Below, piece by piece: positions 1 through 64,000 of a stretch of 64,000 nt of DNA. The notes beneath the pieces were generated by a model. That model saw only the letters and a program-made list of their open reading frames with translations, did no database searches and had not been told where the DNA came from. The stretch lies in assembly GCF_002250505.1 (NCBI RefSeq), contig NZ_NJGY01000003.1, forward strand, positions 816,660 through 880,659, read 5' to 3'. The stretch's first letter is position 1, and every line of letters starts with the position of its first letter. A program made the translations under genes and the position numbers. This DNA is from Janthinobacterium sp. PC23-8 (lineage in GTDB: Bacteria > Pseudomonadota > Gammaproteobacteria > Burkholderiales > Burkholderiaceae_D).

Positions 1-1765
1 GCTCCCGCTGTGCGCGGCCATGGCGCTATGCCAGGCAGCCGCGCCGAGCGCCGATACCATTTACCGCAACGGCTATGTCTACACGGTCGACGCCAAGGAC
101 AGCGTTCACCAGGCGTTGGCCGTGCGTGACGGGCGCATCATCTATGTCGGCAACGACGCCGGCGCCGGCGCCCTGCGCGGCAAATACACCAAGGTGGTCG
201 ATCTGCGCGGGCGCATGCTCATGCCGGGCCTGATCGATGGACACATGCATCCGGTGGCCGGCGGCGCGCAGCTGCTTCACTGTAACCTGAATTACGAAGC
301 GTTGACGGTTGCACAGTTTCAATCACGGATCCAGGCTTGCCTGGATCGCGAGGGCAAGAACGATGCGTCCAGCTTGTTAACAGTAGTCAACTGGTTTCAG
401 CAGAATATGCTACCGGCAGGCACCGAGGTGACCTCCAAGGTGCTCGATGTGCTGAAGACCATGCGCCCGATCATGGTGCAGTCGTCGTTCGGCCACTCGG
501 CCCTGGCCAATAGCCGCGCTTTGGAACTGGCCGCCATCACGCGCGACACGCCCGATCCCACGGCCGGCAAGATCACGCGCGACGCCGCCGGCAACGCGAC
601 CGGCATCCTGGAAGATAGCGCGCAGCAGCTTGTCGGCAAGTTGGTGCCACCGGAAACTGATGAAGACCGCGTGGCGGCGGCGCGGGCCGCCCTGGACGCC
701 ATGCGCAAGCAGGGCATTACCAATTTCCTCGACGCCGTGGCCGGCGAGGAGAGCATCACCGCGTTTGCGACGCTGCAGCGTCAGGGCGAACTGACTGCGC
801 GGGCCCATTTCGCGGTGTTGCTGACGCCCGAGGATGCGAGCGCCGATGCGGTCAAGGCGGTGGCGGCGGTGCGGGCGCTGGCGCTACGTTACGACCAGGG
901 CAAACCGGCGCCGGCGCCGGCGCTGAACGTGGGAGCGGCCAAACTGTTCATGGATGGCGTGATTGCCGCGCCGGCGCTGACCGGCGTCATGCTGCAGCCG
1001 TACAACGTCAACCAAGGTACTGCCGCCCATCCGCACTGGGTGCCCGGCACCAGCAAGGGACCGGGTATTTACTTTCAGCCCGAGGTGTTCAATTCGGTGC
1101 TGCTCGAATTGGCCAAGGCAGGGCTTGATGCGCATGTGCACGTCGACGGCGACGGCGCCGCCCGTGAAGCCTTGAACGGTATCGCCTACCTGCGCTCGAC
1201 GGAAGCGGGCAAGAACGCGCGGCCTGCGCTGGCGCACAATGAGATTGTCGACGCCGCCGACTTCCCGCGCTATGCGGCGCTGGATGTTTCCGTGGTGCAG
1301 TCGTTCCAATGGGAAAAGCCTGCACCGGATACGCTGGGCGGCTTGCAGGGCTATCTGGAGCCGGCCCGTTACGACACCATTGAACCTGCCGCCCCGTTTC
1401 AACAGGCCGGCGTGCGCATCGCATACGGTAGCGACTGGCCGGTCGATCCGCTCGACGAATGGTTCGCGCTCAAGGTCGGCATGACGCGCACCAACGCGCC
1501 CGAGGCCGGGCCGCAGTTCGCCGGACGTCTGGGACGCGACGCCGGACTGAGCGCCGCCACCGTGATACGGGCCATTACCTGGAACGCGGCCTATACGCTG
1601 CGGCAGGAAAAGGAAACGGGTTCGCTGGAGCCGGGCAAGCTGGCCGATCTGATCGTCCTCGATCGCAATTTCTTCAAGATCAAGCCTGAGGATGTGGCCA
1701 AGACCAAAGTATTGCTGACCGTTGTAGGCGGGAAGACGGTATACCGGGATCCGGCCTTCAAGTAA
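1..1765 (+). CDS. YtcJ-type metal-dependent amidohydrolase, 5' end outside window
   Basis: This is an exported amidohydrolase of the YtcJ/TIM-barrel family, hydrolysing an unidentified amide or cyclic substrate. Codons before the first ATG (position 20) stay open to the window edge and encode a signal-peptide-like stretch ending near Ala-Ala-Pro, so the true start probably lies upstream. Counted from the ATG, the metal-binding HxH lies in DGHMHP near residue 75, a second metal region is HVHVDGDGA near 372, and the C-terminal aspartate is in GSDWPVDP near 470. It ends in the family's usual ADLIVLDRN segment. A paralogue of about the same length and layout lies at 57915. A strong hairpin follows the stop. 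The family is clear; the substrate is unknown. Confidence 0.85.
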   Translation, partial: LPLCAAMALCQAAAPSADTIYRNGYVYTVDAKDSVHQALAVRDGRIIYVGNDAGAGALRGKYTKVVDLRGRMLMPGLIDGHMHPVAGGAQLLHCNLNYEALTVAQFQSRIQACLDREGKNDASSLLTVVNWFQQNMLPAGTEVTSKVLDVLKTMRPIMVQSSFGHSALANSRALELAAITRDTPDPTAGKITRDAAGNATGILEDSAQQLVGKLVPPETDEDRVAAARAALDAMRKQGITNFLDAVAGEESITAFATLQRQGELTARAHFAVLLTPEDASADAVKAVAAVRALALRYDQGKPAPAPALNVGAAKLFMDGVIAAPALTGVMLQPYNVNQGTAAHPHWVPGTSKGPGIYFQPEVFNSVLLELAKAGLDAHVHVDGDGAAREALNGIAYLRSTEAGKNARPALAHNEIVDAADFPRYAALDVSVVQSFQWEKPAPDTLGGLQGYLEPARYDTIEPAAPFQQAGVRIAYGSDWPVDPLDEWFALKVGMTRTNAPEAGPQFAGRLGRDAGLSAATVIRAITWNAAYTLRQEKETGSLEPGKLADLIVLDRNFFKIKPEDVAKTKVLLTVVGGKTVYRDPAFK

Positions 1766-1798
1766 GGGCTTCGGGCAAACTTGTTTGCGCGCAACATC

Positions 1799-1842
1799 TG
1801 CCGGAGGGGGCTGTCGACTGCGGTCGACGGCCCCCTCCGGCA
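1799..1842 (+). terminator. Strong hairpin after the amidohydrolase
   Basis: A perfect 13-bp stem (TGCCGGAGGGGGC at 1799-1811 pairing with 1830-1842) encloses a second inverted repeat, GTCGAC...GTCGAC. It starts 34 bases past the stop codon. No clean T-run follows, so it may end transcription only partly or protect the 3' end of the transcript. Confidence 0.6.
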
Positions 1843-1867
1843 TTGATCAATTCGTGAAACGTCATAA

Positions 1868-1953
1868 TATTTGATCACAAAAATATTTATTTACTTGGTT
1901 TTTCTGGAAATCGTTATGATTTATTGAAAAAAATATCAAGATGTGATCAAATA
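1868..1953. promoter_or_regulatory. Paired 12-bp inverted operator sites upstream of the ligase operon
   Basis: TATTTGATCACA (1868-1879) is repeated exactly in inverted orientation as TGTGATCAAATA (1942-1953), 62 bases apart in an AT-rich stretch ahead of the glutamine-synthetase-like gene. Each arm contains the palindrome TGATCA. Two such sites suit a dimeric repressor that loops or covers the promoter. The GntR regulator at 4926 ends the same gene run and is the obvious candidate, but that link is inference. Confidence 0.6.
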
Positions 1954-2037
1954 ATGGTCTGCCAACGGGCTGTTTCACCGCGCGAGAAAGATCGCGAAGT
2001 CCGACGTTTGGAACTGTAAAACTAGCGAGTATGCACA

Positions 2038-3375
2038 ATGACACAGGCCATGCAAGATTTCCTCAAGAGTAATAATATTCACGAAGTTGAATGCGTCATC
2101 GCCGACATGACAGGTATTGCACGGGGCAAGATCTTGCCGCGCGACCTGTTCCTCAGCGCTGGCGAAATGCGCCTCCCGAAAAGCGTCCTGCTCAATACCG
2201 TGAATGGGGAACAGCCGGGCAATGGCCCGTATGTTGGCCCGACCGACCCTGACATGATCTGCGTGCCCGATCCGACCACCGTGCGGATCGTTCCGTGGGC
2301 AGCGGAATCGGTGGCCCTGGTGATACACGATTGCCAGAATTTCGATGGCAGCCCCGTGAATTTGTCGCCGCGCGCCGTGCTGCGGCACGTGCTGCAACTG
2401 TATCAAGCGCGCGGCTGGCAACCGGTGGTGGCGCCCGAGATGGAGTTTTATCTGGTGGCACGCAACAGCAATCCGCACGAGCCCCTGACCCCGCCGTTGG
2501 GCCGCACCGGCAAGCCGGAATCTGGCCGCCAATCGTATTCCATCGATGCGGTCAATGACTTCGACCCATTTTTTCTCGAGCTGTCCTCGTTTTGCAACAC
2601 CCACCAACTGGGCGTTGAAACCTTGATCCACGAAGCCGGCGCCGGCCAGATGGAGATCAATTTTTCCCATGGTAATGCGCTCGAATTGGCGGACCGGGTC
2701 TTCTTGTTCAAGCGCGCAGTGCGCGAGACGGCGCTCAGGCATGGCATCTTCGCTACCTTTATGGCCAAACCCATGGAGCAGGAGCCTGGCAGCGCCATGC
2801 ACATCCATCAAAGCATCCTCGATACCGAAACGGGCGACAACATATTCTCCAATCCCGACGGCAGCGCCAGCACCCTGTTCTTCAACTATCTGGCGGGACT
2901 GGAACACTACGTGCCACAGGCGATGCTGATGTTTGCACCGTATGTGAACTCGTACCGGCGCCTGTCGCGCTTCATGTCGGCCCCGACCAATGTGCGCTGG
3001 GGTTATGACAACCGCAGCTGCGGCATTCGCATTCCCAATTCGAACACGGCCAACCGCCGCATCGAAAACCGCGTGCCGGGCGTGGACGTCAATCCCTACC
3101 TGGCGATGGCGGCCACGCTGGCCTGCGGTTACCTGGGCATGGTCAACGGGCTCACCCCGTCCGAGGCCACCGACGGCAGTGCCGAGCATGTCGACGATGA
3201 ATTGCCACGCAATCTCGAAGACGCGATCATGCGCATGCGTGCCTGCCAGCCCCTGGGGGAAATCCTGGGCGAGTTATTCGTGCGCGCATTCTGCGAAGTG
3301 AAGGAACTCGAATTTGCCACCTACAGCCGCGTCATCAGCTCGTGGGAGCGCGAACATCTGATGCTGCTGGTGTGA
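2038..3375 (+). CDS. Glutamine synthetase family protein (PuuA/gamma-glutamylpolyamine synthetase-like)
   Basis: This 445-residue protein is an ATP-dependent ligase of the glutamine synthetase superfamily. The short N-terminal beta-grasp domain (about residues 15-100) leads into the catalytic domain, with GAGQMEINFSHG near residue 205, the MHIHQS segment near 260, NSYRRL near 307 and NPYLAMAATLACGY near 350. Length and lack of an adenylylation-type C-terminus fit the PuuA/GlnT branch, which couples glutamate to an amine, rather than the nitrogen-assimilation GlnA. The following aminotransferase and GntR regulator support amine or polyamine breakdown. ATG at 2038 gives the full domain. The amine substrate is unknown. 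Confidence 0.85.
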   Translation: MTQAMQDFLKSNNIHEVECVIADMTGIARGKILPRDLFLSAGEMRLPKSVLLNTVNGEQPGNGPYVGPTDPDMICVPDPTTVRIVPWAAESVALVIHDCQNFDGSPVNLSPRAVLRHVLQLYQARGWQPVVAPEMEFYLVARNSNPHEPLTPPLGRTGKPESGRQSYSIDAVNDFDPFFLELSSFCNTHQLGVETLIHEAGAGQMEINFSHGNALELADRVFLFKRAVRETALRHGIFATFMAKPMEQEPGSAMHIHQSILDTETGDNIFSNPDGSASTLFFNYLAGLEHYVPQAMLMFAPYVNSYRRLSRFMSAPTNVRWGYDNRSCGIRIPNSNTANRRIENRVPGVDVNPYLAMAATLACGYLGMVNGLTPSEATDGSAEHVDDELPRNLEDAIMRMRACQPLGEILGELFVRAFCEVKELEFATYSRVISSWEREHLMLLV

Positions 3376-3442
3376 CTAAACGATATCGCCGCCTGCCGCA
3401 GCAACACACGCAAACCATAAACCGATAAGCAGTTGAACGATC

Positions 3443-4843
3443 ATGACAAAAACGATGAACTCTTCACAAACAGGCGCCGAGCCCGTTCGCCACGGTGTCG
3501 ACTGGTCGCGCGCGCTGGCGCTGCACAGCGCCGAGCGCGCGTCATTTAGCCTCAACAATCCGAACTCGGCGGCGCTGGCCCAGCGCGCCGCCCGGCACAT
3601 GCTGTTTGGCGTACCGTTGCATTGGATGACCGACTGGTCCACGCCGTTTCCTCTGAGCGTGGCGCAGGCCAGCGGCGCGCAGGTGGTCGATGTCGACGCC
3701 CATGTCTACGCGGACTTTTGCCTTGGCGACACCGGTGCCATGTTTGGTCATGCGCCCCGGCCGGTGGCCGAGGCGCTGGCCCGTCAGTCCGAACTTGGCT
3801 ACACGGCAATGATGCCGTCGGAGGACGCGGTCTGGGTGGCGGAAGAACTGACACGTCGTTTTGGCCTGCCGGTCTGGCAATTTGCGTTAAGCGCCTCGGA
3901 CGCCAATCGCTTCATGCTGCGCTGGTTGCGGGCAGCGACCGGCCGCTCAAAAATCCTGGTTTTTAATGGCTGCTATCACGGCACCGTGGACGATGTATTC
4001 GTCGACCTCGTGGACGGCCAGGCGCGACAGCGCGACAGCCTGCTGGGGCAGGTGAGCGACTTGACTGCGACCACCGTGGTGGTCGAATTCAACGATCTGG
4101 AGGCGCTCGAGGCGGCCCTGTCGAGCGGCGAGGTGGCCTGCGTGCTGGCCGAGCCGGTGATGACAAATATCGGCATGGTCTTGCCGCAAGACGGATACTG
4201 GGCCGCCGCGCAGGAAATCATCGAGCGCCACGGCAGCTTGCTGGTACTGGACGAAACCCACACCATCAGCTCCGGTCCCGGCGGCTATACCATGCAACAT
4301 GGGCTGCGGCCCGATGCGCTGGTGCTGGGCAAACCGGTTGGCGGCGGCGTGCCTTGCGCGGTCTATGGTTTCAGTCTATCGCTGGCCACGCGCATCGAGC
4401 AGGCCAAGCGCGCAGCGCCGCCCGGGCACTCGGGCGTGGGCACCACACTGACCGCGAACATGCTCAGCATGGCGGCCATGCGGGCCAATCTGGGCCAGGT
4501 GATGACCGATGAGGCCTATGAGCGCATGTTCGCGCTGGCCGAACAGCTCGCCCAGGGTCTCGTCGAAGCGATCGCCCGGCATCGCCTGCCCTGGTGCGTC
4601 ACGCGGGTGGGCGCCCGCACCGAGTTTCAATTCTCCACGGTGGCGCCGATCAACGGCAGCGCCGCCGAACTGATACTCGACAGCCAGTTGGAGCATATCA
4701 TTCACCTGTATCTGCTCAACCGCGGCATGCTCATCACCCCGTTTCACAACATGATGCTGGTGTGCCCGGACACCGAGCCGCACGACATCGTTCGCTTCCT
4801 GCAGATATTCGATGCCTGCCTTGCTCAACTGTGCGGCACCTGA
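3443..4843 (+). CDS. Class III PLP-dependent aminotransferase
   Basis: A 466-residue PLP enzyme of the omega-aminotransferase/glutamate-1-semialdehyde aminomutase fold. Seen directly: NGCYHGTVDD near residue 174, the PLP-contacting DETHT at about 269-273, and the Schiff-base lysine in VLGKPVGGG near 297. It lies 67 bases after the glutamine-synthetase-like gene on the same strand, so the two are probably co-transcribed and act in one amine-degrading route, the ligase capping the amine and the transaminase removing an amino group. The ATG at 3443 has only a weak ribosome site. Family is sure; substrate is not. Confidence 0.85.
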   Translation: MTKTMNSSQTGAEPVRHGVDWSRALALHSAERASFSLNNPNSAALAQRAARHMLFGVPLHWMTDWSTPFPLSVAQASGAQVVDVDAHVYADFCLGDTGAMFGHAPRPVAEALARQSELGYTAMMPSEDAVWVAEELTRRFGLPVWQFALSASDANRFMLRWLRAATGRSKILVFNGCYHGTVDDVFVDLVDGQARQRDSLLGQVSDLTATTVVVEFNDLEALEAALSSGEVACVLAEPVMTNIGMVLPQDGYWAAAQEIIERHGSLLVLDETHTISSGPGGYTMQHGLRPDALVLGKPVGGGVPCAVYGFSLSLATRIEQAKRAAPPGHSGVGTTLTANMLSMAAMRANLGQVMTDEAYERMFALAEQLAQGLVEAIARHRLPWCVTRVGARTEFQFSTVAPINGSAAELILDSQLEHIIHLYLLNRGMLITPFHNMMLVCPDTEPHDIVRFLQIFDACLAQLCGT

Positions 4844-4925
4844 ACGGCGGCACATAGGGTAAAATCAGGCTGCGCGCCCGGTCCATTTGCAGGGTCGTCG
4901 CCATGTCGTTTTGTGGAGCACCGGT

Positions 4926-5573
4926 TTGCAAGAGAAAACAACTACCACCCTGCAGGACAAGACTTACCAGACCCTGCACCAATGGCTGACTGTGGGGCGT
5001 TTCCTTCCAGGCGAACGCTTGAAAATTCGCCAGGTCGCCGATGAATTGGGCGTTGGCGTCACGCCGGTGCGGGCGGCATTGCAGCGACTGGCCGCCGAGG
5101 GGGCCCTGCTCGATATTCCCAACTGCGGCATGATGGTGCCCAAGTTAAACCGCGCCCAGTTCGACGATATCCTGCAAATCCGCCAGTTGCTCGAAGGACA
5201 GGCCGCCGAACAGGGGGCATATCGGATGAGCGATGCCGGCATTGCCACGATGGCAGCGCTGACGCAGGAGATGGCGCGCGCCATCGCCGCATCGGACTGC
5301 AAAGCCTATCTGGAAGCGAACGAGGCGTTTCACGTCACCTTGTATCGCGCCGGCGGATCGCCGCTCCTGATGGAACTCATCGAAACAATCTGGCTCAAGG
5401 TCGGGCCGATTTCGAACCAGTTGTTTGAGGATGGCCGCTTCGCTCTCAAATTGAACGATGCCCATGAGGATGTTCTGGCGGCCCTGAAACAGCGAGACGG
5501 CGCGCGCGTGCGCCGAGCCATTGAGCAAGATATGTTTTATGCCGGGCAGCACCTGAAATCCGCATGCCTGTAG
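4926..5573 (+). CDS. GntR-family regulator with FCD domain
   Basis: A 215-residue regulator when started at the TTG at 4926; an in-frame TTG at 4887 would add 13 residues, and no ATG fits. The N-terminal winged helix reads GRFLPGERLKIRQVADELGV then VTPVRAALQRLAAEGAL, typical of GntR. The rest is the helical FCD ligand domain, with the conserved FHVTLYRAGGSPLLMELI stretch near residue 135. It follows the aminotransferase and probably represses this run in response to a carboxylate or amine. The paired TGATCA sites at 1868-1953 are candidate targets. Confidence 0.85.
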   Translation: MQEKTTTTLQDKTYQTLHQWLTVGRFLPGERLKIRQVADELGVGVTPVRAALQRLAAEGALLDIPNCGMMVPKLNRAQFDDILQIRQLLEGQAAEQGAYRMSDAGIATMAALTQEMARAIAASDCKAYLEANEAFHVTLYRAGGSPLLMELIETIWLKVGPISNQLFEDGRFALKLNDAHEDVLAALKQRDGARVRRAIEQDMFYAGQHLKSACL

Positions 5574-5744
5574 CGTCGGCGTTCGACCCCTGAGCGAGCA
5601 AGTGGCGTCGCTGCATGGTCAAAAAGCCGCAGGCGGCGATACAGAAGGTGGCGTGATGGTGAAGCCGCGCCAGCCGCGCCCCTCAGCGTGCCCGAGTCCG
5701 AATTCTTGCTGCAGTTCTCGATGGTCGCGTGTTCTCTCTGCTCG

Positions 5745-6122
5745 TCAGCTGTCCTCGGGCTTGCCGCCTGCGATCTGCTGTCGATTCACCTCATTCCACC
5801 GGCGTACCTGGAACGCCTGGTATTCGGTCAGTACCGCTGCCACGCGCACATAGCCGGGCGGCAGGCTGTTTGGCGCCTTGCCGCCGGCGAGCAAATCCAG
5901 CGATTCCTGGTCCAGGTCGGTAATTTCCAACAGGGCAGGTAGCGCGACGTCAAGCGCCTTGGCGATCGATTCCATGATCTTGAGCGAGGGGTTGGCCTTG
6001 CCGTTGGTCAGGTCGGACAAGAACGATACCGACATGCCCGCACGGCCGGACAATTCGTTCTTGGAGATGCCCAGTTCGTCGAGCAAGCGCAGGACGTTGG
6101 TGAAGAAGATTTGGTTGTACAT
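5745..6122 (-). CDS. XRE-family helix-turn-helix regulator
   Basis: The 125-residue protein starts at the ATG at 6122 (MYNQIFFTNVLRLLDE); an upstream in-frame start would add 27 unconvincing residues. Residues about 8-62 form a Cro/CI-type HTH with LGISKNELSGRAGMSVSFLS as helices 2-3 and NGKANPSLKIMESIAKALDV after it. The C-terminal half (LPALLEITDLD...YVRVAAVLTEYQAFQVRRWN) is a conserved-looking tail of unknown role. Its neighbours are a porin fragment on one side and the GntR gene on the other, so the target is unclear. Confidence 0.8.
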   Translation of the reverse strand: MYNQIFFTNVLRLLDELGISKNELSGRAGMSVSFLSDLTNGKANPSLKIMESIAKALDVALPALLEITDLDQESLDLLAGGKAPNSLPPGYVRVAAVLTEYQAFQVRRWNEVNRQQIAGGKPEDS

Positions 6123-6385
6123 GATGGCATGTGCCTTACTTGGGTATTGCTTTGTCAAATCAGGGAGTTTAGGCCTCCTTGAGCGACAAAGATACGACGA
6201 CATTTTCTTATCAGCGAGATCAGCCAGAATACATTGGATTCAGCGGCAAGACCAATCAACGATGCACCACCGGGTAACATCGTCACGTGGCGCGGCATGC
6301 GCCGACTCGCCGATATGCAACTTGGGTTTCATCTGGCGTGCGAAAGATATGCATAATCGGAAGAAAGCCGGAGAACGTGGACACG

Positions 6386-6665
6386 GCGCTGGCGCAATCG
6401 TCGGTGACGATGTATGGCCTGGCCGACGCCGGCGTGCAGTCGTCGAGCTTTGGCAACGGCCGCAAGCTCACGCTCAACAGCGGCATCGCCGAGGGCTCGC
6501 GCATCGGCTTTCGCGGCGCCGAGGATTTGGGTGGCGGCTACCGCGCGGTGTTCACGCTGGAGGCGCGCGTCGAAATCGACAACGGCACGCAGGCGACCGC
6601 GCTGCTGTCGAGTGCTTCGAACCAGAACCTCACGCACGATCTCAGCCAGGCCGGCGCGCCGAACG
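6386..6665 (+). pseudogene. Remnant of a Gram-negative porin (N-terminal part only)
   Basis: The frame encodes ALAQSSVTMYGLADAG, which is the end of a signal peptide plus the first strand of a general porin, followed by GSRIGFRGAEDLGGGYRAVF, the next hallmark of the family. Similarity stops after about 90 residues near HDLSQAG and runs into unrelated sequence. No signal-peptide start is in frame upstream, and the remaining roughly 250 residues of the barrel are missing. It is a decayed fragment flanked by two about 200-base gaps. A second porin lies at 25806. Confidence 0.75.
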
Positions 6666-6867
6666 CCGCCAGATGGATGTCACGCGCTGGGCAGCTCTGG
6701 CGCAGCCGTGGCGCATTTCTATCCGCGCTGGTATCGAAGGCCCGCCGGCGGCCCGGAGGGGACATAAGGCATAGGTGTCAAGCCTCGCCCTCTGATAAAC
6801 ACGCTTAACAAATAATCCCGGATTGTCGGCGCAGCCGGGGCCGGCCCGCGCCAACCGGGCAGCGCGC

Positions 6868-7410
6868 TTACAGCATGCGCTGGAAGACGTCATCCTTGTC
6901 CAGCACCAGGTGCTTGAGCCCGGCGATGGCATGCAGCACGATCAGGCCGGCCAGGGTCCAGGCGGCCAGTTCGTGCAATTCGAACCATAGTTCGGCCAGC
7001 GCGTGGTCGGGCGCGAACCAGCGTGGCAGCGCCAGGCCGAAGAAGGCCACGCCACTCTTGCTCAGCAGCGCACCGGCCAGGCCGGCCGCCGGTACCAGCA
7101 GCATGCCCGCGTACAGCAGGCCGTGGCCCAGGCGCGACAGGCTGCTTTGCCACGGCGCCACGGAAGCGGGCAGGCTTGCCGGCCTGTGGCCCAGGCGCCA
7201 GGCGGCGCGTGCGGCGAGCAGCAGCAGAAGCAGCAAGCCCAGCGATTTATGCAGCTGGAAGTACACCTCGCTGCCCGGATCGTCCTCGACCTCCATCATG
7301 TACCAGCCCAGGGCCAGCATGGCGGGGATCAGCACGGCCATCAGCCAGTGCAGCAGGCGGGCCGGGGCCGCATAGCGCCAGCCTTGCGTCGTCAAGTTGT
7401 GGGTGTTCAT
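6868..7410 (-). CDS. Cytochrome b561-type membrane protein
   Basis: A 180-residue four-helix membrane protein of the prokaryotic cytochrome b561 (YceJ-like) family, which carries electrons between the quinone pool and periplasmic acceptors. Haem-ligand histidines are visible in ARLLHWLMA near residue 17, FQLHKSLGLLLL near 50, WFELHELAAW near 140 and IVLHAIAGLKH near 154. The C-terminus DKDDVFQRML is typical of the family. ATG at 7410 is chosen over one 19 codons upstream because the extra residues are not membrane-protein-like. It lies just downstream of the metal-efflux operon on the same strand and could be co-transcribed. Confidence 0.85.
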   Translation of the reverse strand: MNTHNLTTQGWRYAAPARLLHWLMAVLIPAMLALGWYMMEVEDDPGSEVYFQLHKSLGLLLLLLLAARAAWRLGHRPASLPASVAPWQSSLSRLGHGLLYAGMLLVPAAGLAGALLSKSGVAFFGLALPRWFAPDHALAELWFELHELAAWTLAGLIVLHAIAGLKHLVLDKDDVFQRML

Positions 7411-7459
7411 GGTGTTTCCTTTTCTGTCAGTTGGGTGGATGAATCGGGTTGGCGCCGCA

Positions 7460-8695
7460 TCAGTCAATGGACCAGATGACGTGCGCGTCGAGCTGCAGGC
7501 GTGCCTGGGCCGCCAGCGCCTCGATCTGGGCCGTCTGCGCCGCCAGCGCCGCGCCTGTCGCCTGTCGCCTGCCGGCCAGCGCTTCGGCCAGCGTGCATTC
7601 GCCCGCCTGGTAGGCGCGCTGCATCAGTTCGGCCTGGCGGATGGTTTGTTGTTGTATCTCTTGCAATGTAGTCCATATCGCGTGGCTATGCACGCTGTCG
7701 CTGGCGGCACGCCGGGCCGCCAGGGCGACGCGCAGCTGCGTTTGTGCCACCTGTTCGCGCGCCATCGAGGCCTTGATGGCCGCCGCCGACCTGTCGGCCG
7801 CGCGGCCGGCACCCGGCAGGGGAAACGACAGGCTGACGCCAAATACCCGTTCCTGGCCATCGCGCTCGCGCGCCGCGCGCAGTATCAGCGTCGGGTCGGG
7901 CATGGCGTCGCTGGCCAGCCGGCCGGCGCGCATGGCGTACAGGTCCGCTTCCGCCTGGGCCAGCTGCAGTTCGTGGCTATCGTGCCCGATGTGTTCGATG
8001 CGCTCGGTCCAGCTCGATACGCTCTGGCCGCCTGCCTGCGGCAGGGGCAGCGAGTCGGCCTGCGGACGCGGCAGGCCGGGGTAGCTGACGGCCAGCAGCG
8101 TGAGCGTCTGTTCGCTGCGCTGGCGTGCCTGTTGCAGCAGGGCCAGCACGCGCCGCTGTTCCGTGTCGGCCTGCAGCAAGTCGAGTCTGGCGCCGTCGCC
8201 GGCCTGCACGCGGCGCGCGGCAATCGCCTGCAGGCGCTGTGTCACGGCCAGCTGTTCTTCCAGCCGCGCCACGCCGGACAGCTCGCGCAGCGCGTCGAAC
8301 CAGTCGCGCAGCAGGGCGCGCCCCGCCTCGTGCCAGGCGTCGGCATGCAGCGCGTGCGCCACTGCCAGGCCTTGCTCGCCCAGCGCCTGGTCCTGACTGG
8401 CCTTGCCGAACCAGCGCAGGGGCCGCTCCAGCGCCACTTCCTGTTCCAGATAGCGTTCGGCACCGGGCGCGGTGCGCCGGCTGGCTCCCGCGCGCAGCGT
8501 CCATTCATAGGGGCCGGCGGCAAGCTTGTCGCGCTCGGCGCCAGCCAGTTGCGTGTTCAGCATCCCCTGACGCAGTGCCGGCAGGTTGGCCAGCACGCGC
8601 CGCACCTCGGCTTCGGGCGGCAGCGCGGATGGGGCAACGGGCGCCGCCTGCGCTGCCGCCGCGAACGCCAGCAGCACCAGCGCATGCGCCTTCAT
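7460..8695 (-). CDS. TolC-family outer-membrane efflux protein (CzcC-like)
   Basis: A 411-residue outer-membrane factor, the exit duct of the metal-efflux pump encoded just upstream. It starts at ATG 8695 with the signal peptide MKAHALVLLAFAAAAQAAP. The mature part is long amphipathic helices with alanine/glutamine-rich heptads in two repeats, as in OEP proteins; the motif RAYQAGECTLAEALAGRR near residue 365 is typical of the second repeat. Its start overlaps the stop of the DUF3240 gene by 4 bases, showing translational coupling in the order czcB-like, czcA-like, DUF3240, czcC-like. Confidence 0.85.
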   Translation of the reverse strand: MKAHALVLLAFAAAAQAAPVAPSALPPEAEVRRVLANLPALRQGMLNTQLAGAERDKLAAGPYEWTLRAGASRRTAPGAERYLEQEVALERPLRWFGKASQDQALGEQGLAVAHALHADAWHEAGRALLRDWFDALRELSGVARLEEQLAVTQRLQAIAARRVQAGDGARLDLLQADTEQRRVLALLQQARQRSEQTLTLLAVSYPGLPRPQADSLPLPQAGGQSVSSWTERIEHIGHDSHELQLAQAEADLYAMRAGRLASDAMPDPTLILRAARERDGQERVFGVSLSFPLPGAGRAADRSAAAIKASMAREQVAQTQLRVALAARRAASDSVHSHAIWTTLQEIQQQTIRQAELMQRAYQAGECTLAEALAGRRQATGAALAAQTAQIEALAAQARLQLDAHVIWSID

Positions 8696-9018
8696 GCCAG
8701 CCTCCCGTGACACAGTACGGGGTTGATCCAGTAGGCAATGTCGGGCTTGGGCAGCTGTGCCGCCAGTGCCTGCACGAGCAGGCGCAGGTCGGTGTCGATG
8801 CCGGCGATCAGGACCAGCTTGCGCCGTCCACGTCCCCATACCTGCTCCATGCTGGAAATGAACGCTGTGCCCGGTCCCATGCCATGGGCGTCGAGTACGG
8901 AAAAGCCGGCCGCCCAGGCCGGGTGCAGCAGCAGGAAGTCGAGCACGTCTTCTTCAAGGGCGGCAGGGATGGCCAGGGTCAGCATGGCGTCGTAGTGGGC
9001 TTGGTCAGGGTGCTGCAT
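8692..9018 (-). CDS. DUF3240 family small protein of metal-efflux operons
   Basis: A 108-residue protein with no signal peptide and a compact alpha/beta look, including LTLAIPAALEEDVLDFLLLH near the start and LVLIAGIDTDLRLLVQALAAQL near residue 68. I recognise it as DUF3240, often found beside CzcA-type pumps and thought of as a PII-like or ferredoxin-fold accessory. Its 5' end overlaps the pump gene by 14 bases and its 3' end overlaps the TolC-like gene by 4 bases, so all are one transcript. A metal-sensing or modulating role is inference from context. Confidence 0.75.
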   Translation of the reverse strand: MQHPDQAHYDAMLTLAIPAALEEDVLDFLLLHPAWAAGFSVLDAHGMGPGTAFISSMEQVWGRGRRKLVLIAGIDTDLRLLVQALAAQLPKPDIAYWINPVLCHGRLA

Positions 9019-12000
9019 GGATAGCTCCGGTCAGGGGGAGAACAGGGACAGATGGCCGCGCCACGCCGTAGCGGCGGAACAGCAGGGGCAGCAGCACGAG
9101 GGTCAGCACGGTGGCGCTGAGCAGGCCACCGATGACGACGATGGCCAGCGGTTTCTGGATTTCCGAGCCGGGACCCGAGGCCAGCAACAGCGGCACCAGG
9201 CCCAGGCCGGTGATGCAGGCGGTCATCATGACGGGCCGAAAGCGCCGCAAGGCGCCTTGCGATACCAGCTCGCGCAGCGGCACGCCGCGCGCATGCAGGT
9301 CGTTGAAGCAGGTGATCATCACCAGGCCATTGAGCACCGCAATGCCCATCAGCGCGATAAAGCCGACCGAGGCGGGCACCGACAGGTACTCGCCCGTCAG
9401 GGCCAGCGCATAGACGCCGCCGGTCAGCGCGAACGGGATATTGACCAGTACCAGCATGGTTTGCCGGATGCTGCGCAAGGTACAGAACAGCAGCAGGAAG
9501 ATCAGCGCCAGCGCGACAGGCACAACCAGCGCCAGGCGGGCGGCCGCGCGCTGCTGGTTCTCGAACTGGCCGCCCCAGGCGATGCGGTAGCCGGGCGGCA
9601 GCGGCACCTGGCGCGCCACCAGCGCCCTGGCTTCATCAACGAAGCCGACCAGATCGCGGCCGCGCACGTTGGCGCGCACCACTACCAGCCGCGAGGCATT
9701 TTCACGCTCCACCTTGACGGGGCCGTCGACCGTGCGCAGGCTGGCCACCTGGCTCAGGGCAATCGCGGGGCCATCGGCCATGGGCAGGCGCAGCTGGCGG
9801 AACAGCTCGGCCGACAATTGCAACTGCTCGCCGCCGCGCAGCAGCAGCGCCAGCCGCTTGCCGCCTTCGATGACGATGCCTGCCTGGCGCCCTTCGATAA
9901 GGGTGCGCAAATCGCCCTGGATCTGTTCCACGGACAGGCCCAGGCGGGCGGCCGCCACGCGGTCGATATCGACTTGCAGGTATTGCACGCCCGAGTTTTG
10001 CGTGGTCAGCACATCCTCGCTGCCGGCCAGCGTTTGCAACTGGGCCACGATGCGCGCGGCCAGCGCGCCCAGCGCCTTGTTGTCCGGACCGTAGATCTTG
10101 ACGGCGACGTCGCCGCGCACGCCGGACAGCATTTCCGAGGTACGCATCTCGATGGGCTGGGTAAAGCTGATATTGACGCCTGGGAAGCTTGCCGTGGCCG
10201 CGCGCAAGGCATCGATCAGCGCTTCCTTGTCCGCGCTGCGCCATTGCGCGCGCGGCTTGAGCACGAGGAAGGAGTCGGTTTCGTTCAGGCCCATGGGATC
10301 GAGTCCCAGTTCATCCGACCCCAGGCGCGCCACGATGCGTTGCACCTCGGGCACCTGCTCGAGGATGCGGCGCTGTATGGACTGGTCCAGGCGCGCCGAT
10401 TCCTGCAAGTTCACGGATGGCAGTTTTTCGATCTGCATGATGATGTCGCCTTCGTCCAGCGCAGGCATGAACGATTTGCCCACGTGCAGGAAGACGCCGG
10501 CGGCCAGCAGCAGGGCCGCCACGGCCACGCCGCCCACCAGGCGCTCGCGGCGCAGGGCGCGTGCAAGCAGGGCCAGGTAGGCCGCTTCCATCTTCTGCAC
10601 CAGGCGCGGCGTGCCCGCGTGGCGCTCGGACAGCAGCAGCGAGGCGAGCACGGGAATGACGGTCAGCGACAGCAGCAGCGAGGCGGCCAGCGCGAACAGG
10701 ATGGTCAGCGCCACGGGAGCGAATAGCTTGCCTTCCAGTCCCTGCAGGGTCAGCAGCGGCAGGAAGACGATCATGATCACCAGCATGCCGGCGCTCACGG
10801 GCAGGGCAACCTCGCGCACGGCCCGGTAGATGCGGTGCAGGCGCGGCATGCCCGCTTGTGCGTGGGCGCCATGGGCCTCGATGTTTTCCACCACCACCAC
10901 GGCCGCATCGACCAGCATGCCGATGGCGATGGCCAGGCCGCCCAGCGACATCAGGTTGGCGCTCAGTCCATACGCCTGCATCAGCAGGAAGGTGCCCAGC
11001 GCCGCCAGCGGCAGGATGCACGCGACCACCAGCGCCGAGCGCAGGTTGCCCAGAAAAACATACAGCAGCACGATCACCAGCACGGTGGCTTCGGCCAGTG
11101 CACCCGTGACGCTGGCCACGGCCCGCTCCACCAGCTTGCCGCGGTCGTAAAAGGTGCTGATGCGGGTCCCGCTGGGCAGGCTGGGGGCCAGCGCGTCGAG
11201 GCGTGCACGCACCTGCTGCACCACTTGCTGCGCATTGGCACCGCGCATGGCCAGCACCAGCGCCTGCACGGCTTCGCCGCGCCCGTCCTCGGTGACGGCG
11301 CCGTAGCGCGTCAACTGGCCGATGCGCACCGTGGCCACCTGGCCGACGTTTACCGCCATGTCGCCGCGCCGGGCGATGCCGATGGCGCGCACGTCGGCCA
11401 GCGTGCGGATGCCCGCGTCGCTGCGGATCAGCAGCGCCTCTTCGCCGCTGCCCAGGCGGCCTGCGCCATCGCTGCGGTTGTTCGCTTCCAGTGCCTGCTG
11501 CAGTTGGGCCAGTGACAGGCCGCGCGCGGCCAGCGCGGCCAGGTCGGGCACCACTTCGAAGCTGCGCACCATGCCGCCGAGCGAATTGACATCGGCCACG
11601 CCGGCGATGTTGCGCAGCTGGGGGCGGATGGTCCATTCGAGCAGCGTGCGTTTTTCCATCAGGCTCAATGGTCCCTCGATGGTGAACATGAAGACTTCGC
11701 CCAGCGGCGTGGTGATCGGCGCCAGGGTGCCGCTGACGGAGGCGGGCAAGTCCTTCAGCACCGTGGCCAGCCGTTCGCTCACTTGCTGGCGCGCCCAGAA
11801 GACGTCGGTGCCTTCCTGGAAGTCCAGCGTGATGTCGGCGATCGCATATTTGGACTGCGAGCGCAGTACGGCCTGGCGCGCAATGCCCAGCAGTTCCTGC
11901 TCGATGGGGGCGACGATGCGTGCCTCGACTTCTTCCGGCGTCATGCCGGGTGCCTTGAGGATCAGCTTGACCTGGGTGCCGGAGATATCGGGAAAGGCAT

Positions 12001-12112
12001 CGATGGGCAACGTGCGGAAGGCTTGCACGCCGGCCACCGCCATCAGCGCGGCCAGCAGCAGCACCAGCAGACGCTGCGACAGCGACAGGGCGATCAGGCG
12101 GGCCAGCATCAC
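9005..12112 (-). CDS. Heavy-metal efflux RND transporter (CzcA/CusA family)
   Basis: A 1035-residue inner-membrane proton antiporter that moves metal cations from periplasm or cytoplasm into the TolC-like duct. Family signs are FRTLPIDAFPDISGTQV near residue 32, MTPEEVEARIVAPIEQEL near 57, and the fourth-helix motif GMLVDAAVVVVEN near 397, which carries the charged residues for proton relay. The DAA form of that motif resembles the HME-RND groups distinct from classic CzcA (DGA), so the metal cannot be named safely. Twelve membrane segments and two large periplasmic loops fit. The stop of the adaptor gene overlaps its start by 4 bases. Confidence 0.9.
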   Translation of the reverse strand: MMLARLIALSLSQRLLVLLLAALMAVAGVQAFRTLPIDAFPDISGTQVKLILKAPGMTPEEVEARIVAPIEQELLGIARQAVLRSQSKYAIADITLDFQEGTDVFWARQQVSERLATVLKDLPASVSGTLAPITTPLGEVFMFTIEGPLSLMEKRTLLEWTIRPQLRNIAGVADVNSLGGMVRSFEVVPDLAALAARGLSLAQLQQALEANNRSDGAGRLGSGEEALLIRSDAGIRTLADVRAIGIARRGDMAVNVGQVATVRIGQLTRYGAVTEDGRGEAVQALVLAMRGANAQQVVQQVRARLDALAPSLPSGTRISTFYDRGKLVERAVASVTGALAEATVLVIVLLYVFLGNLRSALVVACILPLAALGTFLLMQAYGLSANLMSLGGLAIAIGMLVDAAVVVVENIEAHGAHAQAGMPRLHRIYRAVREVALPVSAGMLVIMIVFLPLLTLQGLEGKLFAPVALTILFALAASLLLSLTVIPVLASLLLSERHAGTPRLVQKMEAAYLALLARALRRERLVGGVAVAALLLAAGVFLHVGKSFMPALDEGDIIMQIEKLPSVNLQESARLDQSIQRRILEQVPEVQRIVARLGSDELGLDPMGLNETDSFLVLKPRAQWRSADKEALIDALRAATASFPGVNISFTQPIEMRTSEMLSGVRGDVAVKIYGPDNKALGALAARIVAQLQTLAGSEDVLTTQNSGVQYLQVDIDRVAAARLGLSVEQIQGDLRTLIEGRQAGIVIEGGKRLALLLRGGEQLQLSAELFRQLRLPMADGPAIALSQVASLRTVDGPVKVERENASRLVVVRANVRGRDLVGFVDEARALVARQVPLPPGYRIAWGGQFENQQRAAARLALVVPVALALIFLLLFCTLRSIRQTMLVLVNIPFALTGGVYALALTGEYLSVPASVGFIALMGIAVLNGLVMITCFNDLHARGVPLRELVSQGALRRFRPVMMTACITGLGLVPLLLASGPGSEIQKPLAIVVIGGLLSATVLTLVLLPLLFRRYGVARPSVPVLPLTGAIHAAP

Positions 12113-13320
12113 TTGGCTCCCTGGCCGGGTGCATCCGACGCCGGCCCCAGGCCGCTCCAGCTACCCTTGAGGGCCGCCAGGCCGCGCACGGCCACTGCGT
12201 CGCCCGCAGACAGTGCGCCGCGCACCCAGGCCATGCCGCCGCCGGCTGGCGTGGCCTGCACGGGAGTGACCGCGAAGCCCCTGGCGTTGGCGACAAAGAC
12301 GTAGTCCTGCTGCGAGTCCTGCCGCGCATCGCCCGTGCCGCGCACCAGCGCCACGGCCGGTACGGCCACGCCGCCGACCCAGCCGACCCAGCCGACCCCG
12401 CCCGCCTGCTGCGCCGGGCGCAGCAGGCGCGCCTCGACAAAGGCATTCACCTTCAGGCACGGCTCCTGTCCCACCTGTTGCGCACGCAGTTGCGCGCTTT
12501 GCGTGGCGGCGTCGACGACGGGGGAGATGGCCGTCACGCGCAGTTTGGCACAGCCGTCCACCTGCAGCAGGTCGCCCACGCGCAGCAGCGGCAATTGTGC
12601 GCGCGTCGCCTGCAACTGCACCCACAGGGGCCCGCTGGCGGCCAGGCGCGCCAGCAGCGCACCCGCTTCGACGTGTTGCCCCGCCTCGACCGGCAAGGCC
12701 AGCACGGTGCCGGCCCGGCTGGCGCGCACCGTCAGCAGCGGCGACAGCGTGCGTTGCTCGCGCAGGCGCCGCAGCGCGACGCCATCGAGGCCGGCGCTGC
12801 GCAGCGCCTGTTCGCGTTCGCTCGCTGCCAGCGTGGCCAGTTGCGCCGCATCGCCGCTTTCATCGAGACGGGCACGGGCGATAATGCCGTCGCCGTACAG
12901 CCCTTCGTCGCGCGCCAGCCTGGCATGGGCCAGTCGCGCCGCGCTGCTCTTTTCGAGGTAGGCCCGCTGCCACTCCAGCCAACTTTGGCTGTACAGGGTC
13001 AGCATCGGCATGCCGGCGCGCACCTGCTGCAGTGGCGTCACGTGCACCTGCTGCACCGTGCCCTCAAGTACGGCGCTGGCCACGGCGCCGGCGCCCGGCG
13101 GCGCCACCACGGTGCCCGACAGGTACTGGTCGTTGCCTGCCGGCGCTCCCTCGCCGGGAAGCGTTGTGACGGCAGGCGTGGTGGCGATGCCGGCACGGCT
13201 GATTTGCTGCGGGCTCAGGTGCAGTTGCTGCGGTGCGGCGGCCGACCATAGCGGCCAGCCGAGCAGGGCCAGTATTGTCCAGCAAGGCTGGCAGCGGTTA
13301 AGATGGGACGAAGCGGGCAT
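12109..13320 (-). CDS. RND periplasmic adaptor (CzcB-like membrane fusion protein)
   Basis: A 403-residue adaptor linking the RND pump to the outer-membrane duct. An N-terminal hydrophobic export segment is followed by APQQLHLSPQQISRAGIAT, the usual opening of CzcB/CusB proteins, then a biotinyl-lipoyl-like half motif, a coiled-coil hairpin (about residues 105-190) and the second lipoyl half near GTVLALPVEAGQHVEAG. A three-copy 9-bp repeat in the beta-barrel domain encodes a GWVGWVGG stretch. It is the first gene of the pump operon, transcribed away from the response-regulator gene. Confidence 0.88.
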   Translation of the reverse strand: MPASSHLNRCQPCWTILALLGWPLWSAAAPQQLHLSPQQISRAGIATTPAVTTLPGEGAPAGNDQYLSGTVVAPPGAGAVASAVLEGTVQQVHVTPLQQVRAGMPMLTLYSQSWLEWQRAYLEKSSAARLAHARLARDEGLYGDGIIARARLDESGDAAQLATLAASEREQALRSAGLDGVALRRLREQRTLSPLLTVRASRAGTVLALPVEAGQHVEAGALLARLAASGPLWVQLQATRAQLPLLRVGDLLQVDGCAKLRVTAISPVVDAATQSAQLRAQQVGQEPCLKVNAFVEARLLRPAQQAGGVGWVGWVGGVAVPAVALVRGTGDARQDSQQDYVFVANARGFAVTPVQATPAGGGMAWVRGALSAGDAVAVRGLAALKGSWSGLGPASDAPGQGAK

Positions 13321-13367
13321 GGGAGGCAGCCGGAAGTGGAAGATGGAACGATGGTGGCCAGCAGATG

Positions 13368-13382
13368 TTAAGAAGTTCTTAA
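13368..13382. promoter_or_regulatory. Perfect palindrome TTAAGAA-G-TTCTTAA between efflux operon and its regulators
   Basis: TTAAGAAGTTCTTAA is a perfect 7-bp inverted repeat around a central G, located in the 125-base gap between the divergent adaptor gene and the response-regulator gene. The shape suits a dimeric OmpR-type regulator, so the adjacent response regulator probably binds here and controls both directions. Binding is inference. Confidence 0.65.
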
Positions 13383-13445
13383 TGTCCGGCGCCTACGCTG
13401 CCAGCATGAAATCTCGGATACGACAGCCAGACAGGACAGGCCACG

Positions 13446-14123
13446 ATGCGCATATTGCTGACAGAAGACGACCCTCAGCTGGGGCGGGCCACGCAGATGG
13501 GGCTGGAGCAGGCCGGCTATGCGGTCGACTGGGTGCAGTCGGCCGAAAGCGCGCATACGGCCGTGCGGCTGCACCGCTATGGCTGCCTGTTGCTCGACCT
13601 GGCCCTGCCGGGCGAGGATGGCATGCAGGCGCTGGCGACCTTGCGCCACGGCGGTTACGAGGGGGCGATCCTGATCGTCACGGCGCGCGACCAGATCGTC
13701 GACCGCGTGGCGGGCCTGGACGCCGGAGCGGACGACTTCATCGTCAAGCCCTTCGACCTCGATGAGCTGGCGGCGCGCATGCGCAGCGCCTGCCGCCGCG
13801 CGGCCGGGCGTACGCGCGAAGAACTCGTGCATGGCGATCTGGTGATCGATATCGCTGCGCGTCAGGTGCGCCAGGCAGGGGTGGCGGTGCCGTTGACGGG
13901 CAAGGAGTTCAGCATCCTGCTGATGCTGGTCGAGCAGCGCGGGCGCATACTGAGCCGCGCGCAGCTGGAAGAGGGCGTCTACAGCTGGGGCGAGGAAATC
14001 GACAGCAACGCGCTGCAGGTGCATATCCACCATTTGCGGCGCAAGCTGGGCAAGACGCTGATCCGCACCGTGCACGCGATCGGCTACAGCATCGACCAGC
14101 CGGACACGCAGGCCTGCCCATGA
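13446..14123 (+). CDS. OmpR-family response regulator for metal efflux
   Basis: A 225-residue regulator. The receiver domain (1-115) has the acidic pocket EDD near residue 8, the phospho-acceptor Asp51 in LLLDLALPGEDG, the switch threonine in IVTARD near 78 and the lysine of VKPFDLDEL near 101. The C-terminal winged-helix DNA-binding domain ends with VHIHHLRRKLGKTLIRTVHAIGY. It overlaps the histidine kinase gene by 4 bases. Lying divergent from the RND pump operon, it most likely activates that operon on metal stress, through the palindrome at 13368. Confidence 0.9.
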   Translation: MRILLTEDDPQLGRATQMGLEQAGYAVDWVQSAESAHTAVRLHRYGCLLLDLALPGEDGMQALATLRHGGYEGAILIVTARDQIVDRVAGLDAGADDFIVKPFDLDELAARMRSACRRAAGRTREELVHGDLVIDIAARQVRQAGVAVPLTGKEFSILLMLVEQRGRILSRAQLEEGVYSWGEEIDSNALQVHIHHLRRKLGKTLIRTVHAIGYSIDQPDTQACP

Positions 14124-15514
14124 CGGCGCGCCTGGCCACCGCCGGCGCCTGGTCGCTGCGGCGCACCTTGCTGGCCGTGCTGCTGGGGCTGACGTTGACG
14201 CTATGGGGCTTCAGCGCCGCCATCGTGTACCTGGAAGCGGGGCGCGAAAGCCAGGAGCTGTTCGACCAGTCGCTGGCCGAGACCGGGCATTTGCTGCTGT
14301 CGCTGGCCGAGCACGAGGTGCGCGAGCATGGCCCGAGCAGCGCGCTGGTGATGCCGGTGGCGCAGAACCGCAATCATCGCCCGTATCTGCTGTTCCAGGT
14401 GTGGGATGCGCGCCAGCGCCTGCTGTACCGCAATGCCGGCGCGCCGGAGCAGGCGTTCGCCGCGCCGGCCGATGTCGGCTACAGCTGGCGCGAGCACGAT
14501 GGCCGCCTGTGGCGCATCTACTCAAGCTGGAATCCCGACGCGCAGTTGCAGATCCAGGTGGCCGAACCGGCCAGCCACCGCCAGGAAATCGGCAACCGCT
14601 TCGCCGTCAAGCTGCTGGCGATCGGCTTGCCGATGGCGGCTTTGGCGGCGCTGGCCATCTGGTGGAGCATCAACCGCGTGTTTCGCACCCTGCGTCGCTC
14701 GGCCGATGAAGTGGCGCTGCGCACGCCCGACGATCTGGCCGGTGTCAGCGTGACGGGCGCTCCGATGGAAGTGCAGCCGCTGCTGCAGGCGATCAACCGC
14801 CTGTTTCTGCGCGTACGCCAGACGCGCGAGCAGGAACAGCGCTTCACGGCCGATGCCGCGCATGAGCTGCGCACGCCGCTGGCGGCCATCAAGACCAATC
14901 TGCAGGTGATCGGGCGGGCGCGCAGCGATGCCGAGCGCAGCGAGGCCATCACGGGCCTGGGCCTGAGTGTGGAGCGTGCCACGCGCCTGGTGGGGCAGTT
15001 GCTGACCTTGTCCCGGCTCGACCCGCAGTCGCAGCCTGCACCCGAGCTGCCGGTGCTCGATATGGCCGCCGTGCTGGCCGAACAGCTGCCCGGCTGGATG
15101 GCGCAGGCGCGGCGCCACGATCTGCGGCTGCAGACGGACTTGGCCATGGCACCGTGCCGCCTGCAGCCGGACCATGTGCTGATCCTGGCGCGCAATCTGA
15201 TGGACAATGCCATGCGCTACACCCCGGCCGGCGGCACGCTGGCGCTGGCATGCCGCGTCGATGCCGATGGCGTGCTGCTGCGCGTGAGCGATACGGGGCC
15301 AGGCATCGCCGAGCATCTGCGCGAGCGCGTGTTCGAACGTTTTTTTCGCGCCGCTGGCGCGCACCAGCCAGGCAGCGGCCTGGGTTTGTCGATCGTGCGG
15401 CGCATCGCCGACACGCATGGCGCCAGCGTGCAGCTGGCCGCCGGGCCGGATGGCACGGGCCTGGTGGTGACCGTGCGTTTTCCGGCGCCCGCCGGGGCGC
15501 CACTTCATGAGTAA
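14120..15514 (+). CDS. Sensor histidine kinase paired with the metal-efflux response regulator
   Basis: A 464-residue membrane sensor. Two transmembrane helices (about residues 12-38 and 165-190) bracket a periplasmic sensing loop of about 130 residues; a HAMP-like linker follows. His248 in DAAHELRTPLAAIK is the phosphorylated histidine. The ATPase domain has the N box NLMDNAMRYTPAGG, G1 DTGPGI, F box ERFFR and G2 GSGLGLSIV. It is translationally coupled to the regulator by an ATGA overlap and is followed 12 bases on by the VIT gene, which may share the transcript. The signal is presumably a metal ion. Confidence 0.9.
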   Translation: MTARLATAGAWSLRRTLLAVLLGLTLTLWGFSAAIVYLEAGRESQELFDQSLAETGHLLLSLAEHEVREHGPSSALVMPVAQNRNHRPYLLFQVWDARQRLLYRNAGAPEQAFAAPADVGYSWREHDGRLWRIYSSWNPDAQLQIQVAEPASHRQEIGNRFAVKLLAIGLPMAALAALAIWWSINRVFRTLRRSADEVALRTPDDLAGVSVTGAPMEVQPLLQAINRLFLRVRQTREQEQRFTADAAHELRTPLAAIKTNLQVIGRARSDAERSEAITGLGLSVERATRLVGQLLTLSRLDPQSQPAPELPVLDMAAVLAEQLPGWMAQARRHDLRLQTDLAMAPCRLQPDHVLILARNLMDNAMRYTPAGGTLALACRVDADGVLLRVSDTGPGIAEHLRERVFERFFRAAGAHQPGSGLGLSIVRRIADTHGASVQLAAGPDGTGLVVTVRFPAPAGAPLHE

Positions 15515-15526
15515 AGAGGATACAAC

Positions 15527-16225
15527 ATGCCATTGCGACACCGTGAGTTTCACCAGTTGGGCAATATGGGCTGGCTGCGCGCCGCCGTACTGGGCGCCAA
15601 TGACGGCATCGTCTCGACGGCCAGCCTGCTGCTGGGGGTGATCGCGGCGCACGCCACGCATCAAAGCATTCTGGTCGCTGGCGTGGCCGCTCTGGTGGCG
15701 GGCGCCATGTCGATGGCCACCGGTGAATATGTCTCGGTGCAGTCGCAGGCCGATACGGAGCAGGCGGCGCTGGCGCGCGAAGGCGGCGAGCTGCACGACG
15801 ATCCGACTGGGGAGCTGCGCGAACTGACGCATATTTACATGGAACGCGGCCTGGCGCCGGCGCTGGCCGAACAGGTGGCGATGGCCTTGATGGCCCACGA
15901 CGCCATCGGCGCCCACGCGCGCGACGAGCTGGGCATTACGGACAGCATGCGCGCGCGGCCGCTGCAGGCGGCACTCGCATCCGCGCTCAGTTTTGCCGTC
16001 GGCGCTGCGCTGCCGCTGCTGGTGGCGCTGCTGGCACCGATGCCGGTGCTGGCGCCCGCGATTGTCATCGCCTCGCTGCTGTCGCTTGCGCTGCTCGGTG
16101 CGCTCGCTGCCAGGGCTGGCGGCGCGCGCGTGGGCCGTGGCATGCTGAGGGTGGTGTTCTGGAGCGCGCTGTCGATGGCGGCGACAGCCGGCATCGGCGC
16201 CTTGTTCGGCGCCAGCGTGGGCTGA
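15527..16225 (+). CDS. VIT family (VIT1/CCC1-like) metal transporter
   Basis: A 232-residue inner-membrane protein of the VIT1/CCC1 family, which moves ferrous iron or manganese out of the cytosol. Diagnostic segments are RAAVLGANDGIVSTASLLLGV near residue 20, VAGAMSMATGEYVSVQSQADTE near 60, and GELRELTHIYMERGLAPALAEQVA near 90, the metal-collecting cytosolic loop. Five hydrophobic helices are visible, the last three after residue 140. The gene sits 12 bases past the sensor kinase stop, with a short ribosome site (AAAGAGG), so it is probably part of the metal-response operon. Confidence 0.88.
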   Translation: MPLRHREFHQLGNMGWLRAAVLGANDGIVSTASLLLGVIAAHATHQSILVAGVAALVAGAMSMATGEYVSVQSQADTEQAALAREGGELHDDPTGELRELTHIYMERGLAPALAEQVAMALMAHDAIGAHARDELGITDSMRARPLQAALASALSFAVGAALPLLVALLAPMPVLAPAIVIASLLSLALLGALAARAGGARVGRGMLRVVFWSALSMAATAGIGALFGASVG

Positions 16226-16263
16226 GTTCGTCAAGGTACTGCGTTCCCGAGCGGTTTGGAGCT

Positions 16264-16532
16264 GAGTATGGCTGAGAAATCAGGTAGTTAGCGGTGTTTT
16301 TGATAATCGATTAGGTGCATTTGCTGATCGTGTATCACCTCCAATTTGGTCTGGTAGCCTGGCGAACGCGATGCAACCTAGAGCCGCTGCGATTGGCATA
16401 TTGGTTGAACATAAAAACGTGAAGATCGCTGCGGTGGCAAAATCAATGTATGAAAGAATTGCGAATCGAATCGAGCGCGAAAAGGAGCGTAAACAGCGAC
16501 AGGATGAGGGCCGCGAACAGCGCTTTGAGTGA
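16264..16532 (+). pseudogene. Possible C-terminal remnant of an unknown gene
   Basis: The frame is open from just after a stop at 16263 to the TGA at 16530-16532 and reads like real protein: a middle part GAFADRVSPPIWSGSLANAM, then a charged coiled-coil-like tail with many Glu, Arg and Lys. No ATG precedes the likely conserved part; the first ATG (16371) gives only 53 residues. A 26-codon frame starting with ATG near 16505 overlaps its end, as in phage or plasmid gene strings. I do not recognise the family. Confidence 0.4.
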
Positions 16533-16675
16533 CGGCGCTTTATTTGGGCTACTTATTAAATGTGAAACTGATGGCCGTTGGTGACGGGACTGATCATCAA
16601 TGGCTCTTGTCATTTTTCAGATCGTTGCAAAGTCGCCGCGATTTTGCGCCAGCTTCACGCGTGATGCCCAAGCGC

Positions 16676-16806
16676 CGGCAACGGCGTCACCGTCACCTGC
16701 ACCTGCACCTGCACATCGAGCTCCTGCTGCCCGCCGCCCAGCACGATGCCGCGCATCGGCGTGACGTCGCTGAAGTCGCGGCCCCATCCCAGAGTGATGT
16801 GTTCGA
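16676..16806 (-). pseudogene. Duplicated scrap of the transglutaminase gene 3' region
   Basis: This stretch is nearly identical to bases 28634-28752, the 3' end of the transglutaminase gene at 28616-29542, and in the reverse frame encodes the same EHITLGWGRDFSDVTPMRG ending. It is 12 bases longer because CCTGCA is present three times instead of once. Nothing of the upstream 250 codons is here, so it is a dead fragment. Confidence 0.9.
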
Positions 16807-16812
16807 GGACCG

Positions 16813-17098
16813 GGGTCAGATCCTAATGCCGTTCAGTTAAGCTGTCTGATGCATTGAATGCGTAAGGCCTAAAAACGTAGAAACGGCGGGCCGGAGACGC
16901 GAGCCCGAGAAAATGCCGATGGCTGCGTTGCAGCTCCTAGCCGTACATGCGTACTGTCTTCGTCGCTGCGCCTTGCCCTCGACATTTTTCGGACCCGCTT
17001 GGCCCGGTGGGCCTGTGCTGGAGACCGAGGCCTCAATCCGTTTCGCGGGTTTCCTGGCAGCGTAGGCGCGCTAACTGAACGGCATTAGGGTCAGATCC
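16813..17098. mobile_element. 264-bp MITE-like element with 16-bp terminal inverted repeats and 11-bp target duplication
   Basis: The ends TAATGCCGTTCAGTTA (16824-16839) and TAACTGAACGGCATTA (17072-17087) are exact inverted repeats. They are flanked directly by the identical 11-mer GGGTCAGATCC at 16813-16823 and 17088-17098. The 264-bp body has no open frame of useful length, so it is a non-autonomous element moved by a transposase encoded elsewhere. An 11-bp duplication would suit IS4-like transposases, but that is inference. Confidence 0.85.
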
Positions 17099-17200
17099 GC
17101 CATTCGTGCACGATCTCGGCGCAGACCCGCCCAGTTGACTCTGGTCGCACTGGCGGATCGCCCCGGTGTATGGACAAGCGACTGCCGCGCAACGGCAGGC

Positions 17201-18091
17201 TCAGGCATCTGGCCGCGCCCGCGCGGACTTCTCGCGCGCTGCATCGCGCAAATGCAGGCGTATGAAATCGGCGGCAGCTTCCTGCCGGGAAGTCAGTAAC
17301 AGCTCGATCAGGTCCAGATGCTCACGGCAGCGTCGGGCTGCAGCGATGCGGTCGACCGACTTGCGGTATTCCATCAGGCGCCGCAGGCTGTTCAATCGTT
17401 TCAGGGATTCGACAATAAAGGCATTGCCCGAACATTCGGCAATCGTCTCGTGGAGCAGAATGTTGGCGTTGAACAGGTCGGCGGCCGAGACCACGTTGAT
17501 GTTGTCGAGCAGTTCACGTTGTTGTGCTTCGCAGCGCCTGAGCGCCGGTTCGTTGACGCGGAACGTCGGTTCGAGGATGCCAGCCGCTTCGATCAGTATG
17601 CGGAAGCGGTAGCTCTGATCGTAGGTATCGGCCGAGGTGAGCACGGGGCGAAATTGCCAGCCGTGGCCAGGCAGGCGCTCGATCCATCCCTCTTGCGACA
17701 TTCGCCGCAACACCGCAGCGAGCTGGCCGCGCGTGACGTCGTAGCGCCGCGCGAATTCATTTTCCGTTACCCGCTCTGGCAAATTGCCGGCCAGACGGTC
17801 TTCTGCAATGGCGAAGTAGGTCTGCTCGATCGGATCTGGCGGCGCAGGCAGCTCTGTGGACTCGTGCCCGAGGGCAGTGCCAGCGCTCGAAACGACATAG
17901 CCGCCGTCTGCATGCCCCTCGATGATGCCCTCATCGGCAAGGCGCTTGAGCGCCTCTCGGACTGGAGAACGCGACACCCGGAAGCGTTCCGCCAGTGCGC
18001 GCTCGGTCAGCCGGGCGCCTGCCTGCAGGTGCTCGGCCCCGATGTAATGCTTGATATGGACAAGCAGCGAATCAGAGATGCGTCGGGGCAT
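17201..18091 (-). CDS. GntR-family regulator with two winged-helix domains and FCD domain
   Basis: A 296-residue regulator from ATG 18091 (MPRRISDSLLVHIKHYIG); an ATG 12 codons upstream is possible. Residues about 5-70 are a GntR winged helix with RLTERALAERFRVSRSPVREALKRLADEG. Residues about 85-150 look like a second one (ENEFARRYDVTRGQLAAVLR then MSQEGWIERLPGHGWQFRP). The C-terminal 130 residues are an FCD effector domain. Usual FCD regulators have one HTH and about 220-240 residues, so this is an extended form. It is divergent from the aldehyde dehydrogenase to aconitase operon and probably controls it through TGGTAT sites in the gap. Confidence 0.85.
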   Translation of the reverse strand: MPRRISDSLLVHIKHYIGAEHLQAGARLTERALAERFRVSRSPVREALKRLADEGIIEGHADGGYVVSSAGTALGHESTELPAPPDPIEQTYFAIAEDRLAGNLPERVTENEFARRYDVTRGQLAAVLRRMSQEGWIERLPGHGWQFRPVLTSADTYDQSYRFRILIEAAGILEPTFRVNEPALRRCEAQQRELLDNINVVSAADLFNANILLHETIAECSGNAFIVESLKRLNSLRRLMEYRKSVDRIAAARRCREHLDLIELLLTSRQEAAADFIRLHLRDAAREKSARARPDA

Positions 18092-18127
18092 ACGGAGTGG
18101 TTGGGCAGGTGATGGACATGGCGTCAT

Positions 18128-18502
18128 TCTAGCGTAGACGCGGGGTTCGCCCGGGGGTGGTCAGAACTTAAAAATGCGCGACGTGCTCCGTGCCGCAGCT
18201 TCGGCGCGACCTGGCGTGATTGGAATGCCGCTCATCTCGAACATCATGATTGTCATTGCCTTGGGCTGGTTTTAGTGGTCTTTTGATTTGGTATAGTACC
18301 AGACTGTCCTTGTGCACAATGGCATTCTATTCAGCAAAAACGCCAGATAAAGCCAGTATCTGGTATTTTTTGAAGCGATGCTACACGTAAAAAACCATTT
18401 GACTTGGTATTTTATGCGTATATTATGCCAAACAGCTGTTTGCTTGCCAGCAAGCCGATCACTACAACAACAAAGACAATCACGAGACTAAGGAAGGCTG
18501 CA
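18128..18502. promoter_or_regulatory. Divergent control region of the aldehyde dehydrogenase-aconitase operon
   Basis: The gap is AT-rich against the genome background and holds a perfect palindrome TGGTA-TAG-TACCA at 18289-18301 and two further TGGTATTTT half-sites at 18361-18369 and 18405-18413. A sigma-70-like promoter, TTGACT (18399-18404) then TATTAT (18421-18426, 16-base spacer), directs the operon, and the last half-site lies inside its spacer. This fits repression by the neighbouring GntR protein. Confidence 0.65.
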
Positions 18503-18631
18503 ATGCACTTGAACCGTGCGATTGCGCGCGACGCCTACTGGCTGACCGCAGACAAACGCCGTGAGCTGCTCGTTATGCTGGAACAAGAGCCACGCGAGAA
18601 GCCCGTTTCTTTATTTGGCTTGATGGCCTGA
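18503..18631 (+). CDS. Small hypothetical protein leading the operon
   Basis: The 42-codon frame starts at ATG 18503 behind a good ribosome site (AAGGAAGG, 18492-18499) and ends 24 bases before the aldehyde dehydrogenase start. The product, opening MHLNRAIARDAYWLTADKRR, is charged, has no signal peptide or membrane segment, and resembles no family I know. The ribosome site and placement make it likely to be translated; it may be a small partner protein or just a leader peptide. Confidence 0.5.
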   Translation: MHLNRAIARDAYWLTADKRRELLVMLEQEPREKPVSLFGLMA

Positions 18632-18655
18632 ACCCCCAGTGATAAGGAATCACCG

Positions 18656-20026
18656 ATGATTATTTCTACCAATCCAGCCAATGGCACCGTCCTCGCGCAG
18701 TTCGACGAACATACCGAAGCCCAGGTCGAACGGATGTTGCATGATGCGGTCCAGGCGCAGCGCGAGTGGGCTCAACAACCAATGGCGGCCCGCGCCGCTG
18801 TCCTCACTACTCTGGCCGTTGTTCTGCGCGAACGCAAGGCGCAGTATGCGCGCTTGATCACCAGCGAAATGGGCAAGCCACTGGCCGAGGCCGAAGGCGA
18901 GATCGAGAAATGCGCCTGGACCTGCGAACACTTTGCGCAGCATGGTCCCGGCTATCTCGCCGACACCCCGGTCGCCAGCAGCGGCAGCGACAGCTACGTG
19001 GTCTACGATCCGCTCGGCGTAGTGTTGGCGATCATGCCCTGGAACTATCCGTTCTGGCAGTTCATCCGATTTGCCGCGCCGGGCCTGATGGCTGGCAATG
19101 GCAGCATTCTGAAGCATGCCAACAATGTGCCGCAATGTGCGCTGGCGTTGCAGCAGGCTCTGCTCGACGCGGGCGTGCCGGCCGGCTTGATGCCCACGGT
19201 CCTGATCGAGGCCGGCCGCGTGAAGGCCCTGATCGACGATCCGCGCATCGCTGCAGTGACGCTCACCGGTTCGACCGCCGTCGGCAAGCTGGTCGCTGCG
19301 CAGGCAGGCAGCGTGCTGAAGAAGCAGGTGCTGGAGTTGGGCGGCTCCGATCCCTTCATCGTGCTTGCCGATGCCGATATCGCCACCGCTGCCAGGACCG
19401 CAGTCAAGGCGCGCTTCGGCAATGCCGGCCAGAGTTGTATTTCGTCGAAGCGCCTGATCGTCGAAGAATCGGTGGCCGATGCCTTTGTGGAAGCCTTTGT
19501 CGCACACACGCGCGAACTGGTGGTCGGTGATCCGATGGCTCCGAGCACCACCATTGGCCCGCTCGCGCGCCCCAGCCTGGTAGCCGATCTCGACGACCAG
19601 GTCCAGCGCTCGATCGCTGCCGGCGCCCGCTTGCTGGTGGGCGGAACCAGGCGTGCCGGCGCCGGATGCTTTTACGAACCCACGGTGCTTGACCACGTTA
19701 CCCCCGAGATGGCTGCCGCCGTCGAGGAAACGTTTGGACCCGCTGCGGCGATTCTCCGTGTCAAGGATGTGGAGGCGGCGATCGCACTTGCGAATGCTAC
19801 CGAGTTCGGCCTCAGTGCCGCACTTTGGACAGCGGATATTGTGCGTGCCCGTACCTTGGTGCGCCGCATCGAGGCCGGCGCTGTTTTCGTCAATGGCCTG
19901 GTGGCATCCGATGCGCGCTTGCCGTTCGGCGGCATCAAGCATTCCGGCTACGGCCGCGAACTGGGCCAGGCCGGCGCGCGCGAATTTACCAATATGAAAA
20001 CTGTGTGGATCGGGCCGGCACGCTGA
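18656..20026 (+). CDS. NAD(P)-dependent aldehyde dehydrogenase (succinate-semialdehyde dehydrogenase-like)
   Basis: A 456-residue aldehyde dehydrogenase. Seen directly: the cofactor-binding region VLAIMPWNYPFWQFIRFAAP near residue 123, TGSTAVGKLVAAQAG near 205, the general-base Glu227 in LELGGSDPF and the catalytic Cys261 in NAGQSCISSKR. Length and sequence match the SSADH/GabD-like branch, which oxidises a semialdehyde to the acid. It has a clear AAGGA ribosome site. Downstream come a cupin, a LeuB/Icd-like dehydrogenase and aconitase, so it probably finishes or feeds the same acid-degradation route. The actual aldehyde is unknown. Confidence 0.88.
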   Translation: MIISTNPANGTVLAQFDEHTEAQVERMLHDAVQAQREWAQQPMAARAAVLTTLAVVLRERKAQYARLITSEMGKPLAEAEGEIEKCAWTCEHFAQHGPGYLADTPVASSGSDSYVVYDPLGVVLAIMPWNYPFWQFIRFAAPGLMAGNGSILKHANNVPQCALALQQALLDAGVPAGLMPTVLIEAGRVKALIDDPRIAAVTLTGSTAVGKLVAAQAGSVLKKQVLELGGSDPFIVLADADIATAARTAVKARFGNAGQSCISSKRLIVEESVADAFVEAFVAHTRELVVGDPMAPSTTIGPLARPSLVADLDDQVQRSIAAGARLLVGGTRRAGAGCFYEPTVLDHVTPEMAAAVEETFGPAAAILRVKDVEAAIALANATEFGLSAALWTADIVRARTLVRRIEAGAVFVNGLVASDARLPFGGIKHSGYGRELGQAGAREFTNMKTVWIGPAR

Positions 20027-20046
20027 TCCCGCGCCAAGGAGAAACC

Positions 20047-20481
20047 ATGTACCCCATCAAGACCCCATCGGGCGCCAAGCTGCTTCGTCCCGCCGAACTG
20101 CCCCATCACAATCGCGGCGGCGGCGCCCGCACCATCTCGCTGGTTTCGCCAGCGCTCGGCGCCACCACTTTCATTTCGGGAATCACGCAATTCGATCCGG
20201 GAACCGTGATCCCTTTTCACAGCCACAACTGCGAGGAAAGCGTGGTCCTGCTGGAAGGCGACGCGATCATGGACATCGACGGCCTCGAATATCGGCTCGC
20301 GCCGCTCGACACCACCTTCATACCGCCTGACGTGATGCACCGCTTCCGCAACATTTCGGACACCAGGCCGATGAAGATCCTGTGGATCTACGCTTCGCCT
20401 GAGGCCACCCGCACGCTGCGCGATACGGGCGAGACGCGCCTGGTTTCGGTCGAGCACGGCAAGAACCCAATTCAAACCTAA
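20047..20481 (+). CDS. Small cupin-domain protein
   Basis: A 144-residue single-domain cupin starting at ATG 20047 behind a strong AAGGAG site. The metal-binding motif is PFHSHNCEESVVLLEGDA near residue 57 (His, His, Glu) and the second histidine motif is PPDVMHRFRN near residue 98. Such proteins may be isomerases, dioxygenases or sensors of small acids. It starts 20 bases after the aldehyde dehydrogenase stop and ends 15 bases before the next gene, so it is co-transcribed and probably acts on an intermediate of that route. Confidence 0.8.
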   Translation: MYPIKTPSGAKLLRPAELPHHNRGGGARTISLVSPALGATTFISGITQFDPGTVIPFHSHNCEESVVLLEGDAIMDIDGLEYRLAPLDTTFIPPDVMHRFRNISDTRPMKILWIYASPEATRTLRDTGETRLVSVEHGKNPIQT

Positions 20482-20496
20482 TTTTTGGAAAACATC

Positions 20497-21588
20497 ATGC
20501 ATATTCTTGTACTTCCGGGCGATGGCATCGGCCCTGAGATCGTCAACGGCGCCATGCAAGTGCTGGACGCAGCCAACCACGCCTTCAACCTGGGCCTGCG
20601 TTTCGATCATGACGAGATCGGCTTCGCCAGCCTCGAAAAGCACGGCACTACGCTGCGCGACGACTTGCTTGAAAAAGCGCGCGGCTACGACGGCATCTTG
20701 CTGGGCACGATTTCCCATGCGGACTACCCAAAGCCCGCGCAAGGTGGCGTGAATGTGTCGGCAGCCTTCCGCAGCAAGCTCGATCTGTACGCCAACGTAC
20801 GTCCGGCACGTACCCGCAGCTTTCTCGAATCGAACATGAAGCCCGGCAAGAGCATGGACCTGGTCATCATGCGCGAGGCGACCGAGGGTTTTTACCCCGA
20901 CCGCAACATGCACCTTGGCTGGGGCGAAGTCATGCCGACGCCCGATCTGGCGTTGTCGACCCGCAGAATAACCCGTCATTGCAGCGAGCGTATTGCCCGG
21001 CGCTCGTTCGAACTGGCGATGAAGCGCAGCAAGAAGGTCACCGCGATCCACAAGGTCAACAGCTTCCACATGACCGATGGCTTGTTCCTCGAAGCCGTGC
21101 GGCATGTGGCCAAAGACTTTCCCGAAGTCGAGCTGGACGACATGTTGGTCGATGCCTCCACTGCGCACCTGGTGCGTTCGCCGGAGCGTTTCGATGTGAT
21201 CGTCACCGAAAACTTCTATGGAGATATTCTCAGCGATCTGGCCAGCGAGCTATCGGGCAGTCTGGGCCTCGCCGGTTCGGTCATGGCCGGCGATCGCCAG
21301 TGTTGCGCGCAGGCCCAGCATGGCTCGGCACCGGACATTCAGAACCAGGACAAGGCAAACCCCACGTCGATGATCTTGTCCGCAGGCATGTTGCTGCGCT
21401 GGCTAGGTGAACACCACCGCAACGCGGCGCTGCAACAGGCGGGCGACGCCATCGAGACAGCCGTCGACGCCGTCCTGCGCAATCCGGACAGCCGTACTGC
21501 CGATCTTGGCGGAACGATGGGGACCCGCGCATTTACCGATGCCGTCGTGTTTGCGTTGACCGCAGTGGCCGGCCAGCCCGTGCGCTGA
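20497..21588 (+). CDS. Isocitrate/isopropylmalate dehydrogenase family enzyme (LeuB-like)
   Basis: A 363-residue NAD(P)-dependent beta-decarboxylating dehydrogenase starting at ATG 20497; a TTG four codons earlier is possible. The Rossmann-like opening LVLPGDGIGPEIVNGAM, the substrate arginines in YANVRPARTR near residue 108, MREATEGFYPD near 127, the catalytic lysine in AIHKVNSFHMTDG near 189 and the metal-binding aspartates in VTENFYGDILSDLASE near 234 are all present. In this family the enzyme oxidises a 2-hydroxy acid and removes CO2. It is not the housekeeping LeuB by context, being set between cupin and aconitase genes. Confidence 0.85.
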   Translation: MHILVLPGDGIGPEIVNGAMQVLDAANHAFNLGLRFDHDEIGFASLEKHGTTLRDDLLEKARGYDGILLGTISHADYPKPAQGGVNVSAAFRSKLDLYANVRPARTRSFLESNMKPGKSMDLVIMREATEGFYPDRNMHLGWGEVMPTPDLALSTRRITRHCSERIARRSFELAMKRSKKVTAIHKVNSFHMTDGLFLEAVRHVAKDFPEVELDDMLVDASTAHLVRSPERFDVIVTENFYGDILSDLASELSGSLGLAGSVMAGDRQCCAQAQHGSAPDIQNQDKANPTSMILSAGMLLRWLGEHHRNAALQQAGDAIETAVDAVLRNPDSRTADLGGTMGTRAFTDAVVFALTAVAGQPVR

Positions 21589-21906
21589 ACCCCTGCCGGG
21601 CGAAACCAGCCCGACCCACGGGCTGCGTGCGACATCGTGCGCCGCCCAGGCCGCAAGGGGGCGACGTTCCATGCGATGCGGACGTTGTCCTCCTGACAGG
21701 CACCGGTGACCGCGAGATCGATCTGGGCATCAAGCATACTTTTTAACCCGCTGTCTGCCCTGGTAATGTCATGGTGGCGGTGTCATGCGTCAGATCGGGT
21801 ATCGAAGCGACGTGCGTTGGTCTATCTTCCAGGAAGCGGATCGTCTTGCGCCGGGGTCGCCGCATGGCTATGCCGTTCCGTTTTACATTGCACTTCCTCA
21901 ACACAT
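21589..21906 (+). other. 318-base gap before aconitase, no gene seen
   Basis: An open frame runs through the last 200 bases into aconitase, but the encoded residues are unlike any aconitase N-terminus. No clear terminator hairpin is present, so read-through from the dehydrogenase gene is possible. A TTTACA/TTGCAC-rich patch at about 21884-21898 could be a promoter. Confidence 0.4.
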
Positions 21907-24549
21907 ATGCAAAGATCAATGATGAACGATCTGGATCGAGTCCCCCCAAGCTTTCTTGAGCACGACGGTGCAAGGCTTCAATTCGTTGACCTTCCGGGAC
22001 TCTTCGGCGACCTGCTGCTGGAGCTGCCGCTTGTGATGCGCCTGCTGCTCGAGAACATCGTGCGCAACGGCTCAGGCACCGAACGCACCGCTTCGGTGGC
22101 GGCCATGTTCGACTGGCTTGAGCACGGCAGCAGCGACGCCGAAATCAGCTTCAAGCCTGGACGGGTGCTGATGCATGACACTACCAGCACCCCCGCGCTG
22201 GTCGATATCGCGGCGATGCGCGACACCTTGGCCGAAGCAGGACTGGACCCCACTGTTCTCAATCCTGTCCTGCCGGTTGATGTGTCGGTGGACCACTCGC
22301 TGGCGGTGGAATACTTTGCGCAACCGGATGCATCGACGCGCAATTTGCAGCTGGAGTTGCGGCGCAATGAGGAGCGCTACTGCTTCCTGCGCTGGGCATC
22401 GAAGGTCATGCGTGGCGTGCGGATTCATCCGCCGGGCACCGGCATCATGCACACGATTAACCTTGAGCAACTGGCGACGGTCGTGCAGACTGAACAGCGT
22501 GGGGACGTGCTGTGGGCGGTGCCCGATACCCTGATTGGCACCGATAGCCATACGCCCATGATCAACGGAATCGGCGTGCTGGGATGGGGCGTTGGCGGCC
22601 TGGAAGCGCAGACCGTCATGTTTGGCATGCCGACAATGTTGCGTATTCCTGAGGTTATCGGCGTGAATCTCACTGGCTTCCTGGCGGCAGGCGCTAGCGC
22701 GACCGATTTGGCGCTGACGGTCACGCATCGGTTGCGTGCGATGGGGGTGTCCGGCGAATTCATCGAGTTTTACGGTCCTGGCGTGAGCACCTTGTCCGCC
22801 GGCGAGCGCGCGGTGGTGGCGAACATGGCACCCGAGTATGGTGCCAGTACGGCTTACTTTCCGATCGACGCAAGGACGCTCGACTACCTGCGCGATACCG
22901 GCCGCGATTCCAATGCCATAGACCTGGTTGAAGCGTATGCAAAACGCATCGGACTGTGGTTCGATCCGGCGGCGGTGCCGCGCTATAGCCGAATACTGGA
23001 GCTGCCGCTCGATCGCATCGGCATGCACGTCGCTGGACCGCGCCGGCCGCAGGATCTGCTTGCGTTCGGCGAAACACGCTCGACGCTGGCCAGCCGCGCT
23101 TTCAAACCGGCGCATGCCGACACCGGCATGCCACGTCACCCGGTGGCCATTGCCGCCATCACGAGTTGCACCAACACCTCCGACCCGATGCTGCTGATTG
23201 CCGCCGGTCTGGTCGCGCGCCGGGCGCGGGCGCGCGGTTTGACCGTGGCTGCCTGGACCAAGACATCGCTTGGCCCCGGCTCGCCGGCGGCGGCGGATTA
23301 TCTGCGACGTGCCGGCCTGCTCGAGGACCTGTCGGCGGTTGGATTCGATATCGTTGGATTCGGCTGCACCACCTGCATCGGCAATTCAGGACCGCTCACG
23401 GCGCCGATTCAGCAGGCACTGGCGCGCGGCGACATTCATCCCGTTGCGGTCTTGTCGGGGAACCGCAATTTTCCCGGCCGGGTCCATCCCGACCTGGATC
23501 TTGCTTTCCTGATGACGCCGTCTCTGGTGATTGCGTTTGCGCTGGCTGGCAACGCGGAGGTCGATCTGAGCGCCGAACCGGTTCAAATTGCGGCTGACGG
23601 GACCCCAGTTTTCCTTGCCGATATCTGGCCCAGCCGCGAAGAGATCGCACGCCATGTCGCCTTGGCTGTTCGTCCTGGAGACTACCGGCGCACCTTTGCG
23701 CTGGCGAGCGTGAATCCCTCATGGCATGCGCTGCGGGTACCAGACACCGCACTGTTTCCGTGGCATCCTGCTTCAACGGCGCTACGCCGCCCGCCCTTCG
23801 CCGCCTTGACCGAAGGCAGCCAGCTCGGACGTTATCTTGCCTATCCTTTGCTGGTGCTGGGCGACGACATAACCACGGACCATATTTCGCCGGCCAGCGC
23901 AATTCCGAAAGATAGCTTTGTTGCCGACTTCCTGGTCGGGAAGGGCGATAATCGCGACGATCTGAACGTGTTCGCTTCGCGCCGCGGGAATTGGGAAGTG
24001 ATGGTGCGCGCTGCGTTTTACAGCAAGACGCTGCGCAATCTGTTGGTTCCGCACGCGCCGCTGGCGCACACCCTGCACGTGCCAAGTGGCACCATGGCGC
24101 CGCTGTTCGAGGTGGCCCAGCGCTACCGTGACGCAGGCGAGGCGGTGGTGCTGGTCGCTGGCGAACGCTATGGCACCGGTTCGTCGCGGGACTGGGCGGC
24201 CAAGGGCCAGCGCATGCTGGGGATTCGGGCGGTACTGGCGGTCAGCTTCGAACGTATCCACCGATCCAACCTGATCGGCATGGGCATCCTTCCACTGCTG
24301 CTGCCGGCCGGCGTGAACCCGGCCACCTTGCACGTCAGGCCGGGCGACAGGATCGAAATCGATGCGCCGGCGATTTCGTTGGCGCCAAGGTGCGCGATCG
24401 CAGTCCGGGTGCTGCGTGCCGCAGGGTCTTTTGAAACCTTTGAAGCGACTGCCGCGGTACAAACGCAGCTTGAATCCGAATTGCTGCGCCAGGGTGGCGT
24501 GATTCCGTATATCTTGCACAAGACCGTGGCCGACCAGGGCAAGCCGTAG
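21907..24549 (+). CDS. Aconitate hydratase A family (AcnA-like)
   Basis: An 880-residue aconitase from ATG 21907; ATGs at 21919 and 21922 are equally possible. The [4Fe-4S] ligands are Cys421 in ITSCTNTSDP and Cys487 and Cys490 in GFGCTTCIGNSGPL. The swivel domain follows with DITTDHISPAS and the substrate loop RYGTGSSRDWAAKG. The enzyme interconverts a hydroxy tricarboxylate with its isomer through a dehydrated intermediate. As it shares an operon with a LeuB/Icd-like dehydrogenase and an aldehyde dehydrogenase, it may serve a dedicated side pathway rather than the citrate cycle. Confidence 0.88.
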   Translation: MQRSMMNDLDRVPPSFLEHDGARLQFVDLPGLFGDLLLELPLVMRLLLENIVRNGSGTERTASVAAMFDWLEHGSSDAEISFKPGRVLMHDTTSTPALVDIAAMRDTLAEAGLDPTVLNPVLPVDVSVDHSLAVEYFAQPDASTRNLQLELRRNEERYCFLRWASKVMRGVRIHPPGTGIMHTINLEQLATVVQTEQRGDVLWAVPDTLIGTDSHTPMINGIGVLGWGVGGLEAQTVMFGMPTMLRIPEVIGVNLTGFLAAGASATDLALTVTHRLRAMGVSGEFIEFYGPGVSTLSAGERAVVANMAPEYGASTAYFPIDARTLDYLRDTGRDSNAIDLVEAYAKRIGLWFDPAAVPRYSRILELPLDRIGMHVAGPRRPQDLLAFGETRSTLASRAFKPAHADTGMPRHPVAIAAITSCTNTSDPMLLIAAGLVARRARARGLTVAAWTKTSLGPGSPAAADYLRRAGLLEDLSAVGFDIVGFGCTTCIGNSGPLTAPIQQALARGDIHPVAVLSGNRNFPGRVHPDLDLAFLMTPSLVIAFALAGNAEVDLSAEPVQIAADGTPVFLADIWPSREEIARHVALAVRPGDYRRTFALASVNPSWHALRVPDTALFPWHPASTALRRPPFAALTEGSQLGRYLAYPLLVLGDDITTDHISPASAIPKDSFVADFLVGKGDNRDDLNVFASRRGNWEVMVRAAFYSKTLRNLLVPHAPLAHTLHVPSGTMAPLFEVAQRYRDAGEAVVLVAGERYGTGSSRDWAAKGQRMLGIRAVLAVSFERIHRSNLIGMGILPLLLPAGVNPATLHVRPGDRIEIDAPAISLAPRCAIAVRVLRAAGSFETFEATAAVQTQLESELLRQGGVIPYILHKTVADQGKP

Positions 24550-24621
24550 ATCATGCTTCAGTTTCGCCCCGCTAACGTTGGACTTATTGTATAAAAAACC
24601 TCACTTTTGGAAGAATGCTCC

Positions 24622-25353
24622 ATGACGCCGACACCGAAGATCTGTTCCGCATTTTCCCCGACAGGCAAGCTGCGTGCCTCAATCAATCTCGGCAACCCGA
24701 TACTGGCATCGAGAACAGCTGATGGTGCGCCGGGCGGGGTGTCGGTCGACCTTGCGCGGGAGTTCGCACGCGTGCTGGGCGCCGAACTGGAACTGGTGGT
24801 GTTCGATTCTGCCGGAGAGTCGGTCGAAGCTGTCGCGGCGGAGCAGGCCGACTTCGGTTTCTTCGCGATCGACCCGGTGCGCGGCGTCGACATCGCCTTC
24901 ACCGCGCCATACGTCTTGATCGAGGGGTTTTATTTGGTCAGGGACGATTCGCCGATCTGCCGCAATGCCCAGGTCGATGCGGCCGGCAACCGCGTGGTGG
25001 TGGGCAAGGGCAGCGCCTACGACCTGTTCCTGACGCGCGAACTTGAACAGGCCGAAATTGTCCGCTCGCCGACGTCTCCAACGGTGGTCGCCACCTTTCT
25101 GGAAAGCGGCGCCGATGTGGCGGCCGGAGTCAGGCAGCAACTCGAAGCTGATGCCGCACAGCAAGGCGGCCTGCGCCTGCTCGAGCAGCGCTTCATGGTG
25201 ATACAGCAGGCGATGGGCGTGCCAAAGAGCCGCGGCGCCGAGGCAGCTGCCTTCCTGGCACAGTTTGTCGAGGAAATGAAAGCGAGCGGTTTTGTGGCGA
25301 AGGCACTTGCTCGCCACCGTATCATGGGTGCCTCGCTTGCTCCAGCGGCGTAA
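24622..25353 (+). CDS. Solute-binding (SBP_bac_3-like) domain protein without signal peptide
   Basis: A 243-residue protein with the fold of amino-acid ABC transporter binding proteins: GKLRASINLGNPIL near residue 14, GVSVDLAREFARVLGAELEL near 38, ADFGFFAIDPVRGVDIAFTAPY near 77, and VVVGKGSAYDLFLTRELE as the second lobe start. No signal peptide or lipobox precedes the domain, from either the ATG at 24622 or a TTG at 24607, and no permease or ATPase gene is nearby. It may act in the cytosol as a carrier or sensor, or be an enzyme of the same fold. It ends the operon, with a terminator 270 bases on. Confidence 0.75.
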   Translation: MTPTPKICSAFSPTGKLRASINLGNPILASRTADGAPGGVSVDLAREFARVLGAELELVVFDSAGESVEAVAAEQADFGFFAIDPVRGVDIAFTAPYVLIEGFYLVRDDSPICRNAQVDAAGNRVVVGKGSAYDLFLTRELEQAEIVRSPTSPTVVATFLESGADVAAGVRQQLEADAAQQGGLRLLEQRFMVIQQAMGVPKSRGAEAAAFLAQFVEEMKASGFVAKALARHRIMGASLAPAA

Positions 25354-25805
25354 CTGGCCCGGTACTGCCCGGGCAGCCGAGGCAACTGTGCGACGCAAGC
25401 ATGGCCCCACGGCGTCGGCCCGCGCTGGCCGCGCTGGAAAACCTCGCCCGTGCTGTAATTCACTCCTTCGAATGATCCCGGCCCGCTACGGCGGACCCGA
25501 CCCTCGTTCCCTTGTGACCCTCGTTCCCTCTCGTGCACAGCCACCCCCCTGATGTACTAAAACAACATTCAATCGCGGGCCCCGCACAGGTGCTTCGACC
25601 ACCGGAATAGGGCTATCTCGAAGGGGTTTGCCCCCTTTTTTTTCCGAAATTTATCATTTTCCTCTCACCCGGCGCATCGGCACATCGTCATTGCACGATC
25701 CCGTTTAGTTTCTTGATAGATATAAATTGTCAAAATTTGCCGTTTGCCGGATGATGATCCGACCATGGGCATCAATAAGAATGTTCAATATCAAAGGGGA
25801 AAACT
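25354..25805 (+). other. 452-base gap with operon terminator and porin promoter region
   Basis: No gene is seen. The first half has no clear structure, the middle holds the hairpin terminator at 25620, and the last 130 bases are AT-rich, as expected for the porin promoter. A ribosome site CAAAGGGG precedes the porin ATG at 25806. Confidence 0.5.
25621..25643 (+). terminator. Intrinsic terminator after the aconitase operon
   Basis: AAGGGG (25621-25626) pairs with CCCCTT across a short loop and runs directly into an uninterrupted tract of T, a textbook rho-independent terminator on the plus strand. It would end the transcript of the solute-binding-like gene. Confidence 0.75.
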
Positions 25806-26896
25806 ATGCGTAAAATTAATATTTTTTTTTGCTACTGGCCGCCAGCGGGCCTGCGCTCAGCCAGAGCAGCACCACCATTTACGGTATCGCCGACCTCGGC
25901 GCACGCTACAGCAACGGCATGAATGCCAGTAACGCCCCGATAGCGTCGGGCAGCACCAGCGCCGTGACGAGCGGCGTCAACAACACCAGCCGCTGGGGTC
26001 TGCGCGGCCAGGAAGACCTGGGCAGCGGCTTGCAAGCCATTTTCCAATTGGAAGGCGGTATCAATCTCGATACGGGCAGCGCGGCCAAAGCCGACAAGCT
26101 GTTCGACCGCCTGGCGTGGGTGGGAATGAAAAACGCCTACGGCACCATACAGATAGGCCGCCAGACCAACGCCCTGGTCGACGCCCTCACGCCGGCCGAC
26201 CCGCTGGCCATCCGTTTTGCGTCGTTCAACCCGAACGTCAATGTCGCCGCGCTCAGTAACACGGCCTTCGGCACGCACGCCTTCGGCCAGCAATACGGCA
26301 CCAGCGGCTACGCGGACAATTTCTACCGCATCGACAACATGATCAAGGTCAGCGGCACGAACGGGCCGCTGCGGGCAGTGGCAGCCTATTCCGTCGGCGA
26401 AGTGGCCGACAGTTCAAGCGCCCTGTCCACGCGCGGCGGTGCGTTGATCTACCAGCAAGACGGCCTGGTGCTGTCGGGCGGCGTCACGCGCTTCTACAAC
26501 CGCGACCGGCTGGCGCTCGACGCGGCCACCATCGGCGCGGCCTTCAAGTTCGGCCGCTGGCAGTTCAAGACCAACTTCGCTGCCAACAAGGCCGACACTG
26601 CGGTCAACAAAAGCGTTCACCAGCGTATCGCGTCGGCCGGCATCAGCCACGAGTTGAGCGCCGACCTGCTGCTCACCACCGCTTACTACCGCGTGCGTCG
26701 CGAAACGACGGGCAGGCTCGACGACGGCTTCGACCGCGCCTTCATCTTCCTTGAAAAGTCGATGTCCAAGCGCACCACCCTGTATCTCGAATCGGACTTC
26801 ACGCGCTGGCGCGGCGATGCCGCCGGCAAAACGGGGGCGCTGGACAACGATACGCGCGCCGAAGCCTTGACGCTCGGACTCCTGCACAAATTCTGA
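25806..26896 (+). pseudogene. Gram-negative porin, frameshifted in its signal peptide at a T9 tract (OFF or phase-variable)
   Basis: From ATG 25806, which has a good ribosome site, the frame reads MRKINIFF and then leaves the porin frame after nine T residues (25822-25830). With ten T the product would open MRKINIFFLLLAASGPALSQ, an excellent signal peptide, and run straight into the mature porin STTIYGIADLG, giving a 364-residue protein. All later porin marks are intact: SRWGLRGQEDLGSGLQAIFQ, DRLAWVGMKNAYGTIQIGRQ and the terminal GLLHKF with a C-terminal Phe. An internal TTG at 25829 would give only a shortened leader. So the gene is one base from functional, by mutation, phase variation or sequencing error. 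Confidence 0.8.
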
Positions 26897-26965
26897 TGGC
26901 GCTGGAAACCGGTCGCCATCCGCGGCAAGAAACACCGTTGTTTAAACGGCATTAAAGGTGAGTAT

Positions 26966-28558
26966 ATGAACTGGCAATGGTTTACGAATATGAAGATCGC
27001 ATACAAGCTGTTGCTTTCTTTTTTGATCATTTTGATCCTGACATTGGCGACCGGCATATTCGGCATTTTGCAAACCGAGCGCCTGAATGCCGCCTCCACC
27101 GGCGTGCTTAACAACACCTTGCCCAGCGTGCGCTACGCGTTGCTGATGAAAGCGACACTGAACCGCATGCGGGTATCGGAATTGCAGCACATTCTTTCCA
27201 GCGAAGTCAGCGATTTCGACTACTACGAGAAGAGCATCGGGTCACGCACCAAGGAATTTACGGGGTTCGTCGAAAAATTTACTTTATTGGTCGATACCGC
27301 CGAAGAAAAACAACTATTCGAGTCGTTGAATCAGTCGTTTGTGGATTATCGGACGGCCAGCAAGAAAGTACTCGCCTTGTCGCGCGCAGGAAATCAGGAC
27401 GAGGCGCGAAAAGCCATCCGTGGCGATTCCGTGAAATTGTTCCGCAAGGTCAATGACCTCGTCGACAAGCTGGTCGACTTGAGCCAGGAGGAAAGCGCTC
27501 GCGCCCTGGTCACCAATGACTATCTGATGTCCTCGTCACGCGGCTGGATCATCGGGATTCTGGCAGCGGCAATGCTCATTAGCGTGACGCTGGCCTTGTT
27601 CATCGCAGGCATGATCAGCCGACCGCTGCGAGCCGTGGTCAGCGTCGCTGAAAGAGTCGCCAGCGGCGATCTGACCGCGTCGATGACGGTCGCTTCGACC
27701 GACGAGATCGGCCAGTTGCAGCGCGCCATGCAAACCATGACGGCAAGTTTACAGACGCTGGTGGGACAAGTGCGCGGAGGAACGGTCGCGATTAATATCG
27801 CGTCGCAAGAAATTGCCAGCGGCAATCTCGATTTGTCGTCGCGCACAGAGCAGCAAGCGGCGTCGCTTGAAGAAACGGCGGCGGCGATGGAAGAACTCAC
27901 CTCCACCGTCAAGCAGACCGCCGTCAACGCCCTGGAAGCGAACAGCCTGGTCGCCACCGCTGCGGCGGTAGCTGGCCAAGGCGGCGCGGTGGTCAGTGAA
28001 GTCATTTCCACCATGAATTCCATCAACGAATCCTCGCGCAAGATCGTCGATATCATCAGCGTCATCGACGGTATCGCCTTCCAGACCAATATCCTGGCGC
28101 TGAACGCGGCGGTCGAGGCCGCCCGCGCAGGCGAGCAAGGCCGTGGCTTTGCCGTGGTGGCGAGCGAAGTGCGCAACCTGGCGCAACGCAGTGCCGCTGC
28201 CGCGAAGGAAATCAAGGGTTTGATCAATGACTCGGTGGAAAAAGTCGGCGCTGGCAGCAAGTTGGTCGATCAGGCGGGCAGCACGATGGCGGATGTGGTC
28301 GCAAGTGTCCGCAAGGTGAGCGATATCGTCAACGAAATCAGCTCCGCCACGCAAGAACAAAGCGGGGGCATCGAGGAAGTTAACATCGCCATCATCAAAA
28401 TGGACGAGGTTACCCAGCAAAATGCCGCCCTGGTCGAGCAGGCCGCCGCAGCCGCCCAATCCATGCAGGATCAGGCCGCCCAACTGGCGCAGGCCATCAA
28501 GGTATTCCGGCTCGATAATGGCCCGGCCTCGAGGAGCGCCAGTCTTTTGATGAAGTGA
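26966..28558 (+). CDS. Methyl-accepting chemotaxis protein
   Basis: A 530-residue chemoreceptor. Transmembrane helix 1 is at about 12-32; the periplasmic part (33-187) looks like a four-helix-bundle sensor with [20 protein letters not shown]; helix 2 is at about 190-212. A HAMP domain follows ([18 protein letters not shown]), then the signalling coiled coil with the hairpin tip near residue 385 ([18 protein letters not shown]). There is no NWETF-type C-terminal pentapeptide, so it may depend on other receptors for adaptation enzymes. It follows the porin by about 70 bases and may be co-transcribed. Its ligand is unknown. Confidence 0.9.
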
Positions 28559-28564
28559 GGCCGT

Positions 28565-28616
28565 CGCGCTTGCGTCCCGCGCTTGCGCCTCGCGCTTGCG
28601 CCTCGCGCTTGCGCCT
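28565..28616. repeat. Four tandem copies of a 13-bp repeat
   Basis: The unit CGCGCTTGCGCCT is present three times in perfect register after one variant copy (CGCGCTTGCGTCC). The array fills the gap between the convergent chemoreceptor and transglutaminase genes and touches the latter's stop codon. It could vary in copy number between strains. Confidence 0.9.
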
Positions 28617-29542
28617 TACACCTGGCCGGGCAGCGGCAACGGCGTCACCGTCACCTGCACATCGAGCTCCTGCCGCCCGCCGCCGAGCACGATGCCGCGC
28701 ATTGGCGTGACGTCGCTGAAGTCGCGGCCCCAGCCCAGGGTGATGTGTTCGTGCTGCACCAGGCAGCGGTTGGTCGGGTCGAAATCGATCCAGCCCAGCG
28801 CGGGGCAATACACCGAGACCCAGGCGTGCGAGGCGTCGGCGCCGACCAGGCGCGGCTTGCCGGCGGGCGGGTGGGTCAGGATGTAGCCGCTGATGTAGCG
28901 CGCCGGCAGGCCGATGCTGCGCAGGCAGCCGATCATCAGCTGGGCGAAATCCTGGCACACACCACGCCGGCCGCGCAGCACCTGTTCGAGCGGGGTCGAA
29001 ATCTCGGTGGCCTTGCTGTCGAATTCGAAGTCGTCGAAAATGCGCTGGGTCAGCTCCAGCGCCGCGTCGAGCTGGGGCCGGCCCGGCGTGTAGCTGACGC
29101 GCGCGTAGGCTTCCAGTTCCGGGAACCACTTGACATGGGGCGAGGCATACAGGTAGCGGCACGCCTCCAGGGTGGCGGCGCTTTTTTCCTTGCCCATCAT
29201 GTCGCGCACGCTCTCCCACGGCAGCGTGGCCGCGATGTGCGCCAGGTCGGGGCGCGCGCGCAGCAGCACCGTCGATTCGGCATGCACCAGCAGGCTGTCG
29301 TGCGGTACGGTGATGGCCACGTGGCGGATGCGGTTGCCAAAATAATCGACGCCATCCTTGCCTTCACTGATGACCGGATCGAGCCAGGTCAGGTGCGATT
29401 CGGTCTGCTGCCAGCCAAACGAGCGCGGCGCCATGTGCAGGTATTGCTGCGACAAGGTGACCGTGCTCTGATAGCGGTAGCGCGTCTCGTGCACCACGCG
29501 GTAGCGGGCGCACGCTGCGGCGCCGGCGGGCCAGTCACTCAT
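28616..29542 (-). CDS. Transglutaminase-like cysteine peptidase family protein
   Basis: A 308-residue cytosolic protein with the N-terminal bacterial transglutaminase domain (YRVVHETRYRYQSTVTLSQQ) and the papain-like core. Cys196 is in RRGVCQDFAQLM, the catalytic His in DASHAWVSVY near residue 240 and the Asp in IDFDPTNR near 255. It overlaps the ATP-grasp gene by 4 bases and is the last gene of a three-gene operon with that gene and a DUF2126 transglutaminase. Such sets are predicted to build and cleave peptide-like amide bonds on an unknown target. A 119-base copy of its 3' end lies at 16676. Confidence 0.88.
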   Translation of the reverse strand: MSDWPAGAAACARYRVVHETRYRYQSTVTLSQQYLHMAPRSFGWQQTESHLTWLDPVISEGKDGVDYFGNRIRHVAITVPHDSLLVHAESTVLLRARPDLAHIAATLPWESVRDMMGKEKSAATLEACRYLYASPHVKWFPELEAYARVSYTPGRPQLDAALELTQRIFDDFEFDSKATEISTPLEQVLRGRRGVCQDFAQLMIGCLRSIGLPARYISGYILTHPPAGKPRLVGADASHAWVSVYCPALGWIDFDPTNRCLVQHEHITLGWGRDFSDVTPMRGIVLGGGRQELDVQVTVTPLPLPGQV

Positions 29543-32142
29543 GATGTGCGTTTCCTTTGCTGGCCATTGTCGGTGTAGCTGAAAAATTGCACGCTGATGT
29601 GTTCGGACAGGGCCGCGCTGGCCAGCTGGATCCGGTTCAGCAGCGCGCTCAGGCTGGCGTTGCCGTAATTGAGGTCGGTGCCCGGCGCCAGCGCGTTCAA
29701 TTCATCCTTCAATGGCGCCAGCAGGTGTTCGCCGCAGGCGCCATGGGTCTGCGCGATTCTGTGCAAGGTGCCAAGGATGCCGTCGATCTGGAACAGCACA
29801 GAGCGCGGATTGCTTTCGTCGCACAGCAGCAGGTCCAGCACCGGCAGCCATTCGGGCTGGGCGCGGTAGCGGGCGCGGTAGGTGACGATGCTGTCGGACA
29901 GTTCGAGCAGCCATTCCAGGTTGGCGTTCCGGTCCATCGCCAGTGCGCGCTGCAGCACTTCGCACTGGAATTGCAGGCGCTCGAGACGGCGGCCGATCGA
30001 CATGAAGCGCCAGCCCAGGTCGCGCGTCATGCCGTCGAGCGCGAAGCCGGCCAGCATCATCAGCGAGGCGGCGGCGTCGTCGAGGATGGTCATCGCCGCC
30101 GACTGCGATGGCCGCTCGCCGGCGTGCACCGCCGGCTGCACCATGCGATTCAAGGCACGCCAGTTGTCGACCGAAAAACGCTCATGCAACTGGCCGGCCA
30201 CCTGGTGCAACTGGCGCTGCTGCCGTGCCAGGCCGGGCACGGCCGGCGAGACCACCGCCAGCAGCAGGGCCGATTCGATTTCGGCGTCGCTGAAGATGGT
30301 GGCGGGCGGCACGCCGGCGGGCTTCTGGCTCATGACTTGCGCACCCTGGCTTTGCGACTGCGACTGCGACTGGCCAGGCTGCAGCGGCGCCGGCTTGCTG
30401 GCGGCGTCGAGCAGCTGGAAATGGATGCACAAGGCTTCGACGGTGGGCCACTCGGCGCCGCGCTGGTCGAAGCGCACGTTGAACAGGAAATGCAGCGCCA
30501 CCCGCAGCAGGCGGCCGGTATTGTCGCAGCGTTCGGCGTGACGGCCGAACCACAGCAGGTTTTCCGCCACCCGGCTCGACAGATTGGTGTCTTCGCGCAC
30601 CAGGTTTTCGCTGGTGATGCTGCGGTGCTGGGGCCGGTGCACCTCTACCCTGGCGCGCGCCTGCACCCACGTATCCTTGCTGGCGCCGCCCATGTGCATG
30701 GTCAGCACGCGCGCATCGTGGCCGGTAGCCACCCGCGTCAGCCCGCCCGGCATCACCACGTAGCCATTCGGCGTGGCGCAGGCGAACACGCGCAGGCCGA
30801 TGGCGCGCGCCTGCAGGCCTGAGGCGGCGCCGCCTTTCCACACCGGCGCCTGCGACAGCCGCACCACTTCCTGGGCGATGAAGTTGTCGGGATTGGCGCG
30901 CAGTCCGGCGATAAACGCCTCGCGCGCCGCGCCGTCCAGGTCTTTGCCGAACACCGCCGATTGCGGGCGCTGGGAAAAACTGGGTTTGATGACCAGCCGG
31001 TCGAGCTTTTCGATCACGGCCTCCAGCGCCGCCGGCTCGCCGCACCACCAGGTGGCCACCGAAGGCATCTTCAATGGCTCGCCCAGCAGGCGGCGCGACA
31101 GCGCCGGCAGGAAGCCTAGCAGGGCGCCCGATTCGAGCAGGCTCGAACCGAGGCTGTTGGCGACCAGCACATTGCCGCGCCGGGCCGCCTGGGTCAGGCC
31201 CGCCACGCCCAGCATGGAGCCGTCCAGCTCCAGCGGGTCGCAGGCTTCGTCGTCGACCCGGCGCAGGATCACGTGCACCCGCTGCAGGCCGGCCAGGGTT
31301 TTCAAATACACCACGCCGTCGCGCACGGTCAGGTCGCCGCCTTCGACCAGCGGCATGCCAAGATAGCGCGCCAGGTAGGCCTGTTCGTAATAGCTGGCGG
31401 TGCGCGGACCGGCCGTCAGCAGCACGATCAGCGGCATGTCGCCGTCGCGCAGCGGCACCGGCTTGTCGCCGCTGGCCGCGCACAGCCGTCCCCAGTGCAC
31501 CAGGCTGTCGTGCATGGTGCGGAAGAAGCGCGACAGCGGCTGCACTTTCAGCTCGCGCAGCAGGTCGGGGAAGGTGGGCGAGATGATGGCGCGGTTTTCC
31601 AGCGCATAGCCGGCGCCCGACGGCGCCTGGGTGCGGTCGGCCACCACCCACCAGCCGCCATCGGGCGCACGCGCCAGGTCCACCGCGTAAAAATGCAGGG
31701 CCACGTTGTCATGATGCGGGATATCGTGGCAGGGGCGCAAAAAGCCCGCATGGCCGTGGATCAGCGCCGGCGGCAGCAAGCCCTCGCGCAGCATCTGCTG
31801 CTTGCCATAGACATCGCCAAGGATCTGGTTGAGCAGGCTGGCGCGCTGGATCACCGCCGCCTCGATGACGCTCCATTCGTCGGGCGGCAGGATCAGCGGC
31901 AGGGCGTTCAGGTCCCACGGCCGCTGGCGGCCGTCGCGGTCGGCCGGCACATTGTAGGTGACGCCGTTTTCGCGCACCTGCCGCTGCACCATCTCGTTAC
32001 GCTGGCGCATCATGCTCGGCGCTTCGTGCTCCAGGTTGGCCAGCATCGCGCGCCAGTGCGCGCGCGGTACCCTCGCCGCGTCCAGCATTTCATCGAAGCT
32101 GTCGGGCGCGGCCAGGTAATGAGCGAGAAGAGGAGAGGGCAT
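29539..32142 (-). CDS. Fused circularly permuted ATP-grasp / alpha-E domain protein
   Basis: An 867-residue fusion from ATG 32142 (MPSPLLAHYLAA). The N-terminal 480 residues are the circularly permuted type-2 ATP-grasp, with LIHGHAGFLRPCHD, FYAVDLARAPDGGWWVVADR, GSSLLESGALLGFLPALSR and VIKPSFSQRPQSAVFG as recognisable segments. After about residue 535 comes the helical alpha-E domain, starting SSRVAENLLWFGRHAERCDN. The two are separate genes in many bacteria. The family is predicted to ligate amino acids or peptides using ATP. A run of four Ser-Gln dipeptides near residue 610 lies in the alpha-E part. It starts 42 bases after the DUF2126 gene. Confidence 0.88.
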   Translation of the reverse strand: MPSPLLAHYLAAPDSFDEMLDAARVPRAHWRAMLANLEHEAPSMMRQRNEMVQRQVRENGVTYNVPADRDGRQRPWDLNALPLILPPDEWSVIEAAVIQRASLLNQILGDVYGKQQMLREGLLPPALIHGHAGFLRPCHDIPHHDNVALHFYAVDLARAPDGGWWVVADRTQAPSGAGYALENRAIISPTFPDLLRELKVQPLSRFFRTMHDSLVHWGRLCAASGDKPVPLRDGDMPLIVLLTAGPRTASYYEQAYLARYLGMPLVEGGDLTVRDGVVYLKTLAGLQRVHVILRRVDDEACDPLELDGSMLGVAGLTQAARRGNVLVANSLGSSLLESGALLGFLPALSRRLLGEPLKMPSVATWWCGEPAALEAVIEKLDRLVIKPSFSQRPQSAVFGKDLDGAAREAFIAGLRANPDNFIAQEVVRLSQAPVWKGGAASGLQARAIGLRVFACATPNGYVVMPGGLTRVATGHDARVLTMHMGGASKDTWVQARARVEVHRPQHRSITSENLVREDTNLSSRVAENLLWFGRHAERCDNTGRLLRVALHFLFNVRFDQRGAEWPTVEALCIHFQLLDAASKPAPLQPGQSQSQSQSQGAQVMSQKPAGVPPATIFSDAEIESALLLAVVSPAVPGLARQQRQLHQVAGQLHERFSVDNWRALNRMVQPAVHAGERPSQSAAMTILDDAAASLMMLAGFALDGMTRDLGWRFMSIGRRLERLQFQCEVLQRALAMDRNANLEWLLELSDSIVTYRARYRAQPEWLPVLDLLLCDESNPRSVLFQIDGILGTLHRIAQTHGACGEHLLAPLKDELNALAPGTDLNYGNASLSALLNRIQLASAALSEHISVQFFSYTDNGQQRKRTS

Positions 32143-32183
32143 GGGCACGCGTTGCGAGTAGATTGCAGGATCGCAACAATAGG

Positions 32184-35100
32184 TCAATACGGCTGCCAGC
32201 GCAAGTCCAGGGTCATCGGGAAGCTCGGATTGTGTGCCTCTTTCATCACAGTCATCGGGCCAGGCGTGTGGCCGTGTGGCCAGAAACGCGCAAAACGGCG
32301 CGCTTCGGCGGCGTTGGCGTTGACGGGCGAACCGACCTCGCTGCGTCCGCCCGGATGCACCACGTGGTAGGTGCAACCGCCGATCGCGCGCCCGCTCCAG
32401 GTGTCGACCAGGTCGAATGTGAGTGGCGCCTGCACCCGGATGCTCGGATGCAGCGCCGACCACGGGCTCCACGCGCGAAAGCGCACGCCGGCCACGTATT
32501 CGCCGGGCACGCCGGTCGGATGCAGCGGCAGCATGCGGCCGTTGCAGGCGACGATATGGCGCCCGTCCGTCAAGCCGCGCACCAGCAGCTGCATGCGTTC
32601 GACCGACGAGTCGACATAGCGGGCCGTGCCGCCGGCGGAGACTTCTTCGCCCAGCACGTTCCACGGCTCGATGGCCTGGCGCAGTTCCATTTCCACGCCC
32701 TCGTAGACCACGGTGCCGAAGCGCGGGAAGCGAAATTCGATGAAAGGCTCGAACCAGTGGTCCTCGAACTGGTAGCCGGCCTCGCGCAAGTCGCGCGCGA
32801 CATCGCGGATGTCCTGGGCGACAAAATGCGGCAGCATCCAGCGGTCGTGCAGCGCCGTGCCCCAGTGCACCAGCTTGGCCTGGAACGGCTGGCGCCAGAA
32901 GCGGGCCACCAGCGCGCGCAGCAGCAGCATTTGCAGCAAGCTCATGCGCTCGTGCGGCGGCATCTCGAAAGCGCGGAATTCCACCAGGCCCAAGCGGCCG
33001 GTCGGGCCGTCCGGCGAATACAGTTTATCGATCGAAAACTCCGAGCGGTGCGTATTGCCGGTCAGGTCGACCAGCATATTGCGCAGCAGGCGGTCGACCA
33101 TCCACGGCTTGTCGCCCGGGTGCATGGTTGGCAGCACCTGGTCCATCTGCTGGAAGGCGATGGCCAGCTCGTACAGATTGTCGTCGCGCGCTTCATCGAC
33201 GCGCGGCGCCTGGCTGGTCGGCCCGATAAAGGTGCCCGAGAACAGGTACGACAAGGCAGGATGCACCTGCCAGTAGGTGATCAGGCTTTTCAGCAGGTCG
33301 GGCCGGCGCAGCATCGGGCTGTCTTCGGCGGTGGCGCCGCCGAGGGTGGCGTGGTTGCCGCCGCCGGTGCCGGTATGGCGGCCGTCGAGCATGAATTTTT
33401 CGGTGCCCAGGCGCGTCAGGCGCGCCTCCTGGTACAGGGTGGACATGTTATAGACCAGCTCATTCCAGCTGGCCGCCGGATGGATATTGACTTCGATCAC
33501 GCCCGGGTCGGGGGTGACGCTGAGCAGCTTGATGCGCGGGTCGCGCGGCGGCGGATAGCCCTCGATCCACAGCTTCATCTTCAGCTTCGATGCGGTGTTT
33601 TCCACCGCCGTGACCAGCGCCAGATAGTCCTCGATACGCTTTAAGGGCGGCATGAAGATATGCAGGCGGCCGGCGCGCACCTCGATGCACAGCGCGGTAT
33701 GGATCACGTCGCGCGCGGCAGGGTCTTGCGGCGTGCGCGCCCTGGCGGTATTGTCCGCAGTTTTTTCCGCCCCTTTGGCGGCGGCCAGGCCCAGCACCGG
33801 GCGCTTGTCTTTTTTCGCTGCCGGCAGCGCGCCGCGCGGCGCGAACGGATCGACATCGAACTCCAGATCGGCTTCGCGCTCTTCCGGCAGCACCCACGGC
33901 AGGGTGGCCAGCGGCAGGCGCAGGCCCATCGGCGAATCGCCTTCGATCAGGTACAGGTGCTCGCGCCGCAGCGGCCAGGCCGAGGTGCGCCAGTTGGTGC
34001 CGAGCATGACGGAAGGGTCGTAATCGGCCGCCTTCAACGGCAGCACATAGCCGGCCACCTGGCCCAGGCCGTGCTCCAGCAGCCGCGCCAGGCGGCGCCG
34101 CTCTTCGGGCGCCTTCAGGTCGGCCTGCAAGGGGTCGAGGTTGCGTGGCAGCGCCTGTTCGCGCTGGGCCTGCAACAGCACGTCCTCGTAGGCGGGGATG
34201 GCGCTGTGGGCGGGCAGGCGCAATGTTCTGGTCAGTTCGGCGGCAAAGCTGGCCGCCTCTTCGCTGCCATAGCCGTCATTGACGTGTTCATCGGAGAACA
34301 GGGTAGCGTCCAGCCACATCGGCTGGCCGTCGACGCGCCAGAAAATATTCAACGCCCAGCGCGGCAGCGGCTCGCCCGGATACCATTTGCCCTGGCCGTA
34401 GTGCAGCATGCCGCCCGGCGCAAAGTGGTTTTTCAGGCGGTGCATCAGGTTGCCGGCCAGTTCGCGCTTGTCGTCGCCGTGGGCAAGGGTGTTCCATTGC
34501 GCGCCATCCATGTCGTCGATCGACACAAACGTCGGCTCGCCGCCTTGCGTGAGGCGCACGTCCTGGCGTTTCAGGTCGGCGTCGACCTGCTGGCCCAGCT
34601 GGTCGATTTTCTGCCAGTCCGCTTCCGAATACGGTTTGGTCACGCGCGGGTCTTCGTGGATGCGGGTAACCGTCATTTCATGGAAAAACGTGACTTCGGC
34701 CTGGTCGGTATAGCCGCTGACCGGCGCGGCCGACGATGGCATGGCCGTGCAGGCCAGCGGAATATGGCCTTCGCTGGCCAGCATGCCGGAAGTCGGGTCC
34801 AGCCCGATCCAGCCGGCGCCCGGGATATACACCTCGGTCCAGGCGTGCAGGTCGGTAAAATCTTCCGCCGCGCCGCTGGGGCCGTCCAGCGCCTGCTGGT
34901 CGGCGCGCAATTGAATCAGGTAGCCGGACACGAAACGCGCCGCCAGCCCCAGTTCGCGCAGGATCTGCACCAGCAGCCAGCCGCTGTCGCGGCAGGAGCC
35001 GGAACGCTTCTCCAGGGTGTCTTCCGGCGCCTGCACGCCAGGCTCCATGCGCAGCAGGTAGGCGATGTCCTGCTGAAGGCGCTGGTTGATGGCGACCAGG

Positions 35101-35543
35101 AAGTCATTGGTCAACATCGGCTGCGCCAGCAGGGCCGCGCGTGCGGACGCCACCCATGCGGTCAGCAGCGGCCCGGCCGGTTCCGTGACCAGGTAGGGGC
35201 TCAGTTCCGCCGTCAGTTGCTCCGGGTAGGCGAACGGAAATTTTTCAGCGTATTTTTCAACGAAGAAATCGAACGGGTTAATGACCGTCATGTCGGCCAC
35301 CAGATCGACCGTGAAGTCGAGCACGTCAGTTTTTTCCTGGAACACAAAACGGCCGATGTAATTGCCGTAAGGATCTTGCTGCCAGTTGATGAAATGGTCC
35401 TGCGGCTGCACTGTCAGCGAGTAGGACAGGATCGGCGTGCGCGCATGGGGTGCCGGGCGCAGGCGTACTTCGTGCGGCGACAGATTGACCAGACGGTCGT
35501 AACGGTAACTGGTCTTGTGGTGCAGCGCGATACGGATAGCCAT
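32184..35543 (-). CDS. Large transglutaminase with DUF2126 C-terminal region
   Basis: A 1119-residue protein from ATG 35543 ([20 protein letters not shown]). The first 290 residues are a transglutaminase-like domain with Cys184 in [12 protein letters not shown], the His in [15 protein letters not shown] and the Asp in GLDPTSG. The rest is the DUF2126 region, with [19 protein letters not shown] near residue 335 and [17 protein letters not shown] near 720, a segment rich in His and Gly. It heads the operon with the ATP-grasp/alpha-E and second transglutaminase genes. The long form without signal peptide is usual for this family; its substrate is not known. Confidence 0.88.
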
Positions 35544-35785
35544 GCGGAGTGCCTTTTCGATGTTGGGCGCGACCTGGAGCGTCGCGATAAGTTGGGTAAA
35601 GCATGTTTCATACCTGAACCGCAAGCGTAACATGCCGCGCACCGCAGGCACGCTTCTTGATAATAGTGGGGTGCTAAGATGCTTTATTGCCTGGACTATC
35701 CTGCAACGCACCGCGCCGACGCCAACCGCGCCGCACGGCGCACCATGATGGTGCAGGCCACTCCGATATTGAAAGCGATGACACC

Positions 35786-36580
35786 ATGTGGCTGCGTACT
35801 GCCTGCAAGCTGGGCTTCACCCTCGACAGTCCGACTCCGTTCATCCTCATGTTGCGCCCACGTAGCGGCGCCTGGCAATGGGTGGCGCGCGAGGCCTACA
35901 CGCTCACGCCAAGCGTGCCGGTGGCGGAATTTACCGATATGTATGGCAACCTGTGCCAGCGCCTGGTGGCGCCGGCCGGCGAATTTGCCATCGAGACCTC
36001 GGCCGACGTCATGACGGCGGACGCCATCGATGTGGCGTTTGGCGCGCCGTTCGACGCCGTGCAATATCTGCCCGACGCGGTGCTGGCCTTTCTGCTGCCG
36101 AGCCGCTATTGCGAAGCCGAGCAGTTCCCGACCATGGCCGGCGAGATCGTCGCCGGCGCGGCGCCCGGGTATGACCAGGTGGCCGCCATCTGCGACTGGA
36201 TACGGCGCGAGGTGCGCTTCGATCCGGCCACGGTGTATGGCCAGATGACGGCCACCGAGGTCAACTTGCGGCGCGAGGGCGTGTGCCGCGACCTGGCGCA
36301 CCTGGGTATCGCCCTGTGCCGCAGCCTGTGCATTCCGGCGCGCATGGTGGTGGGGTATTTGCACGATCTGGTGCCGATGGACCTGCACGCCTGGTTCGAG
36401 GCCTGGGTGGGCGGACGCTGGTACACCTTCGACCCCACGCAGGAACTGGCGCGCGGCGGGCGCGTCACGCTGGGCCTTGGACGCGACGCCGCCGACGTGG
36501 CGATCTTCAACCAGTTTGGACCGGCGTTGCCGCCGCATCGGATGCAGGTAACGGTGCAACTGCTGGAGGCGCCGGTGTAA
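35786..36580 (+). CDS. Third transglutaminase-like protein, divergent from the cluster
   Basis: A 264-residue protein from ATG 35786 ([19 protein letters not shown]). The core has Cys167 in [19 protein letters not shown], His201 in [10 protein letters not shown] and the Asp in YTFDPTQE, so the full triad is present. The N-terminus resembles the short transglutaminases found beside the DUF2126 operon. It is divergent from that operon, 242 bases away, and its last 74 bases overlap the convergent metallopeptidase gene, an unusually long 3' overlap. Confidence 0.85.
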
Positions 36581-37658
36581 ACAGGTGTTTGATGCCGGTC
36601 TTCTTGCAGGAATCGACCACCTTGTGCACGAAGGTCAGCTTCTCCAGCACCGGCGTACTGAGCTTGAACGGATACGAGTCCGGCGTGCCGATGCTGCGAT
36701 TCAAGCTATTGAGCACGTAAGTGAGGGAAAACCAGTCGGACAGGGTGTCGTCGAAGGTGTCGACCCTGGCCGGCAGGGTCACGCCGTCGATCGACGGTTC
36801 GTCGGCCTTGGCCGGCTTGAGCGACAGGCCGCAGGCGTGCGCCGTTTCCAGGGTGTCGATCATGTGCAGGTAATGGGCCCAGGTTTCGGCCCAGTCTTCC
36901 CACGGGTGGGAGCTGGCATAGCTGCTCACGAAATGCTGGTCCCAGTCGCTGGCCGGACCTTCCTTGTAGTGGCGCTGCAGCGCTTCGCCGTAATCGGCGC
37001 TTTCGTCGCCAAACAGGGCGCGGAAACCGTCTGTCCATTCGCTGTCGGCCACCAGGCGGTCGAAATAATAGTGGCCGCTTTCATGGCGGAAGTGTCCCAG
37101 CAGGGTGCGGTAGCGCTCGTGCATCTGTTCACGCGTGCGTTCGCGCTCGGCCGGATCGGCTTCGGCGATATTGAGGGTGATCAGCCCATTGTCATGGCCC
37201 GTCATCACGCATTCGTCGGTCACGCCGTCTTCCAGGAACTGGAACGCCAGGCCGGTTTCCGGTGCATCGTCTTTCGATGCCGGCGTCAGGTTCAGCGACG
37301 CCAGCGAAAACAGCAGCCGGCGCTTGGCCGTTTCCAGGCGCGACCACAAGACCAGGTTTTTCTCCGACGACAGCGACGGAATCACGACCGTGAACTGGCA
37401 AGACTCGCACAGTTCGTGCGGATCGTCGGCGGCGATCATCCAGTTGCAGACATTATGCTCCACATAATTGCCGCACTGCTTGTACAGCTTGCCGGCATCC
37501 CTGGTGTTCAGGCTGCGCCACAGGCCGTCGTCGGCCGCTTCGTAGCTGTTGATGGTGCGCAGCGCGGGCTCATAGCCGAGCATGCTGTCGCAGTTGGAGC
37601 AGTGGGTGTTTTCAAAAAATACCTGGTTTGAACATTTGTCGCAATGAAACGTTTTCAT
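36507..37658 (-). CDS. Zinc-ribbon putative metallopeptidase
   Basis: A 383-residue protein from ATG 37658 (MKTFHCDKC). Four CxxC-like pairs form a zinc ribbon at the N-terminus (CDKCSNQ...[10 protein letters not shown]) and a second one near residues 62-88 ([10 protein letters not shown]...CESC). The zincin-like HExxH is His192-Glu-Ser-Gly-His196 in [11 protein letters not shown], with a downstream [17 protein letters not shown] segment that may give the third ligand. This type is often encoded next to the transglutaminase/ATP-grasp genes, as here, so it may process the same unknown target. Its last 74 bases are antisense to the neighbouring gene end. Confidence 0.82.
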
Positions 37659-37854
37659 GGGGCACCGGTGAGAGGGGTTATGGATCTTCTGATGGCATAA
37701 TCTAACAGCAAACACGGCGTTGCGAGGGGCGTGTAGGACAAGCACCCGTTATCGTGCGCCGCCGACGCGCGCGGTTCTCCCGGACGTGTGGTGATCGCCA
37801 TTGATGCGACAATCGCATGTCGCCAGCCATCCACCCCACGAAAGCCAGCCCCAC

Positions 37855-38937
37855 ATGCCCACCCCCACGCCGCGCCGCGGCTCCTTGCTGCTGCTGTTAC
37901 CGATTGCCCTGATTCTGCTTGCCATCGCCGCGCTGTTTGCGTGGGTCGGCGGCTGGTTCGGCAATTACCAGCTGACTCCGCAAAAAATGATGGACTTCGC
38001 CCAAACGTCGGGCAAGCAAGCGCCGGGATTCCGACGCGCCCACAGCAAGGGTGTCTGCTTTGCCGGCACGTTCGCGCCCATGCCCAAAGCGGCCAGCCTG
38101 TCGAAGGCGCGCGCGTTCTCGCAGCCGTCGATTGCCGTGATCGGCCGCTTTTCCGCGCCCTCCAACAACCCGTATGCGCCGGATGGCGCCTCGCCGGTGC
38201 GCGGCATGGCCGTGCAGCTGAAAACCGACGATGGCCAGGAGTGGCGCATTGCGATGAACAGCTTTCCCTTTTTTGCGGCCGCCACGCCGCAGGCATTCCA
38301 GGCGATGAACGAGGCCGGCAAGCCCGATCCGGCCACCGGCAAGCCCGACCCGGAGAAAATGCAGGCCGTGCTGGCCGCGCATCCCGAGATCGCCGCGTTC
38401 CAGGCGTGGGCCAAAACGGCGCCCAGGTCCGACAGCCTGGGCAGCACCCGCTTCAATGGCGTCAACGCCTTCCAGTTGACAAACGCGCAAGGCGAAGCTC
38501 GCATGGTGCGCTGGTCGATGCGCCCGCGTGCGGCGTTCGTGGCGATGACACCGGCGCAGCTGAAGGCGGCCGATGCCGATTTCCTGATTGCCGATTTGAA
38601 CCAGCGCCTGGCCGCCGGCCCGCTGGCATGGGACATGGTGGTGCAAATCGCCGAGCCTGGCGATGCCGTCACCGACCCATCCAGGGCCTGGCCCGACACG
38701 CGCAAGGAGGTCACCATCGGCACATTGACGTTGGCGCATGCCGAGCCGCAGGCGAGCGGTCCTTGCCGCGACCTCAATTTCGATCCGTTGATCCTGCCGG
38801 ACGGCATCAAAGGCAGCGACGACCCCATCCTGCGTGCCCGTTCGGCCGCCTATTCGGTCTCGTTCAACCGCCGCGAACGCGAAATCAGCGCGGGCAAGTC
38901 CGCTTATCCAGTCAGCCAGAACGCGAGCGCCCGATGA
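37855..38937 (+). CDS. Membrane-anchored catalase-like peroxidase
   Basis: A 360-residue haem protein of the short catalase-related family (SrpA-like). An N-terminal transmembrane segment (about residues 8-30) anchors it, with the enzyme part outside. His63 in FRRAHSKGVCFAGTF is the distal histidine; NSFPFFAAATP near 138 and the proximal tyrosine in AAYSVSFNRRERE near 340 fit the fold. It probably reduces peroxides with electrons from the cytochrome b encoded next, whose ATG overlaps its stop codon. ATG 37855 is chosen because residues added by upstream starts lack any family resemblance. Confidence 0.85.
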   Translation: MPTPTPRRGSLLLLLPIALILLAIAALFAWVGGWFGNYQLTPQKMMDFAQTSGKQAPGFRRAHSKGVCFAGTFAPMPKAASLSKARAFSQPSIAVIGRFSAPSNNPYAPDGASPVRGMAVQLKTDDGQEWRIAMNSFPFFAAATPQAFQAMNEAGKPDPATGKPDPEKMQAVLAAHPEIAAFQAWAKTAPRSDSLGSTRFNGVNAFQLTNAQGEARMVRWSMRPRAAFVAMTPAQLKAADADFLIADLNQRLAAGPLAWDMVVQIAEPGDAVTDPSRAWPDTRKEVTIGTLTLAHAEPQASGPCRDLNFDPLILPDGIKGSDDPILRARSAAYSVSFNRREREISAGKSAYPVSQNASAR

Positions 38938-39470
38938 ACCGCCCACGCCACTTCAATCTGCTCGCCCGCCTGCTGCACTGGGCCATGGCGCTGGCCATAT
39001 TCGCCATGCTGTTTGTCGGCGCCGGCATGGTGGTTTCCTTGCAATACCGCGCCCAGCTGCTGGACCTGCATCGCCCGCTCGGCATCGCCATTTTGCTGCT
39101 GGCCATCGTGCGCCTGGCCAACCGCCTGAGCCGGCCGACGCCGGCGCTGCCTGCCGACCTGCCGGCCATCCAGAAATTGGCCGCGCACGCGTCGCACTGG
39201 CTGCTGTATGTGCTGATGCTGGCGATGCCGCTGATCGGCTGGGCCATGCTGTCGGCCGGCGGCTATCCAATACCGATGTTCGGCGGCGCGCACCTGCCGG
39301 CCATCCTGCCGCACAGCCCCGAGGTCTACGGCATGCTGCGCCCGCTGCACGGCGCGCTGGCCTATCTGCTGTTTTTCACCATCCTGGCCCACCTTGGCGC
39401 GGCGCTGTTTCACGCCTGGGTGCGGCGCGACGAGGTGTTTGGCCAGATGGCCAGGGGTGAAAGAGAGTAG
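38934..39470 (+). CDS. Cytochrome b561-family membrane protein
   Basis: A 178-residue four-helix haem b protein. Histidines in ARLLHWAMA near 15, LLDLHRPLGIAIL near 46, ASHWLLYVLML near 89 and RPLHGALAYLLFFTILAHLGAALFH near 140-160 fit haem ligation. It is translationally coupled to the catalase-like gene and likely passes quinol electrons to it in the periplasm. The last codons (RRDEVFGQMARGE) recur as a scrap at 43021, marking an old rearrangement. The antisense strand carries the read-through end of the decayed TonB-receptor chimera. Confidence 0.88.
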   Translation: MNRPRHFNLLARLLHWAMALAIFAMLFVGAGMVVSLQYRAQLLDLHRPLGIAILLLAIVRLANRLSRPTPALPADLPAIQKLAAHASHWLLYVLMLAMPLIGWAMLSAGGYPIPMFGGAHLPAILPHSPEVYGMLRPLHGALAYLLFFTILAHLGAALFHAWVRRDEVFGQMARGERE

Positions 39471-41561
39471 ATGAACCGGGGTTTCTGCTCCAGCGGCACG
39501 TAGATCGATTCGCTGGGCGCCGGTGGCGCGACATCGGACAGCAGCTTGCCGGTTTCGGTGTCGTAGCGGAAGGTCTCCGCTACCTGTCCGGTTGCCACCC
39601 GCATGATGCCGGCGTCCAGATCGTCGGTGACGCTGATGGTTACCGGTCGCTGGGTCGGACACGCCACACTGGCGCCGGTGTCAAATCCTTTGCCTGCCTG
39701 CGCCGGCTTGATCAGGCATCGCGCCGCCCCGGCGCGCCCCAGTTCCAGCCAGCCCTCTTGTGTGATGCGGTGCTGGTAGATCGCCCGGCCCCGCACATCC
39801 ATCGTGGTGAACAGTTCGCCGCGTTGATAGGTGCGTCCCTGGCAGTCCATGCTTTTTACTCCCACCACGTTGTGCGTCAGCAGGCCCGCTTCGTCGATGT
39901 AGTAGTGGCCGATCTGGGTGCCGGCGTTGAGCGGCCAGCGCAGGTGCATATGCATGTGGGGTGGGGCGTCGGCATGGCCGTGCGGGAAGTTGGTGTCGAA
40001 GCCCATCGCCTGGATGGCGCCCAGCTTCTCCTGCGCCACGTAATCGCACAGACCGGTGCGCCGTATCACCTCGCGCTGGGCAAACTGCAGGTTGTCGGCC
40101 GCGCGCCTTTGCCGTACGGGGAAGGCGCCGTGCGCATAGGCACCAGCGCGGCGCGCGATGTCGGCGTGCTCGAAGCGCAGCACCATGCCCGGCTCCACGA
40201 TATGGGTGGCGAATTCCCCGGCCGTGACAGCGTCGCTGGCGACTGGCGGCAGTGACACGGTGACGATATCGTCCGTGGTCGTGAACCGCAGGTCGCCGCT
40301 TTCCAGTACCACCCGTTTCACACCGTTGCGCGCGGCGCGAAAGCGCAGCTCCAGCGTGGTGGAATACGCCAGCCCGGGAAGATACTGGGCGGTGGTGGTG
40401 CCGGCCCTGGGGTTGGTATCGTACTTGATCATCTGGCGGTATTCGCGGTAAGTCGCCCTGGACGACGACGCGGTCACGCCCACGTCGGCATTCGCACCCG
40501 CTTCGAACAGGCTGTCCAGCGTGAGCAGCCTGGTGCGGCGCTTGACTGGCTGGTAGGTAAAACCCTGCTGGACGTCGCCCAGCGCAAAGCGCCCGCCGCT
40601 GGCGGTCGGCACCATCGCCGAACCGGGGCTGGTGAGGGTTTCGTAGCGGGTTTCGGTGTCCTTGTCGGCGTAGTGGCCGGCAAAGGCGGACAAGTAGCTG
40701 CGCTCGCCGAAGCGGTATTCGAGCTTGGTATTGAGGCTGGCGCGCTCACGCAGGTTATCGAACGCGTAGTCCTGGTTACGCACGGGCGCCTGCTGGCCGC
40801 TGGCCGTGTAATACGTCCAGCCGGCGCCGGTGGTGTCGCCGGGCAGTTCCGAGAAGGCGCTCGACGGCAGCCGTTGCAGTTCGGCCGAGACCACGATGCC
40901 GAACTGGCGCCGGTCGCCGAAGATGGCCGCGCCTGTGGCATCGGCCCGGCCCGAGTTCTTTTTGTCGGACAGGAATTTGCCGGCGCTCGAATTGCACCCG
41001 GCGAAAGCGTTGGCGACAAAGAAGCGGTCCTGGTCGCGGGCAAAGGCGCTGCGGCTCACCAGGTTGACCTGGCCGCCCAGCGCGTGCGGGTCGTATTCGG
41101 CGGTGACGGTCTTGATGGCCTGGATTTGCGACACCAGGCCCGCCGGCAGCATCTCCAGGCGCGCGCCCCGGTAGGTCTGGTCGGACGAGGCGATCGGCAC
41201 GCCATCGACGGTGACCAGGTTGTAGCGGCTGTCCAGGCCACGGATGGTGGCACATCTGGTAGATGTCGCGGTTCTTGGTGGCGTCGCCGCCGCCCACCAC
41301 CGACAGGCCTGGAATGCGGCGCGACGCTTCCACGATATTGAAGTCGGGCAGCTGGCCGATATCATCCTGGCTGACGGCGTCCAGGATTTGCCGGGTCGCC
41401 TTTTTGGTCTGCACGGTGGCGCTTTCGGCTGCCCGCAGGCCGCTGACGACGACCGTCTGCACTTCCGGCGCCGGTTCCTGGGCTTGCGCGGGCAGGGTCA
41501 TCAGGACCGCTGCCGCGAGTGGCAGCAGGGGAAGGGAGGCAAGACTGTTCTTGATATGCAT
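39410..41561 (-). pseudogene. Frameshifted, chimeric TonB-dependent receptor fused to an unknown secreted-protein tail
   Basis: The gene starts at ATG 41561 with a signal peptide (MHIKNSLASLPLLPLAAAVL) and a receptor opening with VVVSGLRAAESATVQTKK, then the plug domain ATRQILDAVSQDDIGQLPD. One extra base near 41252, inside the plug codons for RDIYQM-TIRGLDSRYN, breaks the frame. The second frame continues the plug and part of the barrel for about 300 residues. After about 40390 the sequence stops looking like a barrel and becomes an unrelated His-rich protein (PHMHMHLRWPLNAGTQIGHY) that ends by running over the cytochrome b gene on the other strand. The chimera suggests a deletion joining two genes. 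Confidence 0.75.
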
Positions 41562-41695
41562 ATGACTGCTCCAGAAAGGGCTGTTTCGATGTGGTCCGGT
41601 TGCTTTTCCGGTCTGTGGGGATCGGAGAAAATGGTAGCAACGATGTACCGGCTTCGAAGGCCTTTATCAGTCAGTTTTAACGGTGAAAAGTGGTG

Positions 41696-42983
41696 CTATC
41701 TGATGCGTGCGCCGATGACTTGCACATCGGTGGTGCCGGAGGCGCGCAGCGCACATTGCAACAGGATTTCAAACGGCCGCACGCTGCCGTCGGGCCGCAC
41801 TGCCTTGGCCAATACGGCGCGCAGGCGTTCGCGGTTGAGCAGGAAATCCATGCCAGCCTCGGTGCCGACCGACGAGGTGCCGCCGATCATCAACCCATGG
41901 CCGTTGCCGCTCAGGTTTGGGGTACAGGCCAGCACCGCGAAGCCATGCGTTGCTCGCTCGGTGCCGGAAAATTCGTACATCGCGCTCACCTGCGGCAGGG
42001 GCATCGTTGCGCACCAGGATTTTGTCGTTGGGGACGTCGAGGTCGATGTGGTAGTTGAGGCGATCGCGAAACAGTGACACCCATGGGTTGGCGTCGGCCG
42101 TGCCCACCAGCACCGCGTTGGCCTGCTTGAGTTCATTGAGTTGCAGGCCGCGTGCATAGCGCACCCGCAGGCCATGCGGTGCGGTGGCCGCCAGCTTGCC
42201 CAGTTCGACGGCCAGGGTCACCGAGATCACGCCCGTGTAGCGCCGCCAGTGGAACGGCGATGCCGGGCCATGGGCGTTGTTGTCCGCAGGAGAGTCGAAG
42301 CGCTTGGCGATATAGTCGTCGAGCGAAATCTGGCGTCCGATGGCGCGCTGGTGCATCACCAGTTCGGAGGCGGCGGGAATGAACAGCGTTTCGTGGCCGG
42401 CGAACAGCAGCGACTTCCAGAATGCGTCCACCGGATCGGCGCGCTTGTCGGCGGCGGCGAACGCGCCGACGATGGCGATCAGCAGCAGGGCGGCAAAGGC
42501 TCCGGACAGGGCGCGTCATTTGCGGGCGACGAGCAGATCGCGCCAGCGTTTGGGCTCCACGGGCTGCGCTTCGGGAGCAGGATCGACGGGCGCCATGGGC
42601 TCGGGCAAAAATGGCGAGGGCGAGGGCGAAGACACCACAACCTCGTTGGCTACAAACACCGGGCTGTACGAGCCGCGCGGAATGGCGATGCGCACCGGGC
42701 CAAGCAGACCTTCGAGTTCGTAGTACCTGGCCAGGCGTTTTCTCAGCATGGCCGCCGTGGTGCGCACGATGGTGTCCTCGGCCGGGATGTAGTTGTCTGG
42801 CCGGCCAAAGATGTGGATGCCGATATGCTGCTCGGTCAGGCGTATGGTCTTCTGCGTGAGGGCAGCTTCGCAGACGTAAGCCAAAAACGAGGACAGCGGC
42901 TCGCTGCGGGAGAATCCGGCGCTTGCCAGTATCTTCTCCAATGCCAGGCGTTCGGCCGACGGTGCTTCCGGTTCCATTTCCAT
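41696..42983 (-). pseudogene. Broken membrane-anchored winged-helix protein
   Basis: From ATG 42983 the first 155 residues form a winged-helix domain of the type fused to sensor or TPR modules (LTEQHIGIHIFGRPDNYIPA then VRTTAAMLRKRLARYYELEG and IAIPRGSYSPVF). A TGA at 42516-42518 then stops the frame. The very same frame continues after the stop with a transmembrane helix (GAFAALLLIAIVGAFAAAD) and a folded domain, until a frameshift at about 41990-42010; the other frame carries on with FAVLACTPNLSGNGHGLMIG to a stop at 41696. Two lesions in one gene indicate decay. Confidence 0.75.
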
Positions 42984-43020
42984 CGGCGCAGGATAACAAG
43001 CCAGTGTGACTGGCGCGCGA

Positions 43021-43062
43021 GCGGCGACGAGGTGTTCGGCCAGATGGCCAGCGGGGAGATGA
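43021..43062 (+). pseudogene. Scrap of a cytochrome b gene 3' end
   Basis: Bases GCGACGAGGTGTTCGGCCAG onward encode GDEVFGQMASGEM, closely matching the last codons of the intact cytochrome b gene at 39425-39465 at both DNA and protein level. No upstream part of a cytochrome gene is present. The two copies bracket the block of decaying genes at 39.4-43.0 kb. Confidence 0.7.
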
Positions 43063-43186
43063 ATTGGATGGCGGGTCGTCGAAGCCGCCACCGCCGTGGC
43101 GAAATTCGATGCGCAGTTTTGCATTGCGCGATATTTTTCTTGATGTTTCAGAAATCCTCCGCCACGACGAAGGTTTTCATGTCCTT

Positions 43187-43315
43187 TTAAGCGGCGCCCT
43201 GGAGCGCTTTTTCAAGGTGCGCCAGGCCACCGTTCTCCTTGGTCAAGACGCAGGAAAAAGCACCGCAGCCCGCGAGCAACGGCGGCAGGCAGATCAGGAG
43301 GAGGACTTTTTTCAT
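43187..43315 (-). CDS. Very small putative lipoprotein
   Basis: The 42-codon frame starts at ATG 43315 and opens MKKVLLLICLPPLLAGCGAF: a positively charged start, a hydrophobic core and a lipobox LLAG-C, so the mature part of about 26 residues would be lipid-anchored. Its sequence after the cysteine (SCVLTKENGGLAHLEKALQG) is not recognised. Entericidin-like and other tiny lipoproteins have this size. No strong ribosome site is seen, so expression is uncertain. Confidence 0.5.
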   Translation of the reverse strand: MKKVLLLICLPPLLAGCGAFSCVLTKENGGLAHLEKALQGAA

Positions 43316-43639
43316 TTTTTATCATAACAAACCGGCGGACGAAGCTATGAACATCGGCCCGATGTCCCTTCGCCACACGCTGTCTGCAGGTCTGGCTTCG
43401 CCGAGAGTGAAACGGTCAGACGGATTTTTCTGCAAAACTGACCCGCGTGTAGTGCCTTGTAATGCCGTGTAATTGATATGCGGTGCCGGAAGCGACATGC
43501 TGTGGTCACGGGGCGAGCAAACAGAACCGGCGCGAGCGCGAGCGAGCTTCGAACCTGCAGCTGCCTCGCGAAGTGATCGCCCCGGTGCCTGTGCACCACG
43601 GGTCTTGCCCATAACCTCACATTCTCACGGAGCTTCACC
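43316..43639. other. 324-base gap ahead of the RhiA-like genes
   Basis: No gene is seen. Near 43448-43473 the motif TAGTGCCTTGTAATGCCGTGTAATTG contains two TGCCnTGTA-like direct repeats, a possible regulator site. No -24/-12 element with the exact GG-N10-GC spacing was found by eye, although a sigma-54 regulator lies downstream. Confidence 0.35.
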
Positions 43640-44323
43640 ATGACCATCGTCAGCTATGTTAATGACAGCAAGCAACTCACCGCCAGCGACACCGCCGCCC
43701 TCGGCGCCGGCACGCCATATTCGATCAGGCTGGTCAACCAGTCGGCCTCGCCCTTCAAATTCTATGTGTATCAGCAACTGCCGAACCAGCAGTCGGCAAA
43801 TGTCTTCTCGTTGGCCTGGTTTTGCAGCCCTTACAATATCTCGCCGGGCAACCAGATCACCTTCCAGTGGAGTATCGATTACGGTTTCGTGTGGGGCGAT
43901 TCGGGCGTGATCCAGCCCGGCGTGACCTTCAACGCCAGCGGCAACACGTCGGCCGATCCACAGAGTACCAACTCCACGATCTTTTCCAACTCGCAGTCCG
44001 CGGGTCCGAATCTGAGCGCTCCGATACCTGGCCAGCCGCAGGGCTCGCTGATCATCAGTGACGCCGCCAATGTACCGTCCAACGAGTTTTCCGTCGGCGT
44101 GAGCATGAGCGGCGCGGGCACCTTCGTGACCAACGCCGGCCCCAACCTGACACACACCTTTACGCCAACGCCGACCTACTGGATCGCCGCCGGCACCAAC
44201 GTGCAGGTCGGTACCGTGATGGATATCACGACGGTCAACCAGAATGCCCAGGTCATCTTCCCGCCGAATGTCTACAGCCTGACCTACAATCTGAATCCCT
44301 CGAACCAGTGGGTGCGCGCCTGA
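43640..44323 (+). CDS. RhiA-like protein, first copy
   Basis: A 227-residue beta-rich soluble protein with no signal peptide, started at ATG 43640 behind a CGGAG site. It resembles RhiA, the abundant rhizosphere-expressed protein of Rhizobium, in the pattern FSLAWFCSPYNISPGNQITF, WSIDYGFVWGDSGVIQPGV and FSVGVSMSGAGTFV, ending with a run of aromatic strand segments (FPPNVYSLTYNLNPSNQW). The second gene at 44704 shares the same order of motifs, so the two are paralogues. RhiA function is unknown. Strong translation signals suggest an abundant product. Confidence 0.65.
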   Translation: MTIVSYVNDSKQLTASDTAALGAGTPYSIRLVNQSASPFKFYVYQQLPNQQSANVFSLAWFCSPYNISPGNQITFQWSIDYGFVWGDSGVIQPGVTFNASGNTSADPQSTNSTIFSNSQSAGPNLSAPIPGQPQGSLIISDAANVPSNEFSVGVSMSGAGTFVTNAGPNLTHTFTPTPTYWIAAGTNVQVGTVMDITTVNQNAQVIFPPNVYSLTYNLNPSNQWVRA

Positions 44324-44371
44324 AGCGGCGTCAGGGCATGACGATCATTTTCCACTTGCAGCGGAGTTGAT

Positions 44372-44620
44372 ATGGCATTCCATATTTTTTCAGGCATACC
44401 CGGGCGCGTGGTATCGGTGCAGGTTGACGACCAGGGCTTGTTCAACGTTGTGGGGCAGGGTCAGGCGCATGAGTTGTTGGTCAATTTGCACTATGCGCAG
44501 GTGCATGTGGCCGGTGCCCCGGCCGTCCGGCAGGCCCAGCGTCTTCCTGGCATTGCGAACGGATCGCGGCTTGAAGTGATCTTGCTGAACGACCAGGTCA
44601 GGCTGCAGCCACGTCCCTGA
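44372..44620 (+). CDS. Small hypothetical protein between RhiA-like genes
   Basis: An 82-residue protein from ATG 44372, preceded by a good ribosome site (CGGAG). It begins MAFHIFSGIPGRVVSVQVDD and is rich in beta-prone valines, with HVAGAPAVRQAQRLPGIANG in the middle. No signal peptide, membrane helix or known motif is seen. It lies 48 bases after the first RhiA-like gene and 83 bases before the second, same strand, so it is probably part of the same transcript and functional group. Confidence 0.6.
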   Translation: MAFHIFSGIPGRVVSVQVDDQGLFNVVGQGQAHELLVNLHYAQVHVAGAPAVRQAQRLPGIANGSRLEVILLNDQVRLQPRP

Positions 44621-44653
44621 CAGGGCGCCGCCGCTCGGCAAACGCAGTACCGT

Positions 44654-44682
44654 GTGCCCCGGCGGCTTCCCGCCCGGGGCAC
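44654..44682 (+). terminator. Hairpin between the small gene and the second RhiA-like gene
   Basis: GTGCCCCGG (44654-44662) pairs perfectly with CCGGGGCAC (44674-44682) over an 11-base loop. No T-run follows; the second RhiA-like gene starts 21 bases on with a strong AGGAGG site. It may attenuate, stabilise or process the transcript rather than end it. Confidence 0.5.
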
Positions 44683-44703
44683 GCGGATCAGGAGGGGCAA
44701 GCC

Positions 44704-45402
44704 ATGGGCAGCGTTCAACAGTATGATCTTTTTTTTCTCAACAAGAGCGGTAGCGGCGGCAATGTCTGCGTCTACCAGGATGCGGGCAATGTCAGTTGCA
44801 GCGATGGTAATCCTGGCGCCTTGGCCTGGATGGTCTGCGGCGCCAATCCGGATGTGCAAATCGATTTTCAATGGAAGGTGGCGTACGATTGCGCGTGGTT
44901 CAACGTCACCGTGCCCGCCACGCAGCAACTAAAGGCCGCCGATGCCATCACCGGCACTTCCGTCGTGCTTGCCCTGGGCCAGTACGGCTACCTTTTCACG
45001 CCGGCACCGGCGCCGCCCGTACCGGGCACGCTGTCGGTGCAGGGCGACTACACCATCCCTACGGTCAATAATGTGCTGCTGGGGATAGGCATGAGCGGGG
45101 CCGGGACGTTTGCCTTTCCCGCCCAACCCAATGTGAGCCATGGCTTCTCGCCGGCAGGCAACGAGTCGCTGGCCTATTGGGTGGCCTTCGGTGGCGACTT
45201 TCAGCTCAATCGGCCGGTCAGCCAGGTGACGCCGTCAATCAAACCGCTGTGCATCCGCTTTCCCGCCGGCGTGTTTGCCGTGACGGTGACGCTCACGGCC
45301 TCGAATATCCTGCAGTATGTTCCCGGTCCACCAGCGAGCACGCTGCGTGCAGGCGCGCCGGCGACACGCAATATGGTGTATCGGGCCGGCCAGGAGGGCT
45401 GA
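44704..45402 (+). CDS. RhiA-like protein, second copy
   Basis: A 232-residue paralogue of the gene at 43640, started at ATG 44704 behind AGGAGG. Shared landmarks in the same order are ALAWMVCGANPDVQIDFQW near residue 37, a DCAWFNVTV strand, GIGMSGAGTFAFPAQPNVSH near 127 and FPAGVFAVTVTLTASN near 195. There is no signal peptide. Sequence between the landmarks has diverged strongly, so the copies are old or have different partners. It converges with the unknown gene at 45405, leaving only 2 bases between stops. Confidence 0.6.
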   Translation: MGSVQQYDLFFLNKSGSGGNVCVYQDAGNVSCSDGNPGALAWMVCGANPDVQIDFQWKVAYDCAWFNVTVPATQQLKAADAITGTSVVLALGQYGYLFTPAPAPPVPGTLSVQGDYTIPTVNNVLLGIGMSGAGTFAFPAQPNVSHGFSPAGNESLAYWVAFGGDFQLNRPVSQVTPSIKPLCIRFPAGVFAVTVTLTASNILQYVPGPPASTLRAGAPATRNMVYRAGQEG

Positions 45403-45404
45403 CT

Positions 45405-45887
45405 TTACATACTGTGCGCTGGCAACGTCGCCGGCGCCGGCACGAACTCGCCTTCGAGAAGTGAGCCGCGCACAATGCGAAACGGCAGCGCGCCGATACG
45501 CACCTCGCCGCGCCGGCGCTCGAGGACCGCCTCGCTGTCGCTCGATGATGGCAGCGCGCTGGCCAGATGGCGGCGGGCGCGGTAGATGTGAATGTTCAGG
45601 TGACCCGTGTCGAGCCCCAGCATTTTCGCCAGCGCGTCGACTGCGATCCATCCTTGCCCACTCGGGTCGCCGCCACAGCGCGCATCCTTCAGCCTTTGCC
45701 GCGCCAGCGTGACGAGGAAATAATGATGGGCGCGTTCACCGAGGTCGATATGTTCGCCGCGTTCGAGCGCTACGTGCAGAAAAGTATGTTCCTCATCAAG
45801 GCTGACGTTGAACTGCAGCAGCGCCAGGCGGTTGACGGTGGCCGGCAGCAAGCGGCTGAAGAAAGGACCAGTGCGGTAGGTGTTCAT
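45405..45887 (-). CDS. Hypothetical protein with a possible winged-helix segment
   Basis: A 160-residue cytosolic protein from ATG 45887 (MNTYRTGPFFSRLLPATVNR). Residues about 78-108 (GWIAVDALAKMLGLDTGHLN then IHIYRARRHLASAL) look like the recognition part of a winged helix as in trans_reg_C-type regulators; the end (RRGEVRIGALPFRIVRG) resembles a wing strand. The N-terminal half resembles nothing I recognise. It is divergent from the sigma-54 activator gene, 206 bases away, so it could be a second regulator or a partner of that protein. Confidence 0.55.
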   Translation of the reverse strand: MNTYRTGPFFSRLLPATVNRLALLQFNVSLDEEHTFLHVALERGEHIDLGERAHHYFLVTLARQRLKDARCGGDPSGQGWIAVDALAKMLGLDTGHLNIHIYRARRHLASALPSSSDSEAVLERRRGEVRIGALPFRIVRGSLLEGEFVPAPATLPAHSM

Positions 45888-46093
45888 CTCGATGACCTCT
45901 GTGGTGGAAAGTAATATTGCTTACTTATCAAAAATCGTGCCAGTCACCGTCCGGCTGGCCGCCCGCAGTTTCCTGAAGGAATAGTCAAACTGTGCGTCAA
46001 TGGCGCTGCCACTGACATGTCAACAGTCCTGCCTTTACACGCCACCGCCAACCCGGCATCATGTTGATACCCACAACTTGCGAGGAAGCGCCG

Positions 46094-47584
46094 ATGGTGT
46101 CGCTGGACAACGAGCAAACCCTGACGTCGGCACTGTCGATGCCGCAACATGGCGCGCATCGCCTGCTGGCGCTCACCATCCTCTGGCATCCCGACCTGGC
46201 ACGGATCGGCGAGCAATTCATCGCTGGCCCTGGCATGCCGGAACTGGCGCTGAACCGCTATGCGCCGGCATTTTGTCACCCGGGCAAAGAACCGCTCCCG
46301 TTGGGCGAACGTTGCATTGCGCGCGAGCCGCTGCTGCTGCAGGCAGGCGCGGTGGGCGGCCTGACGCTGCGTCCGCCGGCCAGCCGCATGCTCGTCACGC
46401 TCGACGGCGTGCCACTGGCGGCGCCACTGGCGATCGACGCTGCGCGTCTCGATGGCGGCCTGGTGCTGGAGTTGGGGGGCGCCGTGCTGCTGTGCGTGCA
46501 CTGGGCGCAGGGTTTGCCGAAACTCGAGCAGTACGGCGAATTGATTGGCGTCAGCAGCGGCATGCGAAAAGTGCGTGAGTTGATACGCCAGGTCGCCGCC
46601 ACCGAACTGCCGGTGCTTTTGTTGGGCGAAACCGGCACCGGCAAGGAGCTGGCAGCGCGCGCCATCCACGCCACCAGCCTGCATCGCGACGGGCCGCTGG
46701 TGGCAGTTAACATGGCCGCGCTCAACGACACGCTGGCTGCGGCCGACCTGTTCGGTGCCGCCAAGGGCGCTTACACGGGCGCGGAACGCCTGCGCGACGG
46801 GTTTTTTGCCGAGGCGGCCGGCGGCACGCTATTTCTCGACGAGATAGGCAATGCGCCGGTGGCGGTGCAACCGATGCTGTTGCGGGTGCTGGACGGGGGT
46901 GAATATCGACCGCTGGGCGCCGCGCGATCGATGCAATCGCGCGCGCGGCTGCTGGCCGCGACCGACCAGGACTTGGCCAGCACGAATTTCAACCAGCCAC
47001 TGCTGCGGCGCCTGGAAAGTTTTGTGATCGAACTGCCTGCGTTGCGCGCGCGCAGGGAAGACATTGGCTTGCTGACCGCGCACGCGATGCTGGCCTGGAA
47101 TGCGGCGGCCGGCGTGCAAGTTTCCTTGCCGGTGGCGCTGGTGCGCGATATATGCTGCCATGAATGGCCGGGCAATGTGCGCCAACTGCGCAATGTGGTC
47201 GGGCGCGCACTGCTTGCCTTGCAGTCAGGCGTGGCTCCTTTGCTGTCGTCGCTGGTGCCGGTGGTGGCGTGCGCCGAAGATGCCGCCGCCGCGCCGCGCC
47301 GGAGCGACCTGGCCGGTATCGAGCCTGGCGCCGTGCTCGATGCGATGGATGCCAACGCCTGGCAGATCCGGGCTGCGGCACTGGCGCTGGGCGTATCGCG
47401 CCCATCGATGTACAAATTGCTGGCAGCCCACCCGCTGATACGCGAGGCGGCTGCGATTCCATTCGATGAATTGCGCCTTGCGCTGGCTGCGGAGCAAGGC
47501 GATGTCGAACGCTGCGCCGGAGTGCTGAGGACTCCCTGCGAGGCCCTACGCCGCCATCTGCGTAGCCAGGGCCTGATGGGTTAG
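46094..47584 (+). CDS. Sigma-54-dependent activator with degenerate FHA-like N-terminal domain
   Basis: A 496-residue activator from ATG 46094, chosen for its GAGGAAG ribosome site over ATG 46061. Residues about 15-145 look like a worn FHA domain (LTILWHPDLARIGEQFIAGP ... LTLRPPASRMLVTLDGVPL). The AAA+ domain (about 155-385) has Walker A GETGTGKE, the sigma-54 loop GAYTGA (the normal GAFTGA with Phe to Tyr), Walker B GGTLFLDEIGNA and the arginine finger region LLRRLESF. The C-terminus carries a Fis-type HTH (ALALGVSRPSMYKLL). FHA domains bind phosphothreonine, so the kinase at 48194 is a natural upstream partner. Confidence 0.85.
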   Translation: MVSLDNEQTLTSALSMPQHGAHRLLALTILWHPDLARIGEQFIAGPGMPELALNRYAPAFCHPGKEPLPLGERCIAREPLLLQAGAVGGLTLRPPASRMLVTLDGVPLAAPLAIDAARLDGGLVLELGGAVLLCVHWAQGLPKLEQYGELIGVSSGMRKVRELIRQVAATELPVLLLGETGTGKELAARAIHATSLHRDGPLVAVNMAALNDTLAAADLFGAAKGAYTGAERLRDGFFAEAAGGTLFLDEIGNAPVAVQPMLLRVLDGGEYRPLGAARSMQSRARLLAATDQDLASTNFNQPLLRRLESFVIELPALRARREDIGLLTAHAMLAWNAAAGVQVSLPVALVRDICCHEWPGNVRQLRNVVGRALLALQSGVAPLLSSLVPVVACAEDAAAAPRRSDLAGIEPGAVLDAMDANAWQIRAAALALGVSRPSMYKLLAAHPLIREAAAIPFDELRLALAAEQGDVERCAGVLRTPCEALRRHLRSQGLMG

Positions 47585-47612
47585 TGGGCCATGTTGGCGT
47601 GTCGTGCAGGCT

Positions 47613-48197
47613 TTACTTGAGCGTGCCTGTACTGCCCACTTCCATTTCCGGATCGAACCAGAATACCCGCACCTCGCTGACGGCGCCGACCCCGCGTGTA
47701 ATGCGCACGGTCACTACCATCGAAAAATCCCAGATGCCCGGGCTGACGCCGACATCGAGCGAGCCTTTCCAGGTCTGGTTGACGACGCGTTCGCCGCCAG
47801 GCTTGAGCGGATTGACGCTGGCGTAGAAATCGAGCGCCATCGGGTAGCAGGACCCGACCGCCTGCAGGAACGGCGAGGGTGGGGAATACAAGGTGTCCAG
47901 GCCCCGGCCGCGCTGGATTACCTGGGGCCGGGTGATGATCACGCAATCGATGACCTGGAAAGAGTCGAAAGCGTTGGTGCCGGTGGTCGCGCCGCTGGCG
48001 GAAATGCGCACCAGCAATTGCTCCCCCGGTGCAAAATACAGGCTGGCGGTGTGCACGCCTTCGACCGGTTCTGGCACGGGCGTGGTGGAGGAAACAGGTG
48101 TGAAATAGTGATCCAGCGCGCTGCCGTGCTGGTCCGCGTCAAAAGACAGGTGCAGCAGGGCCTGGGCAGGCGGCGTAAGCGAGATAGGATGGGTCAT
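47613..48197 (-). CDS. Unknown beta-rich protein (possibly PixA/AidA-like), coupled to the Ser/Thr kinase
   Basis: A 194-residue cytosolic protein whose ATG overlaps the kinase stop by 4 bases. It is beta-prone with a C-terminal segment SEVRVFWFDPEMEVGS that resembles the end of PixA/AidA-type inclusion-body proteins, and GIWDFSMVVTVRITRG just before. PixA/AidA proteins are small abundant proteins under quorum or stress control with unclear roles. I rate this match as weak. Translational coupling says it works with the kinase, perhaps as its substrate or output. Confidence 0.5.
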   Translation of the reverse strand: MTHPISLTPPAQALLHLSFDADQHGSALDHYFTPVSSTTPVPEPVEGVHTASLYFAPGEQLLVRISASGATTGTNAFDSFQVIDCVIITRPQVIQRGRGLDTLYSPPSPFLQAVGSCYPMALDFYASVNPLKPGGERVVNQTWKGSLDVGVSPGIWDFSMVVTVRITRGVGAVSEVRVFWFDPEMEVGSTGTLK

Positions 48198-50413
48198 CGT
48201 TTATTTTCCATGGCGAGGGTTTGATAACGTGAGTCGCGCCGCAGCGCGACGAGCTCGGGTTCGCTCTCGATGGCAGAGAGCGGGTAGCCCAAGTCGGTGG
48301 CGCTCACCAGATGGGCAAGGGCGGCGTTGCGTTTGCCGCTGAGCTCATTGGCGAGCGCTGCGCGGAAGCGCACGTCGGGGTTGGTCGGCGCAACGGCTGC
48401 GCCGCGCTCGGCCCATTTCAGCGCATCGGGCACATTGCCCAGGTGGGCGGCGTACAGGCCCATGCGCGTAAGGAAAGTGGGGTCGTCCGGCGCGCGCGCC
48501 AGCATCGGCTGCAGCAATTGCATGGCGCGCCGGTAGGCATCGCGCGCGGCCTGCTCGCGCCCAGGCAGCCAGCTCAGCGCGTCGGCCAGGTTGGCCCATT
48601 TCAGGTAATCATTCGGGCCTCCCTTGACAGACGACACGGCATGCTCGAAGGCGGTACTGGCGCCGAGAAAATCGCCGCGCGCGAACAGTGCCGCGCCCAG
48701 GTTGGTATACAAGGCGCCGCTGGGCTGCATGCGCAAGCCTTGCTGCAGCACGCTCAGTGCCTCGTTGCCACGGCCAAGGCGGGACAGCGCGGCGCTCAGG
48801 TTGGCGTAGCCGAGCACGGCGTCGGGTTCAAGTTGCAGGCCTTGGCGAAAAGCCTGTTCCGCCCCCACATAGTCGCCCTGCTGGAAGTGCAGTGTGCCAT
48901 CGAGGTCGGCGAAGGTGCGCTCGCGTGGCCAGCGTGTCCGCGCTCGGACGATCAGTTCGCTGGCGGCATCGTGGCGCTGCATGCGCAGCAGCACATTGAT
49001 CTTGGCGTGCAGCGCGGACACGTCGTCGGGGTCGAGCGCCAGCGCGCGGTCGGCGGCGGCCAGCGCATCGGCGCCGCGGCCTTGCAGTGCTGCCACCCAG
49101 GACTGCGCCGCATGGGCCAGCGCCAGCTGGTCGTTTTCTCGCAGCGCCAGTGCGGCGCCGGTCGCCGCCCGGGTCAGCCAGGTCTCGTCGCGGCCGTCGC
49201 CGACATAGCGCATGCTGTAGGCCAGCGATTGCCCGGCAGTCGCCCCGGCATGGTTGGGGTGGTGCGCAAGAATGGCGCCAAATTGCTGCAACGCCTGTTC
49301 GATCGCGCCGTCGCGGTCGGTGTGGCGCAAGGACTCCAGGCCCGATTGCATCAATGCGGAGTCGGAACGCCAGGCGATCGGGGCTTGCCATGCTGGCGCC
49401 AGCGGCACCAGGGCGAAGGCGGCTGCGGCCAACAGCAAGACGCCGCTGCCCAGCAGCATGGCCCGCCGGGGCAAGCGCCTGGTTCGCCACCAGCGTGGCG
49501 TGGGGGAATAGGTGGGAGCCGGACCTTGACCCGGACCCGGTCCCGGTCCCGGACCCGGTCCCGGTCGTGGCGCTGCGGCGGCAGTGCCGCGCAGTACGGC
49601 GATACGCGCACGCACGGCACTCATGCTCTGCAAGCGCAACGATGTGTCGCGCGCACACATCGCCAGTATCAATTGCAGCAGATCAGGATCGAGGTGGACA
49701 GGGAATTGCCATTGCTGCGCGCTGGAATGCATGTGCGCGCTGGCCAGCGCCAGGCCATTCAGGCTGGCAAACGGACGCTCGCCTGTCACCAGTTGATACA
49801 GCACCACGCCGAGCGCATAGATGTCGGTCGCCGCGCTTGATGGGAGCCCGACCAGGCGCTCTGGCGCCATATAGGCGATCGTGCCTTGCGCATCTTCCGG
49901 CGCGCCCGACTGCGTGGCAAGCGGATCGATATGGCGCGCCAGGCCGAAATCGAGGATGCGTACGGTACCGCCCGGTTCGAGCATGAGATTACTGGGTTTC
50001 AAGTCGCCATGCACCAGGTTCGATGCGTGCGCTTCGGCCATGGCGGCGGCAACCTGGTCGATGATATCGAGCGCGCGCGTGATGTTGCTGGCGCATTCGG
50101 CGACATGGTCGCGCAGGGTGCTGCCGCGCACCAGCTCCATCACGATGTACTGGGAACGGCCGTCATCCTCGAAACCGAAGATATTGACAAAGGCAAGATG
50201 CTGCAGCGACGCGGCCAGGCGGGCTTCCCGGATCAACTGCTCGCGGCCCGCCTCGCCACCGGTAATGGCCAGACACTTCAGGGCGACGCTGCGATACAGC
50301 AGTTGGTCCCATGCTTCATACACCTGGCCATAGCCGCCTTCGCCGAGACATTGCCGCAATTCATAGTGTCCGACGCTAGCTACATTTGTATTGGGCGCCA
50401 GAGTATAGGCCAT
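48194..50413 (-). CDS. Membrane Ser/Thr protein kinase with C-terminal TPR repeats
   Basis: A 739-residue receptor-like kinase from ATG 50413. The kinase domain (about residues 15-280) has the glycine loop LGEGGYGQVYEA, the ATP lysine in SVALKCL, the catalytic loop HGDLKPSN with Asp137, DFG at Asp155 and YMAPERL. The usual HRD is HGD, so this is a non-RD kinase not needing loop phosphorylation in the standard way. A Pro-Gly repeat linker (PGPGPGPGPG) leads to a transmembrane helix at about 325-350, then around ten TPR-like repeats outside, which probably bind a partner or signal. It likely phosphorylates a threonine read by the FHA-like activator at 46094. Confidence 0.88.
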   Translation of the reverse strand: MAYTLAPNTNVASVGHYELRQCLGEGGYGQVYEAWDQLLYRSVALKCLAITGGEAGREQLIREARLAASLQHLAFVNIFGFEDDGRSQYIVMELVRGSTLRDHVAECASNITRALDIIDQVAAAMAEAHASNLVHGDLKPSNLMLEPGGTVRILDFGLARHIDPLATQSGAPEDAQGTIAYMAPERLVGLPSSAATDIYALGVVLYQLVTGERPFASLNGLALASAHMHSSAQQWQFPVHLDPDLLQLILAMCARDTSLRLQSMSAVRARIAVLRGTAAAAPRPGPGPGPGPGPGQGPAPTYSPTPRWWRTRRLPRRAMLLGSGVLLLAAAAFALVPLAPAWQAPIAWRSDSALMQSGLESLRHTDRDGAIEQALQQFGAILAHHPNHAGATAGQSLAYSMRYVGDGRDETWLTRAATGAALALRENDQLALAHAAQSWVAALQGRGADALAAADRALALDPDDVSALHAKINVLLRMQRHDAASELIVRARTRWPRERTFADLDGTLHFQQGDYVGAEQAFRQGLQLEPDAVLGYANLSAALSRLGRGNEALSVLQQGLRMQPSGALYTNLGAALFARGDFLGASTAFEHAVSSVKGGPNDYLKWANLADALSWLPGREQAARDAYRRAMQLLQPMLARAPDDPTFLTRMGLYAAHLGNVPDALKWAERGAAVAPTNPDVRFRAALANELSGKRNAALAHLVSATDLGYPLSAIESEPELVALRRDSRYQTLAMENKR

Positions 50414-50706
50414 GGCACTGCTCCATGATAGGCGGTCGGTCACAAGGAAGACATTGCCTGAAGAGTATCATATTTAATATATTTATAGTTAACAATGTTC
50501 TTTTGAGAGAATATTTTCCTGATTGACCGATCCCGGCTTCGCCGCCAGCAGCCAGCCGCCAGCGGCGGATTATCGGTCTGGCTCACGTCCGTACCGCCGT
50601 AATAGGTGACGTGGCGTGGCTGGTTCATCGGCGCGCTGTTTTTCAAGGCAGCGGCGTTGCCGGCGCGGGCGCTGTTATCGCCTCGCGCATGGCCGCATGG
50701 CGCGCC
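50414..50706. other. Gap between lipid operon and kinase gene; promoter region
   Basis: No gene is supported. The first 110 bases are strongly AT-rich (TATCATATTTAATATATTTA around 50467) as expected for the kinase promoter, read leftward. The rest resembles normal coding composition, with a 68-codon reverse frame that has no recognisable features. Confidence 0.4.
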
Positions 50707-51147
50707 TCACGGTGTCGTTGCCGTGGCCGCCAGCGTGACGCGAAAGCGCCGCCGCAGCCAGCGGATCGGCGCGCCCACCAGCGGCAGCTTTTGCAGCAGC
50801 TCCTCGGCCGCATCCCAGTAATCGCGGTGCAGCACCACCAGGCCTGCCTGGTTGAAGCGCAGGTGGCTGCCACCGCATATCTCGTAGGGCACGCCGCGCA
50901 GCCGGAACACGAAGCGCCAGGTAACGAAGGCCTGCTCGCCTTGCACGATGCGCTCGCCGATGAGGAAGCGCGGCTCTTGCGTGTTGACAAACATATGGGC
51001 GAAGACCGCTTCGATCGCCGCCACGCCGCGCACCTCGTTGAACGGATCGCGAAACTGCGCGTCTGGCGCATAGAAGTGGCCGGCCTGCCGCACGCTGTCG
51101 GCGGTGAGCGCGGCATACCATGCCAGCAAGGGTTCGGGGTCGCTCAT
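50707..51147 (-). CDS. NTF2/SnoaL-like protein, last gene of the lipid operon
   Basis: A 146-residue protein from ATG 51147 (MSDPEPLLAWYAALTADSVR). Pattern LLAWYAALT, FYAPDAQFRDPFNEVRGVAA and VTWRFVFRL is the cone-shaped NTF2-like fold used by SnoaL cyclases, isomerases and binding proteins. The first base of its start lies in the last codon of the SDR gene (4-base overlap). Its role in the operon is unknown; it may bind a fatty-acid intermediate or carrier. Basic C-terminus (IRWLRRRFRVTL). Confidence 0.8.
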   Translation of the reverse strand: MSDPEPLLAWYAALTADSVRQAGHFYAPDAQFRDPFNEVRGVAAIEAVFAHMFVNTQEPRFLIGERIVQGEQAFVTWRFVFRLRGVPYEICGGSHLRFNQAGLVVLHRDYWDAAEELLQKLPLVGAPIRWLRRRFRVTLAATATTP

Positions 51148-51923
51148 TTGGGCACCAGGAAGCGGGTGATGAGGGCAAAGCGCAGCCGGTATGGGAGGGC
51201 GCCAAGCAGCTTGACCCATATCGTGAAGCGTTTCGGGAAATGGATTTCGAATTTGCCGCCGGCCAGGCCGCCACAGATGGCGCGCGCGGCCGCCTGCGGC
51301 GTTTGCAGGGCCGGCATGGCAAACGCATTCTGGTCCGTCAGCGGCGTTTGCACGAAGCCCGGATTGATCAGGTAGACGTCCAGGCCGCGCGGGTGCAGGT
51401 CGGCGTACAGCACTTCGGCCAGGTTGATCAGGGCCGCCTTGGTGGGGCCGTAGACGCTGGCGTTGGGCAGTCCGACATAGCCGGCCACGCTGGCGACGAT
51501 GGCCACGCCGCCGGAACCGCGCGCCAGCATGTCGGGCAGCACCGTGGCCAGGCCCGTATACACGCTGCCCAGGTTGACCGCCAGCGTGCGCGCCGCGCCA
51601 TCGGCGCTCACTTCCCAGCTGCGCTCGGGCCGGTAGGCGGCGGCGCAGAAGACGACCAGGTCGATGCCGCCGGCCTGCGCGCAGATGTCGCGGTAGCGCT
51701 CGCCCCAGGCCGCATGGTCGAGGATATCGAACGGCGCGACGATGGCCTGGGCGTGGCCGGCGGCCACCTCGCGCAGCTGCGCCGCGCGCCGTGCCGACAG
51801 GGCCACCACGGCGCCGGCCTGCAGCAGCTCCTGCGCCAGCGCGGCGCCGATGCCGCTGGAGGCGCCGACCAGCCAGATGCGCCGTCCCGCCCAGGACGCG
51901 ATCGGACGGTTCAGGGCGCGCAT
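51144..51923 (-). CDS. Short-chain dehydrogenase/reductase
   Basis: A 259-residue NAD(P)-dependent oxidoreductase. It has the Rossmann motif VGASSGIGAA near residue 19, the VASVAGYVG active-site serine segment, the catalytic YxxxK as YGPTKAA, and the NPGFVQT segment after it. The C-terminal basic tail may touch membrane. SDRs of this type are regular members of the cyclopropane-synthase/DUF1365 gene sets. It probably reduces or oxidises a lipid intermediate. Overlaps the DUF3833 gene by 13 bases. Confidence 0.88.
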   Translation of the reverse strand: MRALNRPIASWAGRRIWLVGASSGIGAALAQELLQAGAVVALSARRAAQLREVAAGHAQAIVAPFDILDHAAWGERYRDICAQAGGIDLVVFCAAAYRPERSWEVSADGAARTLAVNLGSVYTGLATVLPDMLARGSGGVAIVASVAGYVGLPNASVYGPTKAALINLAEVLYADLHPRGLDVYLINPGFVQTPLTDQNAFAMPALQTPQAAARAICGGLAGGKFEIHFPKRFTIWVKLLGALPYRLRFALITRFLVPK

Positions 51924-52444
51924 GCGCGCCTCCGGAACATCAGCGTGACCTGTCCCAGTTCGATGCCGAACTTGCCCATGCTGGCGCGGTTGATCATGGT
52001 GCAGTCGTCGATCAGGAACATCCAGTCGTCGAAGCGCATTTCATAGGTCGTGCCGTCGACCGGCAGCAGCAGCGTGTACTGCCAGCGCAGCGCGTTGCCG
52101 GCCACTTCGCCCACCGCTTCGCCCTTGACGTCGTCCGCGCGGCCGCGCCACAGTCCGTCCTGGCCGCGCGCCAGCCGCCACACGCGTCGCGATTTGCTGC
52201 CGTCATCGTAGCGGAACTGTTCATCGAGGATCAGCGTGCCATCGCCCGGGGTGCCGGTGATGACCACGTGGAAGCGCTTGACCACGTCGCCGCCGCGGCG
52301 CTGGAACATGCCCCAGGCGTCCGTGGTGCCGCTGAAGTAGGCGGCCAGGTCGAGCGCCGGCTGCTGCGCCTTGTATTGCTGCACGTCGGGGCCGGCACAG
52401 CCGGCGATCAAGGCCAGCAGCAGCCCGGCCAACAGGTTTTTCAT
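51911..52444 (-). CDS. DUF3833 lipoprotein
   Basis: A 177-residue protein from ATG 52444 opening MKNLLAGLLLALIAGCAGPD, a signal peptide with lipobox IAGC, so it is lipid-anchored in the envelope. The domain DLAAYFSGTTDAWGMFQRRG near residue 32 and FRYDDGSKSRRVWRL near 76 mark DUF3833, a family found beside cyclopropane synthase and DUF1365. The core looks like a lipocalin-type barrel, which would suit lipid binding. Its ATG overlaps the MFS stop by 4 bases. Confidence 0.85.
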   Translation of the reverse strand: MKNLLAGLLLALIAGCAGPDVQQYKAQQPALDLAAYFSGTTDAWGMFQRRGGDVVKRFHVVITGTPGDGTLILDEQFRYDDGSKSRRVWRLARGQDGLWRGRADDVKGEAVGEVAGNALRWQYTLLLPVDGTTYEMRFDDWMFLIDDCTMINRASMGKFGIELGQVTLMFRRRACAP

Positions 52445-53730
52445 GGTGAACTCCGGTAAGGCGCAACGGGAAAAGTCGATGGCAGGCCACGCCACAGGGT
52501 GGCCATGGCCAGCAGTTTCAAGGTACAGGGCAGCGCCGCATACACCAGGGCCAGCGCCAGGCCGCCCGGCATGCCGGGGCGGTAGCCCAGCATGGCCAGC
52601 AGCGGCAAGGCCAGGCCGGACAGGGCCAGTGCCAGCTTGCCGGCCAGCGTCAGCACGCCGTAGTAGGCGCCGGCCGGCTCGTCGGCCGGGATCATGCCGG
52701 CCAGCAGCACCGGCGGCATCGCCAGGTCGGCGCCCAGCGCCGCGCCGGCGGCGAGGCAGACCGCAAAATAGGGCAGCACGTCGCCCTGGCCCAGCAGCGC
52801 GGCGCCGGCAAAGCTGGCGATGGCCAGGCCCATGCCCAGGCGCCAGCAGGACAGCACGCCGATGCGGCGCGCCAGCGCGGTCCACAGCGGCAGGGCGCAG
52901 GCGGCGGCGACGAAGTAGCAGCCCAAGAAGGCGCCGGCCAGCGGCGCCGAGCGCAGCTGGTCACTGATGAAAAACAGCGCCAGCGTAGCCGGCAGCGACA
53001 CCGAGCAGGCGTTGAGAAAATACGGCGCCAGCAGGCGCCGGAAGCTGCGGTTGGCGGCCACGCGGCGCAGCGCGGCGCGCCAGTGCTGCGCCGGCTGCTG
53101 CGCCACCGGCCAGGCCGGCGCCAGCGTCAGCAGTGCCAGCAGCGCCAGCAGCAACAGCGCCGCGAACGCCAGGCTGTACAGCCCCATGCCGGTCGCGATG
53201 CCGGCGGCCGGTCCGCTCATCACGGCGGCCGGAATCACGCTGGCGAGAACCATGCCCGCCAGCCCCGCGCCCTCGCGCCAGGCCGCCGCCGGCAACAGCG
53301 CGGCGCCGGACGGCAGGCGAGCGCCCCACGCGAGGTAGGCGATATTGACCATGCTGTGGGCGCCGTAGGCCAGCGCCAGCATCGCCGCCAGCCACCAGCT
53401 TGCCGCCAGGACCGTGGTGGGCGGTTGCCACAGGCCGGCAAAGGCCAGCGCCAGCAGCAGGCCCGACAGCGCCATCCAGCGCGTCATGCCGCCGCGCAGG
53501 CGGTCGATGACGTGGCCGAGCAGCGGGTCCTGCAGCGTGTCGAACAGGCGCGCCGCAAACAGGATCCAGCCGACCTGCGCCAGGCCGACGCCGCGCACCG
53601 CACTGTAATATGAGGCCACTTGCACATACACGGGCAGCGCAGCCATGGCCAGCGGCATGCCGAGCAGGCCATAGGCGGCCAGGCGCCAGGCCGCCGCGTC
53701 AGGCCTTTTCGAGCAGGAACTGGACGACAT
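52441..53730 (-). CDS. MFS transporter of the lipid-modification operon
   Basis: A 429-residue, about 12-helix carrier from ATG 53730 (MSSSSCSKRPDAAAW). Helix 2-3 loop LFDTLQDPLLGHVIDRLRGG resembles the GPH sugar/cation symporter type, with DPLLG typical of the family. Very rich in Ala and Leu. Its start lies 32 bases inside the end of the cyclopropane synthase gene. Its cargo is unknown; in this setting it could be a lipid or a precursor. Confidence 0.82.
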   Translation of the reverse strand: MSSSSCSKRPDAAAWRLAAYGLLGMPLAMAALPVYVQVASYYSAVRGVGLAQVGWILFAARLFDTLQDPLLGHVIDRLRGGMTRWMALSGLLLALAFAGLWQPPTTVLAASWWLAAMLALAYGAHSMVNIAYLAWGARLPSGAALLPAAAWREGAGLAGMVLASVIPAAVMSGPAAGIATGMGLYSLAFAALLLLALLALLTLAPAWPVAQQPAQHWRAALRRVAANRSFRRLLAPYFLNACSVSLPATLALFFISDQLRSAPLAGAFLGCYFVAAACALPLWTALARRIGVLSCWRLGMGLAIASFAGAALLGQGDVLPYFAVCLAAGAALGADLAMPPVLLAGMIPADEPAGAYYGVLTLAGKLALALSGLALPLLAMLGYRPGMPGGLALALVYAALPCTLKLLAMATLWRGLPSTFPVAPYRSSP

Positions 53731-54904
53731 CGGTTCTCCCCTCGTCAAAGGCGGCCTCGCAGTAGGCGAAGTACATCTGCCAGACGCGCATGAAGTGCTG
53801 GTCGAACCCCTGTTCGGCAATCTCGTGCTCGGTAGCGCGGCAGCGGGCGTCCCAGCGGCGCAGCGTTTCGGCATAGTCGCGGCCAAACGCATGGCGCTGC
53901 AGCGGGCGCAGGCCGCACAGGCCGGCCTGGCGCTCGAAGCGCTCGATGCTCGGCAGCATGCCGCCCGGGAAAATATACTGCTGGATGAAATCGGTGCTGC
54001 TGCGGTAGCGCTCGAAATACTGTTCGCCGATGGTGATCGTCTGCACCAGCGCCTGGCCGCCCGGTTTCAGGCGCGCCGCCACGGTGCTGAAATACTGCGG
54101 CCAGTAGCGCTCGCCGACCGCCTCGAACATTTCGATCGAGACCACGGCGTCGTAGTGGCCATCGAGGTCGCGGTAGTCGCACAGGTCGAGCCGGACGCGG
54201 TCCTGCAGCGCCAGCTCATCGATACGGCCACGGGCGATCTCGAGCTGCGACGGCGAGATCGTCACGCCGTGCACATGGATGCCTTGCAGCGCCGCATATT
54301 CGGCAAAGCCGCCCCATCCGCAGCCAATTTCCAGCACGCGCTGGCCCGGTTGCAGTTGCAGCGTATCGATGATGCGCTGGTATTTGCGCTGCTGCGCCAC
54401 CAGCAGCGGCAAACTGTAGTCGCCGTCGAACAGCGCGCTCGAGTAGGTCCAGCTGGCGTCGAGCCACAGGCGGTAGAAATCGTTGCCGATGTCGTAGTGG
54501 GCATGGATGTTGCGCTCGCTGCCCTTGCGCGTATTTGGCCGCAGCCAGTGCCGCAGGCGGTACCAGCAGCGTGCCAGCGCGCCGCCGAACAGCAGCTGGT
54601 TCAGCGTTGCTTCGTTGGCAAGTGCCAGGCGCAGCAGCGCCGTCAGGTCGGGCGTGCCGACCATGCCGGCGGCATACGCCTCGGCAAAGCCGATGTCGCC
54701 GGCGCGCAGCATGCGCTGGCAGGCGCGCCAGTCGTGCAGTTGCAGGGTGGCGCCCGACACCGCATGGGCGTCGCCAAACACCATGCGCGTGTTGCACGGC
54801 GTGATCAGTTCGAGGTGCCCGTGGCGCAGATTGTTCAACAGCGAGAGGAACAGGCGGGCGCCGGCGGGCGCCGACACTGGTATGGTCGACAAGGTACGAT
54901 TCAT
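53699..54904 (-). CDS. Cyclopropane-fatty-acyl-phospholipid synthase-like methyltransferase
   Basis: A 401-residue SAM-dependent enzyme of the CFA synthase family acting on membrane lipids. The SAM site is VLEIGCGWGGFAEYAA near residue 196, preceded by AHYDIGNDFYRLWLDASWTY near 132, which is a family signature, and EMFEAVGERYWPQYF near 265. The N-terminal 100 residues form the lipid-binding helical domain. It overlaps the genes on both sides, so expression is tied to the operon. In related gene sets the enzyme methylates unsaturated fatty acids rather than making only cyclopropane rings, so the true product is uncertain. Confidence 0.9.
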   Translation of the reverse strand: MNRTLSTIPVSAPAGARLFLSLLNNLRHGHLELITPCNTRMVFGDAHAVSGATLQLHDWRACQRMLRAGDIGFAEAYAAGMVGTPDLTALLRLALANEATLNQLLFGGALARCWYRLRHWLRPNTRKGSERNIHAHYDIGNDFYRLWLDASWTYSSALFDGDYSLPLLVAQQRKYQRIIDTLQLQPGQRVLEIGCGWGGFAEYAALQGIHVHGVTISPSQLEIARGRIDELALQDRVRLDLCDYRDLDGHYDAVVSIEMFEAVGERYWPQYFSTVAARLKPGGQALVQTITIGEQYFERYRSSTDFIQQYIFPGGMLPSIERFERQAGLCGLRPLQRHAFGRDYAETLRRWDARCRATEHEIAEQGFDQHFMRVWQMYFAYCEAAFDEGRTDVVQFLLEKA

Positions 54905-55674
54905 TGCTCATGCTCCTGACGCATGGTGATGGGACGGATGGGGGCCGGTGGTTTGCTGTAAAACGGTACGTGCTTGAGCCATAGCCTCAAGGCCTGCCAG
55001 TGGATGCGCACGACGATGCCGATGCCCAGCAGCGGGTAGCGCAGCAGCGCGCCGAGCGCGCCGCGATCGGTCAGCGGCACCGGGCGCCCGCTGAGCGCGG
55101 TCTTGAGCAGCAGGCCTGCGTCGTCGTGATAGTCAAGCCCCGTGTAATGGTGTGCGCCACCGAGCCGGAAACGGAAGCGGTAGTGGCCCTGTACCTGGCA
55201 GAACGGCGATACATGCAACTGCTTGACGCAGGCGGCGCGCTCCTGGCCCGCCTCGCCGGTGATGCGCAGCAGGTAGCGGTGCGACTCGCCAAATGTGTTG
55301 TTGACCTCCGCCAGCACGGCGCGCAGCCGGCCGCCGGCGTCGTGGCAATGCCAGAAGCTGACGGGATTGAAGACGTAGCCGGCCACGCGCGGGAAGGTCT
55401 GCAGCCAGATCTCGCCATCGGCGTCGATTTCGTGTTCCAGCAGCAGCGCGCGCATCCATCGCTCCAGGCTGGAGCCGTCGCGCGGACCATGATCACGGCG
55501 GCGGATCGACAGCGGCCGCCAGCGATCCACGCCGAACCAGCGGCCATTGCACTGGTCGAGCCGGGCCAGGTTCAGGCGCACATAGAACACGGGATAGACG
55601 AAGCGGTGCGTCACGGGGCGCAGGCGCACATGGACTACCTGGCCGCGTACCAGCTGGGCGGGGCTGCCGTTCAT
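54901..55674 (-). CDS. DUF1365 family protein
   Basis: A 257-residue protein from ATG 55674 (MNGSPAQLVRGQVVHVRLRP). Recognisable segments are THRFVYPVFYVRLNLARLD near residue 22, PRVAGYVFNPVSFWHCHD near 95, EVNNTFGESHRYLL near 125 and KQLHVSPFCQVQGHYRFRF near 150, which hold most of the conserved His and aromatic residues of DUF1365. The family has no settled function and occurs next to flavin oxidoreductase and cyclopropane synthase genes, as here, with 4-base overlaps on both sides. Confidence 0.88.
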   Translation of the reverse strand: MNGSPAQLVRGQVVHVRLRPVTHRFVYPVFYVRLNLARLDQCNGRWFGVDRWRPLSIRRRDHGPRDGSSLERWMRALLLEHEIDADGEIWLQTFPRVAGYVFNPVSFWHCHDAGGRLRAVLAEVNNTFGESHRYLLRITGEAGQERAACVKQLHVSPFCQVQGHYRFRFRLGGAHHYTGLDYHDDAGLLLKTALSGRPVPLTDRGALGALLRYPLLGIGIVVRIHWQALRLWLKHVPFYSKPPAPIRPITMRQEHEQ

Positions 55675-56951
55675 GCCAGCGTGGCCCACGCCGGCGCCAC
55701 ATCGAACGCCGTGGCGATGCGCAGCGCCGATTTCAGTCCGTCCTCGTGGAAGCCGTAGCCGGTCCAGGCGCCCGCGTACCAGACGCCGCCGCTGCCCTGG
55801 ATGTGCGCCAGCTGCTGTTGCGAGCGGATCGTGGAATGGTCCATGATCGGATGGGCATAGTCGAATTTGTCCAGCACCGTGCCGGCTGCCGGCAGGACAT
55901 GCGGGTTGAGCGTGACCATCACCGGGGTGTCGAAGGGCAGCGCCTGCAGCTGGTTCAGCCAGTAGCTCACGCACACCGGGCGCTGGCCGGCCGCTGCGGC
56001 GCCCGCCAGGTAATTCCAGGCGGACCAGACCTTGCGCCTGCGCGGCATCAGCCTGGTGTCGGTGTGCAGCCAGGCGGCATTGGGCTGGTAGCGCACGCCG
56101 CCCAGGATGGCGCGTTCGTTTTCGCTGGCGTCGGCCAGCATGGCCAGCGTGGTGGGCGCATGCGTGGCCAGCACTGCGGCGTCGAAGCGTTCCGTGCCGG
56201 CGGCGCTGGTCACGAGCACTGCGCCGCCCTTGCGCCGCACCGAACGCACCGCGCTGCGCAGCCGGCAGTCGGGCAGGGTGGCGGCGATTTTGTCTACATA
56301 CTGGCGCGCGCCGCCGGCCACCGTGCGCCATTGCGGCCGCTTGCTGACCTGCAGCAAGCGGTGATTGAGGCAAAAGCGCAGGAAGGTCGCGGCGGGAAAG
56401 CGCAGGATGTCGTTCGGCGAACTGGACCAGATCGCCGCCGCCATCGGCAGCAGGTAGGCGTCGCGAAAGCGCGTGCCGTAGCCCTCGCGCTGCAGCAACT
56501 GGCCCAGCGTCAGGCCGGTCGCGTCCGCCAGTTCGAGGAAGCGCGCCGCATGGCCGTTGAAATGCAGGATGTCGCGCAGCATGGCCAGGAACGACGGCGA
56601 CAGCGCGTTGGCGCGCTGGGCGAAGACAGTATCGATGCTGGTGCCGGCCCATTCCAGCGCGCCGCCGTCCATCGACACGCCAAACGACATGTCGCTGGCG
56701 ATGCTGGCCACGCCCAGTTCGCCGAACAGGGCCACCAGGTTCGGATAGGTATGGTCGTTGTAGACCAGGAAGCCGGTATCGACGCCGTGGGTGCGACCTT
56801 CGAGCGTCACGTCGACGGTATGGGTGTGGCCACCCAGGTAGTCGCCCGCTTCGAACAGCACCACATCATGCTGGTGCCGGAGGAAGTAGGCGCTGGCCAG
56901 TCCGGCGATGCCGGAGCCGATGATGGCGATACGTTTGCGTGTGAGAGTCAT
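55671..56951 (-). CDS. FAD-dependent amine-oxidase-type oxidoreductase
   Basis: A 426-residue flavoprotein, first gene of the seven-gene operon. The dinucleotide-binding motif IAIIGSGIAGLASAYFLRHQ starts at residue 8, followed by LFEAGDYLGGHTHT and GVDTGFLVYNDHTYPNL. The C-terminal FAD segment GVWYAGAWTGYGFHEDGLKS is near residue 390. It belongs to the set that accompanies cyclopropane synthase/DUF1365 genes and probably desaturates or oxidises a fatty acyl chain. A TetR regulator lies divergent, 97 bases upstream. Confidence 0.88.
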   Translation of the reverse strand: MTLTRKRIAIIGSGIAGLASAYFLRHQHDVVLFEAGDYLGGHTHTVDVTLEGRTHGVDTGFLVYNDHTYPNLVALFGELGVASIASDMSFGVSMDGGALEWAGTSIDTVFAQRANALSPSFLAMLRDILHFNGHAARFLELADATGLTLGQLLQREGYGTRFRDAYLLPMAAAIWSSSPNDILRFPAATFLRFCLNHRLLQVSKRPQWRTVAGGARQYVDKIAATLPDCRLRSAVRSVRRKGGAVLVTSAAGTERFDAAVLATHAPTTLAMLADASENERAILGGVRYQPNAAWLHTDTRLMPRRRKVWSAWNYLAGAAAAGQRPVCVSYWLNQLQALPFDTPVMVTLNPHVLPAAGTVLDKFDYAHPIMDHSTIRSQQQLAHIQGSGGVWYAGAWTGYGFHEDGLKSALRIATAFDVAPAWATLA

Positions 56952-57001
56952 GTGATTTTCTTTGTTATCATGGTCGCAGTTCTACCGGTGTGATAATATT
57001 A

Positions 57002-57035
57002 CTACTGACCAACAACAAAAGCTACTGATTAGTAG
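57002..57035. promoter_or_regulatory. Repeated CTACTGA sites and palindrome in the TetR/operon gap
   Basis: CTACT-GATT-AGTAG (57022-57035) is an inverted repeat, and its left half CTACTGA recurs at 57002-57008, exactly 20 bases away (two helical turns). The sites lie in the 97-base gap between the flavin oxidoreductase and TetR genes, just before the TetR ATG at 57049. They are likely binding sites of that regulator. Confidence 0.6.
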
Positions 57036-57048
57036 CGGAAATTTACCG

Positions 57049-57654
57049 ATGAGTATTCTTCCAAGACTGAGCTTCAAGAATCAAGCCTTCAAATTGCGCG
57101 AAAGCGCGATCCTCGATGCGACCACCTCGGTGCTCAGCCAGAAGGGCTATGACCTGATGACCATGGACGATGTCGCCGGCGCCGTCGGTATTTCCAAGCC
57201 CAGCCTGTACAAGCACTTCAAGTCCAAGGAGGAGCTGGTGGGGGAGGCGCTGATACGCCTGCTCGATGGCGCGCTCGATTACGTGGCGGCGCTCGATCCC
57301 TCGCACGGGCCGGTGCACAAGCTGTCGTCCCTGCTGGAGTGGGCCTTGCGCGTGCGCCTCGATGGCGGCTTGCCGTTCCTGCCGTCGACCAGCCCGCACG
57401 TGCGCGACATGTTGATCCGCAATGTGAAGTACATGCTGCGCATCATGAAGCTGAACCGGCAACTGGAGGCCCTGGTGAAGCAGGCGCAGCAGCAAGGACT
57501 GCTGAGCCGGGAGCTGCCGACCGACGTCATCTTGTACAGCTACTATGCGCGCACCTGCGATCCGGCCGTCGAATACCTGCAGAAATACAGCAAGATGGCA
57601 AACGACGATATCGTGCAGCACATGCTGAAGGTGACGTTTGACGGCTTCCATTGA
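57049..57654 (+). CDS. TetR/AcrR-family regulator of the lipid operon
   Basis: A 201-residue regulator from ATG 57049 (MSILPRLSFKNQAFKLRES). The HTH is AILDATTSVLSQKGYDLMTM then DDVAGAVGISKPSLYKHFKS at about residues 20-62, ending in the standard KEELVGEAL helix. The helical C-terminal domain should bind a small ligand, perhaps a lipid. Located divergent from the seven-gene lipid operon with likely operator sites between. A terminator follows the gene. Confidence 0.88.
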   Translation: MSILPRLSFKNQAFKLRESAILDATTSVLSQKGYDLMTMDDVAGAVGISKPSLYKHFKSKEELVGEALIRLLDGALDYVAALDPSHGPVHKLSSLLEWALRVRLDGGLPFLPSTSPHVRDMLIRNVKYMLRIMKLNRQLEALVKQAQQQGLLSRELPTDVILYSYYARTCDPAVEYLQKYSKMANDDIVQHMLKVTFDGFH

Positions 57655-57715
57655 AACTGGCGCTGCCCGATGAGGGAACGCTTACGCCCTGCGCGTGACA
57701 GTCATTCTGATATCA

Positions 57716-57743
57716 AAGGCGACCAAGGTCGCCTTCTTCTTTT
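57716..57743 (+). terminator. Intrinsic terminator after the TetR gene
   Basis: AAGGCGACC and GGTCGCCTT form a perfect inverted repeat separated by two bases and are followed by CTTCTTTTC, a T-rich tail. It starts 62 bases past the TetR stop. Confidence 0.7.
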
Positions 57744-57914
57744 CAACGGCCTCCTGGATCGGCTGTCCGAGCGTCGCATCCATGCGCCGCCGGGCCACTG
57801 TGGCGCGCCGTGTCTTTATTGCACCTGACCTCCCAATTGGTACATGACGCCGCGCCGGCGCCGTCCCTACACTGGACTGGCTGTATCCAATAAAAACTTA
57901 AATCAGGAGTAATC

Positions 57915-59660
57915 ATGCAATTGAAAACACCTACGTTGCGCCACCTCGTCGCCGGGCTGTTCGGCGTGCTGGCGCTGGCGTCGGCCGGCGCGGCGCCACC
58001 CAAGCCGCAAGCGGCGGACCTGGTGGTGCGCAACGGCCAGATCCGCACCATGGCCAGGCCGGCCGAACAAGTGCAGGCGTTTGCCGTGCGCGACGGCCGC
58101 TACGTCGCTGTCGGCAGCAACGCCGCCATCGACCGCCTGGTCGGCCCCGCCACGCGCGTGGTCGATCTGGCCGGCGCCATGGTCATGCCGGGCATTAACG
58201 ATGTCCACATGCATCCGCTCGACGGCTCTTACGAGGACCTGTTCTCCTGCAATTTCGGGCCGGAAAGCGGTCTGCCGCAAATCCTTGCCCGCGTGACCGA
58301 CTGCGCCAGCCGCGCTGCGCCCGGCGACTGGATCGTCGGCGGCGCCTGGGGCGGCGCGCTGCTGACCAAGCTGTCGACGCCGGCCGCGCTCGCCGAGCTC
58401 GACCGCGTCAGCGCCGGCCATCCGGTGGTGTTGCGCGACGACTCCTTCCACAACCGCTGGGTCAATAGCGCCGCGCTCGGCCTGGCCGGCATCACGGCCA
58501 CCAGCGTTTCGCCGGGCAACGGCGTGATCGAGAAGGACCCTGCCAGCGGCGCGCCGACCGGCATGCTCAAGGAATTCGCCGCCTTCGCCACGATCGAGCA
58601 GGCCATTCCGGCGCGCACCGAGGCGCGCCTGGCACAGGCGGCGGCCGCCGCCGGCGCCAAGCTGAGCGCCTTTGGCATCACCGCCGTCCAGGATGGCTAC
58701 GACAACGCGGCGATGCTCAAAGTGTGGCGCCAGACCGACCTTGACGGCAAGCTGCCCTTGCACATGGTGGCCTCGCTGGCGTCGTCGCCGTCGGCCAGCC
58801 CGGACGATCCGGCCACGCTGGCGCTGCTTGACGCCCGCCCCGGCCTGGCCAGCCCCCATCTGCACCCGACCTTCGTCAAGCTGTTTCTCGACGGCGTGCC
58901 GCCGGCCCGCACCGCCGAGTTTCTCAGCCCCTACCTGCCCGACCAGGAGCACGGCGCCCACTTCCACGGCAAGAGCAACTACACCCGCGCGCAACTGGCC
59001 GACTGGCTCACGGCGCTCGACAGGCGCGGCATCGCCGTCAAGATGCACGCCACCGGCGACGGCTCGCTGCGCCTGGCGCTCGACGCCATCGCCGACGTAC
59101 GCAAGCGCAACGGCATGCCGGGGCAGCGCCACCAGATCGCCCACGCGTCGTTCATCGCCGACAGCGACATCGGCCGCTTCAGGCAACTGAACGTGACGGC
59201 CGATATCTCGCCGATGCTGTGGTATCCGACCGGCCCTGGCATGGCCATGAACGCCGTCATCGGTCCCGAGCGCGCCAACCACATCTTCCCGGTACGCAGC
59301 CTGGTCAAGGCCGGCGCGCTGGTCGCCGGCGGCTCCGACTGGCCGGCCGGCCAGGCCACGCCCGACCCCTGGCTCGGCATCGAAGGCCTGGTCACGCGCC
59401 GCGACCCGCTCGGCCGCATCCCCGGCGCGCTGTGGCCGGAACAGGCGGTCGACCTCGACACCGCCTTGCGCATCTACACCATCAACAGCGCCACCGCGAT
59501 GGGCCTGGGCGCCACCACCGGTTCAATCGCGCCGGGCAAGTCGGCCGACTTCATCGTGCTGAACCAGAATCTGTACGCCGTGCCGGTCGAACGGATCCAT
59601 GACACCAGGGTGGAACAGACCTATTTCCAGGGCCGCCCCGTGTATATCCGACCACGCTGA
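57915..59660 (+). CDS. YtcJ-type metal-dependent amidohydrolase, second paralogue
   Basis: A 581-residue exported amidohydrolase with a signal peptide (LVAGLFGVLALASAGAAPP). Metal-binding HxH is in INDVHMHPLDG near residue 95-100, the distal histidine region VKMHATGDGSLR near 375, and the last metal aspartate in GGSDWPAGQATPDPW near 472. It ends SADFIVLNQNLYAVP, typical of YtcJ proteins. It has the same size and domain order as the gene at the left edge but is clearly diverged. A good ribosome site (CAGGAG) precedes the ATG. The outer-membrane protein gene follows by 72 bases, so the pair may import and hydrolyse one aromatic or amide substrate. Confidence 0.88.
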   Translation: MQLKTPTLRHLVAGLFGVLALASAGAAPPKPQAADLVVRNGQIRTMARPAEQVQAFAVRDGRYVAVGSNAAIDRLVGPATRVVDLAGAMVMPGINDVHMHPLDGSYEDLFSCNFGPESGLPQILARVTDCASRAAPGDWIVGGAWGGALLTKLSTPAALAELDRVSAGHPVVLRDDSFHNRWVNSAALGLAGITATSVSPGNGVIEKDPASGAPTGMLKEFAAFATIEQAIPARTEARLAQAAAAAGAKLSAFGITAVQDGYDNAAMLKVWRQTDLDGKLPLHMVASLASSPSASPDDPATLALLDARPGLASPHLHPTFVKLFLDGVPPARTAEFLSPYLPDQEHGAHFHGKSNYTRAQLADWLTALDRRGIAVKMHATGDGSLRLALDAIADVRKRNGMPGQRHQIAHASFIADSDIGRFRQLNVTADISPMLWYPTGPGMAMNAVIGPERANHIFPVRSLVKAGALVAGGSDWPAGQATPDPWLGIEGLVTRRDPLGRIPGALWPEQAVDLDTALRIYTINSATAMGLGATTGSIAPGKSADFIVLNQNLYAVPVERIHDTRVEQTYFQGRPVYIRPR

Positions 59661-59732
59661 TACATAGCGCCACTCGATCGATCACCGCGCGGCGCCAGCC
59701 GGCGCCGCGCCCACCACATTCAAGGAATTATC

Positions 59733-60710
59733 ATGCGTTCATTCGTTTCGCGCCACCGTGCGCCGCTTCGTCACGTCCCGACCTTCGCCATCGCACGGCT
59801 AACCCCGCAGCTGGCCGCGCTGTGCGCCACCTTGCTGGCCTGCGGCGCCGCCCACGCCGTCGAAGGCGGCACGCCGATCACCCCGTTCGGCATCTACGAT
59901 TTCGGCGCCGGCATGTTGCCGCCGCCGACGGACCTGCCGGCCGTCGGCGTGCGCACCACCACGTATCACTCCAGCCAGTTGCGCGACAACCAGGGCAAGG
60001 CGGTGCCGATCGGCGTCGATCTGACCGTCAACAGTGTCGGCCTGGTCGCGATCAAAATGACCAGGGCCACCTTCCTGGGCGCCAACTATGGCTATGGCCT
60101 GATCGTGCCGGTGATGGACCTGAAGCTCGACCTGACCATCCCGACTCCGGCCGGTCCGATGCGCCAATCGGGCAGCAAGCGCATGCAGGGCGATATGCAG
60201 GTCATGCCGCTGGCGCTGCAATGGGTCTCGCCGGGCCTGTTCCAGTCGGCGGTGCTGACGGTGCAGGCGCCCACCGGTTCCTACGACAAGTCGCGCCTGG
60301 TCAACCCGGGCTCCAACCACTGGACCCTCGCGCCGTCCTACGGCGTCACCTACATCGGCGCCTCCGGTTTCGAGCTGTCGTCGAACCTGCAGCTGAACTT
60401 AAACAGCCGCAACCGCGATACCGGCTACCGCTCCGGCGCCGAGTTGCAACATGAGTTCGCTGCAGGCCAGCATGTCGGCGACTATACGTTCGGCGTGGGC
60501 GGTTTCATCTATCGCCAGATCAGCGATGACCACCTGCACGGCGTCAACGTGAGCAACCGCGCCAGTGTGAACGGGCTCGGCCCCAGCCTGAGTTTCGTGC
60601 GCCCCGGCTCGGGCCTGCCCGCCATCTGGCTGCACGCCTACAAGGAGTTCAACGGCAAGAACCGCTCGCAGGGCACGCAGGTGGCCCTGCGCTTGGCCTT
60701 CACGCTGTAA
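59733..60710 (+). CDS. Phenol_MetA_deg (SphA-like) outer-membrane protein
   Basis: A 325-residue beta-barrel protein with a long signal peptide ending near CGAAHAVEGG. Opening of the mature part EGGTPITPFGIYDFGAGMLP and the later segments VVPVMDLKLDLTIP-like strand, VQAPTGSYDKSRLVNPGSNHW and YGVTYI fit the meta-pathway phenol degradation family, thought to be channels for hydrophobic compounds. The last residue region ALRLAFTL ends in a strand. Its stop overlaps the convergent LuxR gene by 11 bases. Probably co-transcribed with the amidohydrolase. Confidence 0.8.
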   Translation: MRSFVSRHRAPLRHVPTFAIARLTPQLAALCATLLACGAAHAVEGGTPITPFGIYDFGAGMLPPPTDLPAVGVRTTTYHSSQLRDNQGKAVPIGVDLTVNSVGLVAIKMTRATFLGANYGYGLIVPVMDLKLDLTIPTPAGPMRQSGSKRMQGDMQVMPLALQWVSPGLFQSAVLTVQAPTGSYDKSRLVNPGSNHWTLAPSYGVTYIGASGFELSSNLQLNLNSRNRDTGYRSGAELQHEFAAGQHVGDYTFGVGGFIYRQISDDHLHGVNVSNRASVNGLGPSLSFVRPGSGLPAIWLHAYKEFNGKNRSQGTQVALRLAFTL

Positions 60711-61866
60711 AGGCGCGGTGAACGCAGCGGAACGGCGCGGCAGCCGTTCCGCCCGGGCCGGCGCCGTCGAGCACGTAGGCGGCCGCCGATGTCAGCAGCA
60801 GCGCCACCAGCTCGGCCTGGCGCGTGGTGCCGGTCTTGGCGAATACCTGCTTGACCTGGCCGCGCACGGTGCCAACGCCGACGCCGCGCTGCGCCGCATA
60901 CTGTTCCAGCGTGTTGCCGGCCACCAGGCCGACCGCCAGCCGCGCTTCGGCCCCGCTGAGGCCAAACAGGCAGGCGACGACGTCGGCCGAGATGGCGGCG
61001 CCGGCGCCGGCGCGGCTGAGCACCAGCAACACCTCGCCGTCGCCGCACGCCGCTTGCGGCCCCGGCGGCGCGCGCAACACCAGCTGCAGCCGCTGGCCCT
61101 CCTCGCCGACGGTCAGCATGGCGCTGGCGCGGCGTCCGTCGGCGACCTCGGCGATCAACAGGCGCAAACGCCCGGCGTCGTCGCGCCTGGTCAGCCGCAG
61201 CTGGCCGTCGCGCCGCTCGATGCCGTGGCTGCCGTCGAGCAGCGCTGCAGCGCTGCGATTGCACCATTGCAACCGTCCTTCGCCATCGCACACAAGCATG
61301 GCGGCGCGCAGCTGATCGAGATGCCGGTACAAGCGTTGCTGCCGTTCGGCCTGGGCGCCCAGCGCCAGCTGCAGTTCATACGCCTGCCTCACATGCGGCG
61401 CCAGCGCGGCGAAGCGCGCCGCCTGCTCGACCGAAAAGTCGGCGCTGTCGCCGACCGCCCGGTGCAGCACCAGCGCCAGATAGGTGCCTTCGCCGGTGGC
61501 GCACAGCTTGCCCATGAAGCGCCCCAGGCTGCGCTCGGCCATTTGCGCCTGCAGGCGCGCCTGTTCGGCGTCGCCCGGGTCGAACAGATCTTCGTCGCGC
61601 ACCACCCGGTCCAGTCCGCGCACGATGCGGCGCATCGAGATGCGCGGATTGTCGGCGTTGGCCAGAGCGGTCTGTCGTCCTGTCAGCGTGGCGTGATCGG
61701 CGCTTGACCACGCCACCGCCAGGCCGTCGTGGCCGCGCTCGATGCGCTGCACCACGGCCGAGCGGGCGCCGGTCGCGCGGCAAAGCTGATCGAGCACGCC
61801 GGGCCAGCGCTCCGGTTCCCCGGGGCAGGCGTACAAATGGAGCAAAAGCTGATCCTGGAAGGTCAT
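60700..61866 (-). CDS. LuxR-type HTH regulator with PAS-like sensor part
   Basis: A 388-residue regulator from ATG 61866 (MTFQDQLLLHLYACPGEP), chosen for its AGGA ribosome site; an ATG at 61911 would add 15 residues. The HTH is at the C-terminus (LSGAEARLAVGLVAGNTLEQ then YAAQRGVGVGTVRGQVKQVF and AKTGTTRQAELVALLL). The middle (about 195-300) looks like a PAS domain. It converges on the outer-membrane gene and may regulate the amidohydrolase pair. The signal is unknown. Confidence 0.85.
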   Translation of the reverse strand: MTFQDQLLLHLYACPGEPERWPGVLDQLCRATGARSAVVQRIERGHDGLAVAWSSADHATLTGRQTALANADNPRISMRRIVRGLDRVVRDEDLFDPGDAEQARLQAQMAERSLGRFMGKLCATGEGTYLALVLHRAVGDSADFSVEQAARFAALAPHVRQAYELQLALGAQAERQQRLYRHLDQLRAAMLVCDGEGRLQWCNRSAAALLDGSHGIERRDGQLRLTRRDDAGRLRLLIAEVADGRRASAMLTVGEEGQRLQLVLRAPPGPQAACGDGEVLLVLSRAGAGAAISADVVACLFGLSGAEARLAVGLVAGNTLEQYAAQRGVGVGTVRGQVKQVFAKTGTTRQAELVALLLTSAAAYVLDGAGPGGTAAAPFRCVHRAFTA

Positions 61867-62190
61867 GCGAAAGTCCTGGGGCACAAGGGGGGAAGGTGGC
61901 AATGCGTGCATTGCTGTATGCAAGATTACAATAGCGGTGGCGACAATGCACCTGCCGATCGCGTCGCGGCCGGTTTTTTGCGTCGCCGATACCACAGCCG
62001 GCGCCGGACCTGCCCGGCACGGGCCGCATGGTGTATCATGTGAGCTACCCGGCACGTCGCGCGCGCACGATGATTTTTTGCGCCAGCGCTGGCGCCACCG
62101 CTGGCCCGGCCCCTGATTTTCAGGGGCTTTTTCGTTTTCCGGGCGGTGACTAACGGCGTCGCGCCTTCTACCCGCAATGGAGCATTGAAC
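61867..62190. other. 324-base gap with an isolated plus-strand terminator
   Basis: No coding gene is seen. It includes a perfect 16-bp palindrome GCGCCAGCGCTGGCGC (62080-62095) and a strong terminator at 62109-62135, followed by the permease ribosome site. As no plus-strand gene ends before this terminator, the region may give a short RNA or a leader of the permease mRNA. Confidence 0.45.
62109..62135 (+). terminator. Intrinsic terminator upstream of the permease gene
   Basis: GCCCCTGA (62109-62116) pairs perfectly with TCAGGGGC (62120-62127) over a 3-base loop, followed by TTTTTCG. The plus-strand tail is clear. The nearest upstream plus-strand gene ends at 60710, so the transcript it ends is not obvious. 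Confidence 0.75.
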
Positions 62191-64000
62191 ATGGCATTAA
62201 AAGACACGGTGCTGTCACGGCCCGCGATGAGCTCCGCCGTGACCATCGTTTGCGCGCTGGGCCTGCTGTACTTCGGCCGTCCGGTGTTGGAGCCGCTGGT
62301 GCTGGCGCTGATTCTGAGCCTGGTGATTGCGCCGCTGATCCGCGTCTTCAATCGCTGGGGTCTGGGTTTTTTGACCTCGACCGTGGTGTCGCTGCTGCTG
62401 GTGGGCGCGTCGATTGCGGCTGTCGGCGCCGTGCTGGCGCTGCAACTGGTGTCGGTCACAAAAGAGTTGCCGCATTACCGCGCCGCGATCCACACCAAGA
62501 TCGAACGCATCCAGGAGCTGACCGAACGCCCGTTCGTGCGCCTGGCGGCGGAATTGAACGCCGTCTCGCCCCTGTCGAGGGGCGCAAACCACACGGCGTC
62601 CACCGGCTTGCCGCGCAATGCGACGCAAGCCGTCCCGGTGGAAATCCGCACGCCGGTGCCGGCCGCGCGCGATACGGTGGCGCGCTTTATTTCCGTCATT
62701 TCCGGGCCGGTCGGCGAAGCCGGGCTGGTGTTCGTGCTGCTGGTATTCATTCTGCTCGAACACGAGTCGCTGCGCGAGCGCGTGCTACGGCTGGCCGGGC
62801 AGAGCGATGTGAGCCGCACCATGCGCACCCTGGTGCATGCGGCCGAGGGCGTGTCGCGGTTTTTCTTCTCGCAGTTCATCGTCAATGTCATCTTCGCGCT
62901 GACCGTCTCGCTGGGCCTGTGGCTGCTGCAGGTGCCACACGCCCTGCTGTGGGGTTCGCTCAGCGGCTTGCTGCGCTTCGTGCCCTATGTGGGCGCGCTG
63001 GTGGCCGGCCTGGCCATCACCCTGTTTGTCGCCGCCATCGATCCGGGCTGGACCCTGGCGCTGTCGTGCATGGCGCTGTTCGCCGTGCTGGAAATCATCG
63101 TCGCCAATATCATCGAACCGAAGGTGTACGGCCACAGCTCCGGCCTGTCGCCGCTGGCCGTGATCGTCTCGGCGCTGTTCTGGGGTACCCTGTGGGGGCC
63201 AGCCGGCCTGCTGATCTCCACGCCGCTGACCCTGTGCCTGGTGGTGGCCGGCCGCCATATCCGCGCGCTTGAAGCGATCACCATCCTGTTTGCCGACACG
63301 CCCGGCGTGAGCGAAGCGGAGCGCTTCTATCATCGCGTGCTGGCCGGCAGCTCCACCGCTGTCATCGAACACGCCCAGGCCTATTTGCGCCGCAACAGTT
63401 TTGCCCGCTATTGCGACCATGTGCTGCTGCCGGGCCTGGACCTGGCCGTTGACGACCGCGCGCTGGGCCTGATCGACCAGGCCCAGCAGGATCGCATCCT
63501 CAGCACCGTCATGGCCTTGGCAGATACCGTGGCGCGGGCCTCGGGCGGGCACCGCTACGGCGCATGGCGCCGCCGCAAGATGTCGCTCGCCGACGCCAAT
63601 ATTGGCGCCCACCTGCGCCAGGCGCGTGAAGCGCGTCTGGGAACTTTCCAGGGTTCGCTGGACGTGCCGCTGCACTCGGTGATCCTGTGCGCCGGCTTTG
63701 CCAACGAACAGGACGAATTCCTCAGCGAATTGCTGGCGCTGGCGCTGCGCGAAGTGTGCGACGACGTGCGCAGCACCGTGCTCGGTCAGCCGCAGCCGCA
63801 ACAGGTGGCCGACAAGGGCGCTCTGGTCGGCACCGCCTTCATCATGTACCCGGAGGCAGCGGACCTCGAGCAGTGGCGCGCGCTGGTGGCCGACATGCGC
63901 GAGCACCTGCCTGACGCCACCCTGGTGACTATCCGTCACAGCAACATCGTGGCCCCATCGCATCAGGCCGCCGTCGAGCAATCGGTCGATATCGTCTTGC
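62191..64000 (+). CDS. AI-2E/PerM-family permease with long C-terminal extension, 3' end outside window
   Basis: The frame opens at ATG 62191 behind GGAG and stays open to the window edge (603 codons so far). The first 360 residues are the PerM/UPF0118 permease: LEPLVLALILSLVIAPLIR near 34, a large loop at about 90-165, FFFSQFIVNVIFALTVSLGL near 225, then LRFVPYVGALVAG near 265 and IIVANIIEPKVYGHSSGLSP near 300. After residue 375 follows over 200 residues of soluble sequence with YHRVLAGSSTAVIEHAQAYL and FQGSLDVPLHSVILCAGFAN; normal family members end near 350-370. The extension may sense or regulate; its family is unknown to me. Confidence 0.8.
   Translation, partial: MALKDTVLSRPAMSSAVTIVCALGLLYFGRPVLEPLVLALILSLVIAPLIRVFNRWGLGFLTSTVVSLLLVGASIAAVGAVLALQLVSVTKELPHYRAAIHTKIERIQELTERPFVRLAAELNAVSPLSRGANHTASTGLPRNATQAVPVEIRTPVPAARDTVARFISVISGPVGEAGLVFVLLVFILLEHESLRERVLRLAGQSDVSRTMRTLVHAAEGVSRFFFSQFIVNVIFALTVSLGLWLLQVPHALLWGSLSGLLRFVPYVGALVAGLAITLFVAAIDPGWTLALSCMALFAVLEIIVANIIEPKVYGHSSGLSPLAVIVSALFWGTLWGPAGLLISTPLTLCLVVAGRHIRALEAITILFADTPGVSEAERFYHRVLAGSSTAVIEHAQAYLRRNSFARYCDHVLLPGLDLAVDDRALGLIDQAQQDRILSTVMALADTVARASGGHRYGAWRRRKMSLADANIGAHLRQAREARLGTFQGSLDVPLHSVILCAGFANEQDEFLSELLALALREVCDDVRSTVLGQPQPQQVADKGALVGTAFIMYPEAADLEQWRALVADMREHLPDATLVTIRHSNIVAPSHQAAVEQSVDIVL

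Follow-up and report, generated by a model that had tools for sequence, protein, structure and literature searches.

IS4 is among the insertion sequences that were studied early. Mayaux and others, in a paper of 1984 whose title concerns insertion in an attenuator, reportedly found that IS4 of Escherichia coli prefers targets of the form AAAN20TTT; A and T tracts separated by about 20 bp have the look of a terminator hairpin. In 12 E. coli records covering nine distinct IS4 sites (the second flank was not usable in two), the target duplications were 12 to 14 bp long (seven distinct sites), and a strict terminator hairpin was the target at three of the seven distinct sites for which both flanks were available. 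The ends of E. coli IS4, TAATGCCGATCAGTTAAG and TAATGCCAGTCAGTTAAG, differ in 1 and 2 of 18 bases, respectively, from TAATGCCGTTCAGTTAAG, the terminal sequence of the full-length elements reported here, and the transposases are related. Palindromic targets are described in the consulted sections of Tobes and Pareja (2006; PMC1525189) for the REP-targeting insertion sequences, which insert at the symmetry axis of palindromic repeats and include the IS4-family element ISRm22. The group analyzed here differs from these in that intrinsic terminators are the most frequent of its recognised targets. The BrickBuilt MITE of Porphyromonas gingivalis is characterized in the consulted sections of PMC4596501 as an intergenic element often near terminators, which holds a repeat of another kind, a 23-nt minisatellite not in Rfam; the terminators are described as lying beside the element and not as hairpins into which it has inserted.

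The MITE described here resembles BrickBuilt in containing a different repeat that is absent from Rfam, but this repeat is a hairpin instead of a minisatellite, and its group is often inserted into terminator hairpins instead of having terminators alongside. With bacterial MITEs in general it shares the short length, the non-coding sequence, the terminal inverted repeats, the target duplication, the presence of multiple copies, and a helper located elsewhere. Unlike them, it contains an independent, widespread hairpin repeat, and its kin with identical or almost identical ends hold other palindromes. From IS4 it differs by the lack of a transposase gene and by an interior unrelated to the IS4 elements compared.

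The element was identified in a stretch of 64,000 nucleotides of Janthinobacterium sp. PC23-8, hereafter the window (Table 1). A preliminary description had taken it for a non-autonomous mobile element that has duplicated its target and contains no gene, and both statements hold: the 264 bp are bounded by perfect 16-bp repeats and exact 11-bp copies of GGGTCAGATCC, and among the window's ORFs of at least 60 amino acids, one (16529–16840) overlaps the element, by 17 bp. With up to three mismatches allowed, the terminal 16-mer matched in the window only at the two ends of the element. In 100 shuffles of this search, the mean number of matches was 0.05 and two matches were never obtained (0/100); since the exact 11-bp flanking duplication comes on top of these repeat statistics, a chance origin appears negligible. 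Being non-coding and present in several dispersed copies, the 264-bp sequence has the properties of a MITE. It had been placed a few bases beside a transglutaminase scrap. The respective frame, however, begins inside the left duplication, so that the element abuts or splits it, and the transglutaminase label is weakly supported. The view that two separate events had hit the same spot is not supported, as the scrap is weakly identified and the right flank was without a match in the 22 congeners searched, among which no empty site for the window copy was found.

Table 1. Features of the element and its immediate surroundings (window coordinates)
Feature	Position	Strand	Basis
Open frame, 55 aa, possible C-terminal transglutaminase-like fragment (weak)	16658..16822	-	First codons within left target duplication
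Left target duplication copy, 11 bp, GGGTCAGATCC, imperfect GC palindrome	16813..16823		Read from sequence
IS4-group MITE, 264 bp	16824..17087	+	Ends, duplication, further copies
Left terminal inverted repeat TAATGCCGTTCAGTTA, 16 bp	16824..16839	+	Exact reverse complement at right end
Left arm CGGGCC of short hairpin enclosing the carried repeat	16887..16892	+	Read from sequence
Carried hairpin repeat, about 88–90 bp	16902..16991	+	Match to covariance model R1; missing in 168-bp copy L074
Right arm GGCCCG of short hairpin enclosing the carried repeat	17001..17006	+	Read from sequence
Right terminal inverted repeat, perfect across 16 bp	17072..17087	-	Reverse complement of TAATGCCGTTCAGTTA
Right target duplication copy GGGTCAGATCC	17088..17098		Identical to left copy

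The possibility raised earlier that no further copies exist in any genome can be dismissed, since copies were found in the genome itself and in relatives. A near-identical second copy (98%) is located at C4:1888161–1888424, and two diverged copies show 86% and 82% identity. The relative G012, probably Janthinobacterium psychrotolerans, yielded at least 12 matches (81%–96% identity), and exact duplications of 11–13 bp were present at 7 of the 12 copies fetched; match counts from these genome searches are lower bounds, as few candidates were scored per genome. The 18-bp end was present with up to two mismatches in at most 12 of 41 genomes, which is an upper figure because four of the 12 genomes had a single inexact match (1–2 mismatches) and a control pattern matched once in two genomes. 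An empty site for the second copy on C4, whose flank is itself repetitive, was not found cleanly. The phage sequences searched contained no match to the element, and the only plasmid match was partial and came from Massilia litorea. As a mobile element, the 264-bp sequence is of an ordinary type and by now largely accounted for. Its interesting parts are the carried hairpin repeat and the terminator targeting, both of which were missed by the first reading.

The type of helper could be identified, as had been anticipated, and full-length insertion sequences with the ends of the MITE were found in two Janthinobacterium relatives, G010 (four elements of 1425 bp) and G005 (one of 1418 bp). These IS4 elements have TAATGCCGTTCAGTTAAG on both sides, are flanked by exact 11–12 bp duplications in all five cases, and contain a transposase frame. 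The 18 bases at 16824–16841 are the same as both of their ends, and the right end of the MITE agrees with them over 16 bases. The G010 transposase matches the Pfam families PF13006 and PF01609, scores 261 bits against the NCBIfam IS4 model NF033592 (cut-off 115), and is 36% identical to the E. coli IS4 transposase over 419 aligned positions; a nucleotide search of E. coli with the G010 element gave no match. By eye, the signature Y-(2)-R-(3)-E-(6)-K, which we take to be that of IS4-group transposases, was recognized in the translation (YKRRWGIETSYRELK). The preliminary description had considered 11-bp duplications uncommon, which does not apply to this group, where they range from 10 to 13 bp (a range that was also a selection criterion), nor to E. 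coli IS4 with the slightly longer duplications given above.

PF13006 was detected in 4 of the 41 genomes. In the genome carrying the window, neither PF13006 nor pairs of ends at the distance of an insertion sequence (up to two mismatches) were found. Because no helper transposase was found there, the window copy is probably immobile at present; a relict MITE does not require a helper in its own genome. An origin of the MITE by simple internal deletion from the observed IS4 elements was ruled out; the shared sequence comprises only about 19–22 bp at the ends. In all 12 long elements, the terminal repeat at one end is succeeded by its own inverted copy (by eye; one mismatch in L193), mostly with a T-rich run after it. 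This folded end could form a terminator-like hairpin facing inward (e.g., L096–L100), and in copy L043/L098 it adjoins the start of the transposase.

The locus is very probably to be understood as a MITE of the IS4 group that is targeted to palindromes and terminators, carries a hairpin repeat as a passenger, and has no helper in its own genome as searched. An IS4-type DDE transposase, supplied in trans by a full-length element, would bind the 16–18 bp ends of the MITE and move it by a cut-and-paste reaction, in which a staggered cut would give rise to the 11–13 bp duplication. Insertion would be favoured at the symmetry centre of GC-rich palindromes, chiefly intrinsic terminators with their arrangement of A tract, stem, loop, stem, and T tract. 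Copies would thereby end up at gene ends, where little harm is to be expected. The middle of the MITE, which is not IS4 sequence, would be a widespread structured hairpin repeat.

Related MITEs exist with and without this hairpin. The G012 copy L074 (168 bp) is devoid of the 90 bp holding the hairpin and has a perfect 12-bp duplication. Nine MITEs fetched from G008 have these 16-bp ends, apart from a single change in one of them, and measure 195–197, 158, or 115–117 bp, the longer ones containing nested palindromes. Their duplications are exact in all seven longer MITEs and show one or two mismatches in both short ones. This points to a greater age of the short form, although a deletion would be an alternative. 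The G003 MITEs (145 bp) differ at 2 of 18 bases of the ends and hold yet another palindrome. The palindromes in the middle of these elements are of the GGGGTCGGACCC type (L103–L111, G008) and the GTAGGTCGGATTAGC type (L112–L114, G003).

When named genomes were searched for the 18-bp end, at least 120 stretches were obtained. Those listed belong largely to Burkholderiales (Massilia, Herbaspirillum, Collimonas, and Caballeronia), besides Pseudomonas and some others. For the analysis of target sites, 63 distinct insertions (within loci L001–L235) with both ends and a 10–13 bp duplication containing few mismatches were kept, while one-ended loci and loci without a recognisable duplication were left out. 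The terminator test covered 62 of these, as one insertion lay too close to the end of its contig. A strict intrinsic terminator was present at 34 of the 62 insertions and at 2 of 550 positions drawn at random from these loci. When the test point was moved by 15 bp to either side, no terminator was detected (0/62), and larger shifts gave at most two. Elements longer than 900 bp were inserted into a terminator in all cases (11/11), MITEs in 23 of 51; the 28 sites at which the strict definition failed are all occupied by MITEs. The mean of 39 sites with 12-bp duplications showed an A tract approximately 4–8 bases outside the duplication followed by G/C-rich sequence, a pattern that is symmetric by construction because both strands were counted. 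In a leave-one-out target matrix, 57 of the 63 sites scored above the 99th percentile of the window background. The site of the window element itself reached the 97.2th percentile; it is a GC palindrome without A/T tracts and not a terminator.

The terminator preference of the group is strong and directly testable. It might have been shaped by survival alone, in that IS4 inserts widely and mainly insertions at gene ends persist; gene ends are generally safe, and all studied sites originate from natural genomes. We regard this as very improbable, because the signal peaks at the insertion point itself and vanishes 15 bp to either side, and because survival alone would not impose a symmetric signature of A and T tracts at a fixed distance from the duplication. 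A choice made by the transposase would account better for this pattern. Such a sharply centred preference would explain the location of many IS4-group copies and MITEs, and it suggests a route to how a DDE transposase reads palindromic DNA. Terminator targeting by IS4 was not found in a literature search of titles and abstracts. Of 34 insertions, 9 had kept a terminator-like hairpin on the right flank and 16 on the left. As the hairpin is often not left on the flanks, insertion is not clearly harmless, and the assumption that both flanks regularly retain a working terminator was dropped.

One of the G010 IS4 copies splits the terminator hairpin downstream of a 5S rRNA gene. The 5S terminator is intact in all 20 further loci that could be anchored, each from a different congeneric genome (3 of 23 loci were unanchored). 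It is short and simple in 18 of these and formed by a longer hairpin in two (the genome of the window and G022). The stretch downstream is shared with the occupied site in 15 of the 20 loci as judged by eye; rRNA operons are multi-copy. In the terminator of the window's genome (L357, C4:3238390–3238598), a second hairpin is nested in the apex of the longer one. Four Pseudomonas MITEs with IS4-group ends (L155, L197, L199, and L220) appear to be located inside REP-like palindromes.

The least explained part of the element is the carried hairpin repeat. Element bases 58–198 (approximately) match a repeat at many places in the genus, and the IS4 ends mostly do not adjoin the copies read. Some genomes contain arrays of it, with a period near 128 bp. 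At a contig end of one of them (G006:C133, 1–505; L033/L115), four matches to the hairpin-bearing unit follow each other with this period. The inner 88 bp form a hairpin with 28 consensus pairs in 12 sequences, eight of which were changed on both sides and yet kept. The covariance model R1 had 17 matches in the genome of the window (E ≤ 0.001, one weak), with the match at the element's hairpin at C6:833558–833655. Including this genome, R1 matched in 54 of 200 sampled genomes (40 of 109 genera) of the order and in 30 of 229 genomes of the class. A search of the element against Rfam 15 gave no match at E values up to 1, and the two matches in the region 16201–17700 were below the gathering score and outside the element; a known RNA family was thus ruled out. 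With matches in more than a quarter of the genomes of the order and none in Rfam, the hairpin repeat may represent a widespread annotation gap. It was not found in a literature search of titles and abstracts either.

Internal motifs (GCGTTGC, CTTGCCGTAC...GTACTGTCTGCG, and GCGCCTTGCC) recur with variation across taxa. The letters of the outer stem differ between loci and taxa, and the stem is largely complementary throughout. Among the R1 hits, the best pairing was with the own partner for 34 of 40 arms. This complementarity is partly due to construction, because some of the outer stem had been entered into R1 as paired positions; one of 41 copies was dropped for lack of an anchor, and cross pairs within Janthinobacterium were excluded from the background mean. 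A weak test of seven hand-picked copies from the window's genome gave a mean of 6.6 for own and 4.3 for cross pairing. An integron attC site was considered due to TAAC...GTTA in a Massilia copy, which we assume to be attC-like, and discarded, as these letters are not kept in other taxa. REP sequences of the RAYT type have a GTAG-like foot beside a hairpin of about 20–65 bp. No constant foot beside the hairpin was seen by eye in 40 anchored copies.

The hairpin may have mobility of its own. That it is the mobile unit of the element and the IS4-like ends are incidental would be in line with its occurrence at many places where such ends are not seen. Nevertheless, we give hardly any credence to this assumption: in the 63 insertions the duplications adjoin the IS4-like ends (a feature by which these insertions had been chosen), no duplication abutting the hairpin was seen in the 264-bp copies, and L074 combines IS4-like ends and a perfect duplication with the lack of the hairpin.

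For the origin of the repeat, an ordinary REP-like or structured-RNA element of 3′ ends, captured by the MITE by chance and not mobile by itself, is an evenly balanced proposition. Copies of the repeat, a few of which are inside MITEs, are more common at gene ends than between divergent genes: of 62 copies, 16 were convergent, 19 tandem, and 4 divergent, while 20 were located in crudely called ORFs and 3 were unclear; the other gaps in these loci comprised 12 convergent, 20 tandem, and 13 divergent ones. The occurrence of the repeat in arrays, inside MITEs, and at unrelated loci is less readily reconciled with such an element. Tentatively, and with less confidence, we consider a hairpin module of a separate, undescribed type, mobile or copied and present in at least the order and more sparsely in the class, which would seat itself in the apex of gene-end hairpins as the IS4-group transposons do and whose constant motifs would lie within a variable, complementary outer stem. 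If this were true, gene-end hairpins would be a common landing zone in which palindromic elements nest in each other.

Both readings are touched by the 3′ end of a conserved gene, which we take to encode an RlmB-like methyltransferase. It was located in 23 Janthinobacterium loci (L376–L398) by flanking homology, independently of R1. As classified by eye, nine loci, including that of the window's genome, contain the full hairpin, five a shortened form, and six other palindromes; one further locus was cut off and two were unanchored. The presence of the full repeat at one gene end in nine genomes speaks for an ordinary element, as the repeat can be vertically stable. The other palindromes at the same gene end in six congeners, on the other hand, suggest turnover by some mechanism. 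Two alternative outer stems, each of them complementary by eye, were recognized at this gene end. In the full form of the hairpin, the stop codon of the gene is located within the stem.
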